Assembly: GCF_003340495.1 (NCBI RefSeq)
Contig: NZ_QASA01000001.1
Location: forward strand, 6,138,001-6,202,000
Source: Adhaeribacter pallidiroseus
Lineage (GTDB): Bacteria > Bacteroidota > Bacteroidia > Cytophagales > Hymenobacteraceae
Length of the DNA stretch: 64,000 nucleotides
Direction of reading: 5' to 3'
Made by a program: the position numbers and the translations under genes. Shown piece after piece: positions 1 through 64,000 of the stretch (its first letter is position 1; each line of letters opens with the position of its first letter). The notes beneath the pieces were generated by a model that was not told where the DNA came from, ran no database searches, and was given only the letters and a program-made list of their open reading frames with translations.

Positions 1-228
1 ATAAAATTTTGTATTTGCCTATCTACTAAATACATATAGTAGGAAATTTCCTGTTTTTGCACCAATACACCTTTTCGCTGCAGGCTAATACTACCTTTTA
101 ATTTGACCCCTTCTTACAGCATTTCTAGCTGGGTTTCGGATATTAAGTCTCTGCATTGCTTCTAACTTATATTATTCAAAACTAATACCTAATATAAGTC
201 ATTTAACTTACCCTAAAATGAATAACTT
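1..228. other. Upstream intergenic region, no gene seen
   Basis: AT-rich leader before the M4 peptidase gene. I see no open frame with coding character, no RNA gene and no clear hairpin. An ATG at 218 is followed by a stop three codons later, so it is not the peptidase start. The region presumably carries the peptidase promoter, but no convincing TAnnTTTG element stands out. Confidence 0.5.
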
Positions 229-3200
229 ATGAAACAAAAACTACTACCCGCTCATGTTCCCATTTTGCTGTTTGGTTGCTTCAATAAAGACTGTTTTACT
301 TCCCGTAAATCAGCCTTTCTGCGATTAGGTTTTATCCGGACTCTAGTTCTTTTGCTTATTTTATTCAATTACTTAGATGCAAGTGCCCAATTAAAATATG
401 ATCCAGAAAAAGCTCGGCAAGAGCTGGAGTATCTGGCAAATCAAAAAAAGTTAGAGAGTCAAAACACGGTGCAAAGTCAAGAACAAAATCCGGGATATTC
501 TATTGAGCAGCGCGAAGATTTGATTGTAATCACGTTTAATAAAAACAACACAAAAGTTACTGCTAAAAATTTCTTCCAAGAATTTAAGGATATATTAAGT
601 TTAAAAACAGATGATCATTTTGTTTTTATAAACTCTAAAAATGATAATCTTGGATTTACGCACTACCGCTACGATCAATTCTATAAAGGTGTTCCCGTAA
701 TGGGAGGGCAATTTCTCATACACGAAAAAGATGGCAAGCTAGATTTTGTGAATGGTAAATTTTATCAAGGATTGAACATTGATGTGCGCCCAGCAATGAC
801 CAAAGAAAAGGCTATTAGTGCGAGCAAAACGTTTATAGGGGCTAAAAAATACTTATGGGAAAACGAAAGTGCACAGAATGCCTTAAGAAATGAAAGTAGA
901 AATTTGAAGGCAACTTATTACCCCAAGCCCGAACTTGTTATTGTTCCAAAGAATGGTGAGTATAAAAAAGAAAATTTCAGATTATCTTATAAAGTAGATA
1001 TTGCATCAGAGATTCCTTATAATAAAGTAGATGTGTATATTGATGCTCACTCCGGTGAAGTGGTAAATAATATTAGTAAAATTGCTTATGCTGATGTACC
1101 CGGAACAAAAGCAAATACCCTTTACAATAATGTACAGGACTTTACTACGGATAATTATAAGGGAACATATCGTTTGAAAGAGACCTCTGTTCGAAGTATT
1201 CAAACTTTAAATATGTTAAATGGCGTATTTTTCTTAGATGCTATCGATTTTATAAGTAAAAATAATTCATGGAAAAATTCATCTTCTATTATCACCAATA
1301 TTACTATACTCAATGTAAACAGTACTTTTAAAGATAGAGAAGATACTAAGCCTAATGATGCTGATATTTACATTGAAATAAGAGATGCTAATAACAATTT
1401 AGTTTTTGAAAATAAAGTTGGGGCCATCTTTACTTATACTAGAACTCCTTTTAACATTAACATTGATAATATTCCTCTTCTTGAAGGTAATTATACACTT
1501 AAAATATTTGATTATGATTTTTTTACAAATGATGATCTATTAGGAAGCTTCATTATTGATGATTTATTTACTGCTAATAATGGAATAACGAAAACTATAA
1601 AGTTAATTAATAATGGAACTGAATGTAATATCACAGGTAAAAAGAGTCAAAGTGGTGCTTTAGATGTCCACTGGGGTATGGAAAAAGTTTATGATTACTA
1701 TTATGACAAGCACGCTAAAAGACGAAGCTACGATGGAGAAAATTCACCAATAATTTCCTATTTACACCCGCATACCTCCATTATGCCTGGAAGAAATATA
1801 AATAATGCCTATTGGGACGGCGATCGTAAGATAATGGTTTTCGGTGATGGAGATGGTACAACTTGGAGCTCTCCTACTGCCTTAGATATTTGTGGACACG
1901 AAATGACTCATGGATTTATTCAGTTTAACAGTAATGGGGGTATTATAACGAATCAGGGTGAGTCTGGAGCCTTAAATGAATCATTTGCTGATATTCTTGG
2001 TACTGCTGTTGAGTTCTATACTCTCAAAGGTAAAGGAAATTGGACAATGGGGGAGCAATTTATAAAAGGAGGGTATGCTAGATCGTTAGAAAAGCCCAAG
2101 TCTAAGAACCATCCAAATACATATGAAGGCCAACATTGGTCTACAAATGGTGTGCATGGAAGGGCAGGTGTTCAGAACTTTTGGTTCTATCTACTTACTA
2201 ATGGGGGTAATGGCAACATTGATAACAAGTACGATAGTTATAATGTACAATCAGGTATTGGTATTGATAAGGCAGCTACAATTGCTTACACTAATATGAT
2301 GCAGTACTTACAGCCAAATGCTAGGTACTTGGATGCTTATCTAATGTCTTTGAAGGCAGCACTAAGCAATAAGCATTCAGAGGTTTCAAACGAGTATAAA
2401 TCTGTACGAGAAGCCTGGTACGCCGTAGGCGTGGCTAAGAAACCAGAAATAACTGCATTTGCTCCCATGAAAGGCAATGTAGGTACTAAAGTTACTTTAA
2501 CGGGTAAAAACTTTGACGGGATTAGTCAAATAGGCTTTAACGGTACTCTGGTGGATGCACCTAATTTTACGGTAAATAAAACCGGAACAGAAATAATTGT
2601 AAATGTACCGACTGGTGCTACTACCGGAAAAATAAGTATTGTGGCGGGTTACCAAACAGTTAAAAGTACAGCTGACTTTACCATTGAATGTACTACTCCG
2701 CTCACGGTTACTGTATCGAGTACGGATGCTTCTAGCTTTACTGTGAGTGTTTCCGGGGGAGCGGCTCCTTATTCTTACTCATTAGATAATAGTAACTTTC
2801 AAAACAGCAATGAATTTAAAAATTTAGCAACTGGTAAAACTTATACGGTTTATGTAAAAGATGCGGGTGGTTGTACGGGTCAAAGTACTTTTTTTCTAAG
2901 TGATCCTATTAAATGTAATATACAATCCGGTTCCGGGGGGCAAGGTACTACTTTTATTACCCAGATCTTAGGAACGAGCGCCGGCAGCGTATCTGTTAGT
3001 TATGAGATGTACAATATTCCGGATCAGATGGATGTTTATTATAACAATGCATTAGTAGCCTCTACTAAGAGCTTAGTGAGTGGTAACGGAAAATTAACTT
3101 TTAATTATAAGCCTCTGGCGGGCGGACCTTACTATTGTATCATAAGAATCTACGCTCCTAATAATGGTACGGTATGGGACTTTATCGCGGCTTGCCCGGT

Positions 3201-3513
3201 TAGTTCATCTGCTTTTGCAAAAAATAGTCAAGTTGGGGCGAGTAAAGAAACGGAAAGTGTAGCGACCCAATTCCAAGCCGTGCTTTCTCCTAATCCGAGT
3301 TCCGAGGTTGCTAACCTGCAAATTAGCGGTAGTACCGGCGAGATTTCTGTTCTGTTAACAGATATTACGGGGAAAGAAGTATGGCAAACTAGGGGGTTAA
3401 ATAAGGGGAACATTCCAATACCAGTCAAAGACTTACGAGCTGGTACCTATATCGTTATCGTATCAACTAATTACGGGCAAAGAAAAACCTTGAAATTAGT
3501 CAAGATAGAGTAA
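229..3513 (+). CDS. Secreted M4 (thermolysin-like) metallopeptidase with T9SS sorting domain
   Basis: Predicted zinc-dependent extracellular endopeptidase of 1094 aa. The N-terminus has a long signal peptide (hydrophobic stretch about residues 35-50, cleavage near DASAQ). An FTP/PepSY-type propeptide spans about 80-290. About residues 357-445 form a C2-like beta domain inserted before the catalytic domain. The M4 catalytic domain (about 470-745) carries HEMTH with H557, E558 and H561, a third ligand Glu in NESFAD (E584), and H643 in NGVHGRAG, which matches the thermolysin transition-state His. An IPT/TIG domain follows (about 745-820), then an SprB-like repeat (about 825-895) and a beta region. 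A type A T9SS sorting domain starts at about residue 1020 (LSPNPSSE) and ends in KLVKIE. The protein is therefore expected to cross the outer membrane through the Por machinery. It is monocistronic with its own terminator. The family call is firm; the substrate is unknown. Confidence 0.93.
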   Translation: MKQKLLPAHVPILLFGCFNKDCFTSRKSAFLRLGFIRTLVLLLILFNYLDASAQLKYDPEKARQELEYLANQKKLESQNTVQSQEQNPGYSIEQREDLIVITFNKNNTKVTAKNFFQEFKDILSLKTDDHFVFINSKNDNLGFTHYRYDQFYKGVPVMGGQFLIHEKDGKLDFVNGKFYQGLNIDVRPAMTKEKAISASKTFIGAKKYLWENESAQNALRNESRNLKATYYPKPELVIVPKNGEYKKENFRLSYKVDIASEIPYNKVDVYIDAHSGEVVNNISKIAYADVPGTKANTLYNNVQDFTTDNYKGTYRLKETSVRSIQTLNMLNGVFFLDAIDFISKNNSWKNSSSIITNITILNVNSTFKDREDTKPNDADIYIEIRDANNNLVFENKVGAIFTYTRTPFNINIDNIPLLEGNYTLKIFDYDFFTNDDLLGSFIIDDLFTANNGITKTIKLINNGTECNITGKKSQSGALDVHWGMEKVYDYYYDKHAKRRSYDGENSPIISYLHPHTSIMPGRNINNAYWDGDRKIMVFGDGDGTTWSSPTALDICGHEMTHGFIQFNSNGGIITNQGESGALNESFADILGTAVEFYTLKGKGNWTMGEQFIKGGYARSLEKPKSKNHPNTYEGQHWSTNGVHGRAGVQNFWFYLLTNGGNGNIDNKYDSYNVQSGIGIDKAATIAYTNMMQYLQPNARYLDAYLMSLKAALSNKHSEVSNEYKSVREAWYAVGVAKKPEITAFAPMKGNVGTKVTLTGKNFDGISQIGFNGTLVDAPNFTVNKTGTEIIVNVPTGATTGKISIVAGYQTVKSTADFTIECTTPLTVTVSSTDASSFTVSVSGGAAPYSYSLDNSNFQNSNEFKNLATGKTYTVYVKDAGGCTGQSTFFLSDPIKCNIQSGSGGQGTTFITQILGTSAGSVSVSYEMYNIPDQMDVYYNNALVASTKSLVSGNGKLTFNYKPLAGGPYYCIIRIYAPNNGTVWDFIAACPVSSSAFAKNSQVGASKETESVATQFQAVLSPNPSSEVANLQISGSTGEISVLLTDITGKEVWQTRGLNKGNIPIPVKDLRAGTYIVIVSTNYGQRKTLKLVKIE

Positions 3514-3531
3514 TCTGATTTTTACTTTTAG

Positions 3532-3567
3532 AAAGAGGCCACTCAAAGCTTTAAGTTGCCTCTTTTT
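3532..3567 (+). terminator. Rho-independent terminator of the M4 peptidase gene
   Basis: The stem AAAGAGGC/GCCTCTTT encloses about 17 nt and is followed by a T-run, about 20 nt after the peptidase stop codon. Confidence 0.75.
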
Positions 3568-3690
3568 CATTAATAAGACTACCCTTTCTTACCCGTTAGA
3601 CTAACACCGCTACAGGTGCGATCGGTTCGTATCTAAACCGGCGAGTATCTCACCGGTAAATAGTGGACGAAATTTTAAAATTTAAAAAAA

Positions 3691-3725
3691 TGAAGCCGGA
3701 TAAAAGAAGTTTTATCCGGCTTTGG
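3691..3725 (-). terminator. Terminator of the 14-repeat T9SS gene (minus strand)
   Basis: A perfect 13-bp stem (3693-3705 with 3710-3722) closes on a GAAG loop. Read on the minus strand it is followed by CATTTTTTTAAATTTT, so it serves the convergent gene ending at 3828. It sits directly beside the recurrent AAATTTAAAAAA motif. Confidence 0.8.
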
Positions 3726-3827
3726 TTTATCATTAACTTTATCTAAGTACTCTGATACAATTAGTGTAGACTGCAATTTATCATTTTTAATTAATTATCA
3801 AAAATCTGACAATCGAACAACCAACAA

Positions 3828-6824
3828 CTACTTAACTAAAAGTAGTTTGTTCTGTTGGCGTTTAATAGGAGTTTGCAGTTGCAGCAGATATACTCCGGCG
3901 GCTTGTTTATTTACTTGCCATTTTACATTATAAATCTGATGCGCTTGGGCTTGGGCTTGGAACAAGGTAACTGTTTCTGCTCCCTGATTATTATATACTT
4001 TTATCGTTACAGCTTGGGTTTCGGGTACGGAAAAGCTGACCGTTACTTGTTCCGAGAATGGGTTGGGATAGGCATTAAGGCTTAGCGATTTAACTAATTC
4101 CGTAGAAGCTTGATTTACAACCGGCTTTGTTGTGAACTCCTTGGCTAATGGGGCCGCAGTTGGTTGGCTAGGTGCTGCAACTTTTATCAGCCAGTAATCA
4201 TTGCCTCCTTGGCTGGGCTGGGTTCGATCGCCACTCACGCCCGAGTCGGAGCGGCCACCTAATAAGTACCCACCATCGCTGGTAGTGAGTACCGTTCGGA
4301 TTTCCTCGTAGCCACGGCCTCCGTAACGGCTATCCCATTGCTTAACTCCGGTACTGGAGGTTTTAACCATCCAGTAATCACTGCCACCGCGACTATCCTG
4401 CGTTTTATCTCCACTAATACCTGATTCCGAACGACCGCCTAACAGATAGCCTCCATCGGACGTGATCATAATCGTACGCAGCCCTTCGTTACCGCTCCCC
4501 CCAAAACGCTTATCCCACAACTTTACGCCGTTGCTGTTTATTTTAAGCATCCAGAAATCTTTGCCCCCCTGACTTGGCTGGCTCTTATCGCCATTGCTGC
4601 CGGAAGTACTATGGCCCGCAATGAAAAAGTTACCGGTATTGGTTCCAGCAATGCCTGAACCCATTAAATTATCTTCACCAGTGCCGCCAAAACGTTTATC
4701 CCAAACTTTATTCCCGTTTACATCTAAACGGATTAACCAATAATCCATACCTCCTTGGCTAATTTCTGATTTGTCGCCGCTAATACCTGAAGCAGAGGAA
4801 CCACCTAACAAAATACTGCCATCTCGCATTAAAGAGGCACCTTCTAACGTTTCTTCTAAGGAGCCCCCATACCGCTTGTCCCAAATTTTAGTACCAGTTT
4901 GATTTATTTTTACTAACCAGTAGTCCTGGCCCCCTCGGCTACCTTGGCTTTTATCGCCGCCAGCAGAGGAGCTACTATTACCAGCTAGAATAAAATTGCC
5001 ATTAGCGTACTGTCGTATTTTCTTCAGTTCGTCATAGCCACTACCACCATACCGTTTATCCCACTGCTGATTACCTTGCGCATCTATTTTGACGATCCAG
5101 TAATCGCGGTCGCCGCGACTCGCTTGGCTTTTATCGCCGTCGGCACCAGATAGGGAACTTCCGCCTAATAAGTATCCGCCATCGAGAGTTTGGATAATGG
5201 TACTTAAATAATCATCGCCGGAGCCGCCGTACCGTTTATCCCAGAGCTTATTACCCAGCAGATCTGATTTTACAATCCAATAATCGTTTTTGCCTTGGCT
5301 GCTTTGCGTTTTATCGCCGCTAATGCCGGAGGGAGAGTTGCCACCAGACAAGTACCCACCATCAACGGTTTTAATTACCACCGCAAAACCTTCGTTACCC
5401 CGGCCGCCGTAACGCATATTCCAGGTCGAAGCAACGGGTGAGTTGTTAGCTTGTATTTTTATGATCCAGTAGTCAGATTCTCCTTGGTTAGCTCCGGTTT
5501 TATCACCGCTGGCCCCCGAATAGGAATGGCCGCCGACAATATAGTTTCCGTCACTGGTTGGTTGTAAAAATTGTAAATCATCAAAATTACTTCCTCCCAG
5601 GGTCTTATCACTAGTTAGTGTGCCATCCGTCGTTAAACTTACCATCCAATAATCAGAGTATCCTTTACTGGCTTCGGTCTTGTTGCCGCTTATATTTGAA
5701 TCCGAATAACCTCCCAAAATGTAGCCTCCGTCGCTGGTTTCCTGCACGGAACTTAGAATATCCTGACTACTGCCCCCAAAAGTATTATCCCAGGTTTTAG
5801 TGCCGTTGGCCTGTAGCTTTACGACCCAGTAATCCCAACCCCCGTTGTTTGCTTGCGTTATATCCAAACCTAAACTTGAATTAGAAAAACCACCCAGAAT
5901 ATACCCGCCATCGCTGGTTTGATGTACTGATTGTAAAAGATCATTGTTACTGCCGCCAAAGGTTTTATCCCAGGCTTTGGTGCCGTTGGCATTAAGCTTA
6001 ATCACCCAATAATCTGCTTCGCCCTTATTAGCTCCGGTTTTATCGCCGCTGATACCCGAGTTGGAATAGCCTCCTAAAATATAACCGCTATCGTTGGTTT
6101 GTTGGATAAATTGTAAACCATCAAAATCAATTCCCCCGAAAGTTTTATCCCAGGCTTTAGTACCGTCGGCATTTAACTTAACTACCCAATAATCCGAGTA
6201 TCCCTTATTTGCTTCGGTTTTATTACCGGATTTTCCGGAAAAGGAATAACCACCCAAAATATAACCGCCTTCACTGGTTTGTTTTACCATAAAAAGTTCG
6301 TCAGCTTTACTTCCTCCCAAGGTTTTATCCCAAGCTGTGGTACCATCGGCATTTAACTTAACTACCCAGTAATCCGCTTCGCCCTTACCAGCCGCAGTTT
6401 TATCACCGCTCACGCCAGAATAAGAAGTACCTCCCAAAATATAACCGCCATCGTTCGTCTGCTGTAGGGATTGTAAATCATCCCAACTACTGCCCCCCAA
6501 AGTTTTGTCCCAAGCTTTAGAGCCGTCGGCATTTAGTTTCACCACCCAATAATCGGATTCTCCTTTACCAACCCCGGTTTTGTCACCGCTTACGCCTGAA
6601 TAAGAAGAACCACCTAAAATGTAACCGCCATCCGCCGTTTGTTGCCCGGTTTGCAGATCATCCCAACTGCTGCCCCCCAAAGTTTTATCCCAGAGCTTGG
6701 TTTGACCTTGGGTGGCTACAGCAAAACAAGTCAAAAACGAGAAGGTAAGATTAATTACAACCCAACCAGGGTTAAATACCATTACTTTTCTAGGCAATTT
6801 TGATTTAAGTACAATTGTTTTCAT
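3828..6824 (-). CDS. T9SS-secreted 14-repeat (beta-propeller-like) protein
   Basis: A 998-aa secreted repeat protein; function not recognised. A signal peptide (hydrophobic about 22-40, ending ATQGQ) is followed by 14 units of about 60 aa. Each unit has the pattern WDKxxGG, DDL, TxDGGYILGG, SGxSGDKT, DYWVVK. Units 1-6 are much more alike than 8-14. Unit 7 ends in an irregular linker (NNSPVASTWN), suggesting two seven-unit propellers. The C-terminus (from about residue 917, NAYPNPFSEQ) is a type A T9SS sorting domain ending LLLVK. Each unit resembles the WD40-like or delta-60 type of repeat. It is likely a cell-surface or released binding protein. A close paralogue of the same layout lies at 26.4-29.3 kb. 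Start chosen for its signal peptide. Confidence 0.88.
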   Translation of the reverse strand: MKTIVLKSKLPRKVMVFNPGWVVINLTFSFLTCFAVATQGQTKLWDKTLGGSSWDDLQTGQQTADGGYILGGSSYSGVSGDKTGVGKGESDYWVVKLNADGSKAWDKTLGGSSWDDLQSLQQTNDGGYILGGTSYSGVSGDKTAAGKGEADYWVVKLNADGTTAWDKTLGGSKADELFMVKQTSEGGYILGGYSFSGKSGNKTEANKGYSDYWVVKLNADGTKAWDKTFGGIDFDGLQFIQQTNDSGYILGGYSNSGISGDKTGANKGEADYWVIKLNANGTKAWDKTFGGSNNDLLQSVHQTSDGGYILGGFSNSSLGLDITQANNGGWDYWVVKLQANGTKTWDNTFGGSSQDILSSVQETSDGGYILGGYSDSNISGNKTEASKGYSDYWMVSLTTDGTLTSDKTLGGSNFDDLQFLQPTSDGNYIVGGHSYSGASGDKTGANQGESDYWIIKIQANNSPVASTWNMRYGGRGNEGFAVVIKTVDGGYLSGGNSPSGISGDKTQSSQGKNDYWIVKSDLLGNKLWDKRYGGSGDDYLSTIIQTLDGGYLLGGSSLSGADGDKSQASRGDRDYWIVKIDAQGNQQWDKRYGGSGYDELKKIRQYANGNFILAGNSSSSAGGDKSQGSRGGQDYWLVKINQTGTKIWDKRYGGSLEETLEGASLMRDGSILLGGSSASGISGDKSEISQGGMDYWLIRLDVNGNKVWDKRFGGTGEDNLMGSGIAGTNTGNFFIAGHSTSGSNGDKSQPSQGGKDFWMLKINSNGVKLWDKRFGGSGNEGLRTIMITSDGGYLLGGRSESGISGDKTQDSRGGSDYWMVKTSSTGVKQWDSRYGGRGYEEIRTVLTTSDGGYLLGGRSDSGVSGDRTQPSQGGNDYWLIKVAAPSQPTAAPLAKEFTTKPVVNQASTELVKSLSLNAYPNPFSEQVTVSFSVPETQAVTIKVYNNQGAETVTLFQAQAQAHQIYNVKWQVNKQAAGVYLLQLQTPIKRQQNKLLLVK

Positions 6825-7347
6825 AGATAATTAATGATCGGATTTTAGAGATGATATTTCAAAATAAAAACCTCAAGTTTGTACTTCAAAAGAAGGAGTT
6901 GCCTCCCCCATTAACGGTAGAAGCAGTGGCACGCCATAGCTGATAAAAGAAGGAGCTCCGGAAAAGCACTATCCAGGAATCATTATCCGGGAAGCTGATT
7001 AAGATTCCTAAGGTATTCATTATTAGGTACAATGCAATTAGAAAATAGTGAAATAAATTTCTCCTATTATTTTACATCTTCTAATACATCCTAATAAAAT
7101 ACAGCTATATTCTGGTTAAGAGTCAATCTGTTTAGGTAACAAGGGAATAAGGTAAATTATAAGGAAGTTTTAATTTTGAACGACCGTTTTTTGGTATTTT
7201 CGACAATTAACTTTCTAAGCTTTTTTATTAAACTATTTTACCTACTCTAACCTGAAGCAAGTATTTTAAAGAAATTTTCAAAAATTTAAAAAAGTAAGGC
7301 AACCTTGCCTTAACAGCTTCCGTGCTGGGGGCGCAAAACAGAAGTAC
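6825..7347. other. Divergent intergenic region between T9SS protein and sigma factor
   Basis: 523 bp separate the start of the minus-strand T9SS gene from the plus-strand ECF sigma gene, so this is a divergent promoter region. I see no coding frame. It includes a possible promoter at 7174-7202 and an AAATTTAAAAAA motif at 7282-7293. Confidence 0.5.
7174..7202 (+). promoter_or_regulatory. Possible promoter of the ECF sigma operon
   Basis: TTTTG at 7174-7178 is separated by 16 nt from TATTTTCG at 7195-7202. This resembles the Bacteroidota -33 TTTG and -7 TAnnTTTG elements with one mismatch. It would give a leader of about 140 nt before the sigma gene. Confidence 0.3.
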
Positions 7348-7914
7348 GTGGCCGAAAATAGTTTCCAAGATATTCGACCCCTGATTCAGGGGTGCTTGCA
7401 GCAAGACCGGGAAGCGCAGCGCAAGTTGTACCGTAACTTCTATGGTTATGCCATGAGTATTTGCGTGCGTTATTCTAAAAGTAACGAAGAAGCGCGCGAA
7501 GTGCTCAACGATGGGTTTATGAAAGTGTTTACTAAAATTGAAAAATACGATACTGAAAAATCGTTTAAAGGCTGGTTGCGGCGCGTAATGATTAATACGG
7601 CCCTGGATAATTACCGCCACAACTACAAACATTACCACCACCGTGATTTAGAAGAAGCCGATCAGGAAACCACCGCCGAAAACATTACGCACCAGTTGAG
7701 CCACACCGATTTGATGCAGTTAGTACAGCGGTTGTCGCCGGGTTACCGGGCGGTTTTTAATTTGTACGCCATTGACGGCTATACCCACGAAGAAATTGCA
7801 GAAGCGTTGGATATATCGGTGGGTACTTCTAAATCAAACTTGTCGAAGGCTCGCGCCAATTTGCAAGCCATGTTAAAAAAAAGTCAACCGGATGAATTCA
7901 AGAAATATGCCTGA
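7348..7914 (+). CDS. ECF-family RNA polymerase sigma factor
   Basis: A 188-aa sigma-70 family protein of the ECF class. Region 2 (about 10-85) includes the DREAQRKLYRNFYGYAMSIC stretch, FMKVF and the -10-recognising WLRRVMINTALDNYR. A short acidic linker precedes region 4 (about 125-180), with LSPGYRAVFNLYAIDGYTHE and the helix-turn-helix EIAEALDISVGTSKSNLSKAR. Length is normal for the family. GTG at 7348 is the start, since no in-frame ATG fits the family N-terminus. The stop overlaps the next gene, so the two are translationally coupled, as is usual for an ECF sigma and its membrane partner. The regulon is not deducible. Confidence 0.9.
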   Translation: MAENSFQDIRPLIQGCLQQDREAQRKLYRNFYGYAMSICVRYSKSNEEAREVLNDGFMKVFTKIEKYDTEKSFKGWLRRVMINTALDNYRHNYKHYHHRDLEEADQETTAENITHQLSHTDLMQLVQRLSPGYRAVFNLYAIDGYTHEEIAEALDISVGTSKSNLSKARANLQAMLKKSQPDEFKKYA

Positions 7915-9286
7915 AGAAGAAGAACTGGACCATATGTTCCGGCAGGCCGCAGATTCATTCGAGCCGGAATTTGACCCGGCGGCTTGGCGGCAAATGGAAC
8001 AAAAGCTGGACGAAAGTAGCCGGCCACCCGCTGTTTTCGGCAAATGGGCCAGAAGATCCTTGTTGGCTTTGTTGCTATTGGTATCGGGCTGGCTAGTGTA
8101 TCATTTTGCCGCACCCGAATCAGAAACCGGCAGTGTACAAAATAAAAATATCCGGGCGGATATCCCTCCGGTGGCTGGTACACCGGCCCAAATAGCGCCC
8201 GACAAAAGGAGTTTAAGTAACCAGGAGTCTTTAAGAGCCGAAAAGCTGGCAGGTAAAGCACCAACTACCCATCTGCCCGCTGCCCAAGAGCAAGCGGATC
8301 AACCAACCCGTTTGCTCCGGCGGCTCAATTCGCCCTCGTTTACGGCGGCGCGCAAGCGAGAGGTGGTTGCTCGATCTGGGGCACAAACAAAATTAAACGC
8401 TTTGCCATTACCAGAAACTGTAAATACTAACCCGGCCGAAATAAGTGAAAATTTAAAAAATGACATTGCTCCGGCCAAAGATTCAACTCAGGCGATACCC
8501 GGAAATGAGGTAATAACCCCAATAGATCCGGACGCGGCAACAGTTACCACAATTAGCCCGGTTGACTCCACTACTAAACAAGCAGAGCTGAAAGAAGCAA
8601 TCCCGGAAAACAAAGTTGCTGCTTTAGATTCTGCTATAAACAAACCAATGGCCACCGCTGATTCGGCGCGGCAAAAGGTGCCGGTTACTTTTTTGAGTAA
8701 AGTAAGCCTAAACCTGGTATTCGGACCTGATTTTAGTACAGTTGGTTTTGTACGGCCCGAGAAAGCCAGCACCAACGTGGGCGTTTTGCTGAGTTACTCT
8801 TTTAACCGGCGGTGGGCCATTTCTACCGGGGTAGTGCGCGCTAAAAAAGTATATGGCGCTAAACCCGAAGATTATCATCCGGGAACAAATTACTGGCCGG
8901 TAGGTGCCCATTTACCCGACGATATTAATGCGGTTTGTAAAGTATTAGATATCCCGTTAAATGTACGTTACGCGGTGGTTGCCTTACCCCGGCAAACCAT
9001 TTATGTACAAACCGGTTTATCGAGTTACGTGATGTTGCACGAAGATTACCGCTACGATTATAGTAACTATGGTAAGCCTTATAGCAAACATTGGATTGTA
9101 TCAAATCAGAACCGGCACTTTTTTCAAGTGCTGAACTTATCGGTGGGCTACAGTAAACAAATTAAACCAGGAATTTCGGTGGGCGCTGAGCCTTTCGTTA
9201 AAATACCATTAGCCGGTATTGGCGCCGGCAAAGTAAACTTAACGAGTTTGGGCGCCTTTTTCTCGGTGGGTTACCGCTTCCGTTAA
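7892..9286 (+). CDS. Membrane-anchored protein with C-terminal beta-barrel-like domain, partner of the sigma factor
   Basis: 464 aa. The N-terminal cytoplasmic segment (DHMFRQAADSFEPEFDPAAW) is of the kind found in Bacteroidota genes downstream of ECF sigmas. One transmembrane helix follows (about 50-68, SLLALLLLVSGWLVY). A long low-complexity periplasmic linker rich in Pro, Ala and Thr spans about 75-260. The C-terminal region of about 190 residues has alternating hydrophobic strands typical of an outer-membrane beta-barrel/PorT-like domain, ending VGYRFR. It overlaps the sigma gene by 23 nt, or by 8 nt if the ATG at 7907 is used. By position it may modulate the sigma factor as an anti-sigma-like protein; that is inference, and no ZAS or FecR signature is evident. 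Confidence 0.7.
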   Translation: MNSRNMPEEEELDHMFRQAADSFEPEFDPAAWRQMEQKLDESSRPPAVFGKWARRSLLALLLLVSGWLVYHFAAPESETGSVQNKNIRADIPPVAGTPAQIAPDKRSLSNQESLRAEKLAGKAPTTHLPAAQEQADQPTRLLRRLNSPSFTAARKREVVARSGAQTKLNALPLPETVNTNPAEISENLKNDIAPAKDSTQAIPGNEVITPIDPDAATVTTISPVDSTTKQAELKEAIPENKVAALDSAINKPMATADSARQKVPVTFLSKVSLNLVFGPDFSTVGFVRPEKASTNVGVLLSYSFNRRWAISTGVVRAKKVYGAKPEDYHPGTNYWPVGAHLPDDINAVCKVLDIPLNVRYAVVALPRQTIYVQTGLSSYVMLHEDYRYDYSNYGKPYSKHWIVSNQNRHFFQVLNLSVGYSKQIKPGISVGAEPFVKIPLAGIGAGKVNLTSLGAFFSVGYRFR

Positions 9287-9408
9287 TAAACTACTTTTTT
9301 TATTGCCATTATTTTCAGCGTGTAAAAGTCGACTTATAAGCTGGCGGAATTAACTATAAAGTAAATAATGGGGGCTATTTACCGCCTCAGATTTCATCAA
9401 CTATTATA

Positions 9409-9801
9409 ATGTATACTCTTATGAACCATTTAAAATGGCGACTAGCCTTGCTTTGCTTTTTAAATTTAAGTTTGTTGGCCGGCTGCGCCAGTGATAACGA
9501 AGAAGATCTCAACCCCAAGCCAACCGATTGCGATACCTCGGCAGTTACTTTTTCCGGAACAGTAAACGCTATTCTGCAAGCCAATGGTTGTAAAAACTGC
9601 CATGCGGCGGCTTCTGCTTCGGGCGGCGTAATATTAGATTCGCACGCCGAAGTGAAGAAACGAGCTGACGATGGCCGTTTATTAGGCGCCATTACGCACG
9701 CTTCAGGGTATACTCCCATGCCTTTAGGCGGGACAAAACTCTCCGACTGCGACATTGCCAAGGTTAAAAAGTGGATAGATAACGGTACGCCAAATAATTA
9801 A
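9409..9801 (+). CDS. Haem-c-binding lipoprotein (cytochrome c-like)
   Basis: A 130-aa lipoprotein. The signal peptide ends in a lipobox (LSLLAGCAS), so the mature protein would be lipid-anchored. A single haem-c motif CKNCH lies in ILQANGCKNCHAAASASGG, with a candidate distal ligand Met in YTPMPLGG. The fold resembles the short cytochrome c domains annotated as planctomycete-type. ATG at 9421 (second Met) is an equally plausible start. It is followed by YceI and DUF5777 genes; such a trio fits an envelope redox or lipid-binding role, but the electron partners are unknown. Confidence 0.8.
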   Translation: MYTLMNHLKWRLALLCFLNLSLLAGCASDNEEDLNPKPTDCDTSAVTFSGTVNAILQANGCKNCHAAASASGGVILDSHAEVKKRADDGRLLGAITHASGYTPMPLGGTKLSDCDIAKVKKWIDNGTPNN

Positions 9802-9812
9802 TAGCCAAAAAT

Positions 9813-9914
9813 CTACCTATAATTCTGCCAAGTACCATACGCTGGGGTAGCCTGTACCAATGTACGGGCATCATCGGTGCGCAACAGTTTATTGCCAAAA
9901 TCAGGTGAATCAAC
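9813..9914 (-). pseudogene. Possible C-terminal gene remnant
   Basis: The minus strand between 9914 and 9813 reads as about 33 codons with natural-looking composition (DSPDFGNKLLRTDD, then ARTLVQATPAYGTWQNYR) ending in TAG. An in-frame TAG lies just upstream and there is no start. It looks like the 3' end of a decayed gene, but it is short and I do not recognise the family. Confidence 0.3.
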
Positions 9915-9993
9915 CTAACCCCTGCTATTTAATTCCTGATACCTCTTACCCTTTATTCAATTTTAATTTTCACTTTCCTCAAACTAGTTACCC

Positions 9994-10557
9994 ATGAAAG
10001 TTTTCCTGTTGCTATTCGGGCTGCTAGTGCTGGGCAGTGGTGAAGGAGCGGCCCAGAGCCGTTACTTCACCCGCACCGGGCACATTTGGATTTTTTCCGA
10101 AACCCCCATCGAGAACATCGAAGCCCACAATAAAGCGGTTTCTTCTTTTATTTCTTTTGATACCGGCGAAATGGTGTTTTCGGTACCCATGAAAAGTTTT
10201 GAATTCCGGAAGTCGTTGATGCAGGAGCATTTTAACGAAAACTACGTGGAGTCCGATAAATTCCCAAAAGGAAGTTTTAAAGGCAATATTGTCAATATTC
10301 AAAGCGTCGATTTTAAGAAAGATGGTGTGTACCCGGTAAAAGTAAGCGGCACGCTTACCATTCACGGGGTTTCCCGGCCGGTTACCGCCGACGGTACTTT
10401 AGATGTAAAAGGCAACCGTATTGGGGCTAAATCTACTTTTACCATTACCCCCCAAGAGTATAATATTGAGATTCCCTTACTGGTGCGCGCCCACGTAGCC
10501 AAAATTATTCAAATAAATGTGGATTTGCAGTACGATCCATTTATAGCCAAACAATAA
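9994..10557 (+). CDS. YceI family periplasmic protein
   Basis: 187 aa with a signal peptide (MKVFLLLFGLLVLGSGEGAAQ). The rest is one YceI-like domain, an antiparallel beta-barrel that binds isoprenoid or other amphiphilic ligands. Characteristic segments are the early FTRTGHIWIFSETPIENIEA, the central FEFRKSLMQEHFNENYVES and FPKGSFKG, and VSGTLTIHGVSRPVTADG. Length is typical. It starts 192 bp after the haem lipoprotein and 18 bp before the DUF5777 gene, so it is probably co-transcribed with the latter. The ligand is unknown. Confidence 0.88.
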   Translation: MKVFLLLFGLLVLGSGEGAAQSRYFTRTGHIWIFSETPIENIEAHNKAVSSFISFDTGEMVFSVPMKSFEFRKSLMQEHFNENYVESDKFPKGSFKGNIVNIQSVDFKKDGVYPVKVSGTLTIHGVSRPVTADGTLDVKGNRIGAKSTFTITPQEYNIEIPLLVRAHVAKIIQINVDLQYDPFIAKQ

Positions 10558-10575
10558 CCATTAATAAGTTATTAT

Positions 10576-11505
10576 ATGCAGCAGATAAATTTCCTGTTTC
10601 TTGTTTTTGTTTTTTGTGGTGTATTATTAAGGGCGCAGCCCGCTCTGGCCCAAGACGACGACTTAATGAAACTGGCCGAAGCGGCCGACAGCACCAATCG
10701 CTCGCAAAGTTTCACGACCGCCACTTTTAAAGGCACCCGGGTTATCACTGGTCATTCGGTACAAACCAACGCCCAAAAAGAACTCGTTTTTTTAATTTCT
10801 CACCGGTTCGGTACCCTTAACAGTGGCGCGTACAATTTCTTTGGCCTCGATAATTCGGTTATCCGGCTAGCTCTGGAATATGGCCTCACCGATAACTTAA
10901 ATATTGGCGTAGGGCGGAGTTCGTACGAAAAAACGTTTGATGGATTTGTAAAATACCGTTTCCTGCGGCAGCAAGACGGGGGCTGGAGTAGGCCGGTAAC
11001 GGCCGTATTATTTGGGAGTACTGCGCTTAATTCCTTACGGCCAGCAAATCCGGAGCAAGACATTATGTTCAAATCGCGACTTACGTATACCGCCCAGCTT
11101 TTAATTGCCCGTAAGTTTAACCAAAATTTATCGTTGCAGCTAAGCCCTACCTGGATTCACCGTAACTTAGTGCCTACGCGCGCGGACGAATCTGATGTTT
11201 ACGCCTTGGGTATTTCGGGCCGGCATAAACTTACCAAACGTACTTCCTTTAACGCTGAGTATTTTTACCTTTTACCGGGCTACACCGCCGATACGTACAC
11301 CAACGCTTTATCTTTCAGCTTTGATATTGAAACCGGAGGGCACGTTTTTCAATTACTATTTAGTAACTCCATTGGCATGATTGAGAAAAACCTGATTACC
11401 AATAATACCGGCGAATGGGGGCAGGGCGATATTTACTTTGGTTTTAATATATCGCGGGTGTTTGATCTGGATAAAAGCCGCAAAATGGAAGGCAAAAAGT
11501 ATTAA
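10576..11505 (+). CDS. DUF5777-type outer-membrane beta-barrel protein
   Basis: 309 aa with a signal peptide ending near QPALAQ. The remainder is beta-strand rich with alternating aromatic residues (LALEYGLTDNLNIGVGRSSY, FDGFVKYRFLRQQ, LSPTWIHRNL), consistent with an outer-membrane barrel. It matches the DUF5777 family seen downstream of YceI and cytochrome-like genes in this phylum. The gap to yceI is 18 bp, indicating an operon. Function is unknown; a role in electron-transfer-linked export or as a porin is speculation. Confidence 0.75.
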   Translation: MQQINFLFLVFVFCGVLLRAQPALAQDDDLMKLAEAADSTNRSQSFTTATFKGTRVITGHSVQTNAQKELVFLISHRFGTLNSGAYNFFGLDNSVIRLALEYGLTDNLNIGVGRSSYEKTFDGFVKYRFLRQQDGGWSRPVTAVLFGSTALNSLRPANPEQDIMFKSRLTYTAQLLIARKFNQNLSLQLSPTWIHRNLVPTRADESDVYALGISGRHKLTKRTSFNAEYFYLLPGYTADTYTNALSFSFDIETGGHVFQLLFSNSIGMIEKNLITNNTGEWGQGDIYFGFNISRVFDLDKSRKMEGKKY

Positions 11506-11952
11506 CCAGCAATAGCCTGCTCCTTTAAAGCCAGTAGATTACAGTAAAAATTACTGAATGATAAACTGTTTTAATTCTAGCAACTCCGCCATTAGATTAA
11601 GTTCTCCTTTTAAATTTAAAAAATACTGAAAAATCAGTATTGACCGGATATAAGTAAGCCGCTTATCTTGGTAGAAACCATGGAAGCAAACCAAATACCT
11701 GTTGAAAGCCCTGAACTAGTAAGAATAGTGCGGATACGGGTATTCGGTAGCAAAAATAATACTTTACCCTTATAGGCGGTATAGTAATATTTACAGCAAA
11801 AATTGAAAGCATAACGGTAATATTTTGGTAATGGTATAAATAGCCAAAGAGGGTTATCTATCCTCTTTGGCTATTTATACCATTACTATTAGAGCCGTAT
11901 TATATGCGTTCTAGGCTAAATCTGCTTCTTTGGCTTAAATAGATGCAGATGA
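11506..11952. other. Intergenic region with two inverted repeats
   Basis: 447 bp with no coding frame. It holds an AAATTTAAAAAA motif (11612-11623), an 8-bp inverted repeat AATACTGA/TCAGTATT (11622-11641) and a 25-bp perfect hairpin (11828-11886). The hairpin lies 67 bp upstream of the sensor protein gene. Confidence 0.6.
11828..11886. repeat. 25-bp perfect inverted repeat / strong hairpin
   Basis: The arms 11828-11852 and 11862-11886 are exact reverse complements around a 9-nt loop. There is no T-run directly after either arm, so it is not a textbook intrinsic terminator. It lies far from the upstream DUF5777 stop (over 320 bp) and shortly before the next start, so an attenuator, RNA-stability or protein-binding role is equally possible. 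Confidence 0.75.
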
Positions 11953-14919
11953 ATGATGGCAGCATTAGAAAAACAAACCAGAAATTACACAGTACTCCTG
12001 CTTACCAGCTTGGCTATTATTGGGGCAGTTTTATTTTATATTCTGGGATACATCCCCGAAAACGAAAAACGAATAAATGCCCGCCATTACCGGGTGCTCA
12101 GCCGAATCGGTGAAAATCTAAATACCACTATTTCTAACTATGCCGAAAACGTAGGCGATAACTACATTTCGAAAGAAGTGAAAAAAGTTTTATTTGAGAA
12201 GAAAGTTAGTTTAGGAAAAAATAGAATTGCGGCAGAGAGCTTAATTGATTTACTAAATAAATATGATAGCCTAATAGTGCCAGGTAAATTTGGTATTCAG
12301 TTTTACTTCAATCAGTCAGATAGTATTAAAGAAGAAAAAGCGACCCAAGACACTTCTTTGTTTAATTATAGTAATCAAAAGGGCAAGTTATTCTTCAGTT
12401 TTGTCTCTCAAATAAATTCAAACACCATTCATAGTTTAAAATCAAATAGTTTTAATATTGACAGTAGTTCAGTAAGTACTTCGGTTTTTAAAACAATAAT
12501 CCCCGTTGATTCTTTGGTTGATCCTTTAATGCGGTGGGATACTTTTGACCATTTAATTATAGCCAGGAAGCTATCGGAGAAGAAGAATCTAGTTAACAAA
12601 GATAAATCGATTTATCGGTATCCGTTAGATGTTATATATAATTCTAGGCAACGGGCCGAGTTGCTGCCGCTAGATACCTTAAGCACAAAACTAGATAAAT
12701 CTTCTGGCCACGGGCCCGCCGACGTTACTATTGCCGGCGTAAAGCATAAACTATTCCTGCTTACGCAAAACGTAGGCAATGATAAATGGGTGCTTTATGG
12801 AACCGTAGCTACTAGTAAATATGAAACCGAACGCCGGGCTATCCCCTCGCATATTGTAACTTTTGCGGCTTTAGCTTTTGCTATTTTGCTTCTTGCCTTG
12901 CCTTTTTTAAAATTAATACTCATGAACAAGCAAGAGCGCTTATTAAAAAAGGATGTGATTTTTGCCGGAATTTCGCTGGTAGCCGGGATAGCGCTCATTG
13001 TTATTTTATTATTTGATGGCTATGCTTTTTACGGACCGGATAAATACCGGGAACAAGAACGATTGAAAACGCTAGCTGGAAATTTGGAAACTGAATTTAT
13101 AGAAGAGTTGAATGCGAACATAACTCAATTACAAGATTTCGATCACCTATTAAAGAATAATGAAAGTAATAAAAAAGACATTGAATCACTTAGAAGCCAA
13201 GAGTTATCTGTACCGGATACCAGCAATAGTTATGTTTTATTAGAAGAAAGACTTACTGTAAAAGGAACATACAAATTAGCGCCAGATGATATTCCTAACT
13301 TAGATCGAGTGTACTGGATGGATAATACAGGGGAAATGCTTCATTCTTGGACTACTAAGGATAAAAACGATGAAAAAGTTAATGTTAAAAATCGAGAGTA
13401 TTTTAAAAAAATAAATGCGGGAGAGGGGTGGAGTCTAAATACGAATCTAACTATCAATAGCAGCAGATTTGCCCTAGAGTCTATCCATTCTTATATTGAT
13501 GGGGAGAGATACGCTATCATAAGTGAAGAAAGCCGTTTAGGTTCTAGGAGCGTAATTGCATTAAGTACTAAGTTTACTTCGCTGCACAATACTGTTGTAC
13601 CACCAGGTTACGGTTTTTGCATTATAGATCAAGCAGGAGAAGTCTGGTTTCACCAGGATGAAAAATTAAACCTGAACGAAAACTTGCTGGCCGAAACAGA
13701 TGAAGATCTGCGGTTAAAAGCAGCTTTATACGGGCAAGTGCCGGCTCATTTTGTGCAGAATTACCAAGGCAGTAAACAAAGCATGTTTGTTACCCCGCTT
13801 AAAGGATTACCCCTGTTTTTAGTTACCTATGTAAAGCACAATTATCAGCGAAATTTTAATACCCACCTGATTGTGTTAACGGCTATCTTTTTAGCACTTT
13901 ATTTTAGTATGCTGATTATCTTTCTGGGTGTAGTTATATTAATAAAAAAACGCTCCTCCAAACTCAACTTTCAGTGGCTCTGGCCCCGGCGAAATAAAGC
14001 AATAGATTATTTTAAAATTACGTTGTCTCTTGCAGTGGCTATTGTTTTAACGCTTTTGTTCACGACTACTTATTGGCCGCTTTCATCTTTTTTTATTTTC
14101 CTATACGCCGGTATTTACTCTTTTATTTACTGCTATAAAACGTTACATGTTATTCCTTCAGAGCTACGCTCGAACCTGATACTTTGGTACTTTATTTTGA
14201 TTATCGCGGCAGTAAATGTGATTGCCTTACTAACCGGTATCAGCACTTTGCTATGGGGAATTATGTTTCAGGTTATTTTAACCAGTTTGTTTTTTCCCTC
14301 CAAATGGATAATTAAAAATGCATCGGCTAAAGCAAAGCCACTATTTGCTATTACCAGAATGTCAGCTAGTTTAAAGCTGCATTACCAGCGGTACTATGTA
14401 GGCATGCTGTTAACGTGGTTACTGCTAACCAGTGCGTTGCCAGCATTTTACGCCTTTAAACTAGCCTATAATTACGAGTCAGCGCTATTGGTAAAGCATC
14501 ATCAGCTATACTTGGCGCAATTACTGAGTCAAAATAAAAGTAAGTTATCCCAGGCCCAAGTCACTAAAATAGCTGCTACTACAATCTCGGTAACAGCACC
14601 TCCATCTAATAAAGCTTACCTCAACTTTTTTTGTAAAACCAACGATCCAACCCAATTTATTAATAAGGCATCTTCAACTTTTAAAGATCAAGTAAAAGCT
14701 TTGCTTGGCGAATTAGTACCGAATGGGGTAAAAGTTAAAACTAAAAAAGTCAGTACCCAAACCGGGAATATAGAATCCGGGAAATTAAGTGATTTTATAT
14801 CTCTCATCCGGCCCATTATGAAAGATGTTTTAGCGAATGAATATTATCTGCAAACTTATGATACCGAAAGCTTTCCGGAAAAAATATTAACTGGGAGAAG
14901 TTCGGTAATAACGTTCTAA
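11953..14919 (+). CDS. Large multi-pass membrane sensor protein with cache-like domains (probable 5' part of a split gene)
   Basis: 988 aa. TM1 (about 13-33) is followed by an extracytoplasmic region to about 290, then TMs at about 296-317 and 336-357. A second extracytoplasmic region (about 360-640) has cache-like features: DRVYWMDNTGEMLHSW, NREYFKKINAG and YGFCIIDQAGEVWFH. Further TM segments follow at about 645-670, 690-712, 715-735, 740-790 and 815-835. The last part (about 840-988) is again extracytoplasmic and ends without another TM. An extra A in the A-run 14879-14884 would continue the frame through the gap into the next gene, whose first residues and TM complete the topology. The real product is therefore probably about 1435 aa. 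Ligand and output are unknown. The upstream gap carries a 25-bp hairpin. Confidence 0.75.
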   Translation: MMAALEKQTRNYTVLLLTSLAIIGAVLFYILGYIPENEKRINARHYRVLSRIGENLNTTISNYAENVGDNYISKEVKKVLFEKKVSLGKNRIAAESLIDLLNKYDSLIVPGKFGIQFYFNQSDSIKEEKATQDTSLFNYSNQKGKLFFSFVSQINSNTIHSLKSNSFNIDSSSVSTSVFKTIIPVDSLVDPLMRWDTFDHLIIARKLSEKKNLVNKDKSIYRYPLDVIYNSRQRAELLPLDTLSTKLDKSSGHGPADVTIAGVKHKLFLLTQNVGNDKWVLYGTVATSKYETERRAIPSHIVTFAALAFAILLLALPFLKLILMNKQERLLKKDVIFAGISLVAGIALIVILLFDGYAFYGPDKYREQERLKTLAGNLETEFIEELNANITQLQDFDHLLKNNESNKKDIESLRSQELSVPDTSNSYVLLEERLTVKGTYKLAPDDIPNLDRVYWMDNTGEMLHSWTTKDKNDEKVNVKNREYFKKINAGEGWSLNTNLTINSSRFALESIHSYIDGERYAIISEESRLGSRSVIALSTKFTSLHNTVVPPGYGFCIIDQAGEVWFHQDEKLNLNENLLAETDEDLRLKAALYGQVPAHFVQNYQGSKQSMFVTPLKGLPLFLVTYVKHNYQRNFNTHLIVLTAIFLALYFSMLIIFLGVVILIKKRSSKLNFQWLWPRRNKAIDYFKITLSLAVAIVLTLLFTTTYWPLSSFFIFLYAGIYSFIYCYKTLHVIPSELRSNLILWYFILIIAAVNVIALLTGISTLLWGIMFQVILTSLFFPSKWIIKNASAKAKPLFAITRMSASLKLHYQRYYVGMLLTWLLLTSALPAFYAFKLAYNYESALLVKHHQLYLAQLLSQNKSKLSQAQVTKIAATTISVTAPPSNKAYLNFFCKTNDPTQFINKASSTFKDQVKALLGELVPNGVKVKTKKVSTQTGNIESGKLSDFISLIRPIMKDVLANEYYLQTYDTESFPEKILTGRSSVITF

Positions 14920-14978
14920 AGTTAAGTTATCAAAATCCGGCTAATCAGAATAGAGTAAGCCTGACTTCGCAAATACCT

Positions 14979-16259
14979 TTGTTTCGTGCGCCAAGTGTAT
15001 TCTACTCAGGCTCTAACTGGCCTTTAAACGTTTCTAGTTGGTTTTTCTGGTTAGATATAGGGCTTTTGCTTTTTTTGCTTTTTCTTTTTGTATCGTTTCT
15101 GGTGCAACGAATCTTCAACCTGAACATTATCCTGAATGCCCGCATGCGGCAGCTTGACGTATCGCTGCTAAAGCCGGAAGTTAAAAATAGAGTACTGTTG
15201 ATTGCTTTACCCGATGCACCAGATATTATAGAAATTATAAAAAGTAAAAGCGCTAACCCCGCGGATGTAAAAATAATAGAATATGATTTTGCGGAAGAAG
15301 ATTTCGCCGCTAAGCCATATAACATGCAATCCGTCTCCGAGAAAGAATCAATTGTAATTTTGGCGAAAAATTTTGATTACGATCCATTTTCCGAGGCTTC
15401 TTTAAAATTAAAAATAGCATTTCTTCAGAAGCTGAACGCTTTAGAAAAAGTTAAAATTGTTTTGCAATTGTCCAGGCATCCCGACTGCTGGGAAGATAAA
15501 TTAAAGGAAGAAGAACGGAAAGAAGCGCAAGAATTGCCTGATTTAACTTATGTTTTACTTTTACAACAATTTTTAGACAACCTGATTTTGTACAATAAAA
15601 TTTTCGAACCCTTACAGGGGTTTAAAGAAATATCTTTTTTTAATGATAGGTATGTTGCTGATAATAAAGAATATTTAATTAGAGTAATAGAAGAAGAATG
15701 CAATGCAGTTAATCATCTGAAGCAGTTTAAAGAACCGATGAAAAACTATGTAATAAGCCATTGCCAAAGTAAAAATATAAATCGGGAAGATATTATATTG
15801 CGCCTAAAAAGTTTGGCCCAACTTTACTACCGCGGTATATGGTCGGCGTGTACGGAGGAGGAGCATTATTTTTTGTACGATATGGCGCAGGACGGATTGG
15901 TAAATACCAAAAACTTAAGCGTTTTATCTTCTTTACTTGGAAAAGGATTATTACTGGCAGAAGATACGGTGAAGCTAAAAATTATGAATGATAGCTTTAG
16001 AAGCTTTGTATTAACAGAAGTAAACCCAGAGGAAGCGCTCCGTTACGAAAGAAAAAATTCCCGAGGCAGTAAGTGGGAGTTATACCGGACACCATTAATA
16101 TTAATTCTTTTGGGAGTGGCCTCTTTTATTTTTTTCACCCAGAAGGAGAGCTGGGCCAATATAATCACCATTATTACGGCTGTTTCTACTATTCTTACCA
16201 TACTTCCCAGGCTAGGATTTTTGGTACCTGCTTTTTTAATACCTAAAGAAAGTAAATAA
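14979..16259 (+). CDS. Membrane protein with NTPase-like/winged-helix-like cytoplasmic region (probable 3' part of the same gene)
   Basis: As delimited, 426 aa from a TTG codon. The same frame is open back to 14862 with plausible coding residues (FGNNVLKLSYQNPANQ), so the TTG is probably not a real start. A TM at about 25-45 is followed by a region resembling a P-loop NTPase (VLLIALPDAPDIIE; a Walker B-like hydrophobic strand SIVILAKNFDYDP; KVKIVLQLSRHP). No GxxxxGK[ST] is present. A helical, possibly winged-helix section follows (ACTEEEHYFLYDMAQDG, IMNDSFRSFVL). Two C-terminal TMs lie at about 368-385 and 393-420. I infer a signalling protein with a non-catalytic or atypical nucleotide-binding domain fused to the upstream sensor. 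Confidence 0.65.
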   Translation: MFRAPSVFYSGSNWPLNVSSWFFWLDIGLLLFLLFLFVSFLVQRIFNLNIILNARMRQLDVSLLKPEVKNRVLLIALPDAPDIIEIIKSKSANPADVKIIEYDFAEEDFAAKPYNMQSVSEKESIVILAKNFDYDPFSEASLKLKIAFLQKLNALEKVKIVLQLSRHPDCWEDKLKEEERKEAQELPDLTYVLLLQQFLDNLILYNKIFEPLQGFKEISFFNDRYVADNKEYLIRVIEEECNAVNHLKQFKEPMKNYVISHCQSKNINREDIILRLKSLAQLYYRGIWSACTEEEHYFLYDMAQDGLVNTKNLSVLSSLLGKGLLLAEDTVKLKIMNDSFRSFVLTEVNPEEALRYERKNSRGSKWELYRTPLILILLGVASFIFFTQKESWANIITIITAVSTILTILPRLGFLVPAFLIPKESK

Positions 16260-16476
16260 GTAGGCAGGTGTTGCCCAGGATAGTAGCTTATTAAGCTGTT
16301 TTAGCGGTTAAATTTAGCAACCTGATAGTACTTTTTAAAATTTCAAAGAAGGTTATACTGGGTAATTTGTAGCAAGTGAGGGTACAACTTTACGCCCCTT
16401 GCGGCAGGAAAAGGAAGGAGCATAAACTTGCAGGTTTTAGTTATAAAAACTATTTGATATTACCATGTTTTTCGCC

Positions 16477-17415
16477 TTACCCAATACCTTTGGTTACGGC
16501 CTTCATTTTAGCAAGGGCCGTTTGCGCTACTAACAAGGGGTCCTGGGCGTAATAGTTTTTATTAAATACCTCAAACGAGATAACCAAAGGCCGTTCCGGC
16601 GTACGTACTGATTCTAAAATCTTCCGGATGGGAGCTACGCCGTCGCCGGTATAAATGCGGTCGGCATCGGTAATGGTGGCGGGTTGGGAGCTCGCCAGGT
16701 AATCGTTTACGTGAAACACTTCGATGGCAGGTTTTCCTACTAAAGGCAAGCTATCAATACTGGAACCACCTTTGTATAAATGGTACACATCAAGCAAAAT
16801 CCGGGCTTTGGGATGGCCGCTCTCAGTAGCCACGTACAGCACTTCGCTTAATTTATTTAAGTTTTTCGAAAAACCCCATAGTTCCAGTTGCGGCATTACG
16901 GTAGTTTTTTCGCCGAGTTCCACAATGGTCCGGAACCGTTCGGCGGCTTTTTTTAAATCCAAACCGGGGGTGTTAGTCGCACCGGCCGGGGGAGCAGCCG
17001 TACGTCGGCAGCCCAGTTGGGCCAGCATGTCCATTTCCCGTTTTAGTTGTTCCAGCCCTTTCGCTCTTTCGGCTTCATCGTCTATAATCCAGGGAGCAAA
17101 ACCAATGGCATTTTCAACTTTTAAGCCTAAATCATCGAGTACTTTGCGGGCGTCTTTTAACGAATGGCCTTCTTTTAAGTAATTCTCCAGGGTATCCATC
17201 CAGATTTCTACCGACCGGAACCCGGCTTTAGAGGCAACTTGTAATTCTTTCACAAAGCCTAGCTTTTGGCCCCGGATGGTGCTTAAGTTCAGGCAGTAGG
17301 TAAAAGGAGCCGCCGGGGTTGTTTTAGCCTGACTCCACGTAGGGAGCATAGACAAGCCTACCGAAGTACCTAATAATTTTAAAGAATCGCGCCGGGAAAA
17401 AGGAACTATGGACAT
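16477..17415 (-). CDS. Sugar phosphate isomerase/epimerase-like TIM-barrel protein, exported
   Basis: 312 aa of the xylose isomerase-like (AP endonuclease family 2) TIM-barrel superfamily. The N-terminus has a twin-arginine-type signal (SRRDSLKLLGTSVGLSM, cleavage near SQAK), suggesting Tat export to the periplasm. Barrel features include LSTIRGQKLGFVKELQVASK, FRSVEIWMDTLENY, the metal-binding Glu in PQLELWG, the Asp/His strand ARILLDVYHLYKGG and FHVNDYL, and a late VISFEVFN. Length is normal. The nearest gene on this strand (17665-17856) is about 250 bp upstream, so it is probably a single-gene unit. The substrate is unknown. Confidence 0.85.
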   Translation of the reverse strand: MSIVPFSRRDSLKLLGTSVGLSMLPTWSQAKTTPAAPFTYCLNLSTIRGQKLGFVKELQVASKAGFRSVEIWMDTLENYLKEGHSLKDARKVLDDLGLKVENAIGFAPWIIDDEAERAKGLEQLKREMDMLAQLGCRRTAAPPAGATNTPGLDLKKAAERFRTIVELGEKTTVMPQLELWGFSKNLNKLSEVLYVATESGHPKARILLDVYHLYKGGSSIDSLPLVGKPAIEVFHVNDYLASSQPATITDADRIYTGDGVAPIRKILESVRTPERPLVISFEVFNKNYYAQDPLLVAQTALAKMKAVTKGIG

Positions 17416-17630
17416 AGAGTTAGGTTAAATTGCAACCTCTAATTTATGCCACTCTGGTTAATTTGCAAACTTTAAGCGGGAGCAGAAGCAAATAAAAGTA
17501 GAAAGCTCAGGAAATAGATAAGAACTAAACTGGTAAAGAGATAACACTGGCCTAACGGCAGGATACGCAACAAGTAATTACAGCAAATCAGAAAACTACT
17601 TTCAGGGCTACTCAAGCAGGCGAGTACTTG

Positions 17631-17666
17631 CATAAAAAAGAAAACCGGAGTGAAATAGAACCGGTT
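17631..17666 (-). terminator. Terminator of the 63-aa hypothetical gene
   Basis: On the minus strand AACCGG (17666-17661) pairs with CCGGTT (17648-17643) and is followed by TTCTTTTTT. The stem overlaps the stop codon of the small gene at 17665. Confidence 0.6.
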
Positions 17667-17856
17667 ATTTTTTCTGAGCGGATAACGTGTTTTTAGGAAG
17701 CAAGCGCAGCATCTGGTTTTTAATTTGACTTAGTAAGTGCGGATCACGTTCGCGCTGACTAAGGTAATTTAAAACCGTAATAAAGGATTCCCGCTCCTGC
17801 CATTTTAAGGTATTAACATCCATACCTTGTAATTGATATAAATAATCTACAACCAT
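17665..17856 (-). CDS. Small hypothetical protein
   Basis: 63 aa, unrecognised, with no signal peptide or TM. It is mainly helical and charged (LKWQERESFITVLNYLSQRE, KNQMLRLLPKNTL). Support for a real gene is a dedicated terminator hairpin at its stop codon and a sensible amino-acid composition, with a long AT-rich upstream region. Neighbours give no functional clue. Confidence 0.55.
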   Translation of the reverse strand: MVVDYLYQLQGMDVNTLKWQERESFITVLNYLSQRERDPHLLSQIKNQMLRLLPKNTLSAQKK

Positions 17857-18544
17857 TTTAGTACAAATTAATTAAAGTTTATACGCAGCAAATTATAATA
17901 AGTATATACGCCCAGAAGATTACCGTTCTGGTTAATATTAGTAAAATTATATATTAAGGGTTTTTTTATTTAAATTAAATATAGTAAAACCAAGCTTTAT
18001 ATGCTAATTTTTACGTTTAAATCTGTTTTTATTCGTAAAATTAAGTATTTACCCGTTTAATTTTAGTAATTATATTTAAAATTAAGTAAACCTGATGTAA
18101 TTTAACTTTATTTAGAGTTAAGTATTTGTTAAATTAAATTCTTGTAAGTTTATCAGGTGAAAAGAGTAAGTTATTATGAGTTAAATGCAAATTTGTAAAC
18201 GGATGCCCAATGGACTTAGTTTTTCTAATTACGCTATAACACCACCGTACAACTTAACAAAGGGGTTCCGCAATGAGAAGGCCTTTATAAATTTAAAATT
18301 TTTCGTTCTGCGAATGATCTTAGCTACATCGGGCAGAAGGCTTCCTGGTAATAGGCAGGATGGTTAGAAGCTTTAGCATCAGAATTTTTGCGCTTGATTT
18401 AAAATAATACTTTGGTATGTAACAGCTACAGACGCTTACTGTTAACCTCGCGGCATTTTTAGTACGCCAATTAGGTAATTTTAATTTTCTGTTTCATACA
18501 AACCTAATAGCTTTTAAACTGTTCATTAATATAAACTAAAAACT
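17857..18544. other. Long, very AT-rich intergenic region
   Basis: 688 bp between divergent genes, strongly AT-rich from about 17860 to 18180. It holds three direct copies of TTAAGTA (18041, 18082, 18118), two of them extended to TTAAGTATTT. A 60-codon plus-strand frame at 18185-18367 lacks coding character. Probably a promoter or curved-DNA region. Confidence 0.45.
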
Positions 18545-19306
18545 ATGGTGCCTAAGTATCTTTTCGCTCTTTTATTTGCTTTTTTATTTAGCCAGGCTCA
18601 AGCACAACGAGCCCCTTCTGATCTGCTCGAGACTAAAAAAGGTTCTGTAATTATGCAACCCATATTGCATGGTTCAGTAGTATTTACCTGGAACAAGAAA
18701 ACCATTTACGTAGATCCGTACGGCGGAGCCGCAGCATTTACCGGTATAGCTGCGCCAGATTTAATATTAATAACCGATATTCACGGCGATCACACTGACT
18801 TAAAAACCCTGGAAGCTATTAATACCACCAAGGCTAAATTTGTGGTGCCGGCGGCAGTAGCCGAAATGTTACCGGCTTCGCTTAAATCAAAAATTACTAT
18901 TTTAAAAAATGGTGACCAAACCATCCAGTCCGGTGTTGGTATTACGGCTCTGCCGATGTACAACCTTCCGGAAACCGCTGATTCGCGGCACCCGAAAGGT
19001 CGGGGCAACGGGTATGTGTTAAATATAGGCGGTAAAAATATTTATCTTTCCGGCGATACCGAAGATATTCCGGAAATGCGGGCTCTCCAAAACATTGATG
19101 TGGCGTTTGTGTGCATGAACCTGCCTTTTACGATGGACGTAGACCAGGCGGCTCAAGGGGTACTGGCCTTTAAACCCAAAGTGGTTTACCCGTATCATTA
19201 CCGGGGGCAAAGTGGCTTAAGCGACGTCGAAAATTTTAAAAAATTAGTAAACGCCGGTAATAATCAAATAGATGTACGCCTCCGGAACTGGTACCCGACT
19301 AACTAG
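18545..19306 (+). CDS. Exported MBL-fold metal-dependent hydrolase
   Basis: 253 aa with a signal peptide (ALLFAFLFSQAQAQ) and a metallo-beta-lactamase fold of the UlaG/L-ascorbate-6-phosphate-lactonase-like type. Seen motifs are the metal site ITDIHGDHTD (HxxDH, with the first His of the classical HxHxDH replaced by Asp), IYLSGDTEDIPEM carrying the bridging Asp, and the late VYPYHYRGQSG with the final His. Family members cleave lactone or phosphoester-type substrates; the substrate here is unknown. It is monocistronic and followed by the broken EcsC gene. Confidence 0.85.
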   Translation: MVPKYLFALLFAFLFSQAQAQRAPSDLLETKKGSVIMQPILHGSVVFTWNKKTIYVDPYGGAAAFTGIAAPDLILITDIHGDHTDLKTLEAINTTKAKFVVPAAVAEMLPASLKSKITILKNGDQTIQSGVGITALPMYNLPETADSRHPKGRGNGYVLNIGGKNIYLSGDTEDIPEMRALQNIDVAFVCMNLPFTMDVDQAAQGVLAFKPKVVYPYHYRGQSGLSDVENFKKLVNAGNNQIDVRLRNWYPTN

Positions 19307-19477
19307 TTAGTTGTTCGTTATTCGTTGTTCGATCAATAATATGCTTTAAAGAGTGAGCTACTTTTATTTAAGTGCTTCTAAGAATGTAAATCAGGTGGTT
19401 ATATAGTAGTCTTGTGGCTTCTAAGTATTTATAAACCTAGCAATGAACAACAAATAACTACTTATCAGCTATTCCCG

Positions 19478-20092
19478 ATGAATGAGTTGGTTTACGAAGA
19501 AAGCGTACGACGCGAATTAAGAATCTGGCAACGCCAAATGGGGCAGTCTCCCACGTGGACAAATCGGTTAGCCAAGCGTCTGCAACAGAAAATAAATAAC
19601 ATTATCCCGGAAAAAATACACCAGGCCATTACCGGTGCGGGTGGTATTTTACTAGGCTTAGCCGATTTTCCTTTGTTACTCGGCATAAAATTAAAAATGC
19701 TGCATGATATTGCGGCGCTGTACGGCCACTTCGTAACCGATTACCGGGAGCGCATTTATCTGTTATACATTTTCTAATTAGCCTTTAGCAGCCAGGAACA
19801 GCGCATTCACATTTATCGCCAAATGACTAACTGGGAAGAACAGAAAAAACACTTGCCCGCTGATATTCATCAGTTTAACTGGCGCACTTTTCAGCAAGAA
19901 TACCGCGATTATATTGATTTAGCTAAACTGGCGCAGTTTATTCCGGTGATTGGCGCCCCCGTAGGAGCCGTAGTTAATTACCGTTTGCTGGATAAGCTGG
20001 GCCGTACCGCCATGAACGCTTACCGGATGCGGTGGTTGGCAGAATCTCACATAACTCAAATGGCGAATTATAATTGCGTACGTTTCTATTGA
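19478..20092 (+). pseudogene. EcsC family protein, broken by nonsense codon and internal deletion
   Basis: The reading frame codes for an EcsC-family protein (membrane-associated, linked to ABC transporter function in Bacillus) but is interrupted. From ATG 19478 (MNELVYEESVRRELR) it runs to TAA at 19775-19777. The same frame then continues without change (LAFSSQEQRIHIYRQM, then TNWEEQ and the conserved IPVIGAPVGAVVNYRL). The stop looks like a CAA-to-TAA change at a position where I recall Gln in relatives (YIFQLAFSS). Between IIPEKIHQAIT and GAGGILLGLADF a segment of roughly 50-60 residues present in relatives, as I recall them, appears to be missing. The C-terminus after AYRMRWL looks degenerate too. 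A downstream ATG at 19823 could express only the last 89 residues. Confidence 0.8.
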
Positions 20093-20244
20093 TAGTAATT
20101 CTCTTGGTTGCATTAATCCTTACTTGAAATTGGGTGGCCTCTTTTATAGAATAGTATATTGGGAAGGAACCTGAGTAATTTAATCTTATTCCTAAAAACT
20201 GTTTGTTCCTGACCGCGTTTCTTAAACAAACAAATAGCCTTATG

Positions 20245-20252
20245 TACTTTTG
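20245..20252 (+). promoter_or_regulatory. Candidate -7 promoter element of msrB
   Basis: TACTTTTG matches the Bacteroidota -7 consensus TAnnTTTG exactly, about 60 bp before the msrB start codon. A poor TTTC lies further upstream and no good -33 element is evident. Confidence 0.4.
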
Positions 20253-20314
20253 CAAACTAACTTATATTTTAGATTGTTTATGAAGTAGCAAGCTTGCTTC
20301 AAATTTAAAAAAAC

Positions 20315-20701
20315 ATGGATAACACAAATAAAACTACTAGTTATAATAAACTTTCTCCCGAAGAAGAACGGGTGCTGGTATACAAAGGCACCGAAATGCC
20401 CTTTACTGGTAAATATTACCAGCACAAACAGCCCGGTACCTATGTTTGCCGACGTTGCAATGCACCGCTTTACCGCTCCGCTGATAAGTTTGATTCGCAT
20501 TGCGGCTGGCCCAGCTTCGATGATGAAATTCCGGGAGCGGTAGAACGGGTGTTAGACGCCGACGGCTACCGCGAAGAAATTGTGTGCGCTAATTGCAAAG
20601 CGCACTTAGGGCACGTGTTTGAGGGCGAACGGTTTACCCCCAAAAACACCCGGCACTGCGTAAATTCCATTTCCATGAATTTTATTCCGGAACCACAGTA
20701 A
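20315..20701 (+). CDS. msrB: Peptide-methionine (R)-S-oxide reductase, cytoplasmic type
   Basis: 128 aa, the whole protein being one MsrB domain that reduces methionine-R-sulfoxide in oxidised proteins. Structural zinc is bound by C45/C48 (CRRC) and C91/C94 (CANC). The catalytic Cys is C115 in TRHCVNS. C63 in SHCGWPSF sits where the resolving Cys occurs in thioredoxin-dependent MsrBs. There is no signal peptide, so it is cytoplasmic. It has its own terminator. A second, lipoprotein MsrB lies at 53.0 kb and lacks the resolving Cys. Confidence 0.95.
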
Positions 20702-20718
20702 TTAACAACAAAATTTTA

Positions 20719-20748
20719 AAAAAGGATGGCTACTAGCCATCCTTTTTT
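20719..20748 (+). terminator. Terminator of cytoplasmic msrB
   Basis: AAAGGATGGC/GCCATCCTTT stem with TACTA loop, followed by TTTT, 20 nt after the msrB stop. Confidence 0.85.
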
Positions 20749-20869
20749 GTTGATATACTGGTTTACGTATTTCTCATGTCTTTTACCTGTTTATTTAAGA
20801 TCAATCGATCGGGGCAAAATATATCTCTGCAGCCTGCTTCTTCGTACGGATTTTAAGACCTAAGCACCT

Positions 20870-22723
20870 ATGACTGTTCCTAATCCTAATTTCGGTATTT
20901 CTAAAAGTTTAGCTGTTATCCCGGCACTAGAAGAATTTAAAAATCCATTACCCCGTGTCGTTTTGCGGCCAAATACCTATCTGCTCCTCGATGGCGAATG
21001 GCAGTTTTGTTACGACCCCGATGACCAAGGCTTACAGGAAAACTGGCAGACGGGCCATTATTGCAAGCAAACTGCTCAATGGCCGGGTAGCGTAGAAATG
21101 CATTTAGCCGCCGCCAAAGGACAAAAAGATCCGGTTATCTGGCAGGATAAAGTAGTCGTTTGGTACGAACGGGAATTTCATAAACCCGAACGAAACGGCG
21201 ATTTAACTCCGGCCATGTTTCAACTAACGTTTGGAGCGTGTGGCTACGAAACCCGCGTGTGGCTCAATGGCCGCCCGTTGCGTACCATCGAAGGAGAAGA
21301 CGTGCATTACGGAGAATACAGTTCTTTTTCCTACGAAATAGAAGAAGCCGATCTTTTGCCTGTTAACCGACTTACGGTGCGCATTGCCGATAACATGGAT
21401 GCCGAAATACCGCGCGGCAAACAAGAATCGCACGTGTACAAGCGGGGTGGCATTTGGTACCAGACCAACACGGGCGCCGTACGCAGCGTTTGGATCGAAA
21501 CCGTTGAACGTAACCGGCTGCGGTCCCGGATAGGCGTTGTAAGTGTGGTGGAAGATTTTCTGGTGCGTTTTAATTTTACTACCCGAATCCACGATCCGGG
21601 CCTGTATACCCTGCGGCTTAAGGTATTTTCTCCGGAAAAGAATTCGGAGCCACTGGCTACCTCCGACTTTATTTTGCCTTTAGAAGCTGGCCAGAAACAG
21701 CAGCGGGTAGTTATGGAACTGCCCGATGCGAAACTATGGTCCCCGGAATCGCCTAATCTGTACTGCGTGGTAGCGCAGTTAATTGATGAGAACGGCTACG
21801 AAGCCGAAATAGAAGCCCAGTTTGGCCTGCGCAAAATTGAATCGCGGGGCCGCTACGTGTACCTGAATAACGAGCCGATTTACCTCGATGGCATTTTGTA
21901 CCAACCCGGCACTGCTACCTACGAAGAAATGCAGCGGCACTTTTATGCCATGAAAGCTTTAGGTTGCAACTTAGTGCGTGTGCACATTGCCGGAGTGGAT
22001 CCGCGCATATATAACCTTGCCGATGAGATCGGACTGTTGTTGTGGGTAGAAGTACCCAGCCCGCATAGTTCTACGGCGCTAAGTCGCCAGAATCACCGCG
22101 CCGAATTGCTGCGCATGCTGGCTTTATTAGAAACCAACCCTTCCGTTATTATTTGGAGTTTGTACAACGAAGACTGGGGCGCCCAAGATATTGCTACCAA
22201 CCCCGAAACCCGGCAGTACATCGTCGAGATGTATCATTATTTATTAATTAATCATCCGCAATTCTTGGTGGTAGATAACGATGGCTGGCAGCATATTTCT
22301 CTGGAAGGTAAACTAAAATCGGATTTACTCACGGCCCACCTGTACACGCCCGATTTAAACCGCTGGCGCGATTTGCTCGATCGTTTAACGAACGGGGAAA
22401 CCGAAGGAGTGGCTGCTTTTCCATTGGTGGTGGGCGACCCGTTTTTTTACCGCCGCCAGGTGCCGTTAGTCGTAAGCGAGTGGGGCGGCTTTGGCTTTCC
22501 GGATTACGGTGGCCCCAAAGATGCCGAAGAACGTACCGAGCGTATCCGGCAGTTTAAAGACGAATTACGCCGTCGGCCCATTGCCGGCGATGTCTATACC
22601 CAGGCTACCAACATTGAAAATGAACGCAATGGTTTGATTGATGCGCATACCGGTGAGTTAAGTGTACCACTTGGTTTATTATCATCTTCCGTTACTTTAA
22701 AGGTACAAGGAGCAACCGAGTAA
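20870..22723 (+). CDS. Glycoside hydrolase family 2 protein (beta-galactosidase/glucuronidase-like)
   Basis: 617 aa, close to the length of classical beta-glucuronidases. Domains in order: N-terminal sugar-binding jelly roll (about 30-185, FQLTFGACGYETRVWLNG), immunoglobulin-like sandwich (about 190-305), and TIM-barrel catalytic domain (about 310-610). The acid/base Glu is E434 in IWSLYNEDWG; the nucleophile is probably E537 in VVSEWGGFGFP. There is no signal peptide, so it is predicted to act in the cytoplasm on imported oligosaccharide or glycoside. There is no neighbouring SusCD pair. It appears monocistronic. The family is certain; substrate specificity is not. Confidence 0.9.
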   Translation: MTVPNPNFGISKSLAVIPALEEFKNPLPRVVLRPNTYLLLDGEWQFCYDPDDQGLQENWQTGHYCKQTAQWPGSVEMHLAAAKGQKDPVIWQDKVVVWYEREFHKPERNGDLTPAMFQLTFGACGYETRVWLNGRPLRTIEGEDVHYGEYSSFSYEIEEADLLPVNRLTVRIADNMDAEIPRGKQESHVYKRGGIWYQTNTGAVRSVWIETVERNRLRSRIGVVSVVEDFLVRFNFTTRIHDPGLYTLRLKVFSPEKNSEPLATSDFILPLEAGQKQQRVVMELPDAKLWSPESPNLYCVVAQLIDENGYEAEIEAQFGLRKIESRGRYVYLNNEPIYLDGILYQPGTATYEEMQRHFYAMKALGCNLVRVHIAGVDPRIYNLADEIGLLLWVEVPSPHSSTALSRQNHRAELLRMLALLETNPSVIIWSLYNEDWGAQDIATNPETRQYIVEMYHYLLINHPQFLVVDNDGWQHISLEGKLKSDLLTAHLYTPDLNRWRDLLDRLTNGETEGVAAFPLVVGDPFFYRRQVPLVVSEWGGFGFPDYGGPKDAEERTERIRQFKDELRRRPIAGDVYTQATNIENERNGLIDAHTGELSVPLGLLSSSVTLKVQGATE

Positions 22724-23157
22724 TTTAAAAATAACAGGTTTAAAGAACTTAGAATTAAAATAATAAGATTAAAACACTCAGCTAAATGCAATTTGAACAA
22801 AACTGATTTTTAAATTTTATAATCTTCCGGTAAGCATTGCGTATAGAGTGGTTTGATTTTACATTGGTAATAAGCTGCTTCGCAATTGTTGAATCGCATA
22901 TGTATAATGCTAGTTTAGTAGTTGCATTTATCAACCAAGCAGGCTTTTTATATCTTTGAGTGTAAAGGAAAAATATAATTTTTAAATATACCAGTTAATT
23001 GGTTGTTTTGTAAAGAATTGGTCACTTATCTTTTTATGCTGGTTCATAAATTTATTGGAGAAGATATAGTAGTAAAATTATTACCAAAAATAAAAACCCT
23101 TTTGGTTTAACCAAAAGGGTTTCGTACTAAGCCAATAAGATTTCCAGGGAGAGGGTG
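22724..23157. other. Convergent intergenic region
   Basis: 434 bp between the GH2 gene and the minus-strand 97-aa gene. No coding frame is seen. It contains a perfect TATCTTTG (22951-22958) that could be an orphan -7 element without an evident -33 partner or downstream gene, and the terminator at 23082-23122. Confidence 0.45.
23082..23122 (-). terminator. Terminator of the 97-aa hypothetical gene
   Basis: A perfect 12-bp stem (23094-23105 with 23111-23122). Read on the minus strand it is followed by TTTATTTTT. Confidence 0.8.
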
Positions 23158-23451
23158 TTACGCGGCTTTTCTAGTGTTGTTTTTAAAGCTTTCAACCGGT
23201 CCAAAATTAGCCTGCTGAATAGTTTTGCCTCTTTTGGTCAGGTGAATTTCAACCGGAGCCATCAGCTTAGTAATGTCGGAATTAACAACTTTACTATAGA
23301 ACTCAGTGGCTTCCTGCGAAGCACCTTTGCCAAAAGAATGACGGGATTGATTCTTGTTTACGGGCATTCCTGGAATGATCTGGTAATTCGTGCAAACTAC
23401 TTCGTAAGAAGGTAAAAATGGATTGATAACTTTGCGTAGTAACTTTTTCAT
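23158..23451 (-). CDS. Hypothetical protein, 97 aa
   Basis: Unrecognised. The N-terminus (MKKLLRKVINPFLPSYEVVC) is basic with no clear signal peptide; the remainder is soluble and mixed (FYSKVVNSDITKLMAPVEIH). I prefer this frame over the overlapping plus-strand one because it has a normal start, a natural composition and a strong terminator immediately downstream on its strand. Function cannot be deduced. Confidence 0.6.
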   Translation of the reverse strand: MKKLLRKVINPFLPSYEVVCTNYQIIPGMPVNKNQSRHSFGKGASQEATEFYSKVVNSDITKLMAPVEIHLTKRGKTIQQANFGPVESFKNNTRKAA

Positions 23452-23762
23452 GGAATGATGCTATTTTGTTTAGATGTATATAAGGTTGTTTATTGTAACT
23501 GCTTATTTGATTGCCTTGTAAAATTAATAATTAAGTAATTCTTCGCAATAAGCGCAGGAGTATATCATTCTATTATCGGTAGTCTCTTGCTTAGGTGCTT
23601 TGGTATAATTGGAAAAGTACAAAATTATTAGTTAATGGGAATTCGTTAGTGAAGCCAGGAAGTAACCTTTAATCTATTTTTTTAAATTTTAATAAAACTT
23701 CTAAGTCTTATTTACGCTACTAGTATCTGAAATCAATCAAACTAAAAATTATATTTTGCTAT

Positions 23763-23990
23763 ATGAGCCAGAATGATGCAAATCCAGATAATATCCCAAG
23801 TCCTGATTTCCAGAAAGAAGGAGAACAAGTAACGGGCGGTTCCGAAGGGAATCAAACTGAAAATGCGGAAACCTCGTCGGATGACCAAGAAACTGATCAA
23901 GAAGAATACACGCCTTCCACCGAAACTACTAAAGAAGAAATGACCGGCTATAATGAGCTGCCTGATCAGGAAAAAGTGGGTGGGGCGTAA
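23763..23990 (+). CDS. Small acidic, probably disordered protein
   Basis: 75 aa, very rich in Glu, Asp, Gln, Asn, Ser and Thr (NQTENAETSSDDQETDQEE), with no hydrophobic core. Probably intrinsically disordered. The overlapping minus frame is Phe/Ile-rich and looks like the mirror image of this codon pattern. A hairpin terminator follows on the plus strand. No family recognised. Confidence 0.55.
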   Translation: MSQNDANPDNIPSPDFQKEGEQVTGGSEGNQTENAETSSDDQETDQEEYTPSTETTKEEMTGYNELPDQEKVGGA

Positions 23991-24034
23991 CAAAATTTTA
24001 AAAATTATTTGTTAAAGAGCCACGCAACAGCCTG

Positions 24035-24079
24035 ATTGTTCCAGGAGGATTGGTTTGTAGCGCCTGGAACAATGTTTTA
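24035..24079 (+). terminator. Terminator after the acidic small gene
   Basis: A perfect 11-bp stem ATTGTTCCAGG/CCTGGAACAAT with a 17-nt loop, then GTTTTAATT, about 45 nt after the stop. Confidence 0.65.
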
Positions 24080-24153
24080 ATTAATGCTTTTAACTAAGTT
24101 TCGAGTAGATGAGTACTTGGCAGGGTATCATGTTTTGCTCTTGCAGACTGTTT

Positions 24154-25458
24154 TTAGGCTAAAATTAAAGCTATTATACAAAAGGCATCTATAATCAGTA
24201 AAGCTCCGCTTACGTCTGAATGGTGACCGGTTGTTAATTTTAAAAAAGTCCAGGAGAGAAATCCCCAGATGATACCTTGCGTAATAGAATAGGTAAACGG
24301 TATCAAAACCATAGCCAAAAAAGCCGGTATGGCTTCGTGAAGTTGCAGCCAGTTAATTTTAGTGATTGGCCTAATCATGAAAACACCTGCCAGTACCAAA
24401 GCGGGAGCAGTAGCAATTGCCGGAATAACCGATAATAATGGCGCCAAGAATAAAAAAGGCAAAAACAACAAGGCGCTAACTACAGCTGTTAACCCGGTAC
24501 GGCCACCCGCCTCAATCCCAACCGCCGATTCGATATAAGCCGTACCCGGACTAGAGCCTACCAATCCGGCCAGCGTGGTGGCTACGGCATCCGTTAATAA
24601 AGCGCGTTTTACGTGGCGCGGTTCCCCATTTTCATCTAATAAATCAGCGGCTTCGGCTAAGCCTACTAAAGTAGATAAGCTGTCGAACAAATCGGTGAAT
24701 ACAAACGAGAAAATTACCGGCACTACAGCCCATTGCCAGGAATTTACCAAATCTAAACGCAGCAGTAAACTAAAATCCGGAGCCGCAGCTATTCCTTTAA
24801 AGTTTACCAGGGTAACTCCGGGGTCGCTCCACCAACGTCCTAAGGGGTAAGCCGCCAAAGTAGTAAACAAAATGCCAAGTAAAATAGCGCCGGGTACCCG
24901 ACGAGTTACCAATAATGCCGTTAATAACAAGCCCGCTAAGAACGTGAGTAGGGTAGCATTTAACGGGCCTACCCCCAAAATAGTGGCCGGATTAGCCACG
25001 ATAAACCGGGCATTTGTAAAACCAATTAAGGTAATAAACAAACCAATGCCCGCGGCAATGGCGTATCGTAAGGGCTTCGGAATAGCTTTTATAATTAAAG
25101 TGCGAATGTTAAAGGCGGAAAGTAGCAGAAAAATAATCCCCGACCAGCATACTGCACCTAAAGCTACGGGCCAAGGAACTTTCAGGCCCAGTACCGCTGA
25201 ATAAGTGAAGAAAGCGTTCAAGCCCATTCCGGGAGCCACCAAGATCGGGTTACGCGCAAAAAGCCCCATCATTAAACTGCTGAAAAAGCATACTAATATT
25301 GTAGCCGTTAGTACCCCAGCGAAAGGCATTCCGGTCTGACTTAAAATGCTGGGATTGACCACAATAATATAAGAGGTTGCCAGAAAAGACGAGATTCCCG
25401 CTATTATTTCGGTAGATAAGTTGGTTCCGTTTAGAGCAAGTTGAAAGGAGTAACGCAT
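24154..25458 (-). CDS. NCS2 family purine permease (AzgA-like)
   Basis: 434 aa, with about 12-14 transmembrane helices, of the nucleobase-cation symporter-2 family, AzgA subgroup (hypoxanthine, guanine or adenine uptake with protons). Diagnostic segments are SSFLATSYIIVVNPSIL near the N-terminus, APGMGLNAFFTYS (TM3), FTDLFDSLSTLVGLAEAADL (TM8) and YIESAVGIEAGGRTGLTA (TM10). Length matches the family. The neighbouring genes give no hint of a purine operon. Exact base specificity cannot be read from the sequence. Confidence 0.9.
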   Translation of the reverse strand: MRYSFQLALNGTNLSTEIIAGISSFLATSYIIVVNPSILSQTGMPFAGVLTATILVCFFSSLMMGLFARNPILVAPGMGLNAFFTYSAVLGLKVPWPVALGAVCWSGIIFLLLSAFNIRTLIIKAIPKPLRYAIAAGIGLFITLIGFTNARFIVANPATILGVGPLNATLLTFLAGLLLTALLVTRRVPGAILLGILFTTLAAYPLGRWWSDPGVTLVNFKGIAAAPDFSLLLRLDLVNSWQWAVVPVIFSFVFTDLFDSLSTLVGLAEAADLLDENGEPRHVKRALLTDAVATTLAGLVGSSPGTAYIESAVGIEAGGRTGLTAVVSALLFLPFLFLAPLLSVIPAIATAPALVLAGVFMIRPITKINWLQLHEAIPAFLAMVLIPFTYSITQGIIWGFLSWTFLKLTTGHHSDVSGALLIIDAFCIIALILA

Positions 25459-25587
25459 TGCCGAATGTTTCTATTTATTAATTGGTATTAGAAAGAACGC
25501 AATAAAAATTAAAGTTAGCCAGGGTAATTAATTGGTGATGTAAATAGGTATAAGTGTATTTATAATTATGTGAAGTAATTAGGACTT

Positions 25588-25618
25588 AAAACAATAAACG
25601 CTTCCTTTTTTGGGAAGC
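25588..25618 (-). terminator. Terminator of the small lipoprotein gene
   Basis: On the minus strand, GCTTCC...GGAAGC with a 7-nt loop is followed by GTTTATTGTTTT, just below the lipoprotein stop. Confidence 0.6.
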
Positions 25619-25633
25619 ATTTACTTAAAATAT

Positions 25634-25897
25634 TTAAAAAAATGGCTTACTTTTTCTTCTTGCCTTTACCGGAAACATCTGTATTTCTAATAACAGTACC
25701 GGAGCTACGCTTTTTTGCTGACCGGGCGCAAAGGCTTTGGCAGATTGCTGTCCGTATACCTTTTTAGCTTGACCCGGCGGTAATGTTCCGGCCGTTTGAG
25801 GAGATCCAGTACGATGGGCAACCGTTGTTTTACAGCCGAAAGCGATCAGGCTTACTACTAGAAATGCAAAAATTTTAATTAATAGTTTTTGATACAT
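25634..25897 (-). CDS. Small lipoprotein, apparently frameshifted near its C-terminus
   Basis: 87 aa as read. The signal peptide has a lipobox (SLIAFGCKT). The mature part has the GTLPPGQAKKVYGQQSAKAF and APGQQK motifs of a small Bacteroidota lipoprotein family often mis-named quinol oxidase subunit 4. After GQQ the frame changes character (SVAPVLLLEIQMFPVK). Re-reading with one extra A in the A-run (plus-strand T-run 25711-25716) gives KKRSSGTVIRNTDVSGKGKK, a basic tail like that of relatives, ending at TAA 25647-25649. The natural gene is thus probably 25647-25897. Role unknown; predicted envelope lipoprotein. Confidence 0.7.
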   Translation of the reverse strand: MYQKLLIKIFAFLVVSLIAFGCKTTVAHRTGSPQTAGTLPPGQAKKVYGQQSAKAFAPGQQKSVAPVLLLEIQMFPVKARRKSKPFF

Positions 25898-26317
25898 ATT
25901 ATTTTATAGAGTTGGAAAACGGATTTTCTACTTACACTATTAAGTTTTTTAAATATTGGCAATTCTAGTGCCATCAAAGAGCTGAAAGAATATGGTTGCC
26001 TTTGGTCAGGGGTGCTACCACGCGTAGTATAAGTGCCGTATTCCCAATAAGAGAGGATTTATTTAAATGTACAAAGGCTTAATTGCGAAGGCAAAACCAA
26101 CTCCACATATAAGCCTATTCGGGTAGTGCTTTTATATTTTACTTAGTTAACCTATAGCAGCTTATTAATACGAACTCCAATAATGACTTTGGTGCTATTC
26201 TGGAAATGCCCGAAATAAGTTTCTTTTATCTGTTTTCTCCATAATCTAAATACTTTGGAACATTTCGTATAGCATGCAAAAAAGTATTGGATTATAGCTG
26301 GCTAATGAAGCGCCCAA
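25898..26317. other. Intergenic region, nothing recognised
   Basis: About 420 bp between two minus-strand genes, presumably holding the small lipoprotein promoter. I found no coding frame of substance, RNA gene or repeat. Confidence 0.4.
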
Positions 26318-26360
26318 ATTAACAAAACAGCCGGCCATATTACTTGTGACCGGCTGTTTT
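26318..26360 (-). terminator. Terminator of the second 14-repeat T9SS gene
   Basis: An 11-bp stem AAAACAGCCGG/CCGGCTGTTTT around 15 nt. On the minus strand it runs out into TTTTGTTAATTTG, about 20 nt after the gene stop. Confidence 0.75.
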
Positions 26361-26377
26361 AAAGCTGCAAGAGAATT

Positions 26378-29329
26378 TTATCGGGAAAGTAGCAGTTTCT
26401 GGAATTTTACCTGTTTAGCTGTTTGCAGGCGCAGAATATACATACCGGCGGGTACTTTAGCTTGCGGTTGCCAGGGTAGTTCATATACTTTGCCGGCTTG
26501 TGCTTCACCGCTAAATAAAGGAGCAATTTCTTGACCTTGCTGATCGAAAATTTGTAAAACTACTTGCTGGGTATGTGGTACTGAAAACTGTAAAGTTAGC
26601 TTATCCGGGAATGGATTTGGAAAAGCCTTTAGCATTACGGAAGAACCTGGTAAGAGCAATGCTGGTAATTCAATACCTACGGCGGTAGCCGCTAATTTTA
26701 CTAACCAGTAATCGGCATTGCCCCAACTGGGCTGTTTTTTATCGCCGCTAACTCCGGAAGTAGAGCGCCCTCCCAAAATTAAACCACCTTCCCGGGTAGT
26801 TAAAGCGGTGCGAAGTTCATCAAACCCGTTCCCTCCAAAGCGATAGTTCCATTGCGGCACGCCGGTACTGTCGGTTTTAATAACCCAGTAATCGCTATTG
26901 CCCCGGCTATTTTGCGTTTTATCACCTCCTCTACCGGAAAAGGAAGTTCCCCCTAGCACAAAACCGCCATCCCGGGTGCTGGTAAGCGATCGTAGTTCCT
27001 CTTTGCCCCGGCCTCCAAAAGTTTTATCCCAAATTTTTGCGCCGGTATTATCTATTTTTACCAACCAATAATCCTGATTACCTCGGGTAGCTTCTGTTTT
27101 GTTGCCGCTGCTGCCCGAACTACTATAGCCAGCCAGTAGGAAGTCGCCGGCGGCGGTACTGGCCAGGGCAAAAAGATTATCTGGTTCATTACCCCCAAAA
27201 CGCGTGTTCCAGAGCGGTTCCCCGGCACTATTTACTTTTATTACCCAGTAATCGGAACCCCCTTGGCTGCCTTGGGTTTTATCGCCTGTCCTGCCGGAAT
27301 TAGAGGTGCCTCCTAATAAAAAGCTACCATCAGGGTTTAAAATAAAATCTTCTAAAAAGTCGTTGGAACTGCCACCGTAACGCCGATCCCAAATTTTCTG
27401 TCCCAGATTGTTTATTTGTAAGATCCAGTAATCCTGGCCACCTTGGTTATTTTGGCTTTTATCGCCGCTTACCGGCGAATTACTGGAACCGCCCAGCAGA
27501 TACCCCCCGGTAGGTAGCAGCTGAACTTTCCGTAAATCTTCAGAACCACTGCCGCCAAAACGGCGATCCCAGATAATATCGCCTTTATAATCTACCTGGA
27601 TAACCCAAAAATCTCGGCTACCTTGGCTACCTTCTGTTTTATCCCCGCTTATACCTGACTCGGAACTGCCTCCTAATAAATACCGGCCATCCGGAATTTC
27701 AACTAGGCTATTCAGGTAATCGTTACCGGTACCACCATAGGTTTTTTCCCAAAGTATATTACCTTCATCATCTGTTTTTATGACCCAGTAATCATAACCA
27801 CCTTGCCGGGCTTGCGCTTTATCCCCGGTTTTACTCGAAAGCGAATAACCCCCGAGCAGGTAACCGCCATCCAGCGTTTGAATTACCTGGGTTAAATTAT
27901 CCTGGTCAGTTCCGCCATAACGTTGGTTCCAGGTAATTAAATCAGGCTCTACATCTTCTTTTACTTTTAAAACCCAGTAGTCTATCTCACCTTTTATACC
28001 ATCGGTTTTATCGATGCCGTTACTTAAAGCAGAATACCCTCCTAATAAATAGCTGCCATCGGTGGAAAGCGTAACAGTAGTTAGGAAATCGTAGCCATTG
28101 CCACCATAAGGACTATCCCACTGAAAAGTACCGTTATTATCCAGTTTTACTAATCTATAATCGTCGCCGCGGTTGTTACCTTGGCTATCCGCTGCGTAAA
28201 AGCCATTGGTACCCAATAAATATCCGCCGTCCCGCGTAGCTATTACATCTTCGAGCTCTTTCCCTTCTTGTAAAAAGCTGCTCACATTTTTCTGATACAG
28301 TTGGATTCCGTTTTCATTTATTTTAAGCAGATAGTTACTGCCAGCGAACAAATAATTGCCATCGGGCGTGGTTACAAAGGCTTTTAAGGGCGAGTTAAAA
28401 GGTTTGTAAAAAGTTTTGTTCCAGAGCTGCTCGCCGTTTACATCTATCTTTAAGGCGTTAAAATTGCGGGTTTGCACCGTAAACCGGGTACCATCTTTTT
28501 CATATATTACTGAGTCTACTTCGCCAGCCAGTAAATAGCCTCCATCGGAAGTAGTCACTACATTACTGAGATATTCCAGATTGCTGCTGCCATACGTTTT
28601 GTCCCATTGTACCGCACCGGTACTATCTAATTTTATTACCCAGTAATCGTTGTTGTTATTACCAGCTTGCGTTTTATTACCGCCTGCCCCGGAATTAGAA
28701 CTGCCGGCAAGCAGATAGCCACCGTCCGGGGTAGTTACCATGGCTTTTAACTGATCGTAATTATTGCCGCCCAGGGTTTTATCCCAAATTTTATTGCCCG
28801 TGCTATCTAGTTTTATTACCCAATAATCGTAGCCGCCTTTGCTGGCTTCACTTTTATCGTTACCAGCCGGAGAATCAGAAGATCCTCCTACCAAATAACC
28901 ACCATCAAGTGTAGAAATGGCGCCAAAAAGCTCTTCCTGACCGGTGCCGCCCAGTACTTGGTCCCACTGTTTAGTGCCTTCGGCATTAGTTTTTACGAGC
29001 CAATAGTCAAATTTGCCTATCCGACCCTGGGTTTTATCTAAACCGATGCTGGCGTTGGATTTACCACCTAGTAAATGGCCTCCATCCGATGTGTTTATAA
29101 TAGCTTCCAGTTGCGAGCGGCCGTAATTACTAGCCGTTGTGGTATCTTGATCGGCACGCCCCCCGAAAGTTTTTTCCCAGAGAATGCTTTGGGCCAATAC
29201 CGGGCGCGAGGAACTTAATACGATAAAGATTACTAGTAGGAACTGCGGCCAGCTAAAAAGCAAAAAGCAACACAAGGGTTTTGGAACAGGGTATTTGTTT
29301 TCCATACGTAAGTTTACCGGTTTATGCAC
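26378..29329 (-). CDS. T9SS-secreted 14-repeat (beta-propeller-like) protein, paralogue
   Basis: 983 aa, same architecture as the protein at 3.8-6.8 kb: signal sequence (hydrophobic about 18-45, ending PVLAQ), 14 units of about 60 aa, and a type A T9SS sorting domain (from about 900, LKAFPNPFPDKL) ending KLLLSR. Units follow the WDKxxGG / TxDGGYLLGG / DYWVIK pattern. Units 4-6 are divergent (NFNALKIDVNGEQLWNK; NYLLKINENGIQLYQKN; YRLVKLDNNG). Unit 7 again ends in an irregular linker (DVEPDLITWN), the same place as in the paralogue. The start may instead be the Met at 29305. Probable surface protein; ligand unknown. Confidence 0.87.
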   Translation of the reverse strand: MHKPVNLRMENKYPVPKPLCCFLLFSWPQFLLVIFIVLSSSRPVLAQSILWEKTFGGRADQDTTTASNYGRSQLEAIINTSDGGHLLGGKSNASIGLDKTQGRIGKFDYWLVKTNAEGTKQWDQVLGGTGQEELFGAISTLDGGYLVGGSSDSPAGNDKSEASKGGYDYWVIKLDSTGNKIWDKTLGGNNYDQLKAMVTTPDGGYLLAGSSNSGAGGNKTQAGNNNNDYWVIKLDSTGAVQWDKTYGSSNLEYLSNVVTTSDGGYLLAGEVDSVIYEKDGTRFTVQTRNFNALKIDVNGEQLWNKTFYKPFNSPLKAFVTTPDGNYLFAGSNYLLKINENGIQLYQKNVSSFLQEGKELEDVIATRDGGYLLGTNGFYAADSQGNNRGDDYRLVKLDNNGTFQWDSPYGGNGYDFLTTVTLSTDGSYLLGGYSALSNGIDKTDGIKGEIDYWVLKVKEDVEPDLITWNQRYGGTDQDNLTQVIQTLDGGYLLGGYSLSSKTGDKAQARQGGYDYWVIKTDDEGNILWEKTYGGTGNDYLNSLVEIPDGRYLLGGSSESGISGDKTEGSQGSRDFWVIQVDYKGDIIWDRRFGGSGSEDLRKVQLLPTGGYLLGGSSNSPVSGDKSQNNQGGQDYWILQINNLGQKIWDRRYGGSSNDFLEDFILNPDGSFLLGGTSNSGRTGDKTQGSQGGSDYWVIKVNSAGEPLWNTRFGGNEPDNLFALASTAAGDFLLAGYSSSGSSGNKTEATRGNQDYWLVKIDNTGAKIWDKTFGGRGKEELRSLTSTRDGGFVLGGTSFSGRGGDKTQNSRGNSDYWVIKTDSTGVPQWNYRFGGNGFDELRTALTTREGGLILGGRSTSGVSGDKKQPSWGNADYWLVKLAATAVGIELPALLLPGSSVMLKAFPNPFPDKLTLQFSVPHTQQVVLQIFDQQGQEIAPLFSGEAQAGKVYELPWQPQAKVPAGMYILRLQTAKQVKFQKLLLSR

Positions 29330-29823
29330 GAATTCAAATTTACTTTATTAACCATTATAAGCGTTCCTGGCAATTGCCCGATGGCTCTTAAGAGCAGGCT
29401 TTACCAGTAACTTAATGAACAAGCTTAGGAGTAAGTAGATAGAAATATAGGAAGTGCAATCTAGTATTATTTTCAGAAGAAATCCTAGTTTAAATTTACT
29501 TTCATTACTTTTCCCTAATCCAATTGTAATAAATGAATTAATTGTTTTATCAATAAGAAAATAGAGGTAAATACGGAAAATTAGTAGCGCTGGATTGTTA
29601 AAAATTCGCTAAAAATCTAAGAATGTTAGCCTAAATTATTTAATCCGGAAGAGAATGCCGTAGTAAAAGCCAGAAGGTACACGCCTACTGTGCCAAAAAA
29701 GGGAATAAATGCAAAAGAGTACAGCTAAGAAGATACAGTAAATTTATTAATTAAGTGTGGCTAAGCTGGCGAAATTTTCCTAGAATCAGGATAAATTTAA
29801 AAAAGTACGACTTAAAAGATAAA
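29330..29823. other. Intergenic region upstream of the T9SS paralogue
   Basis: 494 bp of AT-rich DNA with no convincing coding frame. It carries an AAATTTAAAAAA motif at 29793-29804, 20 bp beyond the stop of the next minus-strand gene. Confidence 0.4.
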
Positions 29824-30174
29824 TTAAATAGCCATAGCGTGCAAGCTCTCAAAAAGCATACTGTTTAACTCAATCATTACTTTAGCTCCTTGCATTAATT
29901 CCCGGAATTGCAACACATCCGTGAGCGTTAATACAAAACAACGCTCCGAGCGGTGCGGCATTAAAACAACCACGTCGGCAGTACGATTGGTATTTTGCAC
30001 CATTTCGCTCACATTAATGATTTCGAGCTGCTTTTTGAGTAATTTAAAATCAGATAAAGTGAAAGGAGAGAAACCTCCGGCAAATTCAATCCAGTAACAA
30101 TTGCGGCGATTGCACTGGTAAACAGCTCCTTGCGTGGTCCGGAATATTTCAATCAGATTGGTTTTCGTACCCAT
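29824..30174 (-). CDS. Hypothetical protein with N-terminal cysteine pair
   Basis: 116 aa, soluble, no signal peptide. The N-terminal part has YQCNRRNCYWIEFAG, a Cys pair that could bind metal in a small zinc-ribbon-like unit, followed by FTLSDFKLLKKQLEII. The C-terminal half is alpha/beta (CFVLTLTDVLQFRELMQGAK). It vaguely recalls the DUF6686 type of small Bacteroidota proteins, which I cannot confirm. No operon partners. Confidence 0.6.
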   Translation of the reverse strand: MGTKTNLIEIFRTTQGAVYQCNRRNCYWIEFAGGFSPFTLSDFKLLKKQLEIINVSEMVQNTNRTADVVVLMPHRSERCFVLTLTDVLQFRELMQGAKVMIELNSMLFESLHAMAI

Positions 30175-30498
30175 ATTGCCTCTACCGGCCTGCTCTGAAG
30201 TAACCGGATTAATACAAATGTAAGATCTGTTTAGAATTAGTCCAAATAAATAAAGCAGAATCTTTTACTTTCTTTTATTAAGCGCCACTCATAAATCTAA
30301 CAACAACTTTTTTAAATTTTAAATAGTGAGCCAAGTATTAGTTCCAGGCTTATAACTACTTGGGTAGTAATTTTTTATTTAGATTAAATATGTATTTGGT
30401 GAAAAATAAAGCTTGCTTAAACTATTTTTGAAATATTCAGTTACATTTAAGTCAGGGACTTTTGTAGGTACCTGTATTTTTTAGAAATTAAAATAATT
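30175..30498. other. Divergent intergenic region upstream of ferritin
   Basis: 324 bp, AT-rich, between divergent genes. It contains the reverse form of the 12-mer motif (30308-30319). No coding frame. A TTTTG near 30453 could be a -33 element for the ferritin gene, but the -7 is poor. Confidence 0.4.
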
Positions 30499-31023
30499 AT
30501 GAAAGACTTACTAAGACTTAGAACGTCACTTTCCGAAGAAATAGAAAAGCTCCTGAACGAGCAGATAAAAGTAGAAGCGCATTCCTCCGCTATTTATTTG
30601 GCCATGTCGTCGTGGTGCAACCGAAACGGTTTTGATTACAGTGCGGGTTATTTCCAGAAACAATCCGGCGAAGAGCGGGAGCACATGCTCAAGCTGTTTA
30701 ATTTTGTGAACGATATGGGTGGCCAAGCGCTGTCGCCGGAAGTAGTAAATATTCCCCAGGATTTTGAATCGTTCCGGACGGTGTTTGAACAAGCGCTGCA
30801 ACAAGAAATTTACGTTACGCAGCAGTTTAACCGTATGGCCGACGCTTGTTTCCGGAGCAAGGATTTTATGACTTTCCAGTTTTTGCAATGGTTCTTAAAA
30901 GAACAGATTGAAGAAGAATACGTGGCTCGCCGCGCCTTAGAATTATTTGAGGTAATTGGCGAAGAAGGTACCGGCCGCTACGAAATAGACAAAGCCGTAC
31001 CTAAAATTAAGTACGATAACTAA
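30499..31023 (+). CDS. Non-haem ferritin
   Basis: 174 aa, the size of bacterial FtnA-type ferritins, which form 24-subunit iron-storage shells. The four-helix bundle carries the di-iron centre: a Glu in IKVEAHSSAIYLAM on helix A, the E..H pair in SGEEREHMLKL on helix B, and Glu residues in EQALQQEIYVTQQF and KEQIEEEYVARR on helices C and D. There is no haem-ligand Met suggesting bacterioferritin. It is monocistronic with a clear terminator. Role: ferrous iron oxidation and storage in the cytoplasm. A symbol such as ftnA would be plausible but is not certain. Confidence 0.92.
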   Translation: MKDLLRLRTSLSEEIEKLLNEQIKVEAHSSAIYLAMSSWCNRNGFDYSAGYFQKQSGEEREHMLKLFNFVNDMGGQALSPEVVNIPQDFESFRTVFEQALQQEIYVTQQFNRMADACFRSKDFMTFQFLQWFLKEQIEEEYVARRALELFEVIGEEGTGRYEIDKAVPKIKYDN

Positions 31024-31049
31024 GCTAATTTTTTATAGCTAGTAATAAA

Positions 31050-31086
31050 AAGCCTGCTTCATAGCCTGAGAAGCAGGCTTTTTTAT
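31050..31086 (+). terminator. Ferritin terminator
   Basis: An 11-bp perfect stem AAGCCTGCTTC/GAAGCAGGCTT followed by TTTTTT, 26 nt after the ferritin stop. Confidence 0.88.
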
Positions 31087-31159
31087 GAGCCTCTACGAGC
31101 TAACGCTATTAAGGTAATTACCCGGTAAGGGTATACTATAACGTAACAAACTAAATTTT

Positions 31160-31981
31160 TTAAATTAAGCCGTGGCAAACAGCAAACTGAATAAGGCCGC
31201 TGGTGTTTTTGGTATGGGTTTTTTCGATAATATTCTGGCGATGGGTGTTTACCGTGTGAAAACTAATAAAAAGTTTATCGGCAATAAATTTACTGTTGTA
31301 GCCGTCCGCGATTAATTTTACAATTTCCTTTTCGCGTTTACTCAGCGTTACCTGGGGTCTTAAGTAGTCATCATTGGCGGTGCAAAAAAAGCAGGTATCA
31401 TCTTCGGTGCAAATAACCGAGGCCATGCTGTCGTCCGTTTTTTTCCAATGCGTAATATCAGATCCTACGCCGAGTAAATGCGTGATGTTGCCTTTACGAT
31501 CGAGTTGTAAAATGGTGTTTTGCTCCAAAATGCGTACGATACTGCCATCGGGTTTAACAATGCGGTAGTCACCGCTAAATTTATATTTTTGGCGCTCCGA
31601 TACAGGTAGTGTTACTAAAAAATCCCAGATGATTTTAACTAGTTTGGCCGTTTTGGGTAAATCGCTGGGGTGCATAATCTGCGATATAAACGGCACCCCT
31701 CTTTCAAAAAAATAATGTGTTTCATAGCCTAATATCTGTTTTACATTGCTGCTGATAAAAGTATACTGCATGGTGCGCATATCCATAATCCAGGTTAAAC
31801 AGGCCCCCAGATTTAAAAAAGTTTGTAAAATGGGGTTGCTCTGAATAAAGTCGTCGTAATTAATCCGCACGTCGTCGTACGATTGGTTTTTCCATTTCTG
31901 CAGCAGTTCGTTAAAATCATCCGGTTGACGGGGGTGTTCAACGGTAGAATTTACCAGAGAATCGTTGATTATTGTTTTCAT
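31160..31981 (-). CDS. PAS domain / LuxR-type transcriptional regulator
   Basis: 273 aa from the preferred ATG at 31981 (MKTIINDSL); an in-frame ATG ten codons upstream is also open. The N-terminal half holds a PAS domain (about 60-190: MDMRTMQYTFISSNVKQIL, YRIVKPDGSIVRILEQNTI, GVGSDITHWKK). The C-terminus is a LuxR/GerE helix-turn-helix (about 210-265: TLSKREKEIVKLIADGYNSK, FISFHTVNTHRQNI). There is no phosphoreceiver domain, so the PAS fold would be the sensor input. It is a cytoplasmic DNA-binding regulator with unknown signal and targets. An in-between stretch has two Cys pairs (VICTEDDTCFFC). Confidence 0.85.
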   Translation of the reverse strand: MKTIINDSLVNSTVEHPRQPDDFNELLQKWKNQSYDDVRINYDDFIQSNPILQTFLNLGACLTWIMDMRTMQYTFISSNVKQILGYETHYFFERGVPFISQIMHPSDLPKTAKLVKIIWDFLVTLPVSERQKYKFSGDYRIVKPDGSIVRILEQNTILQLDRKGNITHLLGVGSDITHWKKTDDSMASVICTEDDTCFFCTANDDYLRPQVTLSKREKEIVKLIADGYNSKFIADKLFISFHTVNTHRQNIIEKTHTKNTSGLIQFAVCHGLI

Positions 31982-32413
31982 CGGGAGTGGAGCGAGAAAA
32001 AGGCTATACAAGTTTAAACGGTACTATCTTAAATAGAACAGGGAGTAAAAGTACCACGAGAGTACACCGGATAAGAAACCAGGAAAGAGGAGCGATGAGT
32101 AAAATCCGAAGCAATTATACCGTTAAGAACAGTATATTACTTAGCCGTAATCTTATTACCAGAAAAGTAATGGCTATTAGTTACTAAAAAAATGCCAGCA
32201 ACTAAAAATCGGAACGACAATGACTGAAGAGAAAGTGGTAACTGTTGTAACAGGTAAAGTCGCCTTAAAAAGTTTCCATCGCGCTTTACCGTATTACGGG
32301 TGAATATACTAATTATATTTAGAATAGCAGATTTAAATCATAAATTATCTTCTAAAAACAATAAGTTATATTACTGCTGGAAGCGCTCTGGTTTTAAAGG
32401 CTGAAGCTTGTTT
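31982..32413. other. Intergenic region upstream of PAS-LuxR regulator
   Basis: About 430 bp. Short open frames here have no coding character. No repeat or RNA gene recognised. Confidence 0.4.
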
Positions 32414-32740
32414 TTAAATTTGATCCTGGTTCGTATCTAAAGAGAAAGAAGTATTAGAGTTGGCACTTGGCTGCGGTTGCAGGTATTGCCGAAAGAGTTG
32501 TGGAACCTGGTACTCCGCTACCTGGTGCAGCCAAACGTTTTGCGGTTGAAAGCTGAGTACGGGCGCAAAATCACAACGATCGGTGCAATCGGTTTTTATA
32601 ATTTCAACGGTATTTTTCAAGCCGGCGCTCTTGGCCTGGTCCCGGAAAAGTTTACATAATTCTTTCCCGCCGCGTTTTTTACATTTGCTGCCGGTGCAAA
32701 TGTAAATTACCTGATTGGGTACGTTAAAAGGTTTGCTCAT
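32414..32740 (-). CDS. Thioredoxin-like [2Fe-2S] ferredoxin domain protein
   Basis: About 108 aa from the Met at 32740 (an upstream Met at 32761 is also in frame). The fold is the thioredoxin-like ferredoxin related to NuoE. Cluster ligands are probably the Cys residues in IYICTGSKCKKRGG and in KTDCTDRCDFAPVLSF. Single-domain proteins of this type are small cytoplasmic electron carriers whose partners are usually unknown. The C-terminal tail (about 85-108) is polar and variable. It is probably transcribed alone. Confidence 0.82.
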   Translation of the reverse strand: MSKPFNVPNQVIYICTGSKCKKRGGKELCKLFRDQAKSAGLKNTVEIIKTDCTDRCDFAPVLSFQPQNVWLHQVAEYQVPQLFRQYLQPQPSANSNTSFSLDTNQDQI

Positions 32741-32761
32741 AGAAAAGTTAAATAAACTCAT

Positions 32762-33086
32762 GCAAAAGCGCGTTTAAGAACCGCAGTTTTATAACCGTAT
32801 TTTTTTAATTTTGTTGCCTAAATTCCTTTATCGTTTTACCAGAATGATTTTCTTGAAAAACTACACTGGTAATTCCAGTATTATAATTACGGCAAACCAC
32901 GTAAGAATAGCCAAACAAAACGCCGTAGACTGCCCTAAATTTAAAAATTATTGGCTTTTTAAAGTCAAATCACCGTTTAGCCTCGGGCTGATGTTGTACA
33001 GGTATTTTTTTTAATAATGTGTGAGGAGACGTTTGTAAGTACCGGTTTTTTTGTAGTAACGGCGGATAGGTTTGGTATCTACTTGT
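32762..33086. other. Divergent intergenic region
   Basis: About 325 bp. A plus-strand frame at 32811-33014 has no coding features. Nothing else recognised. Confidence 0.35.
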
Positions 33087-33094
33087 TACTTTTG
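33087..33094 (+). promoter_or_regulatory. Candidate -7 promoter element of arfB
   Basis: TACTTTTG, an exact TAnnTTTG match, 25 bp before the ATG at 33120. A -33 TTTG at suitable spacing is not clear. Confidence 0.4.
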
Positions 33095-33119
33095 CCCTTA
33101 GTTTGCGTACTTGCCTTAC

Positions 33120-33542
33120 ATGATAGTAACCAGTAAACACCGTGATTTTTATCCGGAATTTATTTTTCAGGTTTCACGAAGTGGCGGGCCGGGTGGTCAG
33201 AATGTAAACAAAGTTGCCACCAAAGTAGAACTACGTTTTCCGGTGGCAGCATCGATGTTGCTGACGCCCGAAGAAAAAGCAGTACTGCTGGAGAAACTAG
33301 CCAGCCGCATTACCAACGAGGGTTATTTACAGATTATTTGTCAAACGGAGCGCAGTCAGTTAGCCAATAAAGAAGCTTGCGTGAAAAAGTTTTACGAATT
33401 GCTGCAAAAAGCTTTTACGCGCCTTAAACCCCGCCAAGCCACTAAACCCAGTAAAGCCATTAAAGAGCAACGTTTACAGAGCAAAAAATACCAGGCCGAT
33501 AAAAAAGCCACGCGCACGAAGTTAAAGCCCAACGATATATAA
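33120..33542 (+). CDS. arfB: Alternative ribosome-rescue factor / peptidyl-tRNA hydrolase ArfB
   Basis: 140 aa from ATG 33120 (a TTG three codons upstream is open but less likely). It resembles the catalytic domain of class I release factors with the GGQ motif (SRSGGPGGQNVNKVATKVEL; G25-G26-Q27) that hydrolyses peptidyl-tRNA on stalled ribosomes. There is no codon-recognition domain. The basic C-terminal tail (KPRQATKPSKAIKEQRLQSK onward) is the part that enters the empty mRNA channel in ArfB/YaeJ. Length matches the family. Convergent with the permease gene. Confidence 0.92.
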   Translation: MIVTSKHRDFYPEFIFQVSRSGGPGGQNVNKVATKVELRFPVAASMLLTPEEKAVLLEKLASRITNEGYLQIICQTERSQLANKEACVKKFYELLQKAFTRLKPRQATKPSKAIKEQRLQSKKYQADKKATRTKLKPNDI

Positions 33543-33672
33543 AAAATACGGCTCTTAACAAGTAAGCTCGGTAAGGTGGTACTTCGGCGAAATAGGTTTA
33601 TTTAATCCGTTGATTTTACGGATCTTTGTCTAATAAAATATGAGCTAAGTAACGAACCCCTAATAACAAAAA

Positions 33673-35412
33673 TTACTTGTTTTGATAAAGTTTGCTATGC
33701 CGGTAGCTGTAGCTAAAGTAAATAATCAACCCTAAGGCCAGCCACAATAGAAACCTACTCCAGTTGGTAATTCCTAACTCTGTCATCAGGTATAAGTTAG
33801 TGAGCAAACCCAGAACCGGAATCAACGATAGGTTTCGGGTAAAAGCGTAGTATGCCAATACTAAACAAACCACCAGGAAGCCATACATCGGTAAGCGGTG
33901 TTTTACTACGTCCCAGCCAGAATTAATACCATCGCCTAAACTAAAAAATTGCTTCACCCCGGGCGCATTAAAGTATAAAGCTAATACCAGGCCCAGCAGC
34001 AATAACAACGGCAGTACAAACTTGGAATTGTAATAAGGCACCCGGAAACCTTTGGTACCCGGCAAACGGGCTTGATCGTGATCAATGAGTAAAATACCCC
34101 CGCAAACCAGCACAAACGCGAACAAGGTACCAATGCTGGTTAAATCGGTTACTTCGGTTAAGTTCATAAACAAAGCCGGAATACCTACGGCCATGCCCGA
34201 AACAATAGTAGCAAAAGAAGGGGTTTTGAATTTAGGGTGAATTCTAGAAAATGCCTGGGGCAAAAGTCCATCCCGGCTCATCGACATCCAGATACGCGGC
34301 TGCCCAATCTGAAAAACCAGTAAAACGCTGGTCATGGCGATTACGGCGCTAAAAGCCACAATGCCCGAGATAATATTTAAATTTAAGCGCTCAAATACAT
34401 AAGCCAGCGGATCGCCGATACCCAGTTCGGTATAAGGCACCATACCGGTTAAAACCAAAGTAATGGTTACGTACAAAATGGTACAAATTACCAAGGCGTA
34501 AATCATAGCTTTAGGTAAGTCGTGCTGCGGATCTTTGCATTCTTCGGCGGTTGTAGAAATAGCATCGAAACCGATGTACGCGAAAAATACCGCCGAAACG
34601 CCTTTTAAAACGCCGCTAATTCCGTTGGGCGCAAAAGGACTCCAGTTAGCTGGTTGCACGTAAAAAGCACCTACCACAATTACCATTAATATTACTAACA
34701 ACTTAAGCAGTACCAATAAGTTAGCCGTTTGCTTGGATTCTTTAATGCCAACGTATACCAGGTAAGTAATAACCATGGTAATAAACAAAGCCGGAAGATC
34801 CGCTATTACCCGCATGGAGCCCAAGTGGGGTGCTTGCTGCCAGGCCGCGTAAGCATCCTGCACGGTAGGGGTGGCATCGGCTAAGGTTTTTCCTTGAGCC
34901 AGCAGCTCCGTAGCGGCGGTATGGCCGCGGGCAGCCGATAAGTAATCCATGGTGAGATACATGGGCATTTTTACGCCAAAACCGCTTAAAAACGAGGTTA
35001 GATAATCCGACCACGAAATAGCGACGGCAATATTGCCAATACAGTATTCCATTAATAAATCCCAGCCAATAATCCAGGCAATTAACTCCCCGAAAGAAGT
35101 ATACGCGTAGGTATAGGCACTGCCCGATACCGGTACGGTAGAAGCAAACTGCGCGTAACACATCGCCGAAAAAGCACAGGCAAGCGCCGTAAACACAAAT
35201 AAAAGCGATACCGCCGGACCACCGGCCGCACTGGCATTGCCAATAGTACTAAAAATGCCGGCGCCAATAACGGCCGCAATGCCCAAGGCCGTTAAATCGC
35301 GTAAAGTCAGGTTGCGAACTAATCCACCGGTGGTATGCAGGGCTTCCGTGCGGTCAAACTCAGCAACAATAGCGGCTATATCTTTTTTGCGAAAAAGATT
35401 TCGTAGATTCAT
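33673..35412 (-). CDS. APC-superfamily amino acid permease
   Basis: 579 aa with about 13-14 predicted transmembrane helices. It belongs to the amino acid-polyamine-organocation superfamily, cationic amino acid transporter-like subgroup. The TM1 substrate motif is present (AAVIGAGIFSTIGNASAAGG), as are the TM2-3 region (VPVSGSAYTYAYTSFGELIA) and TM6 FFAYIGFDAISTTAEECKDP, characteristic of CAT/YfnA-like transporters. An extended periplasmic loop lies at about 150-200 (QGKTLADATPTVQDAYAAW). The C-terminus has extra helices as in CATs. Substrate not predictable. No linked catabolic genes. Confidence 0.88.
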   Translation of the reverse strand: MNLRNLFRKKDIAAIVAEFDRTEALHTTGGLVRNLTLRDLTALGIAAVIGAGIFSTIGNASAAGGPAVSLLFVFTALACAFSAMCYAQFASTVPVSGSAYTYAYTSFGELIAWIIGWDLLMEYCIGNIAVAISWSDYLTSFLSGFGVKMPMYLTMDYLSAARGHTAATELLAQGKTLADATPTVQDAYAAWQQAPHLGSMRVIADLPALFITMVITYLVYVGIKESKQTANLLVLLKLLVILMVIVVGAFYVQPANWSPFAPNGISGVLKGVSAVFFAYIGFDAISTTAEECKDPQHDLPKAMIYALVICTILYVTITLVLTGMVPYTELGIGDPLAYVFERLNLNIISGIVAFSAVIAMTSVLLVFQIGQPRIWMSMSRDGLLPQAFSRIHPKFKTPSFATIVSGMAVGIPALFMNLTEVTDLTSIGTLFAFVLVCGGILLIDHDQARLPGTKGFRVPYYNSKFVLPLLLLLGLVLALYFNAPGVKQFFSLGDGINSGWDVVKHRLPMYGFLVVCLVLAYYAFTRNLSLIPVLGLLTNLYLMTELGITNWSRFLLWLALGLIIYFSYSYRHSKLYQNK

Positions 35413-35524
35413 AATAAGTAAGTATGCGCGAAAAATACAAAATATTTAGGTAGTAGTGGCAAAACTAGTATCTTGCTCAGTAACTAAATGGTACTTTTTT
35501 AAAATTTACTTCAAGCTTTGTTGC

Positions 35525-35923
35525 ATGAATCCAGATCTTATTTTTAAAAAATTACGCTTATTCCCGCATCAGCAGAAATTGATTGTGAATGCACCGGCGG
35601 CATTTTCGGCTTTGCTGGCGAATATGCCGCACGATACCCAGATAACCCCCGAAATTATGGGATCTTACGATTTTATCGCGGTATTTGGAAGTAATAAGCA
35701 AGAACTGGAACAACACCTGCGGTTTGTTGCCGGCGCTGGCACCTACGATGGTTTGTTCTGGGTGTGTTATCCCAAAGGCACCGGCAAAATTAAAAGCGAT
35801 TTAAAAAGAGAGGTAATCCGGACCTTGGTAGATCAAATAGCGCTGCAATGCGTTACCCAGATTGCCATTGATGAAACCTGGTCTGCTTTACGCGCCCGGC
35901 CAGCCGCCGCGGTAGGCAAGTAA
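35525..35923 (+). CDS. Hypothetical protein, DUF3052-like
   Basis: 132 aa from ATG 35525 (MNPDLIFKKLRLFPHQQK); the frame is open upstream but that part is not coding in character. Soluble alpha/beta protein: LIVNAPAAFSALLAN, the strand YDFIAVFGSNKQELEQ, DGLFWVCYPKGTGKIKSD, then QIAIDETWSALRARP. The pattern of an early NAP motif, a W-YPKGxxK motif and a late DxxWSALR is shared by a family of small uncharacterised proteins often grouped with DUF3052. Function unknown. Confidence 0.7.
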   Translation: MNPDLIFKKLRLFPHQQKLIVNAPAAFSALLANMPHDTQITPEIMGSYDFIAVFGSNKQELEQHLRFVAGAGTYDGLFWVCYPKGTGKIKSDLKREVIRTLVDQIALQCVTQIAIDETWSALRARPAAAVGK

Positions 35924-35985
35924 TTTTAAATTTTAACCTGTATAACAACCTTAAAATTATAGGTAATACGTAGGTGACTTTAAAT

Positions 35986-37167
35986 TTACCGGTTAAGCAT
36001 TACCCGGAACATGGTGCCCTTACCCAGTTCGGACCATTTTACGTATAATTTACCCTGGTGATAGTTCTCGATGATGCGCTTGGCTAAAGCCAGACCTAAA
36101 CCCCATCCCCGTTTTTTGGTAGTGTAACCGGGTAAAAACACGTCTTTCAGTTTACTTTTCGGAATGCCTTTGCCCGTATCTTTAATATCGATGGCTACAT
36201 TGCTTTTATTTTTGCCGGCAAAGGAAAGGCGCACATCAATGCTGCCTTTGCCTTCCATGGCATCAATGGCGTTTTTGCAAATGTTCTCGATTACCCATTC
36301 AAACAACGGAATATTTACTTTAGCTGGCGTATCAACCGGAAAATCAGCTTTAATCGTAAAATCCACTTTCTTAGAAACCCGGTTGCGCAGGTAGCTAATA
36401 GCATTTTCCGTGACACGCAGAATATTCTCGTCTTTTAAAGCCGGAACCGAGCCAATATTGCTAAAGCGTTCCGTGATAATTTCGAGTCGCCGTACATCTT
36501 TGCCCAGTTCTTCCACAATAGGCTCGTTCTGGAAAGTAGGACTGGCTTTTAAATACTCGTACCAAGCCATTAAGGAAGAAAGCGGTGTGCCTAACTGGTG
36601 CGCAGTTTCCTTCGCCAAACCTACCCAAACCCGGTTTTGCTCGGCTTTGCGCGAATAGCTAAAAGCGAAATAAGCCATTAAAGAGAAGCACGCAATAACC
36701 GTTAACTGCACGTACGGGTAATAGCGCAATTGCGAGAGTACGGCTGAATCTTTGTAAAAAATATAACTTTTGGTGTTGCCGCCATAATCTACCATAATAG
36801 GGCTATGTTGCTCCTTCATGATTTCGAGTTCGCGGCGCAGTAACTCTTGTTTGCGCTTTTCCGAAATATTTTTGGAGAACGGTATATTCCGGGATGATTG
36901 TACATTTAATTGGGCATCCGTTAAAATTACCGGTATGGTTTTATTTGCTTCGATAATTTCGGAATAAATAAAAACCATGTTTTCATCCGATTTAGTGTCG
37001 ATGGTGAATTGTAATCCTCTGGCATACAGGCCTATAAGTTGTTTTTCGCGATCCGATAATTTGCTTACCAGAAAATTGCTGTACAATACCGAAGCGGCTC
37101 CGATTAACAAGGCAATTACAATAATTACTAACTTTAATCTGGTTTTTTTGGAATAAATTGGTAGCAT
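35986..37167 (-). CDS. Membrane sensor histidine kinase
   Basis: 393 aa. TM1 (about 11-33) and TM2 (about 150-170) flank a small periplasmic sensor domain. The dimerisation/phosphoacceptor helix carries the H-box KETAHQLGTPLSSLMAW. The HATPase domain has the N-box ENICKNAIDAMEG, G1 DTGKGIP, F-box and G2 GWGLGLALAKRI. No HAMP domain is obvious and no response regulator is adjacent, so it is an orphan kinase. It diverges from hemA with a shared 255-bp upstream region. Signal unknown. Confidence 0.9.
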   Translation of the reverse strand: MLPIYSKKTRLKLVIIVIALLIGAASVLYSNFLVSKLSDREKQLIGLYARGLQFTIDTKSDENMVFIYSEIIEANKTIPVILTDAQLNVQSSRNIPFSKNISEKRKQELLRRELEIMKEQHSPIMVDYGGNTKSYIFYKDSAVLSQLRYYPYVQLTVIACFSLMAYFAFSYSRKAEQNRVWVGLAKETAHQLGTPLSSLMAWYEYLKASPTFQNEPIVEELGKDVRRLEIITERFSNIGSVPALKDENILRVTENAISYLRNRVSKKVDFTIKADFPVDTPAKVNIPLFEWVIENICKNAIDAMEGKGSIDVRLSFAGKNKSNVAIDIKDTGKGIPKSKLKDVFLPGYTTKKRGWGLGLALAKRIIENYHQGKLYVKWSELGKGTMFRVMLNR

Positions 37168-37392
37168 TTTGTGTTAATATAACAGCACGCTCTATTACAG
37201 TTATGGTATTAACTTATAGCTAAATAAAATAATGTGCGGTTTATAAACGAAAGTTACTGGTAAAACAGATGCTTATTTAAAAAAATATTTAGCAGAGGCA
37301 ACGTTTACTACCAATAACTCCGTTACAATTTAAAATGATTATAAATAAACTTGGTTTTTACCTACATAGTTTTATTTTTATAAACCGCAATG

Positions 37393-37400
37393 TAATTTTG
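37393..37400 (+). promoter_or_regulatory. Candidate -7 promoter element of hemA
   Basis: TAATTTTG, an exact TAnnTTTG match, 22 bp before the hemA ATG. A T-rich stretch about 25 bp upstream (TTTTATTTTTAT) could supply a weak -33. Confidence 0.45.
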
Positions 37401-37422
37401 CGGGCTAGTTCGTACCTCTATC

Positions 37423-38700
37423 ATGCTTCAAAACTTTAAAGCAGTAACGTTATCGTATAAAAAGGCACCGTTGGATATCCGCGAGCTGATTGCTTTAGAC
37501 GAGAATTCCTGTAAGCAATTTTTGCAGACCCTGAAGGAATATATTCAGGCTTCTGACTTGCTTATCTTATCTACTTGTAACCGGACCGAGATTTATTATA
37601 CTTCTGATACGGATTACAGTGCCGAAATTGTCAAGCTTTTGGGTATTTCCAAGAACATGACCAATATAGCGCAATACCTGGATTATTTTACCATTATTAA
37701 TAGCCACGTCGATGCGGTGCAGCATTTATTTGAAGTAGCCATGGGTTTGGATGCGCAGGTAGTGGGCGATATTCAGATTTCTAACCAGGTAAAACAGGCT
37801 TATCAATGGTCCGCGGATAATGGTACCGCCGGGCCGTTCTTACACCGGTTGTTGCATACCATCTTCTTTACCAATAAGCGCGTAGTGCAGGAAACTTCTT
37901 TCCGCGACGGGGCAGCTTCTACTTCTTACGCTGCTATTGAATTAGTAGAAGAATTAACCGCCGACATTGCTGATCCGAAAATACTGGTGGTGGGTTTAGG
38001 CGAAATCGGCGCCGATGTTTGCCGGAATTTAAAAGAATCAGCGGCGTTTACCAATATTACCATTACCAACCGCACCGATTCGAAAGCTCAATTGCTGGCT
38101 AATGAGTGCCAGTTGCCGGTATTGCCCTTTGAAGATATTGTTCAGGGTTTAAAAGAAGCGGACGTAATTATTTCTTCGATTGCCCGCGATACCCCGTTCT
38201 TTACCACCGAAATGGTTAAGCGGTTAAACGTATTATCGTATAAGTTTTTTATTGATTTAGCGGTGCCCCGTAGTATTGAAGCGGAGGTAGAAAACATACC
38301 CGGCGTTTTGGTGTACAACATTGATACCATTCAAAACAAAGCTTCGAAGGCATTGGAACTCCGTTTGGCCGCTATTCCGCGAGTGCGCGAAATTATTGCT
38401 GAATCTATCGAACAGTTTAATGATTGGTCGAAAGAAATGCTAGTTTCGCCTACTATTCATAAATTAAAAAATGCTTTAGAAAGTATCCGGCAAGAAGAAA
38501 TGGCCCGCCATTTAAAAAAGCTAAGTCCCGAAGAAAGCCGGCGCGTGGATGAAATTACCAAATCCATGATGCAGAAGATTATTAAGCTACCCGTGTTGCA
38601 GTTAAAAGCCGCTTGTAAACGGGGCGAAGCCGAAACATTAATTGATGTATTAAATGATTTATTTGATTTAGAAAAACAGCCCGAAGAACACCAGGGCTAG
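37423..38700 (+). CDS. hemA: Glutamyl-tRNA reductase
   Basis: 425 aa. Catalyses NADPH-dependent reduction of glutamyl-tRNA(Glu) to glutamate-1-semialdehyde, the first committed step of C5-pathway tetrapyrrole synthesis. The catalytic Cys is C52 in LILSTCNRTEIYYTS. The second family signature is VVGDIQISNQVKQAYQ. The NADPH-binding Rossmann domain has ILVVGLGEIGADVC. A helical dimerisation domain forms the C-terminus (from about 325). Length is typical. Other hem genes are not next to it. It has its own terminator. Confidence 0.96.
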   Translation: MLQNFKAVTLSYKKAPLDIRELIALDENSCKQFLQTLKEYIQASDLLILSTCNRTEIYYTSDTDYSAEIVKLLGISKNMTNIAQYLDYFTIINSHVDAVQHLFEVAMGLDAQVVGDIQISNQVKQAYQWSADNGTAGPFLHRLLHTIFFTNKRVVQETSFRDGAASTSYAAIELVEELTADIADPKILVVGLGEIGADVCRNLKESAAFTNITITNRTDSKAQLLANECQLPVLPFEDIVQGLKEADVIISSIARDTPFFTTEMVKRLNVLSYKFFIDLAVPRSIEAEVENIPGVLVYNIDTIQNKASKALELRLAAIPRVREIIAESIEQFNDWSKEMLVSPTIHKLKNALESIRQEEMARHLKKLSPEESRRVDEITKSMMQKIIKLPVLQLKAACKRGEAETLIDVLNDLFDLEKQPEEHQG

Positions 38701-38735
38701 AATGTAAATAACCAATAAGCTTTAGCTTACAAACA

Positions 38736-38772
38736 AAAAGCGGCCTGTATCATGTACAGGCCGCTTTTTGTT
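38736..38772 (+). terminator. hemA terminator
   Basis: A stem of about 14 bp (AAAAGCGGCCTGTA with TACAGGCCGCTTTT) and a short loop, followed by TTTGTTTG. Confidence 0.9.
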
Positions 38773-39041
38773 TGTTAATTTTTTAAAATTAAACTTAGTT
38801 AGTAATACCACCATCATCGGTTTACCGGCTCATAGCTAATTATTATATAATTTTACCACTTGCTTCTTTCATATAACGCTCCTACAACATTTTACTATTT
38901 TTAATAAATTGTGCTTGATTACTCATGAGCCAATTTGGTAGTTCCTGCCTTAGTAAAATTTAAAAAAACGTTGTATATAGGCACGTAAATTCAATTTATT
39001 TAACTAAAACAAAATTTCTCTTTGAGTTAAGATTGATTTTT

Positions 39042-39075
39042 TTAAGATTTTAACTACTAACGGTTAAAATCTTAA
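39042..39075. repeat. 13-bp perfect inverted repeat, possible operator
   Basis: Arms TTAAGATTTTAAC (39042-39054) and GTTAAAATCTTAA (39063-39075) around 8 nt. It lies 30 bp upstream of the -7-like element TATATTTG. AT-rich, so it is more likely a protein site than a terminator. Confidence 0.55.
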
Positions 39076-39104
39076 TTTGCATTATGCTCAAAATAAAATT
39101 TTCC

Positions 39105-39112
39105 TATATTTG
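39105..39112 (+). promoter_or_regulatory. Candidate -7 element for the TM2/DUF2752 operon
   Basis: TATATTTG is an exact TAnnTTTG match. A TTTG at 39076-39079 is 25 nt upstream, somewhat too far for a standard -33. It would give a leader of about 220 nt. Confidence 0.35.
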
Positions 39113-39341
39113 AAAACACATGAACAAATAAAGGAATACGCCTATGCCAACAAAATAACTCTTTCACTTTTACCTACCTCCTGGTTCTAGTTAGTAACAG
39201 CTCTTAAACCTGATGTTGTCATTAATAGAGTCGTTTTTACAATCCCGTTCTTCCTTACTTTCTTTAAATGCCTCTTTTCAGAAGCACCCGATACATTTGT
39301 GTTTTTTAAAATAAACATTTAAACCAAATTAAATCTTTCCT

Positions 39342-39968
39342 ATGAAACTTAAATTTTTATTCAGCCATTTAGTTGCGGTACTTTTGTTAACTGCCTGTGC
39401 CCGCGAAACTTATTATTTTCCCAAAGTAGGCGATCCGTACGGTAGTCATTATAAGAAAAAAGCGCCCGTTGCTGCCAGTAATGAGAGCCAGGAAAAAGCA
39501 GTTACTGCTGCCGATTTGCTAACACAATCAACTCGGGCAAAAGAAGTAGCAGCGTTAGTGGCTTCTACCCACCACATAACTACAACTACGGCAAAAGCTA
39601 AAATACAACCGCTTAAAACCATTGCGGGCGCAAAGAAGATTACCAAGATAGCGCAGTTAAAAGCCGCGTTAAAAGTTAAAAAAGACGTAAAAGCCATTAT
39701 CAAAGCTGCCGAGAAAAAAGAAAAAGCAACTGTTCCCGCCGATGCAGCCGAAACTGGAAAGAGCCAGTTAATTGCGGCTATATTAGCTTTTTTTGTAGGA
39801 GCATTGGGTATTCACCGTTTTTATTTAGGTTATACCGGTATTGGTATTGCGCAGATATTAACCTTAGGTGGCTGTGGCATTTGGGCCCTGATCGATCTGA
39901 TCCGGATTTTGATGGGTGATTTAAAGCCGAAAGGTGGCGAATATTCCGAAACGCTGGATGATTTATAA
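39342..39968 (+). CDS. TM2 domain-containing lipoprotein
   Basis: 208 aa. The signal peptide ends in a lipobox (AVLLLTACARE). A long Ala/Lys-rich linker (about 40-135) precedes a C-terminal TM2 domain (about 145-195): SQLIAAILAFFVGALGIHRF, YLGYTGIGIAQ, then LGGCGIWALIDLIRILMGD. The TM2 domain is two helices joined by a tight turn with a DRF-like motif, here GIHRFYLG. Function of TM2 lipoproteins is unknown. The next gene starts 11 bp downstream, so the pair is an operon. Confidence 0.85.
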   Translation: MKLKFLFSHLVAVLLLTACARETYYFPKVGDPYGSHYKKKAPVAASNESQEKAVTAADLLTQSTRAKEVAALVASTHHITTTTAKAKIQPLKTIAGAKKITKIAQLKAALKVKKDVKAIIKAAEKKEKATVPADAAETGKSQLIAAILAFFVGALGIHRFYLGYTGIGIAQILTLGGCGIWALIDLIRILMGDLKPKGGEYSETLDDL

Positions 39969-39979
39969 TTTTTAAAAAA

Positions 39980-40258
39980 ATGTTGTCGTACGTTAAGATC
40001 ACGGGGTATATTTTGGTGCCGGTTATATTGCTACTGTTACCAGCTAATCAGTTCGATACCGGTACTTCGCTTTGTTTAAGTAAGCTTTTATTAGATAGAG
40101 CTTGTTATGGCTGTGGCATGGCCCGGGCCATTATGCACCTGATTCACCTGGATTTTAGCGCGGCGTTTACTTATAATAAATTATCGTTTATTGTTTTTCC
40201 CTTATTGGCTTATTTATGGGGACAATCCTTTTTACAAGAAGTAGCCAAGCACCGGTAA
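39980..40258 (+). CDS. DUF2752 family small membrane protein
   Basis: 92 aa with two to three transmembrane helices. Diagnostic motif ACYGCGMARAIMHLIHLDFS (the CxGCGxxRA signature of DUF2752) followed by FTYNKLSFIVFPLLAYLW. DUF2752 genes often sit beside TM2-domain genes, as here (11-bp gap). Cys residues may be redox-active or bind metal. Function unknown. Confidence 0.85.
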   Translation: MLSYVKITGYILVPVILLLLPANQFDTGTSLCLSKLLLDRACYGCGMARAIMHLIHLDFSAAFTYNKLSFIVFPLLAYLWGQSFLQEVAKHR

Positions 40259-40268
40259 GAAATAAAAT

Positions 40269-40300
40269 AAAAAAGGATTGCGGTAAGCAATCCTTTTTTA
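40269..40300. terminator. Bidirectional terminator between DUF2752 and ArsR genes
   Basis: A 12-bp stem AAAAAGGATTGC/GCAATCCTTTTT with GGTAA loop between convergent genes, with T-runs in both directions. Confidence 0.88.
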
Positions 40301-40319
40301 TTTTAAGCTAGTAGTTTCA

Positions 40320-40634
40320 TTAAATATCGGTGCAGCATTCTTCCAGGCAATCAATCACATCTATCAACTTGGGAATTGACAGCGAGTAATAGATTTTAGT
40401 GCCTACTTTAAAAGAAGATAACACTCCTTTATCTTTTAAGGTAATTAAATGCTGAGAAGCAATGGCCTGCGGTAAATCCAAATATTTATAAATTTCCGTA
40501 ACCGTCATCTTCTCTTCTTTCCCTAAAAGATCCACTATCGCAAGGCGCTTCGGATGGGCTAACACCTTGAGCATCGAGGCCGCTTTGTCTATTTTTTTAG
40601 ACTCCACTCTCGATAACAAATTTCTCATACTCAT
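40320..40634 (-). CDS. ArsR family winged-helix transcriptional regulator
   Basis: 104 aa. Winged helix-turn-helix: MLKVLAHPKRLAIVDLLGKE, then EIYKYLDLPQAIASQHLITL and the wing SSFKVGTKIYYSL. No CxC metal box is present in the recognition-helix region. Instead three Cys cluster at the C-terminus (CLEECC), a location that could sense metal or thiol-reactive species. It diverges from anmK (127-bp gap), so its targets may include itself or that gene, though no operator is evident. Confidence 0.88.
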   Translation of the reverse strand: MSMRNLLSRVESKKIDKAASMLKVLAHPKRLAIVDLLGKEEKMTVTEIYKYLDLPQAIASQHLITLKDKGVLSSFKVGTKIYYSLSIPKLIDVIDCLEECCTDI

Positions 40635-40761
40635 AATTAAAAAAATTAAAACAAGTTCCTACATACAACACACAATTTTACACATCAATGGGATTCAAGT
40701 GCATCTGAACACGGGCTCTACAATATGCTTCGTATTTACAAAAAAAGTCTACCTTTAACGT

Positions 40762-41850
40762 ATGAATACTTACCATGTTATCGGGCTCATGTCGGGCACC
40801 TCTCTGGATGGAGTCGACTTAGCATACTGCATATTTACGAAAAAAAATCAAAATTGGATATATAAAATATATTATACTGCTACTTTACCATATACTTTTT
40901 TTTGGAAACAGCGTTTAAATGCCCTAATGGCTGTTTCTGCCGAAAAATTTATTTTAGCTGATCACCAGTACGGAACGTATTTGGGCCACGCGGTAAGGGA
41001 GTTCGTTAGTAAAAACGGGATTACCCCGGACTTTATTGCCTCGCACGGGCATACCATTTTTCACCAGCCCAGTCAGCATATTGGCTACCAATTAGGCAAT
41101 GGCGCTTACCTGGCAGCGGCGGCTCAACTACCCGTAGTCTGCGATTTCCGGACCCTCGATATGGCGCTTGGCGGCCAGGGAGCGCCGCTGGTTCCTATTG
41201 GCGATCAATTACTGTTTGGCGATTACGATTGTTGTTTAAATTTAGGAGGTATTGCTAATATCTCGGTACCCGGCCCAACCGGCCGAATTGCTTTTGATAC
41301 CGGGGCCTGCAACATGTTACTGAACGCTTTGGTAAGCCAAATTGATTTACCTTTTGATGAGGATGGCCGGTTAGCGCGGCAAGGGAAAGTACAAATAATG
41401 TTATTGGATCAGCTCAATGCTTCCGATTATTTTAACGCTCCTCATCCAAAGTCATTGGGCAAGGAATGGGTAGATGCCCATACATTACAATACTTACTTG
41501 TTGCTAGTTGTTCTATACCGGATAAACTGCAAACGGCCTGTCAGCATATTGCTTATCATATTGCAAACAGTATCAAGAAAGTATTGCCGGGTACCGCATC
41601 GCGGCGTGTGTTAACCACGGGTGGGGGAGCCTTTAATTCTTATTTAATCGAGCTTATTCAGCAAGATTTAGGAAATGAATTTACAATGGTAGTACCGGAA
41701 CCAGAATTAGTAAGTTTTAAGGAGGCGCTGATTTTCGCCTTTTTAGGGGTTCTCCGCTGGCGCCAGGAACCTAATTGTTTAAGCAGTGTTACCGGCGCCC
41801 CGCACGATAACGTAGGTGGCGCTATTTATTGGGGAAGTAATACTAAGTAG
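40762..41850 (+). CDS. anmK: Anhydro-N-acetylmuramic acid kinase
   Basis: 362 aa. Hydrolyses and phosphorylates 1,6-anhydro-MurNAc to MurNAc-6-phosphate in peptidoglycan recycling, in the cytoplasm. The ATP-binding loop is at the N-terminus (GLMSGTSLDGVDLAY). Also seen are ASHGHTIFHQP, CLNLGGIANIS with FDTGACNMLLNAL, and the late VLTTGGGAFNSYL. Length is typical. The next gene begins 14 bp downstream but is interrupted. Confidence 0.94.
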   Translation: MNTYHVIGLMSGTSLDGVDLAYCIFTKKNQNWIYKIYYTATLPYTFFWKQRLNALMAVSAEKFILADHQYGTYLGHAVREFVSKNGITPDFIASHGHTIFHQPSQHIGYQLGNGAYLAAAAQLPVVCDFRTLDMALGGQGAPLVPIGDQLLFGDYDCCLNLGGIANISVPGPTGRIAFDTGACNMLLNALVSQIDLPFDEDGRLARQGKVQIMLLDQLNASDYFNAPHPKSLGKEWVDAHTLQYLLVASCSIPDKLQTACQHIAYHIANSIKKVLPGTASRRVLTTGGGAFNSYLIELIQQDLGNEFTMVVPEPELVSFKEALIFAFLGVLRWRQEPNCLSSVTGAPHDNVGGAIYWGSNTK

Positions 41851-41864
41851 TTATCTGTTTAAAT

Positions 41865-42545
41865 ATGCGACTACTACTAACAATGATTGGTGTTTGCGTA
41901 AGTTTGGTGGCAAAGGCTCAAGCAAATTCATCTCAAAATTTTCGGTTTGGCTTTAAAGTAACGCCCACTCAGTTTTTAGTGGGAGAAAAAGCCCTGATTA
42001 CAGAATTTAAATTTTCTAAAAATTATAGTTCCGAGTTAAAGTTAGGTTGGTTTAAAGGGCCAAGAAAAGAATATTCCCTTTGGGACTCTAGAAACACCTA
42101 TGCATCGGGCTTCATAAGCCAAGTTGGTATAAAAAAATATATAAGTTTTTCTGCTATTGAATATCAGAATCTTTATCGACTGATGTACGTGTAGCTTCTG
42201 GGTTTGTATAAATCATCGTCCTATGAAAAACTACGTTACGTCGAATCCGGATATAGTAGTGCTTATTATTCTCTGGAATCTCAAAACGTGAATACTTATG
42301 GTGTTAAAATATTATGGGGAGTAGAAAGCCAACTTTCTAAGTTACTATTTAATGAAGCGTATATTGGTTTGGGTTACCGGGTGCGTAGTATTGACCGGAT
42401 TATTTATGAAGAAGGGTATGGCTCTAGCGCTTGGACTGATACTACTTACCCGTTGAAGAAACACGAAAATAACGCTTATTTTTCACCTCAAATCGGTGTT
42501 AGCATTGGTATCCTTCTGGCCAAAAAAACAGCTGTTCGGAAATAA
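41865..42545 (+). pseudogene. Probable outer-membrane beta-barrel protein gene interrupted by an in-frame TAG
   Basis: The frame starts at ATG 41865 with a signal peptide (MRLLLTMIGVCVSLVAKAQA) and strand-rich sequence (FRFGFKVTPTQFL, SSELKLGWFKGP). It meets TAG at 42192-42194, then continues in the same frame to 42545 with similar character (GVKILWGVESQLSKLLF, AYIGLGYRVRS, FSPQIGVSIGILLAK). Reading through gives about 226 aa, a normal size for a small barrel protein. Whether the TAG is a mutation, a sequencing error or is read through cannot be decided here. Situated 14 bp after anmK. Confidence 0.7.
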
Positions 42546-42675
42546 GTAGCAGCCGTAAAAACAAGATTGTTTTAAAGTAAAGTAGTAAAGTACATCCGTT
42601 GTTTAAGGAAAAAATTTTAAATTTTTACTTCAAACCCGAATCTAGTTTTAACTCTTTTTATTAAGATGCTTTTTA

Positions 42676-43944
42676 TTACCGCGCTTGAGCAAACGCTCTT
42701 TTCTGGCTTTTTTTCTTATTCTTGCGCAAGCGGTTAATCCACATAATTACGCCGGTGATCGGGAAGGTAAAGCCGGCTAAGCAAGAGATAAAGGCAATAA
42801 TACGCCCCGGTAAACCGCCGATCGAACCCACGTGCACCGGGTAAAACGTACTCCGAATCCGTTGTCCCAGGTTTTTATCGGCAAAGGCTATTTGGCCTAA
42901 TTGATTACCGGAATACTGATCGATAAATAGCTGACTGGTGGCGCGCTCATGGGCCGCATTAGCGGGCATTACCATTACCATAAACGCATCTTCAGCTTCG
43001 CGCGGACGATTAAATTGATAGAACTCCGCATTCGGTATTTGCTGCTGAGCGGTAGCAAAAGCCTGATCAAACGTAATGGGTTTAGCGCCTTCTTTTACCT
43101 GCGAAACGGGTGGTTCGGGTTGGTCTTTAGTTGTATTGGTAAGGGTGTAAATGCCATCGTTAAACCACTCAAACGACCAGGCCAAACCGGTAAAGGCAAA
43201 CACAAATAAAAACAGAGCGGTATAAAAACCAATTACAATGTGCCAGTCGTGGTTAATGCGTTTCCAGCCGGCATTCCATTTAACGGTGAGGCGCTGCTGC
43301 AAAATTTTCTTGTTTTTGGGCCACCACAAAATAATACCGGTTATTAAAATAAACAGAAATACCACGGTGCTCACGCCCACAATAAGCTTTCCGGGCTCCT
43401 GCACTAATAACCAACGGTGCAACTCAAACATATTCCGGAAGAAAGCATTTTTTTGGGTGGAGGTAGCAATTAACTGCCCGGTGTAGGGATTTATAAAAGC
43501 CACATTGCCGGGCCGTCCCCCGCCACCTTTACCACCTTTGCCCGGACCACCGTGGCCTCCTTTTTCACCTTTGTCAGCACCTGCGGCACCGCCTTTCTCT
43601 TCGGCTTTATGCTCGCGGTTTTCCGATCCTTTGTGTTCACCTTTATCGCCATCTTTACCTGCAGGTTTTTCATCGGAGTAGCTTAACTCTACGGTACGGG
43701 TAGGATCGCTGTAAACTTTTACCCCGGCTACTTTTATACCCGGTTTGGCTTGGTTAAAATTGGTCAGCAGTTGTTCCAGAGGCAAGCGCTGGGTACCGGG
43801 GGTTACTTGGTACCGGTCCGGGTAAATGGCTTGCATCATTTCTTTCTCAAAAACCATGGTTGCTCCCGTAAAGCAAACTAAGCCGATAACCAATCCGCAG
43901 GCCAAGCTCAGGTATAAGTGGATAGACCGGAAGAAATTTTTCAT
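42676..43944 (-). CDS. PepSY-associated transmembrane protein
   Basis: 422 aa from ATG 43944 (MKNFFRSIHLYLSLACGLV); an earlier in-frame Met is less likely. Four main TM helices, with PepSY-like extracytoplasmic segments, as in the family proposed to act as siderophore-iron reductases (inner membrane). Seen: HLYLSLACGLVIGLVCFTGA (TM1), HRWLLVQEPGKLIVGVSTV, INHDWHIVIGFYTALF and the C-terminal GRIIAFISCLAGFTFPITG. Conserved His residues in H-L, HRW, NHDWH and VHVG could ligate haem. An unusual Gly/Lys/Glu/His-rich insert spans about residues 95-149. It follows the siderophore TonB receptor at a distance of about 90 bp, supporting an iron-uptake role. Confidence 0.85.
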   Translation of the reverse strand: MKNFFRSIHLYLSLACGLVIGLVCFTGATMVFEKEMMQAIYPDRYQVTPGTQRLPLEQLLTNFNQAKPGIKVAGVKVYSDPTRTVELSYSDEKPAGKDGDKGEHKGSENREHKAEEKGGAAGADKGEKGGHGGPGKGGKGGGGRPGNVAFINPYTGQLIATSTQKNAFFRNMFELHRWLLVQEPGKLIVGVSTVVFLFILITGIILWWPKNKKILQQRLTVKWNAGWKRINHDWHIVIGFYTALFLFVFAFTGLAWSFEWFNDGIYTLTNTTKDQPEPPVSQVKEGAKPITFDQAFATAQQQIPNAEFYQFNRPREAEDAFMVMVMPANAAHERATSQLFIDQYSGNQLGQIAFADKNLGQRIRSTFYPVHVGSIGGLPGRIIAFISCLAGFTFPITGVIMWINRLRKNKKKSQKRAFAQAR

Positions 43945-43974
43945 TTTGATTAAGCTATTTTGGAATTCCAGTGA

Positions 43975-44012
43975 AACAGCCAAGCCTACTGGTGGTAGTA
44001 GGCTTGGCTGTT
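43975..44012 (-). terminator. 16-bp perfect hairpin between TonB receptor and PepSY genes
   Basis: Arms 43975-43990 and 43997-44012 are exact reverse complements around a 6-nt loop. On the minus strand only a few Ts follow, so it may be a partial terminator or an RNA-stabilising hairpin that lowers expression of the downstream PepSY gene relative to the receptor. Confidence 0.65.
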
Positions 44013-44035
44013 GACAATATTTTTAAATTTTTTAA

Positions 44036-46522
44036 TTAAAACCGAAAAGATACAGTAGTCACAAACTGACGCGGTGGAATCGGGTTCACGCTGTAATTTT
44101 CGTGTACATAGTAATTCAGTTCATTCGTAATGTTGGATATTTTACCCAATATAGAGAACTGCTTGATGTTGTATCCTAAGCTTAAATCCAAGGTAGTAAA
44201 TCCGGTTACCGGAACTAAACGATAATTTAGAGTTCTTTCTACTGTTCCATCAGGCTTGGGTGTTACTACGTGTGTTGTATTCCAACCAGCATTCCGTTCT
44301 CCGGTATAAAAGCCGGATATGCCTACTTTTAGGCCTTTTAACGCCGAAGTTGGAAGCGTGTAGAATAAAGTAGCATTGGCAGTGTGCGCCGGATTACTAA
44401 CTAAGCGTTCTCCTTCTTTATAGCTGCCATTTTCACCGGAAGTTTGAGTATAGCGCATGAAGTTATAGCTATAACCTGCTAAAAAGTTTAATCCTTGGGT
44501 AAGGTTACCACTTAAATCAATTTCGGCCCCATCGCTGGTAGTTTGGCCGGTTAATTCTTTAATGTTTGCATCGGTGTTAATGGTAACGCCGTCGGCCAAG
44601 TATTGGGCTTGCTGGGCTAAATTATTATTAATGATGCGGTACAAAGTAAAGTTGGCCGAAAGTTTATCGTTGAAAAAGTCGTTCTTAATGCCTACTTCAT
44701 ATTGATCAATTATAGAAGGAGCCAGGTTTTCGTTGAAAATATCTCTGCCGGTATTAGGCGTAAAGTTGTTAGAATAGCTGGCAAAGAAGGCCGTGTTAGA
44801 AACCGGCTGGTAAACGATACCTACCCGAGGCGAGAAAGCCCGGTCGTAACGATCAGCGGCCGTAGCGTTAGGGGTTTGCGCATCGGTAGCTACATCGTAA
44901 GTTTTAGCAGCCACTGTTTTCTGATACGACCAACGCAAACCAGCTAATATTTTAAATTTCTCTGAAATTTTGATTAAGTCCTGCACGTAAGATCCAAAAC
45001 GGTAAGTAGGCGTTTCGGTGCGGGTAGTATTAGTAGCCAGCGGCTCATCCGTGCGGGCTACAAACTTAGTTGGGTTGAGGATATTAATAGTATCGTATAC
45101 GCCATCTTTACCCAAGGAAGCTATGTTAAAAGTGTTGGAGGTATTTAAATATCTTTCGGCATCGGTACCCACTAATAATTTGTGTTCCAAAGCTCCCGTG
45201 TTAAAGCTACCGGTTAAATTAACCTGGCCGGTATAGTAGTCTTCGGCTATTTTGGAGCGGGTTAGTTTACGGCCCCAATCTCCGTTAGCCAGCGCTTGAA
45301 TCCGTTCCGTAGAGAAATAATCACGATCAAACACTTGGTTCGAGCCCATTACGCTCAACTTCCAGGAGTTGTTAATTTGGTGGTTGATATTAACGGAAGC
45401 CGTACGTTGTTCTATTTCGTTATAAGCCCAAGGCGCGTTATAAAAACTGGAGCGAGAAATAGATGTAGGAATCTTGCTATCTAATGTTCCAATGCCAAAA
45501 TCCGGGGTTAAATCAGCTTTTAAATAATCGCCCTGTACTAAAATTTCGGTTTTAGCCCCTAATTTATAAAGTAAAGAAGGGTTTACGTAAAGCCGTTTAG
45601 ATTCTACATTCTTGCGGTAACTCTCCGCCGTTTCGTAAGTACCAATTATCCGGAAGGCCAGGTTTTTAGAAATCGGACCGTATACATCCACAATGGGCTT
45701 CCATAAATTATAGCTACCGGCCCGGAGCGATACTTCGCCGCCGTATTCAAATTTAGGCTGTTTGGTAACCATGTTGATTACCGCGCCACCGCTTACGTTG
45801 CCGTAAAGTAAAGCCGCGCTGCCTTTCAAAACTTCTACTTTTTCTAAAGTACTGGCTTCCGGAATAGCGCCGCTGTTTACCCGGGCTCCGTTGCGCATAA
45901 TATTGTTAGCGCCTAAGTTATAACCACGGGCAAAAAAAGTTTCGGAAGTAGTACCGCGGGTAGTGCCTAAACTAACGCCGTTTACGTTTTTAATAACATC
46001 GCTTAATTTAGAAGCTTGCTGGTCGGCGATTACCTGGCTGTTTACAATGGTAACGCTTTGGGGTAAATCCAGGGGCGCGATGGCAATTTTGCCCATCGTT
46101 ACGGGTGTTTTGTTTTTGCTCCGGGTAGCGGTAACCATTACTTCGGTTAATTGCTGCGAGCTTTTAGGTAAGGTAAACTCCGCAGAACTAGTTTCGTTGT
46201 TGGTAACCGCAATCTGGATTTCCTGAGCCTCTAAACCAATAAAAGTAGCAACCAGCGTGTATTCGCCTTCTTTTAAATTTTTAATGTGAAATTTGCCATC
46301 TTCTGATGATACCGCCCCTTTATTACTGCCTTTTATATAAATATTCACGAATCCTACCGGGTTACCATCAGTAGAACGCACTAATCCTTTAATACCACCA
46401 CTCGCTATATTTTCAGTAGCAAGTGCAAAGTTCTGCGCAGAAGTAACGAAAGGGTTGATAGTGGCAAGAGAAAGAGAGAATATACATAATAGGAGCTTAG
46501 TAGGTAGATACGAGTGGGTCAT
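44036..46522 (-). CDS. TonB-dependent siderophore receptor
   Basis: 828 aa from ATG 46522 (MTHSYLPTKLLLCIFSLSLA); the frame is open further upstream but the signal peptide fixes this start. Order: signal peptide, carboxypeptidase-regulatory-like beta-sandwich (IKGLVRSTDGNPVGFVNIYI), TonB-box/plug (DLPQSVTIVNSQVI, VEVLKGSAALLYGNVSGGAV) and a 22-strand barrel ending with the OMP C-terminal Phe (TTVSFRF). The plug resembles FhuA-type ferric siderophore receptors. Probable outer-membrane import of a ferric siderophore powered by TonB/ExbBD. Followed by the PepSY protein. Confidence 0.92.
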   Translation of the reverse strand: MTHSYLPTKLLLCIFSLSLATINPFVTSAQNFALATENIASGGIKGLVRSTDGNPVGFVNIYIKGSNKGAVSSEDGKFHIKNLKEGEYTLVATFIGLEAQEIQIAVTNNETSSAEFTLPKSSQQLTEVMVTATRSKNKTPVTMGKIAIAPLDLPQSVTIVNSQVIADQQASKLSDVIKNVNGVSLGTTRGTTSETFFARGYNLGANNIMRNGARVNSGAIPEASTLEKVEVLKGSAALLYGNVSGGAVINMVTKQPKFEYGGEVSLRAGSYNLWKPIVDVYGPISKNLAFRIIGTYETAESYRKNVESKRLYVNPSLLYKLGAKTEILVQGDYLKADLTPDFGIGTLDSKIPTSISRSSFYNAPWAYNEIEQRTASVNINHQINNSWKLSVMGSNQVFDRDYFSTERIQALANGDWGRKLTRSKIAEDYYTGQVNLTGSFNTGALEHKLLVGTDAERYLNTSNTFNIASLGKDGVYDTINILNPTKFVARTDEPLATNTTRTETPTYRFGSYVQDLIKISEKFKILAGLRWSYQKTVAAKTYDVATDAQTPNATAADRYDRAFSPRVGIVYQPVSNTAFFASYSNNFTPNTGRDIFNENLAPSIIDQYEVGIKNDFFNDKLSANFTLYRIINNNLAQQAQYLADGVTINTDANIKELTGQTTSDGAEIDLSGNLTQGLNFLAGYSYNFMRYTQTSGENGSYKEGERLVSNPAHTANATLFYTLPTSALKGLKVGISGFYTGERNAGWNTTHVVTPKPDGTVERTLNYRLVPVTGFTTLDLSLGYNIKQFSILGKISNITNELNYYVHENYSVNPIPPRQFVTTVSFRF

Positions 46523-46752
46523 AGAATGTATGATTGTGTTTATTAAGATTAATTCTAAATTGATGCAAAGCAAACAGTTATTTAGAATCAATCCAAATTA
46601 ATTTAACAATAAATTTTGAGTACCAGGAACTAAAAACATTCTGGACAAGTGGGTTTAGGCTACTATCGTAATTAACCGGACGAAATTTTAAAAAAATACC
46701 TATACTTAAACGCAAACACGCAACAGTTGCCTGTTTTTGAAATTTAACGAAT

Positions 46753-47388
46753 ATGTATACCCATCAAAAAAAATATATTACCGCTGGTAAGCCAATCGAA
46801 GAAACTAATAAAGCTATCCTCTTTATTCATGGCCGGGGCGCTTCCGCCGAGAGTATTTTAACTTTAAGCGAGCACTTGGACGTAGCAGATTTTTCGTTGT
46901 TTGCCCCGCAAGCCACTAATAACAGTTGGTACCCTTACAGTTTTATGGCCCCGGAAGTGCAAAACCAACCAGCTTTAGATTCCGCAATAGAGATATTGCA
47001 GGAACTCCTTGATAGTATTCTGGCTCAAGGAGTCAAAAGTGAAAATATTTATTTATTAGGTTTCTCGCAGGGCGCTTGCTTAACGGCCGAGTTTGCGACC
47101 CGAAATGCGCAGCGCTACGGCGGGTTAATCATTTTTACGGGCGGTTTAATCGGGCAGGAAATAAATACCAGCCGTTATACTGGTGACTTTGCCGGCACCC
47201 CGGTTCTAATAACTACCGGCGACCCCGATCCGCACGTACCCGTAAGCCGCGTAAACGAAACCATAAAAATTATGGAAGAAAAAGGCGCTAAAATAATTTC
47301 TAAAATTTATCCGCGGCGGCCACACACTATTTTGCCGGAAGAAATAGAATTTGCTAAATCGATCCTGAGTACAAATCACTCAAATTAG
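46753..47388 (+). CDS. Alpha/beta hydrolase, carboxylesterase/phospholipase family
   Basis: 211 aa, no signal peptide, cytoplasmic. Oxyanion-hole region AILFIHGRGASAESIL. The nucleophile elbow is S105 in YLLGFSQGACLT. The acid is the Asp in TTGDPDPHVPVSR. The catalytic His is in YPRRPHTILPEE. Size and motif spacing match the abhydrolase_2 carboxylesterase group (YpfH/phospholipase-like). Short-chain ester substrates are likely; the physiological substrate is unknown. Convergent with the next TonB receptor gene. Confidence 0.88.
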   Translation: MYTHQKKYITAGKPIEETNKAILFIHGRGASAESILTLSEHLDVADFSLFAPQATNNSWYPYSFMAPEVQNQPALDSAIEILQELLDSILAQGVKSENIYLLGFSQGACLTAEFATRNAQRYGGLIIFTGGLIGQEINTSRYTGDFAGTPVLITTGDPDPHVPVSRVNETIKIMEEKGAKIISKIYPRRPHTILPEEIEFAKSILSTNHSN

Positions 47389-47418
47389 GGTTGTTACAGT
47401 TCTAATAGAATCTAAAAT

Positions 47419-47452
47419 AAAAAAAGGTAGCCTGATTGCTACCTTTTTTATT
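47419..47452. terminator. Bidirectional terminator between esterase and TonB receptor genes
   Basis: The stem AAAAAGGTAGC/GCTACCTTTTT with CTGATT loop has T-tracts in both directions between convergent genes. Confidence 0.85.
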
Positions 47453-47504
47453 CGTCGCTGGTATTATTTAAAAAGCTATTAAAAGCCTAAAAATTTAAAA
47501 AAAC

Positions 47505-49934
47505 TTAGTTCTCCCCCTCTAAAGGTCCTTTGCCTACCTTCTTAGCTTGGTGCAGCCGGTAGTTAAGCGTTAAATTAACTTGCCGTAAACGCCCTTGCGA
47601 ATTGCTTTCCGTGTAGAAATTATCGCCTTCAAAAGTAGACCGGAACCGGCGGGAGTTAAAAACATCGATTACATTGAGCGTAAGGGTGCCGTTATTTTTT
47701 AAAATATCGCGGCTTAAAGCTAAATCTAATGCCGCAATGCCTTTTTGTTTGCCTTGGGGCATTTGCTGCGGCGCCTGGTAATTACCGCGCAACTGAAAAT
47801 CCGTGTTTTTCCAGAGCGTGAACCGCGAGGTTTTCCGGACGAACCAGCTGTATGTATCGCTTTGGAAATCTTCGCTTAAATTTTTACCATCAATCATGGC
47901 CCGGAAAAAGTTAAAGCTACCGTCTATTTTCCACCAGTCGAAAGGATTATACGATAAGGCAAACTCGGCTCCATATGAATCTTCCGTAGCCAGGTTTTCG
48001 GGCAAGGTACTGGAGTAACCTTGCGCATCTACCCGCCGAATACGCAAAATTTTATCGATGGTATACCGGTAGTAGATGGAGGAACTAACCGAGCCTTTGT
48101 CGAAGTACTTAATATGGCCCAACTCGTACGCATCCGTAAACTCAGGGTTTAGATCGGGGTTACCGCTGAAAAAGTTACGGTTATCGCTAAATGTCATAAA
48201 CGGACTTAAATCGTTGTATTGTGGGCGGCGTACCCGGCGGCTATAACTTAATTGCAGGGCGTGTTGTTTGGGTAAATCGTAGGTAAGGTGCACGCTCGGA
48301 AACAGGTTGGCATAGCTGCGGTCGTTTACTTCGTTGGTTTTTTTGAGGGTAGTCGTTACGCCAGTCCACTCGGCCCGTAAACCGGCCTGGTAGGTAAACT
48401 TACCCGATTTATTGCCCACAATGCCGTACAGCGCATGAATATTTTCTTCGTACAAAAAGTTGTTGGTTAAACTATCCAGCGGATTCCAGGGGCCATCGGC
48501 AATTTGCTCGGTTAAAGAGTAATTGTTGGTCATGTCGCGGGAACTGCTGCGCAAACCGGCTTCCAGTTTCCCGTCTTTGCCGAAAGGCTGTACGTAATCA
48601 ATCTGAGCTAATAATTGTTTTTCGGTTTCATCGTTGAGTGAGCGTTGCAGGATGTACGGCCCGTTGAAGGTATTGCCATCGGGGTTAAAGGTTTGCTGCC
48701 CGTAGTACTGATCTGATTTTTCCCAGTTATCCAGAAAGCGTAAATCCACGTTTAGCTCGTGTCCTTCGCGGGTAAAACTTTTTTTGTAACTCAAGGCGTA
48801 TTCCGAGTTGGGCTCCGTTTCGGTTTCGTCCTGGGTACGATTGGTGATACTTTGTAGATTAGTGGTATTCGACAGATAATCCAGGTATTCAATATCCGAG
48901 AAACGTTTGCCTTTGCTGAGGCGGTAGGTATAAGCAGCCGTTAATACATTCTTCGGATTGAAAAAGTAATCCAATCCCGCCCGGGCACTGTTGTTTAAGC
49001 CTTTTAGCTTGCTTTCGGAACGTTGGCGGGTAATAAACGTGGAGTCGTTGCGGTACACTTCCTGGTACAAGGAGCCGCGACCGGGAGCGTTGCGGTAGGA
49101 CGCGGTGTAATTCACGAAAAAATTTAAATTTTTGCGGCGGTAGTTTACGTTCGCCCCAATCCCGAAATTATCGGGGTTACCGGTAATTACATCGAAGGAG
49201 CCGTTAATGCCTTCTTTGCGTTCTTTTTTAAGCACAATGTTAATAATACCGCCCATGCCTTCGGCTTCGTAGCGGGCCGAGGGATTGGTAATGACTTCGA
49301 CGCGTTCAATGCTGCTGCCCTGGAGTTGCTGCAAACCGCTCCCGCCTTTAAAACTTACTAAACCCGAAGGTTTGCCATCGATCAAAATCCGGACGCTGCC
49401 GCTACCTCGTAAACTCACGTTACCGTCGCCATCTACCGCCACGGAGGGTACGTTATTTAAAATATCGGCGGCGGTTCCGCCCTGGTTGGCTAAATCTTTC
49501 CCGACGTTAAATACTTTTTTATCTAAGCTTAACTCCATCTGGCTCCGTTCGCCTTGTACCACTACTTCCTGCAGCATTTCGGCGCTGGTTTTAATAATTA
49601 ATGCACCCAAATCTACATCCTGCGCTACTACCCGCACATTCGGCATAATTCGTTCGCGGTAAGAAACCATGCTGATTTTTACATAATAAGTGCCGGGCTT
49701 CGTAGCTAAAGCAAATTTACCCGCTTCATCCGCCGACATACCGGTCACCAAACTGGAATCTGCGGACCGGTACAAGCCGACACTGCTAAACGGCACGGGT
49801 GCTTTTTGACCATCCTGCACGGTGCCCCGCACAAAAAAAGATCCATCGGGTGAGCCTTGGGCTAATGCTTGACCAGCCACCAGCAGCAATAACAGCCAGC
49901 AATTTTTTCTAATCAAAGTAAAAAATAGAATCAT
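47505..49934 (-). CDS. TonB-dependent receptor, outer-membrane beta-barrel family
   Basis: 809 aa. Signal peptide (LLLLLVAGQALAQG), carboxypeptidase-regulatory-like domain (about 30-115: FFVRGTVQDGQKAPVPFSSV), plug (about 125-220: NVPSVAVDGDGNVSLRGSGS, IERVEVITNPSARYEAEGMG) and a large barrel (about 230-800) of the OMP_b-brl_3 type. Unlike the siderophore receptor, it does not end in an aromatic residue (GPLEGEN). Substrate unknown; there is no SusD partner, so a polysaccharide role is unlikely. The recurrent A/T motif lies immediately after its stop codon. Confidence 0.88.
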   Translation of the reverse strand: MILFFTLIRKNCWLLLLLVAGQALAQGSPDGSFFVRGTVQDGQKAPVPFSSVGLYRSADSSLVTGMSADEAGKFALATKPGTYYVKISMVSYRERIMPNVRVVAQDVDLGALIIKTSAEMLQEVVVQGERSQMELSLDKKVFNVGKDLANQGGTAADILNNVPSVAVDGDGNVSLRGSGSVRILIDGKPSGLVSFKGGSGLQQLQGSSIERVEVITNPSARYEAEGMGGIINIVLKKERKEGINGSFDVITGNPDNFGIGANVNYRRKNLNFFVNYTASYRNAPGRGSLYQEVYRNDSTFITRQRSESKLKGLNNSARAGLDYFFNPKNVLTAAYTYRLSKGKRFSDIEYLDYLSNTTNLQSITNRTQDETETEPNSEYALSYKKSFTREGHELNVDLRFLDNWEKSDQYYGQQTFNPDGNTFNGPYILQRSLNDETEKQLLAQIDYVQPFGKDGKLEAGLRSSSRDMTNNYSLTEQIADGPWNPLDSLTNNFLYEENIHALYGIVGNKSGKFTYQAGLRAEWTGVTTTLKKTNEVNDRSYANLFPSVHLTYDLPKQHALQLSYSRRVRRPQYNDLSPFMTFSDNRNFFSGNPDLNPEFTDAYELGHIKYFDKGSVSSSIYYRYTIDKILRIRRVDAQGYSSTLPENLATEDSYGAEFALSYNPFDWWKIDGSFNFFRAMIDGKNLSEDFQSDTYSWFVRKTSRFTLWKNTDFQLRGNYQAPQQMPQGKQKGIAALDLALSRDILKNNGTLTLNVIDVFNSRRFRSTFEGDNFYTESNSQGRLRQVNLTLNYRLHQAKKVGKGPLEGEN

Positions 49935-50187
49935 AAGGTAAGGGTAGCGTTAGGCAAATAAAGTTTTATAAATGTGGCTCAAGACTTTGAAGCAATTCTG
50001 AAGTTTTTACCAGAATTTAACTTTACGAGGAAAATAGATTGTATTGCCGGTTAGATTGGCGCAAAATAAAGGTTGAAAGGGATTAAACCTAAACTTGTGG
50101 TTAGCGCCTATACAAAAATTTAAAAAATCTCGCTTAAACAAGCATGAATTTTAAAAATAAATAGGAAGAAGATATTTTTCTAACTCT

Positions 50188-50388
50188 GTTCTTTGGAGCC
50201 TTTTCAAGCCTCCATGTGCTGGTGCTAACCAGTTCGAAAGTTCAAGTTTGCCTCGTGGCCGGCGGGCCTCGTTTGGCTCTTCCGGGCTGGTCTAAGCTCT
50301 CTTTCCTCGCTCCACTGCGGAATGCTGCGCACCGGAACCTTAGAAGGCCCTCCACAGCCAAACTGGTGTCAGTTGCGTTTAGCTAACG
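50188..50388 (-). repeat. Interspersed repeat, copy A
   Basis: About 200 bp, non-coding, GC-richer than its surroundings. Read on the minus strand it runs GTTAGCTAAACGCAACTGAC, then CCAGTTTGGCTGTGGAG, AAGGTTCCGGTG, GAAGAGCCAAACGAGGCC, GGTTAGCACCAG and ends near AGGCTCCAAAG. The same ordered blocks occur in copies B (50621-50822) and C (60626-60808). Copies A and B are inverted relative to each other. Confidence 0.8.
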
Positions 50389-50408
50389 CTTCAATCCCTT
50401 ATTAAATA

Positions 50409-50545
50409 AAGTATATGGACAAAATTAGGTTGAAGTAAATTCTAACTTTATGTGAATGTCCTTCAGGGAGAACCCATTTGGCTAAGTAACTAAATAGATT
50501 CCTCCTGAATGACAGAAAAAGGTTTCCTAATTTGTCCTTTTACTT
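50409..50545. mobile_element. MITE-like element with about 20-bp terminal inverted repeats
   Basis: AAGTATATGGACAAAATTAG at 50409 and its imperfect complement ending at 50545 (AAGTAAAAGGACAAATTAGG on the minus strand) bracket 137 bp without a gene. Inside, TTCAGG near 50462 pairs with CCTGAA near 50506 to form a nested stem. The size and terminal repeats suggest a non-autonomous transposable element or IS remnant. No clear target duplication is visible. Confidence 0.5.
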
Positions 50546-50620
50546 GATATTATGAAAATACTTGAGTAACATCCATTTAATTGCTCTACACTTCCAAATA
50601 CCGGTTCCACCAAGAAAGCC

Positions 50621-50822
50621 GTAGCTAAGAGAATCTGACATCAGTTTGGCTGTGGAGCACCTGCTAGGGTTCCGGTGCCGCAGGCATTCCGCAGACGGAG
50701 TCGAGGAAAGGAAGGCTAGCGAGGGCGGAAGAGCCAAACGGGGCCCGCCGGCCAGGAGGCAAACTCAGCCTTGTGAAACTAGGTAGCACCAATGACTAGA
50801 GACGGGAACCGACTCTAAAGAT
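50621..50822 (+). repeat. Interspersed repeat, copy B
   Basis: About 200 bp, inverted with respect to copy A. Shared blocks: GTAGCTAAGAGAATCTGACA, CAGTTTGGCTGTGGAG, GGGTTCCGGTGC, GGCATTCCGCAG, GAAGAGCCAAACGGGGCCCG, GGTAGCACCAATGACTAGAG and GAACCGACTC. No coding frame. Confidence 0.8.
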
Positions 50823-50883
50823 TAGCCGGAGAAAACGCTACTAATGCTTGATAAAAGTTACGTAGTAAGAGCTTTTCAGCAAA

Positions 50884-50922
50884 ACAAAAAAGGGTGGCTC
50901 TTTCGGAACCACCCTTTTTTAC
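50884..50922 (-). terminator. typA terminator
   Basis: A 12-bp stem (50886-50897 with 50909-50920) with T-tracts on both sides, 19 nt beyond the typA stop; the A/T motif 50926-50938 lies between. Confidence 0.88.
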
Positions 50923-50938
50923 TAAAAATTTAAAAAAA

Positions 50939-52744
50939 TCAATCTTCTTTCCGCTCGTACCGTTTCCGGTCGTTTTCGTCAAGGTAAATTTTTCGCATCC
51001 GGATGCTCTTGGGCGTTACTTCGAGGTACTCATCTTTCTGGATGTATTCCATGGCTTCTTCCAAGGAAAACTGGATTTTAGGTACAATGCGTACGTTGTT
51101 ATCCGAACCGGAAGCCCGCATGTTGGTTAACTGCTTACCTTTCTGAATGTTCACGGTTAAGTCGTTGCCGCGGCTGTGCTCGCCAATTACCTGGCCCATG
51201 TACACATCTTCGCCGGGCTCCACAAAAAATACACCCCGATCCTGTAGTTTATCAATGGAATAAGCCGTACCTGGTCCGTTTTCCATGGCGATTAAAGAAC
51301 CGTTGATGCGGCCCGGAATGGTACCTTTGTAAGGCTCGTAGCTCTGGAAACGGTGGTTCATAATAGCCTCACCAGCCGTAGCAGTTAAAACGTTATTCCG
51401 TAAACCAATTAATCCGCGCGCCGGAATGTTAAATTCCAAATGCTGCAAGTCGCCTTTCGGCTCCATAATGGTTAATTCGCCTTTACGTTGGGTTACCAGC
51501 TCAATTACTTTACCCGACGATTCTTCTGGTACGTCTACTACCAAGTGCTCAATCGGTTCGTGGCGCTGATCGTCAATATCTTTAAATAATACCTGCGGCT
51601 GGCCTACCTGTAATTCATAACCTTCGCGGCGCATGGTTTCAATTAAAACCGACAAGTGCAGAATACCGCGGCCATAAACCAGGAAGGTATCTTCTTTATC
51701 CGTTTCTTCTACCCGCAAAGCCAGGTTTTTCTCCGTTTCTTTAAATAAGCGGTCGCGTAAGTGGCGCGAAGTAACAAATTTACCTTCTTTTCCAAAGAAC
51801 GGCGAGTTGTTAATGGTAAACAACATGTTCATGGTAGGCTCGTCAATGGAAATGCGCTCCAATGGTTCCGGATTTTCAAAGTCAGCCAAAGTATCGCCAA
51901 TGTCAAAACCTTCGATGCCGGTAATAGCGCAGATTTCGCCGGAAGAAACCGACTCTACTTTTACTTTACCTAGGCCTTCGAAAACCTGCAGTTCTTTAAT
52001 TTTTACTTTTTTAATGCTGCCATCGCGCTTGCACAAGCTCATGTTGGCACCTTCATTTAAAGTACCGCGGTGAACCCGCCCAATGGCAATCCGGCCCACA
52101 AACGAAGAATAATCCAACGACGTAATCTGCATTTGCGGCGTACCTTCGCGGGTAGGGGCCGGCGGAATCACTTCGATAATGGCATCGAACAACGGTATGA
52201 TATTGTCAGTTTTTTCGCGCCAATCGCGGCTCATCCAGCCTTGTTTCGAAGAACCATACAGGGTTACAAAGTCTAACTGGTCTTCGGTAGCATCCAGGTT
52301 AAACATTAAATCAAATACCTGTTCGTGTACTTCGTCGGGGCGGCAGTTTTCTTTATCTACCTTGTTTACCACCACAATCGGTTTTAAACCCAACTGAATC
52401 GCTTTGCTTAATACAAATCGGGTTTGAGGCATCGCGCCTTCAAAAGCATCCACCAGCAGCAATACGCCATCGGCCATTTTTAGAACGCGTTCCACTTCCC
52501 CGCCAAAGTCGGCGTGACCCGGGGTATCGATAATGTTAATTTTTACATCTTTATAACGCACCGACACGTTTTTAGAAACAATGGTAATACCACGTTCGCG
52601 TTCCAGATCGTTATTGTCCAGAATCAGGTCGTCGAAATGCTGGTGGGCGTCAAATATTTTAGAGGCATGAATAATTTTGTCGACGAGCGTGGTTTTGCCG
52701 TGGTCAACGTGCGCGATAATCGCGATATTTCTAATACTTTGCAT
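50939..52744 (-). CDS. typA: Ribosome-associated GTPase TypA/BipA
   Basis: 601 aa, the usual length. Translational GTPase acting on the 50S subunit, involved in ribosome assembly and stress adaptation. The G domain has G1 AHVDHGKTTL (residues 11-20), G2 RERGITI, G3 DTPGHADFGGEVERVLKMAD and G4 VVNKVDKE. Domain II (about 200-300), an EF-G-like domain III and domain V, and the TypA-specific C-terminal domain (about 480-601, FQSYEPYKGTIPGRINGSLI, FVEPGEDVYMGQVIGEHSRG) follow. Single gene with promoter and terminator. Confidence 0.96.
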   Translation of the reverse strand: MQSIRNIAIIAHVDHGKTTLVDKIIHASKIFDAHQHFDDLILDNNDLERERGITIVSKNVSVRYKDVKINIIDTPGHADFGGEVERVLKMADGVLLLVDAFEGAMPQTRFVLSKAIQLGLKPIVVVNKVDKENCRPDEVHEQVFDLMFNLDATEDQLDFVTLYGSSKQGWMSRDWREKTDNIIPLFDAIIEVIPPAPTREGTPQMQITSLDYSSFVGRIAIGRVHRGTLNEGANMSLCKRDGSIKKVKIKELQVFEGLGKVKVESVSSGEICAITGIEGFDIGDTLADFENPEPLERISIDEPTMNMLFTINNSPFFGKEGKFVTSRHLRDRLFKETEKNLALRVEETDKEDTFLVYGRGILHLSVLIETMRREGYELQVGQPQVLFKDIDDQRHEPIEHLVVDVPEESSGKVIELVTQRKGELTIMEPKGDLQHLEFNIPARGLIGLRNNVLTATAGEAIMNHRFQSYEPYKGTIPGRINGSLIAMENGPGTAYSIDKLQDRGVFFVEPGEDVYMGQVIGEHSRGNDLTVNIQKGKQLTNMRASGSDNNVRIVPKIQFSLEEAMEYIQKDEYLEVTPKSIRMRKIYLDENDRKRYERKED

Positions 52745-52764
52745 CGGTAATTTTATTGAAGCCG

Positions 52765-52772
52765 CAAAGGTA
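52765..52772 (-). promoter_or_regulatory. Candidate -7 promoter element of typA
   Basis: On the minus strand TACCTTTG matches TAnnTTTG exactly and lies 20 bp before the typA ATG, giving a very short leader. No good -33 is evident. Confidence 0.45.
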
Positions 52773-52835
52773 CGGATTTTTAAATGAATAATGAAGGTTG
52801 CCGGCTTTTAAGTTTCTAATTAACAAAAGGATAAT

Positions 52836-52853
52836 TTACCAGGTTCCTGGTAA
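52836..52853. repeat. Perfect 8-bp palindrome
   Basis: TTACCAGG-TT-CCTGGTAA between the divergent typA and lipoprotein msrB genes; a possible operator. Confidence 0.4.
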
Positions 52854-53006
52854 TAGAGTTTAGATCAATCCGAAAGGCCAATTATTTGCGTATAATAGTG
52901 TAACCACCTAAATACTAAAATAGGACGGAGAGTGGAAGGCAAAAAGTATTTTTAAAACAAAAGCTTCCGTAACCTGCTTAAAATTAAAAATTTAAAAAAT
53001 TGTAAA

Positions 53007-53555
53007 ATGAAAGTTGTTTTATATGGCATTGCGGCGCTTTTACTCTCGGTAACAGCGTGCGCCCAACATACCGAAAAAGCCCCCGCCGGCGAAACTACCG
53101 CTGAGTCTGGACAGGCACCGGTACCCACCCAAAAAGTGAATAGTTTAAATAAAGCCGGACAGCCCGCTAAAATTAAAAAATCCAATGCCGAATGGAAAGC
53201 CATTCTAACGCCGGAACAATATTACGTAATGCGTGAAAAAGGCACCGAACGGGCTTTCAGTGGAAAATACGATCATAACGTAGACCACGGCATTTACAAA
53301 TGCGCCGCCTGCGGTCTGGAATTGTTTTCTTCCGAAACCAAGTTTGATTCCGGTACCGGCTGGCCTAGTTTCTACAAACCGTTGAATAACAAAAATGTAA
53401 AAGAAAAGCGCGACATGAGCGATGGTATGATTCGCACGGAAGTATTGTGTAACCGTTGCGATGGTCACTTAGGCCACGTGTTCGACGATGGTCCCAAACC
53501 AACCGGCTTGCGCTACTGTCTTAATTCAGTTTCGTTGGCTTTCGAGAAAAAGTAG
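53007..53555 (+). CDS. msrB: Lipoprotein peptide-methionine (R)-S-oxide reductase
   Basis: 182 aa. The N-terminal lipoprotein signal ([11 protein letters not shown]) places the protein in the envelope, unlike the cytoplasmic MsrB at 20.3 kb. A linker (about 20-65) precedes the MsrB domain: zinc Cys pairs in [10 protein letters not shown] and [13 protein letters not shown], and the catalytic Cys in LRYCLNSVS. The resolving-Cys position has Thr (DSGTGWPSF), so recycling must use another thiol. Role: repair of oxidised methionine in periplasmic or outer-membrane proteins. Terminator downstream. Confidence 0.92.
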
Positions 53556-53643
53556 ATCAGTCGATGGTCACTAGTGGACGGAGGTTTATTGGTTGATTTG
53601 TTGGATGGATTTTAAAAAATTATATAGTTAGAAGCAACGAAAG

Positions 53644-53672
53644 CACCTGTTAACAGCAGGTGTTTTTTTTTA
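53644..53672 (+). terminator. Terminator of lipoprotein msrB
   Basis: CACCTG/CAGGTG stem with TTAACAG loop followed by at least nine Ts. Confidence 0.8.
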
Positions 53673-53810
53673 TTACTTGTACAGCAGAATATACGAGTAC
53701 CTTTCCTTATTATCCTGTCAAACATTTCTGAGGACCATCGACTATCGGCTAAATAACAATTCCTATCCCGTGCGCGTACATCCAAGTCAGAACAAATGTG
53801 AATGTAAAAA

Positions 53811-54080
53811 ATGGAAAATCTAACTTCCCCTACCAATAATATTGAGAATACTACGAACCTGATTATGCAGGCATTCCGGCATTTTAAGATTCAGGCCAAC
53901 GATGTATTAACCTACGAGCAACTGATCCCATACCTGGAAGAACACGACGAGCACAATCATTTTAAAGACGTGCAACGCGAGGCCGAGTACCATTTAATGA
54001 AAGAAGCACACGCTACGCCGGATGCTTCGGGTTTACGTTTAACGCCGCTGGGTTATAATACTTTGCAGGACAATCAATAA
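53811..54080 (+). CDS. Small hypothetical protein
   Basis: 89 aa, soluble, mostly helical and acidic (DVLTYEQLIPYLEEHDEHNH, VQREAEYHLMKEAHAT). No signal peptide. Composition is natural, and it is followed five bases later by a lipoprotein gene in the same direction, suggesting an operon. No family recognised. Confidence 0.6.
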   Translation: MENLTSPTNNIENTTNLIMQAFRHFKIQANDVLTYEQLIPYLEEHDEHNHFKDVQREAEYHLMKEAHATPDASGLRLTPLGYNTLQDNQ

Positions 54081-54085
54081 TTTTT

Positions 54086-54472
54086 ATGGCAAGCACCACC
54101 AGTAACCAAACCCAATTAGGCCCTAGTTGGATCAGAATAGTTTTTCAGATGGCTTTATGTGGGGTAGTAGGTTGCTGGTTGGCCGCTTGCAGTTCGGCGC
54201 GCGAAACCAGCGAAAGTACCGAGGAGCCGATTGAAGTAGTGACGCAACCAGCTACGATCCAAACGGATGAGCAGCGTCAGCAAATTTACAATAACAGTGC
54301 GGGTGGTAATCCCAATCAGTTGCCTAAACCTAACCTGAATAACCGCGCCAGTGAAGTAAACCGCAAACGCAACATTGAGGATAACGGCACCGATAAACCG
54401 GCTTTAACCCCCAACGAAGTTAGGCCGCAGGAAATCATTCCCCGGGTAGATACCATTCCGAGAACTCCTTAA
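54086..54472 (+). CDS. Hypothetical lipoprotein
   Basis: 128 aa. An unusually long N-terminal extension precedes the hydrophobic core and lipobox (VGCWLAACSSA, lipidated Cys about residue 36). The mature part is polar, rich in Pro, Asn and Glu, and probably disordered (NPNQLPKPNLNNRASEVN). No known domain. The gap to the upstream small gene is 5 bp; convergent with the erythromycin-esterase-like gene, from which it is separated only by A/T-rich DNA with the recurrent motif. Confidence 0.65.
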   Translation: MASTTSNQTQLGPSWIRIVFQMALCGVVGCWLAACSSARETSESTEEPIEVVTQPATIQTDEQRQQIYNNSAGGNPNQLPKPNLNNRASEVNRKRNIEDNGTDKPALTPNEVRPQEIIPRVDTIPRTP

Positions 54473-54502
54473 ATTAAAAAAATTTTAAAAAAATAGCCTC
54501 GG

Positions 54503-55786
54503 CTAGGTTCCCCAAGGGTATAGTTCCGGTGGCTGATGCGCATCGCGGTAATTGTGCAGGGGATATACCGCTTCTGTTTCATCAATAAACAAGAAAGCAT
54601 CGTAGCGCTCCGGCAGGCGGGAAGGAACGTAATTGCCGAAAGCTTCGAACTCGGGGTTATATACCACCCCAATAGCCCGATGACCAATGGGTTTTTGTAA
54701 TTCTTCCAGTTCCCGCAATTCTTCACTGAACAGTAATTTGTCGCCGGGACCCGCGTGATGCAGGTGCGCTTCCCAACTTTTGGGTTTAGCCCGCGGTACT
54801 TCCATTTTTTGCATGGCGGCGCCCCATTGCCGGCCGGCCATTGCCGTACCCCAGTACGAACCGAAACCTACCAGAAACGCATTTTCCCGGCCGTGTTCTT
54901 CCCGGACTAACTGCCCGATGTTAACCATGCCGCTGCGGGCCATATTGGTGGCGCGCGCATCGCCAATGTGTGTGTTGTGTTCCCAAATTATGGCTTTGGC
55001 ATCCGGACCGTGTAAGGTCATCAGGCGATTCAGGGTTTGCATCATGTGGCGGTCGCGCACGTTCCAGGAACTGCCGCCGCTCCGGATCATGGCGCGGTAA
55101 TATTTCTCGGCATTTACGGCTACCAGGGCATTTTGCTCGGCACCAAAATTAGCTTCCCGGTCGCTGGAAAATTGCGGGGCGTTGGCGCTGATTTTTTGCA
55201 GTATTTCCAATACTTCGTTTTCGCAGCCTTTATCTACAAAAGCAATGGCTTCGGCGTAAGCCTGCGGATCGTCGCCGAAGGGTCCAAAACAGCGAAACGC
55301 TTTTTTGGCGGCTTCCACGGTAGTGCCATCATTTTGCTCCAGGTACTGCACAATTTGCTCCAGCGAATCCCAGAGGCTATAAACATCCAGGCCGTAAAAC
55401 CCGGCTTTTTTATCAATAAGTTGATTTTGATTGTGTTCGCGCAGCCATTCTACCAGAGCAGCTACTTCCCAGTTACCCCACATCCAGGTGGGCCAGCGGG
55501 TAAAATTTTTTAAAACATCGTGTACGCTTGTACCCGCCTCGGGGTAGCCCTTTATAAACCGGTTTACCAGGTAACAATCCGGCCAGTCGCCTTCTACGGC
55601 AATAAAATTAAAATTTTTCTCGGTTATCAAACGTCGCGAGATGGCCGTGCGCCAGGTATAATATTCGGAAGTGCCGTGCGACGCTTTGCCTAGTAAAACA
55701 AAGCGGGCATCGCCGATAGCATCCAGTAACACATCCAGACTTTGGGTATTTTCGAGCGGGTAATACGGTAGTTTATTTTTTGCCAT
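54503..55786 (-). CDS. Erythromycin esterase family protein
   Basis: 427 aa, EreA/ChaN-like hydrolase fold. Family motifs: VLLGKASHGTSEYYTWRTAI at the N-terminus (H37), FIAVEGDWPDCYLVNRFIKG, FYGLDVYSLWDSLE and AIIWEHNTHIGDARAT with the late His pair. In most relatives the first motif reads GEASHGT; here the Glu is Lys (K34, AAA instead of GAA), a residue thought to take part in catalysis. Most chromosomal members have no demonstrated macrolide activity, so resistance should not be inferred. No signal peptide. Confidence 0.85.
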   Translation of the reverse strand: MAKNKLPYYPLENTQSLDVLLDAIGDARFVLLGKASHGTSEYYTWRTAISRRLITEKNFNFIAVEGDWPDCYLVNRFIKGYPEAGTSVHDVLKNFTRWPTWMWGNWEVAALVEWLREHNQNQLIDKKAGFYGLDVYSLWDSLEQIVQYLEQNDGTTVEAAKKAFRCFGPFGDDPQAYAEAIAFVDKGCENEVLEILQKISANAPQFSSDREANFGAEQNALVAVNAEKYYRAMIRSGGSSWNVRDRHMMQTLNRLMTLHGPDAKAIIWEHNTHIGDARATNMARSGMVNIGQLVREEHGRENAFLVGFGSYWGTAMAGRQWGAAMQKMEVPRAKPKSWEAHLHHAGPGDKLLFSEELRELEELQKPIGHRAIGVVYNPEFEAFGNYVPSRLPERYDAFLFIDETEAVYPLHNYRDAHQPPELYPWGT

Positions 55787-56089
55787 GATACAACCGGTTT
55801 AACTAAATCTAAATTAATTTTACCCGATTGCCCGATGGTAAGTTGTTTTGAAAGATGTATTTCTATCCAGAATAGTTAGTTATGCCGCTTCTTTCCGTAT
55901 TTATAACAATTAAAACGAAGTCAGGTAAAGGTTGCTTGCACACGAAAATAGCACTGTAAAATAGCCAGAACTGATTGGTTTTTCAGTACTCAGAACTGGT
56001 CAGAAGAACTGTAAAAATCTCTTTACCCTAAGATTTGTGCCCGAATAAATAGTATTTTAAAAATGAAATAGAATTTAAAATTTGCTTAA

Positions 56090-56119
56090 AACAAAAACCT
56101 CCCGAGTACAGGAGGTTTT
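56090..56119 (-). terminator. Terminator of the DUF4197 gene
   Basis: AAAACCTCC/GGAGGTTTT stem with 8-nt loop, about 30 nt beyond the stop on the minus strand, with TTTGTTTT following. Confidence 0.8.
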
Positions 56120-56149
56120 GCGGCAAAAATTTAAAAAATTAAGATCGCT

Positions 56150-56887
56150 CTACGATTTAGCTTGTTTGGAGAATACGCGTTTTAATAAATCCGTGGTACG
56201 GGCAACGGGGTTTTCCCGGATATTGGCTTCTTCCTGGGCTACGAGTAAAAACAAACCGTCCATCGCTTTTTTAGTCGCGTAATCGTTCAGGTTCGGGTTT
56301 ACTTTCTGCGTTAACGGAATGGCATTGTAGGCGTTCATCACGTCGGAGTAATACTTGGTGGCGTAGGTTTTATCCAATGATTTCTGAATGTGCGGGGCAA
56401 AAGCGCGGTATAACTCCTCGGAGGTGGTACGACGCAGAAATTGCGTAGCCGCGTCTTTTTCGCCGGTTAAAATATTCCAGACGTCTTTAAACGTTAATTT
56501 CCGGATAGCCCCCAGAAAAATAGGTTTGGCGGTTTGGGCGGCATCTTCGGCGGCCCGGTTCAGCGACAACACAAATTTATCTACCTGGCTGCCCAAGCCC
56601 ACGCTGCGTAAAGTAGATTCTACGCGTTTAACATCTTCCGGAAACGGAATGCGTATTAACTGATTACCAAAATAACCGTCTTTTTGCGAAGCCTGGGTAG
56701 CGCCTTTGGCAATACCTTGCGTTAAAGCTTCTTTTAAACCACCGGCTACTTCATCCGAAGTAAGCGGTTTTTTTTTATTTAAAGCATTGTTAATCTGACC
56801 AGAACTCGGGAGTTTAATTAATTGGCCGGAGCAGTTAAAAGAAAAAAAGGCGAAAAATAACAAAAGGTATACGGAAGTAGTTTTCAT
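56150..56887 (-). CDS. DUF4197 domain-containing lipoprotein
   Basis: 245 aa from ATG 56887 (four codons after an alternative start). The signal peptide ends FFSFNCSGQ, possibly a lipobox. The rest is a single helical DUF4197 domain: DEVAGGLKEALTQGIAKGAT, GYFGNQLIRIPFPEDVKRVE, VDKFVLSLNRAAEDAAQTAK, FLRRTTSEELYRAFAPHIQK and YATKKAMDGLFLLVAQEEAN. Length is typical. Envelope protein of unknown function. Divergent from cinA with about 47 bp between. Confidence 0.88.
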   Translation of the reverse strand: MKTTSVYLLLFFAFFSFNCSGQLIKLPSSGQINNALNKKKPLTSDEVAGGLKEALTQGIAKGATQASQKDGYFGNQLIRIPFPEDVKRVESTLRSVGLGSQVDKFVLSLNRAAEDAAQTAKPIFLGAIRKLTFKDVWNILTGEKDAATQFLRRTTSEELYRAFAPHIQKSLDKTYATKYYSDVMNAYNAIPLTQKVNPNLNDYATKKAMDGLFLLVAQEEANIRENPVARTTDLLKRVFSKQAKS

Positions 56888-56934
56888 GCGAAGATTCATA
56901 GTAACATTACATTAAAGCTCAATCTACCCATTAA

Positions 56935-58217
56935 ATGCAGAAATCGAACCAAACCCCTAACATTGTATTGGCCGAAATAATTACCATCGGCGACGAAATT
57001 TTATACGGCCAGGTAGTAGACACTAATTCAGCGTTTATGGGCGCGGAACTAGGGAAAATAGGCATTAAAGTAAAACAAATTACCTCCGTATCCGACGACC
57101 CAACGCATATTGTGCAGGCTCTGGATGCCGCCCGCACCCGCGCTGACGTTATTTTAATTACCGGCGGCTTAGGACCTACCAAAGATGATTTAACCAAAAC
57201 CACGCTGGCGAAATACTTTAACGTGGGCTTAAAACTCGACGAACAATCGCTGGCCGATGTAACCGAAATTTTTAAAAATACGGTCGGGAAGTAACCGAAC
57301 TGAACCGGCAGCAAGCTTTTTTACCCGCAAATTGCCAACCCGTGCGCAACATTATGGGAACCGCGCCGGGCATGTGGTTTCACGTGGATGGTAAAATTAT
57401 GGTGTCGATGCCGGGGGTGCCTTTCGAAATGAAAACCATGATGACTGATATTGTACTGCCCCGTTTGCAGCAGCATTTTGGCATGCCCAAAATTAATCAC
57501 AAAGTAGTCATGACCATTGGCATTGGCGAATCGTTTCTGGCCGAAAAAATAGCTGCTTGGGAAGATCAGTTGCCGCCGCATATTAAACTGGCGTATTTGC
57601 CCAAACTAGGCAGTGTAAGATTACGGTTAACCGGTCTGGATACCGGTACCGGCGATTTGGAAACCGAGATGCAGGCCGAAGTAGATAAACTAAGCACCAT
57701 TATTCCAGAGTATATTTTTGCTTACGGCGAAGTAAGCTTACCCGAAGCCATTGGTAATTTATTAAAAAAACATTACCTGACCATTGCTACCGCCGAAAGC
57801 TGCACGGGTGGGATGGTGGCGCAAAAACTAACCAGCATCTCGGGTTCGTCGGCGTACTTTAAAGGTGGTATAGTGGCCTACGACAACGCTGTAAAAGCCG
57901 AACAGTTAGGGGTATCCGAAACTACTCTGGAAACTTTTGGCGCCGTAAGCGAAGAAACAGTAAGTGAGATGGCGCAAAACGTACGGCAGCTTTTAAAAAC
58001 CGATATTGGCATTGCTACCAGCGGCATAGCCGGACCAACCGGCGGCACCCCGGAAAAGCCCGTTGGCACCATTTGGATTGCTTACGCTGATGCGCACCAA
58101 ACCATTGCCAAAAAACTAAATTTTAACCGTACCCGCGAATTAAATATCGAATACACCACCATGAACGTGCTGAACCTGGTGCGGCAAAGTTTACCGGAAG
58201 CATTTCGAATCGGGTAA
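56935..58217 (+). pseudogene. cinA: cinA-like gene (competence/damage-inducible protein) with a frameshift
   Basis: The first 119 codons (56935-57294) encode the CinA N-terminal MoCF_BD domain (AEIITIGDEILYGQVVDTNS, LITGGLGPTKDDLTKTTLAK). At the A-run 57274-57278 the frame is lost. One extra A would turn IFKN into IFKKYGREVTELNRQQAFLP and join the frame that continues to 58217. That part holds MPGVPFEMKTMM and the C-terminal nicotinamide-nucleotide amidase domain (LTIATAESCTGGMVAQKLTS, GIATSGIAGPTGGTPEKPVG). The restored protein is about 427 aa, a normal CinA length. Known role: NMN deamidation and pyrophosphatase-type housekeeping. Either a sequencing indel or a true frameshift. Confidence 0.88.
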
Positions 58218-58232
58218 TTTTTTCTAACTTTG
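58203..58232 (+). promoter_or_regulatory. Promoter of the E2 gene
   Basis: TTTC at 58203-58206, 18 bp, then TAACTTTG (58225-58232), an exact TAnnTTTG. It gives a leader of about 135 nt before the E2 ATG and lies at the end of the cinA gene. Confidence 0.45.
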
Positions 58233-58373
58233 ACCGGCAAAAAGGCCTATTTTTTTAAATTTTGTTATTTCGACACGGCTCATTAAACCATTTGTAGTGG
58301 GCTTATCCCGAAATAAATACCGAAAAATCAGTCTTACATTGCTTTTAATAGCGCAACACTCCAATCTAAAAAT

Positions 58374-59774
58374 ATGGCACTGGTAGAAATGGTAATGCCC
58401 AAAATGGGCGAAAGTATCATGGAAGGAACGGTACTACGTTGGTTAAAACAAGTCGGCGATCGCATCGAAGAAGATGAGTCGGTACTGGAAGTAGCCACCG
58501 ATAAAGTAGACACCGAAGTGCCCGCCATTCAGGGAGGAATTTTATCTAAGATTTTAGCGAACGAAGGCGATGTTATTCCGGTAGGCCAGGCTATTGCTTT
58601 GATTGATACTACCGGCGATGGTACGGTGCCCACAAGTGAACCCGCCGCTGCCTCAACCATTAGTGATCCGGAACCAGCGGCTACGTTAAATGCCGTTAGT
58701 AATCCAACAGTAGCGGTTGCTGCCCCGGTTGAAGCGGCATCTGCCCCAAGCCTAGTTAAAGCCAAACAAGTATTTGAAGGCCGTTTTTACTCGCCCCTGG
58801 TAATGAACATTGCCCGGGAAGAAAACATCAGCATGGCCGAACTGGAGCAAATTCCGGGTACGGGCAACGAAGGCCGGGTAACCAAAAAAGATATCCTGGA
58901 ATACCTGGAACACCGGCACGAAACCCAGGATAATAAGGCAGCTGCTGCTCCCGAAGCCGCTACTCCGGTTGAAATAACCGCTCCGGTTTCAACGCCAGCG
59001 CAAGAAACAGCACAACCGGCGCCGAAACCAACTATTGCCGCGCAACCAGCCGTATCGGTGAGCGGTAACGTAGAAATCATCGAGATGGACCGCATGCGCA
59101 AAATGATTGCGCAACGCATGGTAGATAGCAAACGCATTGCCCCGCACGTTACTTCTTTCGTGGAAGCTGACGTGACCAATATTGTGATGTGGCGCAACAA
59201 GATGAAAGATGCCTACCAAAAACGCGAAGGCGAAAACCTGACTTTCACGCCCATTTTTATCGAAGCCGTAGCCAAAGCCATCAAGGATTTTCCGATGATT
59301 AACATTTCCGTAGATGGCGACCGCATTGTCCGGAAACGCGACATTAACATTGGCATGGCCGTAGCCTTGCCGAGCGGTAACTTAATTGTGCCGGTCATCA
59401 AAAACGCCGACCAGATGAACCTGAACGGCATTACCAAAAAAGTAAATGATTTAGCGAACCGTGCCCGTATCAACAAATTAACCCCCGACGATTTATCGGA
59501 TGGTACTTATACCTTAACCAACGTGGGTTCTTTTGGCAACGTGTTGGGTACGCCCATTATCATGCAGCCGCAGGTTGCAATTATGGCCGTAGGCGCTATC
59601 AAGAAAAAACCAGCGGTAATCGAAACCCCGCAAGGCGACTTAATCGGTATCCGCCACTTCATGTTCCTATCGCATTCCTACGACCACCGCGTGGTAGATG
59701 GCTCCCTGGGCGGCATGTTCGTAAAACGCGTTGCTGATTACCTGGAAGGCTTTGATTTAGATACAAAAATTTAA
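58374..59774 (+). CDS. 2-oxo acid dehydrogenase E2 component (dihydrolipoamide acyltransferase)
   Basis: 466 aa. N-terminal lipoyl domain (1-80) with the lipoylated K44 in EVATDKVDTEVPA. Ala/Pro/Thr-rich linker, then E3-binding domain (about 137-180: YSPLVMNIAREENISMAELE, GRVTKKDILEYLE). A second flexible linker leads to the catalytic acyltransferase domain (about 240-466) ending in SYDHRVVDGSLGG with H438 and D442. Architecture fits branched-chain or pyruvate dehydrogenase E2; the specific complex cannot be read because no E1 or E3 gene is adjacent. Cytoplasmic core of a multienzyme complex. Confidence 0.93.
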   Translation: MALVEMVMPKMGESIMEGTVLRWLKQVGDRIEEDESVLEVATDKVDTEVPAIQGGILSKILANEGDVIPVGQAIALIDTTGDGTVPTSEPAAASTISDPEPAATLNAVSNPTVAVAAPVEAASAPSLVKAKQVFEGRFYSPLVMNIAREENISMAELEQIPGTGNEGRVTKKDILEYLEHRHETQDNKAAAAPEAATPVEITAPVSTPAQETAQPAPKPTIAAQPAVSVSGNVEIIEMDRMRKMIAQRMVDSKRIAPHVTSFVEADVTNIVMWRNKMKDAYQKREGENLTFTPIFIEAVAKAIKDFPMINISVDGDRIVRKRDINIGMAVALPSGNLIVPVIKNADQMNLNGITKKVNDLANRARINKLTPDDLSDGTYTLTNVGSFGNVLGTPIIMQPQVAIMAVGAIKKKPAVIETPQGDLIGIRHFMFLSHSYDHRVVDGSLGGMFVKRVADYLEGFDLDTKI

Positions 59775-59781
59775 AAAAACA

Positions 59782-59813
59782 AAAAAGCGCATCTACCGGA
59801 TGCGCTTTTTTTA
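59782..59813 (+). terminator. Terminator of the E2 gene
   Basis: A 13-bp stem AAAAAAGCGCATC/GATGCGCTTTTTT with TACCG loop, 8 nt after the stop. Confidence 0.9.
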
Positions 59814-59896
59814 TGAAATCAAATTAAAAAAGATCAAGATGCTTATTCCGTTATAAGGAGCAAATGACCGCTTAGCTGCATTAGAATTTAAAATTT

Positions 59897-60292
59897 TCAG
59901 AAACTTTTAAATTCATAAAAGGCTGAATCCAGATCATAAACAATGTTCAGATTTTTATAGTAATCAAGGGATACAATGGTGACTTCACTTACAAATAGCG
60001 GGTTATCGTAAGTATTTAAGAATTTTACTTCCGGTAATTGCACATACCGGGTATTACGGATGGCAAGGTTCTTTTCTCCTTGTTCTACAATTTGGATAGT
60101 GTCCTGGTAACTTTTTAGTAAAACATCGATCTCAAAATTCTTCTTAGTGACTTCACAAATGTAATTTCCTATAAATAACGGTCTGGCGTCTTGCTCCGCA
60201 TCCGCAATCGGCTGGTCTTCTTTTTGGCAGGAAACGAGAGAAAGAATACAAAAACTAAAAGCAATGGACGATACGCTAAGTATACTTTTCAT
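59897..60292 (-). CDS. Hypothetical lipoprotein
   Basis: 131 aa. Signal peptide with lipobox (FCILSLVSCQKE). The mature part is beta-rich (FIGNYICEVTKKNFEIDVLL, SEVTIVSLDYYKNLNIVYDL) with one remaining Cys. No family recognised; the size and pattern suggest a small envelope beta-sandwich. It is isolated, facing the E2 gene convergently. Confidence 0.65.
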   Translation of the reverse strand: MKSILSVSSIAFSFCILSLVSCQKEDQPIADAEQDARPLFIGNYICEVTKKNFEIDVLLKSYQDTIQIVEQGEKNLAIRNTRYVQLPEVKFLNTYDNPLFVSEVTIVSLDYYKNLNIVYDLDSAFYEFKSF

Positions 60293-60625
60293 GTAGTTTA
60301 CGTTTGTTTTGCGGGTTACTTCAATTTTAATAATTAATCCTGATTGATATTATTAAAGCCTCATTAAACAAATTAATGAAAATTAATTATAGTATAACAT
60401 ATTGATATTGTATTGCTTATTAGACTCTGCAATTAATGAATAAAGCTTATGTCTTGAGTTTTGTAAGAGGTAAAGTAATCAGGTTAAATTTAAATCCTAT
60501 CAGCTTTCATTGGTTATTTTTTTTCCTACAGAATTCCCATTTTGCTAAGACTTGCGCCAGAAAAGAAAACCAATTAGAAAACAACTACAATTTTTAAAAT
60601 TTTAATTTTCAACCCTTCATCAAAC
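60293..60625. other. Intergenic AT-rich region
   Basis: About 330 bp with no gene; the first part must contain the lipoprotein promoter. A degenerate A/T motif lies near 60590. Confidence 0.4.
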
Positions 60626-60808
60626 AGCAGCTAAAAGCAAAGACACCAGTTTGGCTATTGAGGGCCTTCTAAGGTTCCGGTGTGCAGCATCCGAGACACG
60701 AGCAAAGGAAGCTTAGACTACTTAAAGCTCCCCTCTCCGCCCGGAGAGGGGCCGGGGGTGAGGCTAGATAGCACCGCCGCCTGGAGACGAGAACCGGCTC
60801 CAACGAAA
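60626..60808 (+). repeat. Interspersed repeat, copy C
   Basis: Shares with copies A and B, in the same order, AGCTAAAAGCAAAGACACC, CAGTTTGGCTATTGAGG, TTCTAAGGTTCCGGTG, GGCTAGATAGCACCG and GAGAACCGGCTCCAACG. The middle differs: it has a 10-bp perfect stem CCCCTCTCCG/CGGAGAGGGG (60730-60751). Short frames in both directions across it are by-products of the repeat. Confidence 0.78.
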
Positions 60809-60910
60809 ACCATTCCTTCAATCTGTTCATTTTACAAAATCCCCACTTATCCAATCCCGGACAGGCTGTCCATTCGTGGACACATTTCAGAAGCGTAAAT
60901 AAACGCAAAA

Positions 60911-60925
60911 TACTGATAATCAGTA
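60911..60925. promoter_or_regulatory. Palindromic candidate operator of the efflux operon
   Basis: TACTGAT-A-ATCAGTA, a 7-bp perfect inverted repeat 61 bp upstream of the adaptor gene start; a plausible repressor-binding site. No regulator gene is adjacent in this window. Confidence 0.4.
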
Positions 60926-60985
60926 ATCAAGCTTTCCTGGCATCTGCTTTGGAAATAAATACGCAAGTCGTTAACATTTCTAAAA

Positions 60986-62233
60986 ATGGACAGAGAAATT
61001 GCTCCGGAAAAGCTCCGGAAAAATAAACTAAAAAACTACAGCAAACTAGCCGGACTCGTATTGTTGGTAGCCACGGGTTTGCTGGCCTTCCGGTTTGCCC
61101 TGCGTACTTCCGAGAATCGCTCCAGCTTACGTACTTCGGTAGTGACGCAAGGCCCCATCGAAGCTTCGTTGAACGCCACAGGCGTATTGGTCCCCGAAAA
61201 CGAAGCGGTGGTTACCAGTCCCATTCAGGCCCGTTTAGAAGCAGCGCTGCACCACGCCGGCGAAAAAATAAACGCCAATCAACCCATTCTGCAACTCGAC
61301 AAAGAATACATCAAACTGGCTTTCCAGAAATTGCAGGACGAGCAGCAACTGAACCAAAACGAAACCAGCAAACTGCAATTAAAACTGACCAAAGAAGTAA
61401 GCGAGCTGCAATCCCGGTACAACATTAAGCAAATGCAGGTAAAACGCCTGCAAGCCGCCCTCAGCGACGAAAAATACTTGCTTTCCATTGGCGGCGGCAC
61501 CGAAGAAAACGTGCGGCAAGCCGAAATGAACCTAAAAGTAGCCCAACTGGAAGCGGACCAACTGGCCGCACAAATCCGACAGCAACAACAAGCGAATGCC
61601 GCCGACCTGAAAGACGTGGGCTTTGAAATGAGCATGCAGGAACGCAACCTGCAGGAAATGCAACGCAAACTCGACCAGGCCGATATTAAATCGCCGATCA
61701 GCGGCGTGCTCACTTTTGTAAACGAAGAAATTGGCAGCACGGTAAATCCCGGCGACGCTCTGGTGCGGGTTGCCGATTTAAGCAGCTTTAAAGTAAAAGC
61801 CACCATCGCCGATTCGTACGCCGGCCAGTTACAACCCGGCGGAGCTGTAACGGTGCGCCTGAACGATACCGACCTGAAGGGAACCATCGCGACCATCCGG
61901 CCCGCCGTCGAAAATAACCTGGTTACGTTCTTCGTGCAGCTAGACCAGAAAAATCATCCGGAATTGCGGTCTAACTTAAAGGTAGAAGTATTTGTGATTA
62001 CTTCTTTTAAAAACCAGGCCACGCGGGTGAAAAACGGTCCTTTCTTTACCGGTGCCCGCGACCAGAAAGTATTCGTGATAAAAGGAGATAAAGCCATTGC
62101 CCGCAGGGTGCAAATTGGCTTGAGCAACTTTGATTGGGTAGAGCTGCAAGGCGTGAAGCCCGGCGAAGAAATTATTATCTCGGATACCAAGGAACTCCAG
62201 CATCTGGATGAGTTTAACATTACCAACGATTAA
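60986..62233 (+). CDS. Efflux periplasmic adaptor (HlyD/MacA-like membrane fusion protein)
   Basis: 415 aa. N-terminal membrane anchor (about 21-40, LAGLVLLVATGLLAFRF). Split biotinyl-lipoyl-like domain (TSPIQARLEAALHHAGEKIN, then DIKSPISGVLTFVNEEIGST) around a long coiled coil (about 105-225, Gln/Leu/Glu-rich). Beta-barrel and membrane-proximal domains follow (about 255-415, VKPGEEIIISDTKEL). It bridges the inner-membrane transporter to TolC. First gene of an operon with the TolC homologue (20-bp gap) and the ABC ATPase (ATGA overlap), a MacA-TolC-MacB-like arrangement. Confidence 0.9.
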   Translation: MDREIAPEKLRKNKLKNYSKLAGLVLLVATGLLAFRFALRTSENRSSLRTSVVTQGPIEASLNATGVLVPENEAVVTSPIQARLEAALHHAGEKINANQPILQLDKEYIKLAFQKLQDEQQLNQNETSKLQLKLTKEVSELQSRYNIKQMQVKRLQAALSDEKYLLSIGGGTEENVRQAEMNLKVAQLEADQLAAQIRQQQQANAADLKDVGFEMSMQERNLQEMQRKLDQADIKSPISGVLTFVNEEIGSTVNPGDALVRVADLSSFKVKATIADSYAGQLQPGGAVTVRLNDTDLKGTIATIRPAVENNLVTFFVQLDQKNHPELRSNLKVEVFVITSFKNQATRVKNGPFFTGARDQKVFVIKGDKAIARRVQIGLSNFDWVELQGVKPGEEIIISDTKELQHLDEFNITND

Positions 62234-62253
62234 TACCCGTAACAGCCGACACG

Positions 62254-63711
62254 ATGAAAACATACCTCCTCTTTTTGCTGCTGCTACCGGGTTTTCAATT
62301 TACCTGGGCGCAGGATTCCAGCCAGGTAGTTACCCTGGAGCAGGTAATTGCTCAGGCCCAGCGAAACTCGCTTACTTTCCGGCAAGCCGAAACCAGCCGC
62401 GAAACCAGTTACTGGCAATGGCGCACTTACCTGGCCGATTATAAACCTACCTTGAGTTTAGCTGGTACTTTACCCGATTTTAGCCGCAGCATTAACCCCG
62501 TTACCCAACCCGATGGTACTACCGATTTTAAACAAGTAAGCCTTAACAACTCCCAACTTAATCTGGGGGTTACTCAATCCGTAGGCTTAACCGGGGGGCA
62601 AGTATTTATAAACTCCCAATTGCAGCGCTTCGACGATTTTAACGCGGGCGCCACGCGCTACAACAGCAACCCGGCCCTGATTGGTTTTTCGCAGCCTTTA
62701 TTCCGGTTTAATAAACTAGCCTGGGCCCGGAAAATTGAACCCCTGCGCTACGCCGAATCGCAGAAGAAATTTGTGGAAGACCGCGAGGTAATTGCCCAGG
62801 ACATCACCAAATTATACTTCGATTTATTGCTGCAACAGGTAAACCAAAGCATTGCCACCAAAAACCGCACGAATACCGAAGACATTATCCGGATTGCCGA
62901 AGAAAAATTTAAACTGGGTAAAATTTCAAAAAACGACGTGTTGCAACTGCGCCTGAGTTTATTAAACACCCAGATAGCCCAGGCCGAAGCTGACTTAGCC
63001 GTAAAAAATGCCACGCTGGCCCTGAACAGTTACTTAGGCGAACCGGCTACCAAACAATTATTGCTGGCAGTACCCGGCCATTTGCCCCGCTTACAGGTAA
63101 CCGAAAACCAGGCCCTGGAACAAGCGCAACAAAACCGGAAAGAAACCCTGGCTTTTAAACGGGCTTTGCTGCAAGCAGAGCGGAATCTGGCCGAAGCGCG
63201 GCAATCCAACGGTTTTAATGCCACCATGTTTGCCACCTTTGGCTTAACCAACCAGGCGGCTACCTTCGCAGATTCTTACGGTAACCCCGAAAATCAGCAA
63301 CAAGTACGGATTGGTTTTGAACTGCCGATAATGGATGGCGGCAAACAAAAGTCGCTGCGGAAAACGGCCCAGGCTAATTTAAAATTAACCCAGTACGCGG
63401 TGGAGCAAGACCAACTGGAATTTGAGCAAAATATCCGGACGCAGGTAAACCAGTTTGAAATGCTAAAAACCCGCGTGGCGATTACCGCCGAAGCCGACCA
63501 GATTGCCCAAAGCCGCTACGATATAACCAAAGCCACCTACGTGATTGGCCGCATCAGCATTACCGATTTAAACATTGCCCTCGGCGAAAAAGACCAGGCC
63601 AAGCGCGCTTACATCTCCTCCTTACGCGATTTTTGGTCGGCTTTTTACAACTTAAGAACCCTTACTTTATACGATTTCGAAAAAAACATACCGTTAACGC
63701 TAGAACCATGA
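62254..63711 (+). CDS. TolC family outer-membrane efflux protein
   Basis: 485 aa with a signal peptide (LLFLLLLPGFQFTWAQD). Two OEP repeats of long helices plus beta-strands: about 30-240 (VVTLEQVIAQAQRNSLTFRQ, EDIIRIAEEKFKLGKISKND) and about 265-470 (LEQAQQNRKETLAFKRALLQ, IRIGF-like strand QVRIGFELPIMDGGKQKSL, RYDITKATYVIGRISITDLN). Forms the trimeric outer-membrane channel of a tripartite exporter. Its stop overlaps the start of the ABC ATPase gene (ATGA), so the two are translationally coupled. Confidence 0.9.
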   Translation: MKTYLLFLLLLPGFQFTWAQDSSQVVTLEQVIAQAQRNSLTFRQAETSRETSYWQWRTYLADYKPTLSLAGTLPDFSRSINPVTQPDGTTDFKQVSLNNSQLNLGVTQSVGLTGGQVFINSQLQRFDDFNAGATRYNSNPALIGFSQPLFRFNKLAWARKIEPLRYAESQKKFVEDREVIAQDITKLYFDLLLQQVNQSIATKNRTNTEDIIRIAEEKFKLGKISKNDVLQLRLSLLNTQIAQAEADLAVKNATLALNSYLGEPATKQLLLAVPGHLPRLQVTENQALEQAQQNRKETLAFKRALLQAERNLAEARQSNGFNATMFATFGLTNQAATFADSYGNPENQQQVRIGFELPIMDGGKQKSLRKTAQANLKLTQYAVEQDQLEFEQNIRTQVNQFEMLKTRVAITAEADQIAQSRYDITKATYVIGRISITDLNIALGEKDQAKRAYISSLRDFWSAFYNLRTLTLYDFEKNIPLTLEP

Positions 63712-64000
63712 ACCACTTGAATTTAAATCCGCTCGCTACCACCGATGCTTTGGTAGCCGAAGCCCCAGGCATGATTACCCTCAGCAGCATCGAAAAGGTT
63801 TACCAAACCAAAACCATTGAAACAGTAGCCCTGCACAACATCAACCTCAGCATCCGGAAAGGCGAATTTGCCTCGATTATGGGCCCCTCGGGCTGCGGCA
63901 AAAGTACCTTGCTCAACATTATGGGCCTACTCGACGAACCCACCCGCGGCACCGTTTCCATCGATGGTTCCCCGGTCCGGTCTTTCTCGGATCAGGCTTT
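63708..64000 (+). CDS. ABC transporter ATP-binding protein (MacB/LolD-like), 5' part only
   Basis: Starts at ATG 63708, overlapping the tolC stop by 4 bp, and runs off the window; about 97 codons are visible. ABC nucleotide-binding domain with an N-terminal extension of about 22 residues, the strand ITLSSIEKVYQTKTIETVAL, and Walker A GPSGCGKSTLLNIMG followed by GLLDEPTRGTVSIDG. Pattern and context (adaptor and TolC upstream) fit a MacB-type or LolD-type ATPase; the permease would lie beyond the window. Q-loop, signature and Walker B are not visible. Confidence 0.85.
   Translation, partial: MNHLNLNPLATTDALVAEAPGMITLSSIEKVYQTKTIETVALHNINLSIRKGEFASIMGPSGCGKSTLLNIMGLLDEPTRGTVSIDGSPVRSFSDQA

Follow-up and report, generated by a model that had tools for sequence, protein, structure and literature searches.

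Do the two adjacent forward-strand reading frames of this locus encode two proteins or one interrupted protein, and what would that protein do? We addressed this question in the window (the whole 64-kb stretch of DNA analysed) and in related genomes.

One gene in two reading frames

The first frame (Table 1) starts with ATG and encodes 988 amino acids. The second encodes 426 amino acids from a TTG at 14979 to 16259, and the ORF coordinates bear out the earlier observation that it is open back to 14862, with no ATG, GTG or TTG anywhere from there to 14979. The codon score was -0.468 for the last 11 codons of frame one, and frame two scored 0.147 over 13 codons (14880–14918), 0.01 over the next 20 codons (14919–14978) and 0.166 over 14979–16256. 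Since frame two scores just 0.01 over 14919–14978, codon usage alone is weak evidence for joining the frames; homology decides the one-gene reading, because L013, a homologue from the same genus, matches both frames across the break. Its residues 975–1010 align with the final part of frame one (E = 2e-7) and residues 1010–1036 with a part of frame two that precedes any start codon (E = 6e-4), the homology moving from one frame to the other at a single residue. The end of frame one was likewise matched by L018 (E = 8e-9), which gave no significant match to the short start of frame two alone (best E = 1.2).

Searching the relatives with the single protein recovered no loci, and an alignment-based search recovered seven. 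The search for full-length homologues, a check set beforehand, found single frames and not consistent two-protein pairs: of the 27 homologues, which come from 26 other Bacteroidota genomes, 25 have a complete single frame of 1107–1579 amino acids, another has a single frame truncated at its contig ends, and one (L045) is split, but elsewhere. One open frame runs across the equivalent TM9–TM10 loop in all 27. Judged by homology, the frames 11953–14919 and 14862–16259 are one gene, as the preliminary description had held, and the copy as assembled would not yield the full protein. Programmed frameshifting was rejected, since the homologues are all single-frame at that place and none needs a frameshift.

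The earlier statement that no named family has this layout is true for Pfam and NCBIfam, in which no model covers the whole protein, the one exception being the dCache domain. No paper on the family was found among open-licence PMC papers, so publication elsewhere is possible. The family is patchy, being found in 3 of 8 same-genus genomes (the window's own included), and is most likely an unnamed one, sparsely spread in Bacteroidota. Analysis of the genes around 22 loci revealed no widely conserved neighbour. Among the 14 largest neighbour clusters listed, the largest took in 4 of the 22 loci, with differing distances and orientations, and several were common to just three Hymenobacter loci (L014, L016 and L020). 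Inferring function from neighbours was consequently rejected, there being no fixed partner.

Sensors and cytoplasmic domain

The joined protein has the order TM1, sensor 1, TM2–3, dCache sensor 2, TM4–9, outer loop, TM10, cytoplasmic NTPase-like and winged-helix-like domain, TM11–12. This agrees with the layout listed in the preliminary description, with 9 + 3 hydrophobic segments in the two frames at a threshold of 1.5 (8 + 3 at 1.6).

Table 1. Features of the receptor gene in the window
Feature	Position	Strand	Content	Basis
First frame	11953..14919	+	TM1, sensor 1, TM2-3, dCache sensor 2, TM4-TM9, part of outer loop	ORFs, hydropathy, single-frame homologues
Sensor 1	12052..12852	+	extracytoplasmic; alpha/beta in model, putative fold	AlphaFold model
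Sensor 2	13015..13884	+	dCache domain by homology	Pfam in relatives, PDB profile, Foldseek
Membrane bundle TM4-TM9 (approximate)	13885..14454	+		hydropathy
Frame overlap	14862..14919		homology switches frame inside	codon scores, homologue matches
Second frame (open frame)	14862..16259	+	rest of outer loop, TM10, cytoplasmic domain, TM11-12	
Degenerate P-loop NTPase-like part	15114..15587	+	no Walker A GK; NFDY in Walker B place, VLQLSRHP in sensor-1 place	alignment A7, model
Winged-helix-like part	15783..16022	+	best conserved of five cytoplasmic-domain stretches compared	alignment A7, model
TM11-TM12 and C-terminus	16080..16259	+		hydropathy

Two extracytoplasmic sensors had been proposed, the second of them cache-like. 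Both regions were recovered, and the cache type of the second holds at family level; for sensor 1, a sequence-profile comparison with the PDB gave no match, leaving a cache identity unsupported. The Pfam model dCache_1 (PF02743) is matched over the cut-off by L043 (46.2 vs 45 bits) and just under it by L039 (43 bits). It was matched in 3 of the 7 members of alignment A2 (best E = 2e-9) and, at E <= 1, in 3 of 12 proteins scanned, L046 only at 0.11. The window copy alone matches no dCache model of Pfam at E <= 1. The PDB profile match of sensor 2 is sporulation kinase D, and the model of the first frame shows the dCache fold by Foldseek, with 70 PDB matches at E <= 0.001, mostly dCache ligand-binding domains among the 50 listed. 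Sensor 2 is thus a dCache domain at family level, the membership of the window copy resting on homology. dCache domains bind small molecules.

The cytoplasmic domain had been described as P-loop-like at first, though lacking Walker A, and as winged-helix-like after that; alignment A7 and the model agree with this order. Among 18 aligned members, GxxxxGK[ST] occurs in two (L039 and L044) and GK with another last residue in three (L040, L045 and L046); 13, the window copy included, have no GK. Twelve members have no lysine in the GK-lysine column, and L043 has its lysine behind N. In A7 the retained P-loops align with the window's degenerate loop, and Walker B and sensor-1 strands follow the P-loop strand; both are also present as strands in the low-confidence model. 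The winged-helix stretch has a mean entropy of 1.65 bits vs 2.35 for the P-loop region (18 members), and it is kept in L047 and L049–L051, in which TM10 and TM11 are just 141–232 amino acids apart (TM10 of L047 was set by eye); this spacing is 322 amino acids in the window. Its net charge lies between -4 and +3 across the 18 members. A DNA-binding winged helix was considered and rejected, as net charges between -4 and +4 give no sign of one.

The model of the cytoplasmic domain is poor (pLDDT 63.4, pTM 0.32), so the structure prediction bore out the earlier proposal in part: P-loop-like and winged-helix elements, the latter as helices and a hairpin, are predicted, but Foldseek returned nothing at E <= 0.001, with top TM-scores near 0.17 and rmsd above 20 Å. 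ORC chains headed the matches, a clamp loader came sixth and Avs4, a STAND protein, twelfth. A profile match to NSF ATPase was found (E = 0.0014), and the NTPase-family PDB profile matches stop short of the winged-helix part. Pfam AAA_11, nSTAND3, nSTAND1 and NB-ARC were matched below cut-off, each in one or two of the 18 members (best E = 0.0005–0.0016), no homologue exceeds the cut-offs of the curated nSTAND1, nSTAND3 and NB-ARC models, and the window copy, from which the STAND and AAA+ Walker A is absent, matches no NTPase model. Profile-profile comparison (hhalign) gave nSTAND1 50%, AAA 15%, ABC 1.6% and nSTAND3 0.8%, the nSTAND1 match spanning 56 columns with the P-loop outside. In a Walker A tree, weak owing to a quick method and long branches, 23 of 27 rows have no GK; we infer that the P-loop is ancestral, because its independent gain is unlikely. 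From sequence comparison, the domain is most likely a P-loop NTPase relic of STAND/AAA+ type, a reading drawn from the homologues that retain a P-loop, the model of the window copy being poor.

Origin of the break

Either an assembly error or a recent mutation may underlie the break, because two other genes of the window are also broken. The pieces of cinA match positions 3–106 and 107–412 of NF001813, with nothing lost, and cinA is in one frame over the cut-off in 17 of 18 other genomes searched, the 18th giving no match. An EcsC family gene (19412–20092) carries an in-frame stop and no frame change. A mechanical overlap-frame scan of 304 kb (the window and 12 stretches of its own genome) returned 10 candidates, mostly unconfirmed.

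We give about an even chance to an assembly error, in which case the living cell makes the full-length protein. This is consistent with about 1450 codons being free of any further stop or frame change, with the similar, lossless split of a cinA that is intact elsewhere, and with the place of both frame changes at or beside homopolymer runs. However, A/T runs of 5–8 are so common (505 in 64 kb) that a homopolymer at or near the overlap carries little weight; in addition, the genome has a completeness score of 99.97%, and the stop in the EcsC gene speaks for real decay as strongly as for error. A real and recent frame change, leaving a young pseudogene or a product limited to the sensor and TM part, falls a little short of even odds: three genes broken within 64 kb and a patchy spread that marks the family as dispensable argue for it, but the receptor gene has no second lesion, its coding score is the same after 14979 as it was ahead of the break, and two of the three breaks lie at or beside homopolymers. 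That two separate proteins are made, the second starting at 14979, is very improbable. L045 (genome G231) does consist of two adjacent same-frame ORFs (5425–7614 and 7618–9762), but its split lies at another place, in the TM bundle, homologous coding sequence extends upstream of 14979, and nearly all homologues have a complete single frame.

Proposed function and related systems

Our main reading, to which we assign a probability of roughly 55%, is a receptor of about 1450 residues and 12 TM segments, from an unnamed Bacteroidota family, with one frame change and a pseudo-NTPase that relays an outside signal. A small ligand would bind the dCache domain outside the cell, and the conformational change would travel via TM3/TM4 and the TM4–TM10 bundle to the NTPase/winged-helix module, which, anchored at its ends by TM10 and TM11–12, may shift conformation or oligomeric state. 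In the window lineage this relay would proceed without ATP hydrolysis. The membrane part may itself be the output, or the output may be an unlinked partner, because no fixed neighbour was found. Counting against this reading are the poor cytoplasmic model, the lack of dCache and NTPase model matches in the window copy, the low profile-profile scores and the two ORFs of L045, which mean that a two-chain form could exist.

The preliminary description had also suggested a defence-type sensor, a role that has little support. A membrane-bound STAND-type defence or cell-suicide protein is consistent with the patchy spread, with STAND-like matches in the P-loop-bearing relatives and with PADLOC matches among 18 cytoplasmic domains: two MkoA models with one member each (E = 2.3e-6 and 2.7e-4), mad8 with three members (best E = 5.1e-5) and C3a196 with one (E = 0.0016). 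We nevertheless consider it unlikely, since the window frames have no PADLOC match at E <= 1, their cytoplasmic domain matches C3a64 only (E = 0.18), the dCache sensor faces outward, most members have lost the P-loop and the loci have no widely conserved neighbours.

Returning to the receptor reading, the family resembles dCache_1 receptors (chemoreceptors and histidine kinases such as KinD and DctB) in its extracytoplasmic dCache domain flanked by TM helices, but Pfam scans gave it no match to HAMP, kinase, MCP or GGDEF, it has about 12 TM segments, and its output part is formed by an NTPase/winged-helix-like module between TM segments. With STAND NTPases (nSTAND1, nSTAND3, NB-ARC) it has in common a P-loop in some members, the sensor-1 strand and a predicted C-terminal winged helix, and its D/N-H-F-E resembles the nSTAND1 Walker B D-Q-F-E; however, its matches lie below the curated cut-offs, Walker A is mostly lost and the domain lies between two membrane segments, TM10 and TM11. 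AAA+ proteins, those of the ORC/Cdc6 type among them, provide the top Foldseek matches and the NSF profile match, but the family is membrane-embedded, and the match E-values are marginal and the TM-scores low.

Cache domains have been described as the largest superfamily of extracellular sensors in prokaryotes (PMC4822843). Cache architectures described in that survey carry known signalling outputs, the SMP_2 family excepted, and the words ATPase and NTPase are absent from its main text (PMC4822843). We tentatively suggest, as a possibility somewhat below even odds, an unnamed receptor class in which a 12-TM protein connects an outward dCache domain to a STAND/AAA-type NTPase with a winged helix, enclosed by membrane helices; in most lineages the NTPase would have decayed, with the winged helix kept and signalling freed of ATP. 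If true, a STAND/AAA-type module at the end of a cache receptor would be an added output type, and the canonical, part-decayed and lost P-loops in one family would make the ATP need of such a switch testable with natural variants.

The sensor gene and its break

Analysis of the window (G000:C1:6138001-6202000, in a genome of 6.43 Mb and 3 contigs) recovered both frames that the preliminary description had taken for one sensor gene split by one missing A. The homologue L013, from the same genus (genome G024), aligns across the break, its residues 975-1010 with the end of frame one and residues 1010-1036 with the start of frame two, upstream of any start codon. A short test of the frame two start against L018 gave no significant match (E 1.2). 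Past the overlap, codon scores disfavoured frame one (-0.468, 11 codons) but gave frame two uneven support (0.147 over 13 codons, 0.01 over the next 20).

Homologues were collected by searches that, own genome counted, were positive in 7 of 150 family genomes (frame two), 4 of 98 relatives (frame one), 14 of 395 genomes at class level and 7 of 395 at phylum level; a separate search of genome contigs gave 7 loci. Removal of overlaps (four identical pairs, and genomes G329 and G359, each found twice) left a non-redundant set of 27 homologues from 26 genomes besides our own. Intact copies are present in other genomes, 25 homologues being complete single frames of 1107-1579 aa. Because a single open frame spans the TM9-TM10 loop, the site of the break in the window, in 27/27 homologues, the two frames of the window form a single gene, interrupted, as had been proposed.

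Of the remaining two homologues, L018 is one frame truncated by the ends of its contig; the identical protein occurs in G034, a genome classed in the same genus as the window. L045 (5425-9762, genome G231) consists of two adjacent ORFs in the same frame, 729 and 714 aa long. The stop between them sits in the membrane bundle and not where the window breaks, with an ATG directly past it; a two-chain form or a nonsense mutation is possible. The distribution is patchy, with the gene in 3/8 same-genus genomes, own included. Genome G742 carries two distant family members, L063 and L064 (1187 and 1551 aa).

Interrupted genes in the window
Gene	Position	Observation
Sensor gene, frame one	11953-14919	ORF
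Sensor gene, frame two	14979-16259	ORF, open back to 14862
EcsC-family gene	19412-20092	in-frame stop at 19775-19777
cinA-like gene	56935-58217	frame change: two overlapping frames beside homopolymer runs

The pieces of cinA match positions 3-106 and 107-412 of model NF001813. Of 18 other genomes searched, 17 carry cinA as one frame scoring over the cut-off, and the remaining one gave no match. An assembly error and real decay are about evenly probable as the origin of the break in the sensor gene: both frame changes lie at or adjoin homopolymer runs, which suggests an error, but A or T runs 5-8 long are frequent in the window (505), and the stop in the EcsC-family gene suggests decay.

Membrane topology and sensors

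Hydropathy analysis gave 9 + 3 segments for the two window frames; complete homologues have between 8 and 12. In short loops of seven of the 12-segment members, K+R made up 155/848 residues predicted inside and 12/125 predicted outside, a bias that agrees modestly with the proposed topology. At family level sensor 2 is a dCache domain, as indicated by Pfam dCache matches among family members, by a profile search of the PDB, which matched sporulation kinase D (E 4e-4) as well as a uracil chemoreceptor (E 0.0032), and by Foldseek of the ORF1 (frame one) model (pLDDT 64.0, pTM 0.62), which gave 70 matches at E <= 0.001, the best 50 of 70 being mostly dCache ligand-binding domains. The earlier assignment of a cache-like sensor stands at that level; the window copy by itself has no Pfam dCache_1 match. 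Sensor 1 is alpha/beta-like in the predicted model, and its sequence search returned no match.

The cytoplasmic domain

The preliminary description had placed a P-loop-like region without Walker A and a winged-helix-like region here. The model (pLDDT 63.4, pTM 0.32) predicts four strands where those of the P-loop, the second strand, Walker B and sensor-1 would be expected, followed by helices and a winged-helix-like region, which favours that layout at low model confidence, with no Foldseek match passing 0.001. The best Foldseek matches were ORC chains (E 0.002, TM-score 0.17, rmsd 21 A); a clamp loader ranked sixth and the STAND protein Avs4 twelfth (E 0.048). A sequence profile search matched NSF ATPase (E 0.0014), and AAA, nSTAND and NB-ARC models matched under the cut-off. 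With hhalign, nSTAND1 reached 50%, over just 56 columns in the region of Walker B and sensor 1, followed by AAA (15%), ABC (1.6%) and nSTAND3 (0.8%).

In A7, an alignment of this domain from 18 family members, the window loop aligns onto GLPGSGKS of L039 and GPPGSGKT of L044. L040, L045 and L046 have GK and then a different residue, and 13/18 members, including the window, lack GK, bearing out the missing Walker A; L043, though without GK, keeps the lysine. A7 excludes L018, whose contig ends within the domain; L061-L065, found later, in which inspection of the sequences revealed no GxxxxGK[ST]; and L047 and L049-L051, with just 141-232 aa between TM10 and TM11 (TM10 of L047 and L020 was placed by eye), where most of the NTPase-like core is gone and the winged-helix stretch is kept. 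Among five stretches compared, the winged-helix is the most conserved (mean entropy 1.65 bits), followed by sensor 1 (1.98), Walker B (2.33), P-loop (2.35) and linker (2.47). Fold, alignment and profile evidence therefore make descent from a P-loop NTPase likely, and STAND membership, not established, only possible; for this ancestry the evolutionary argument from A7 is stronger than the Foldseek matches.

Neighbours and proposed function

No neighbour is widely conserved, the biggest cluster covering 4/22 loci, and NCBIfam had no model for the window protein or for 5 homologues searched. With PADLOC the window frames had no match at E <= 1, and the window cytoplasmic domain alone matched only C3a64 (E 0.18); among 18 cytoplasmic domains, models of MkoA, mad8 and C3a196 matched between one and three each (best E 2.3e-6), which we read as putative P-loop similarity. 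Our reading is that the gene encodes a receptor, in which the outward dCache domain would bind a ligand and drive a membrane-held NTPase/winged-helix relay that would lead, mostly without hydrolysis, to an output.
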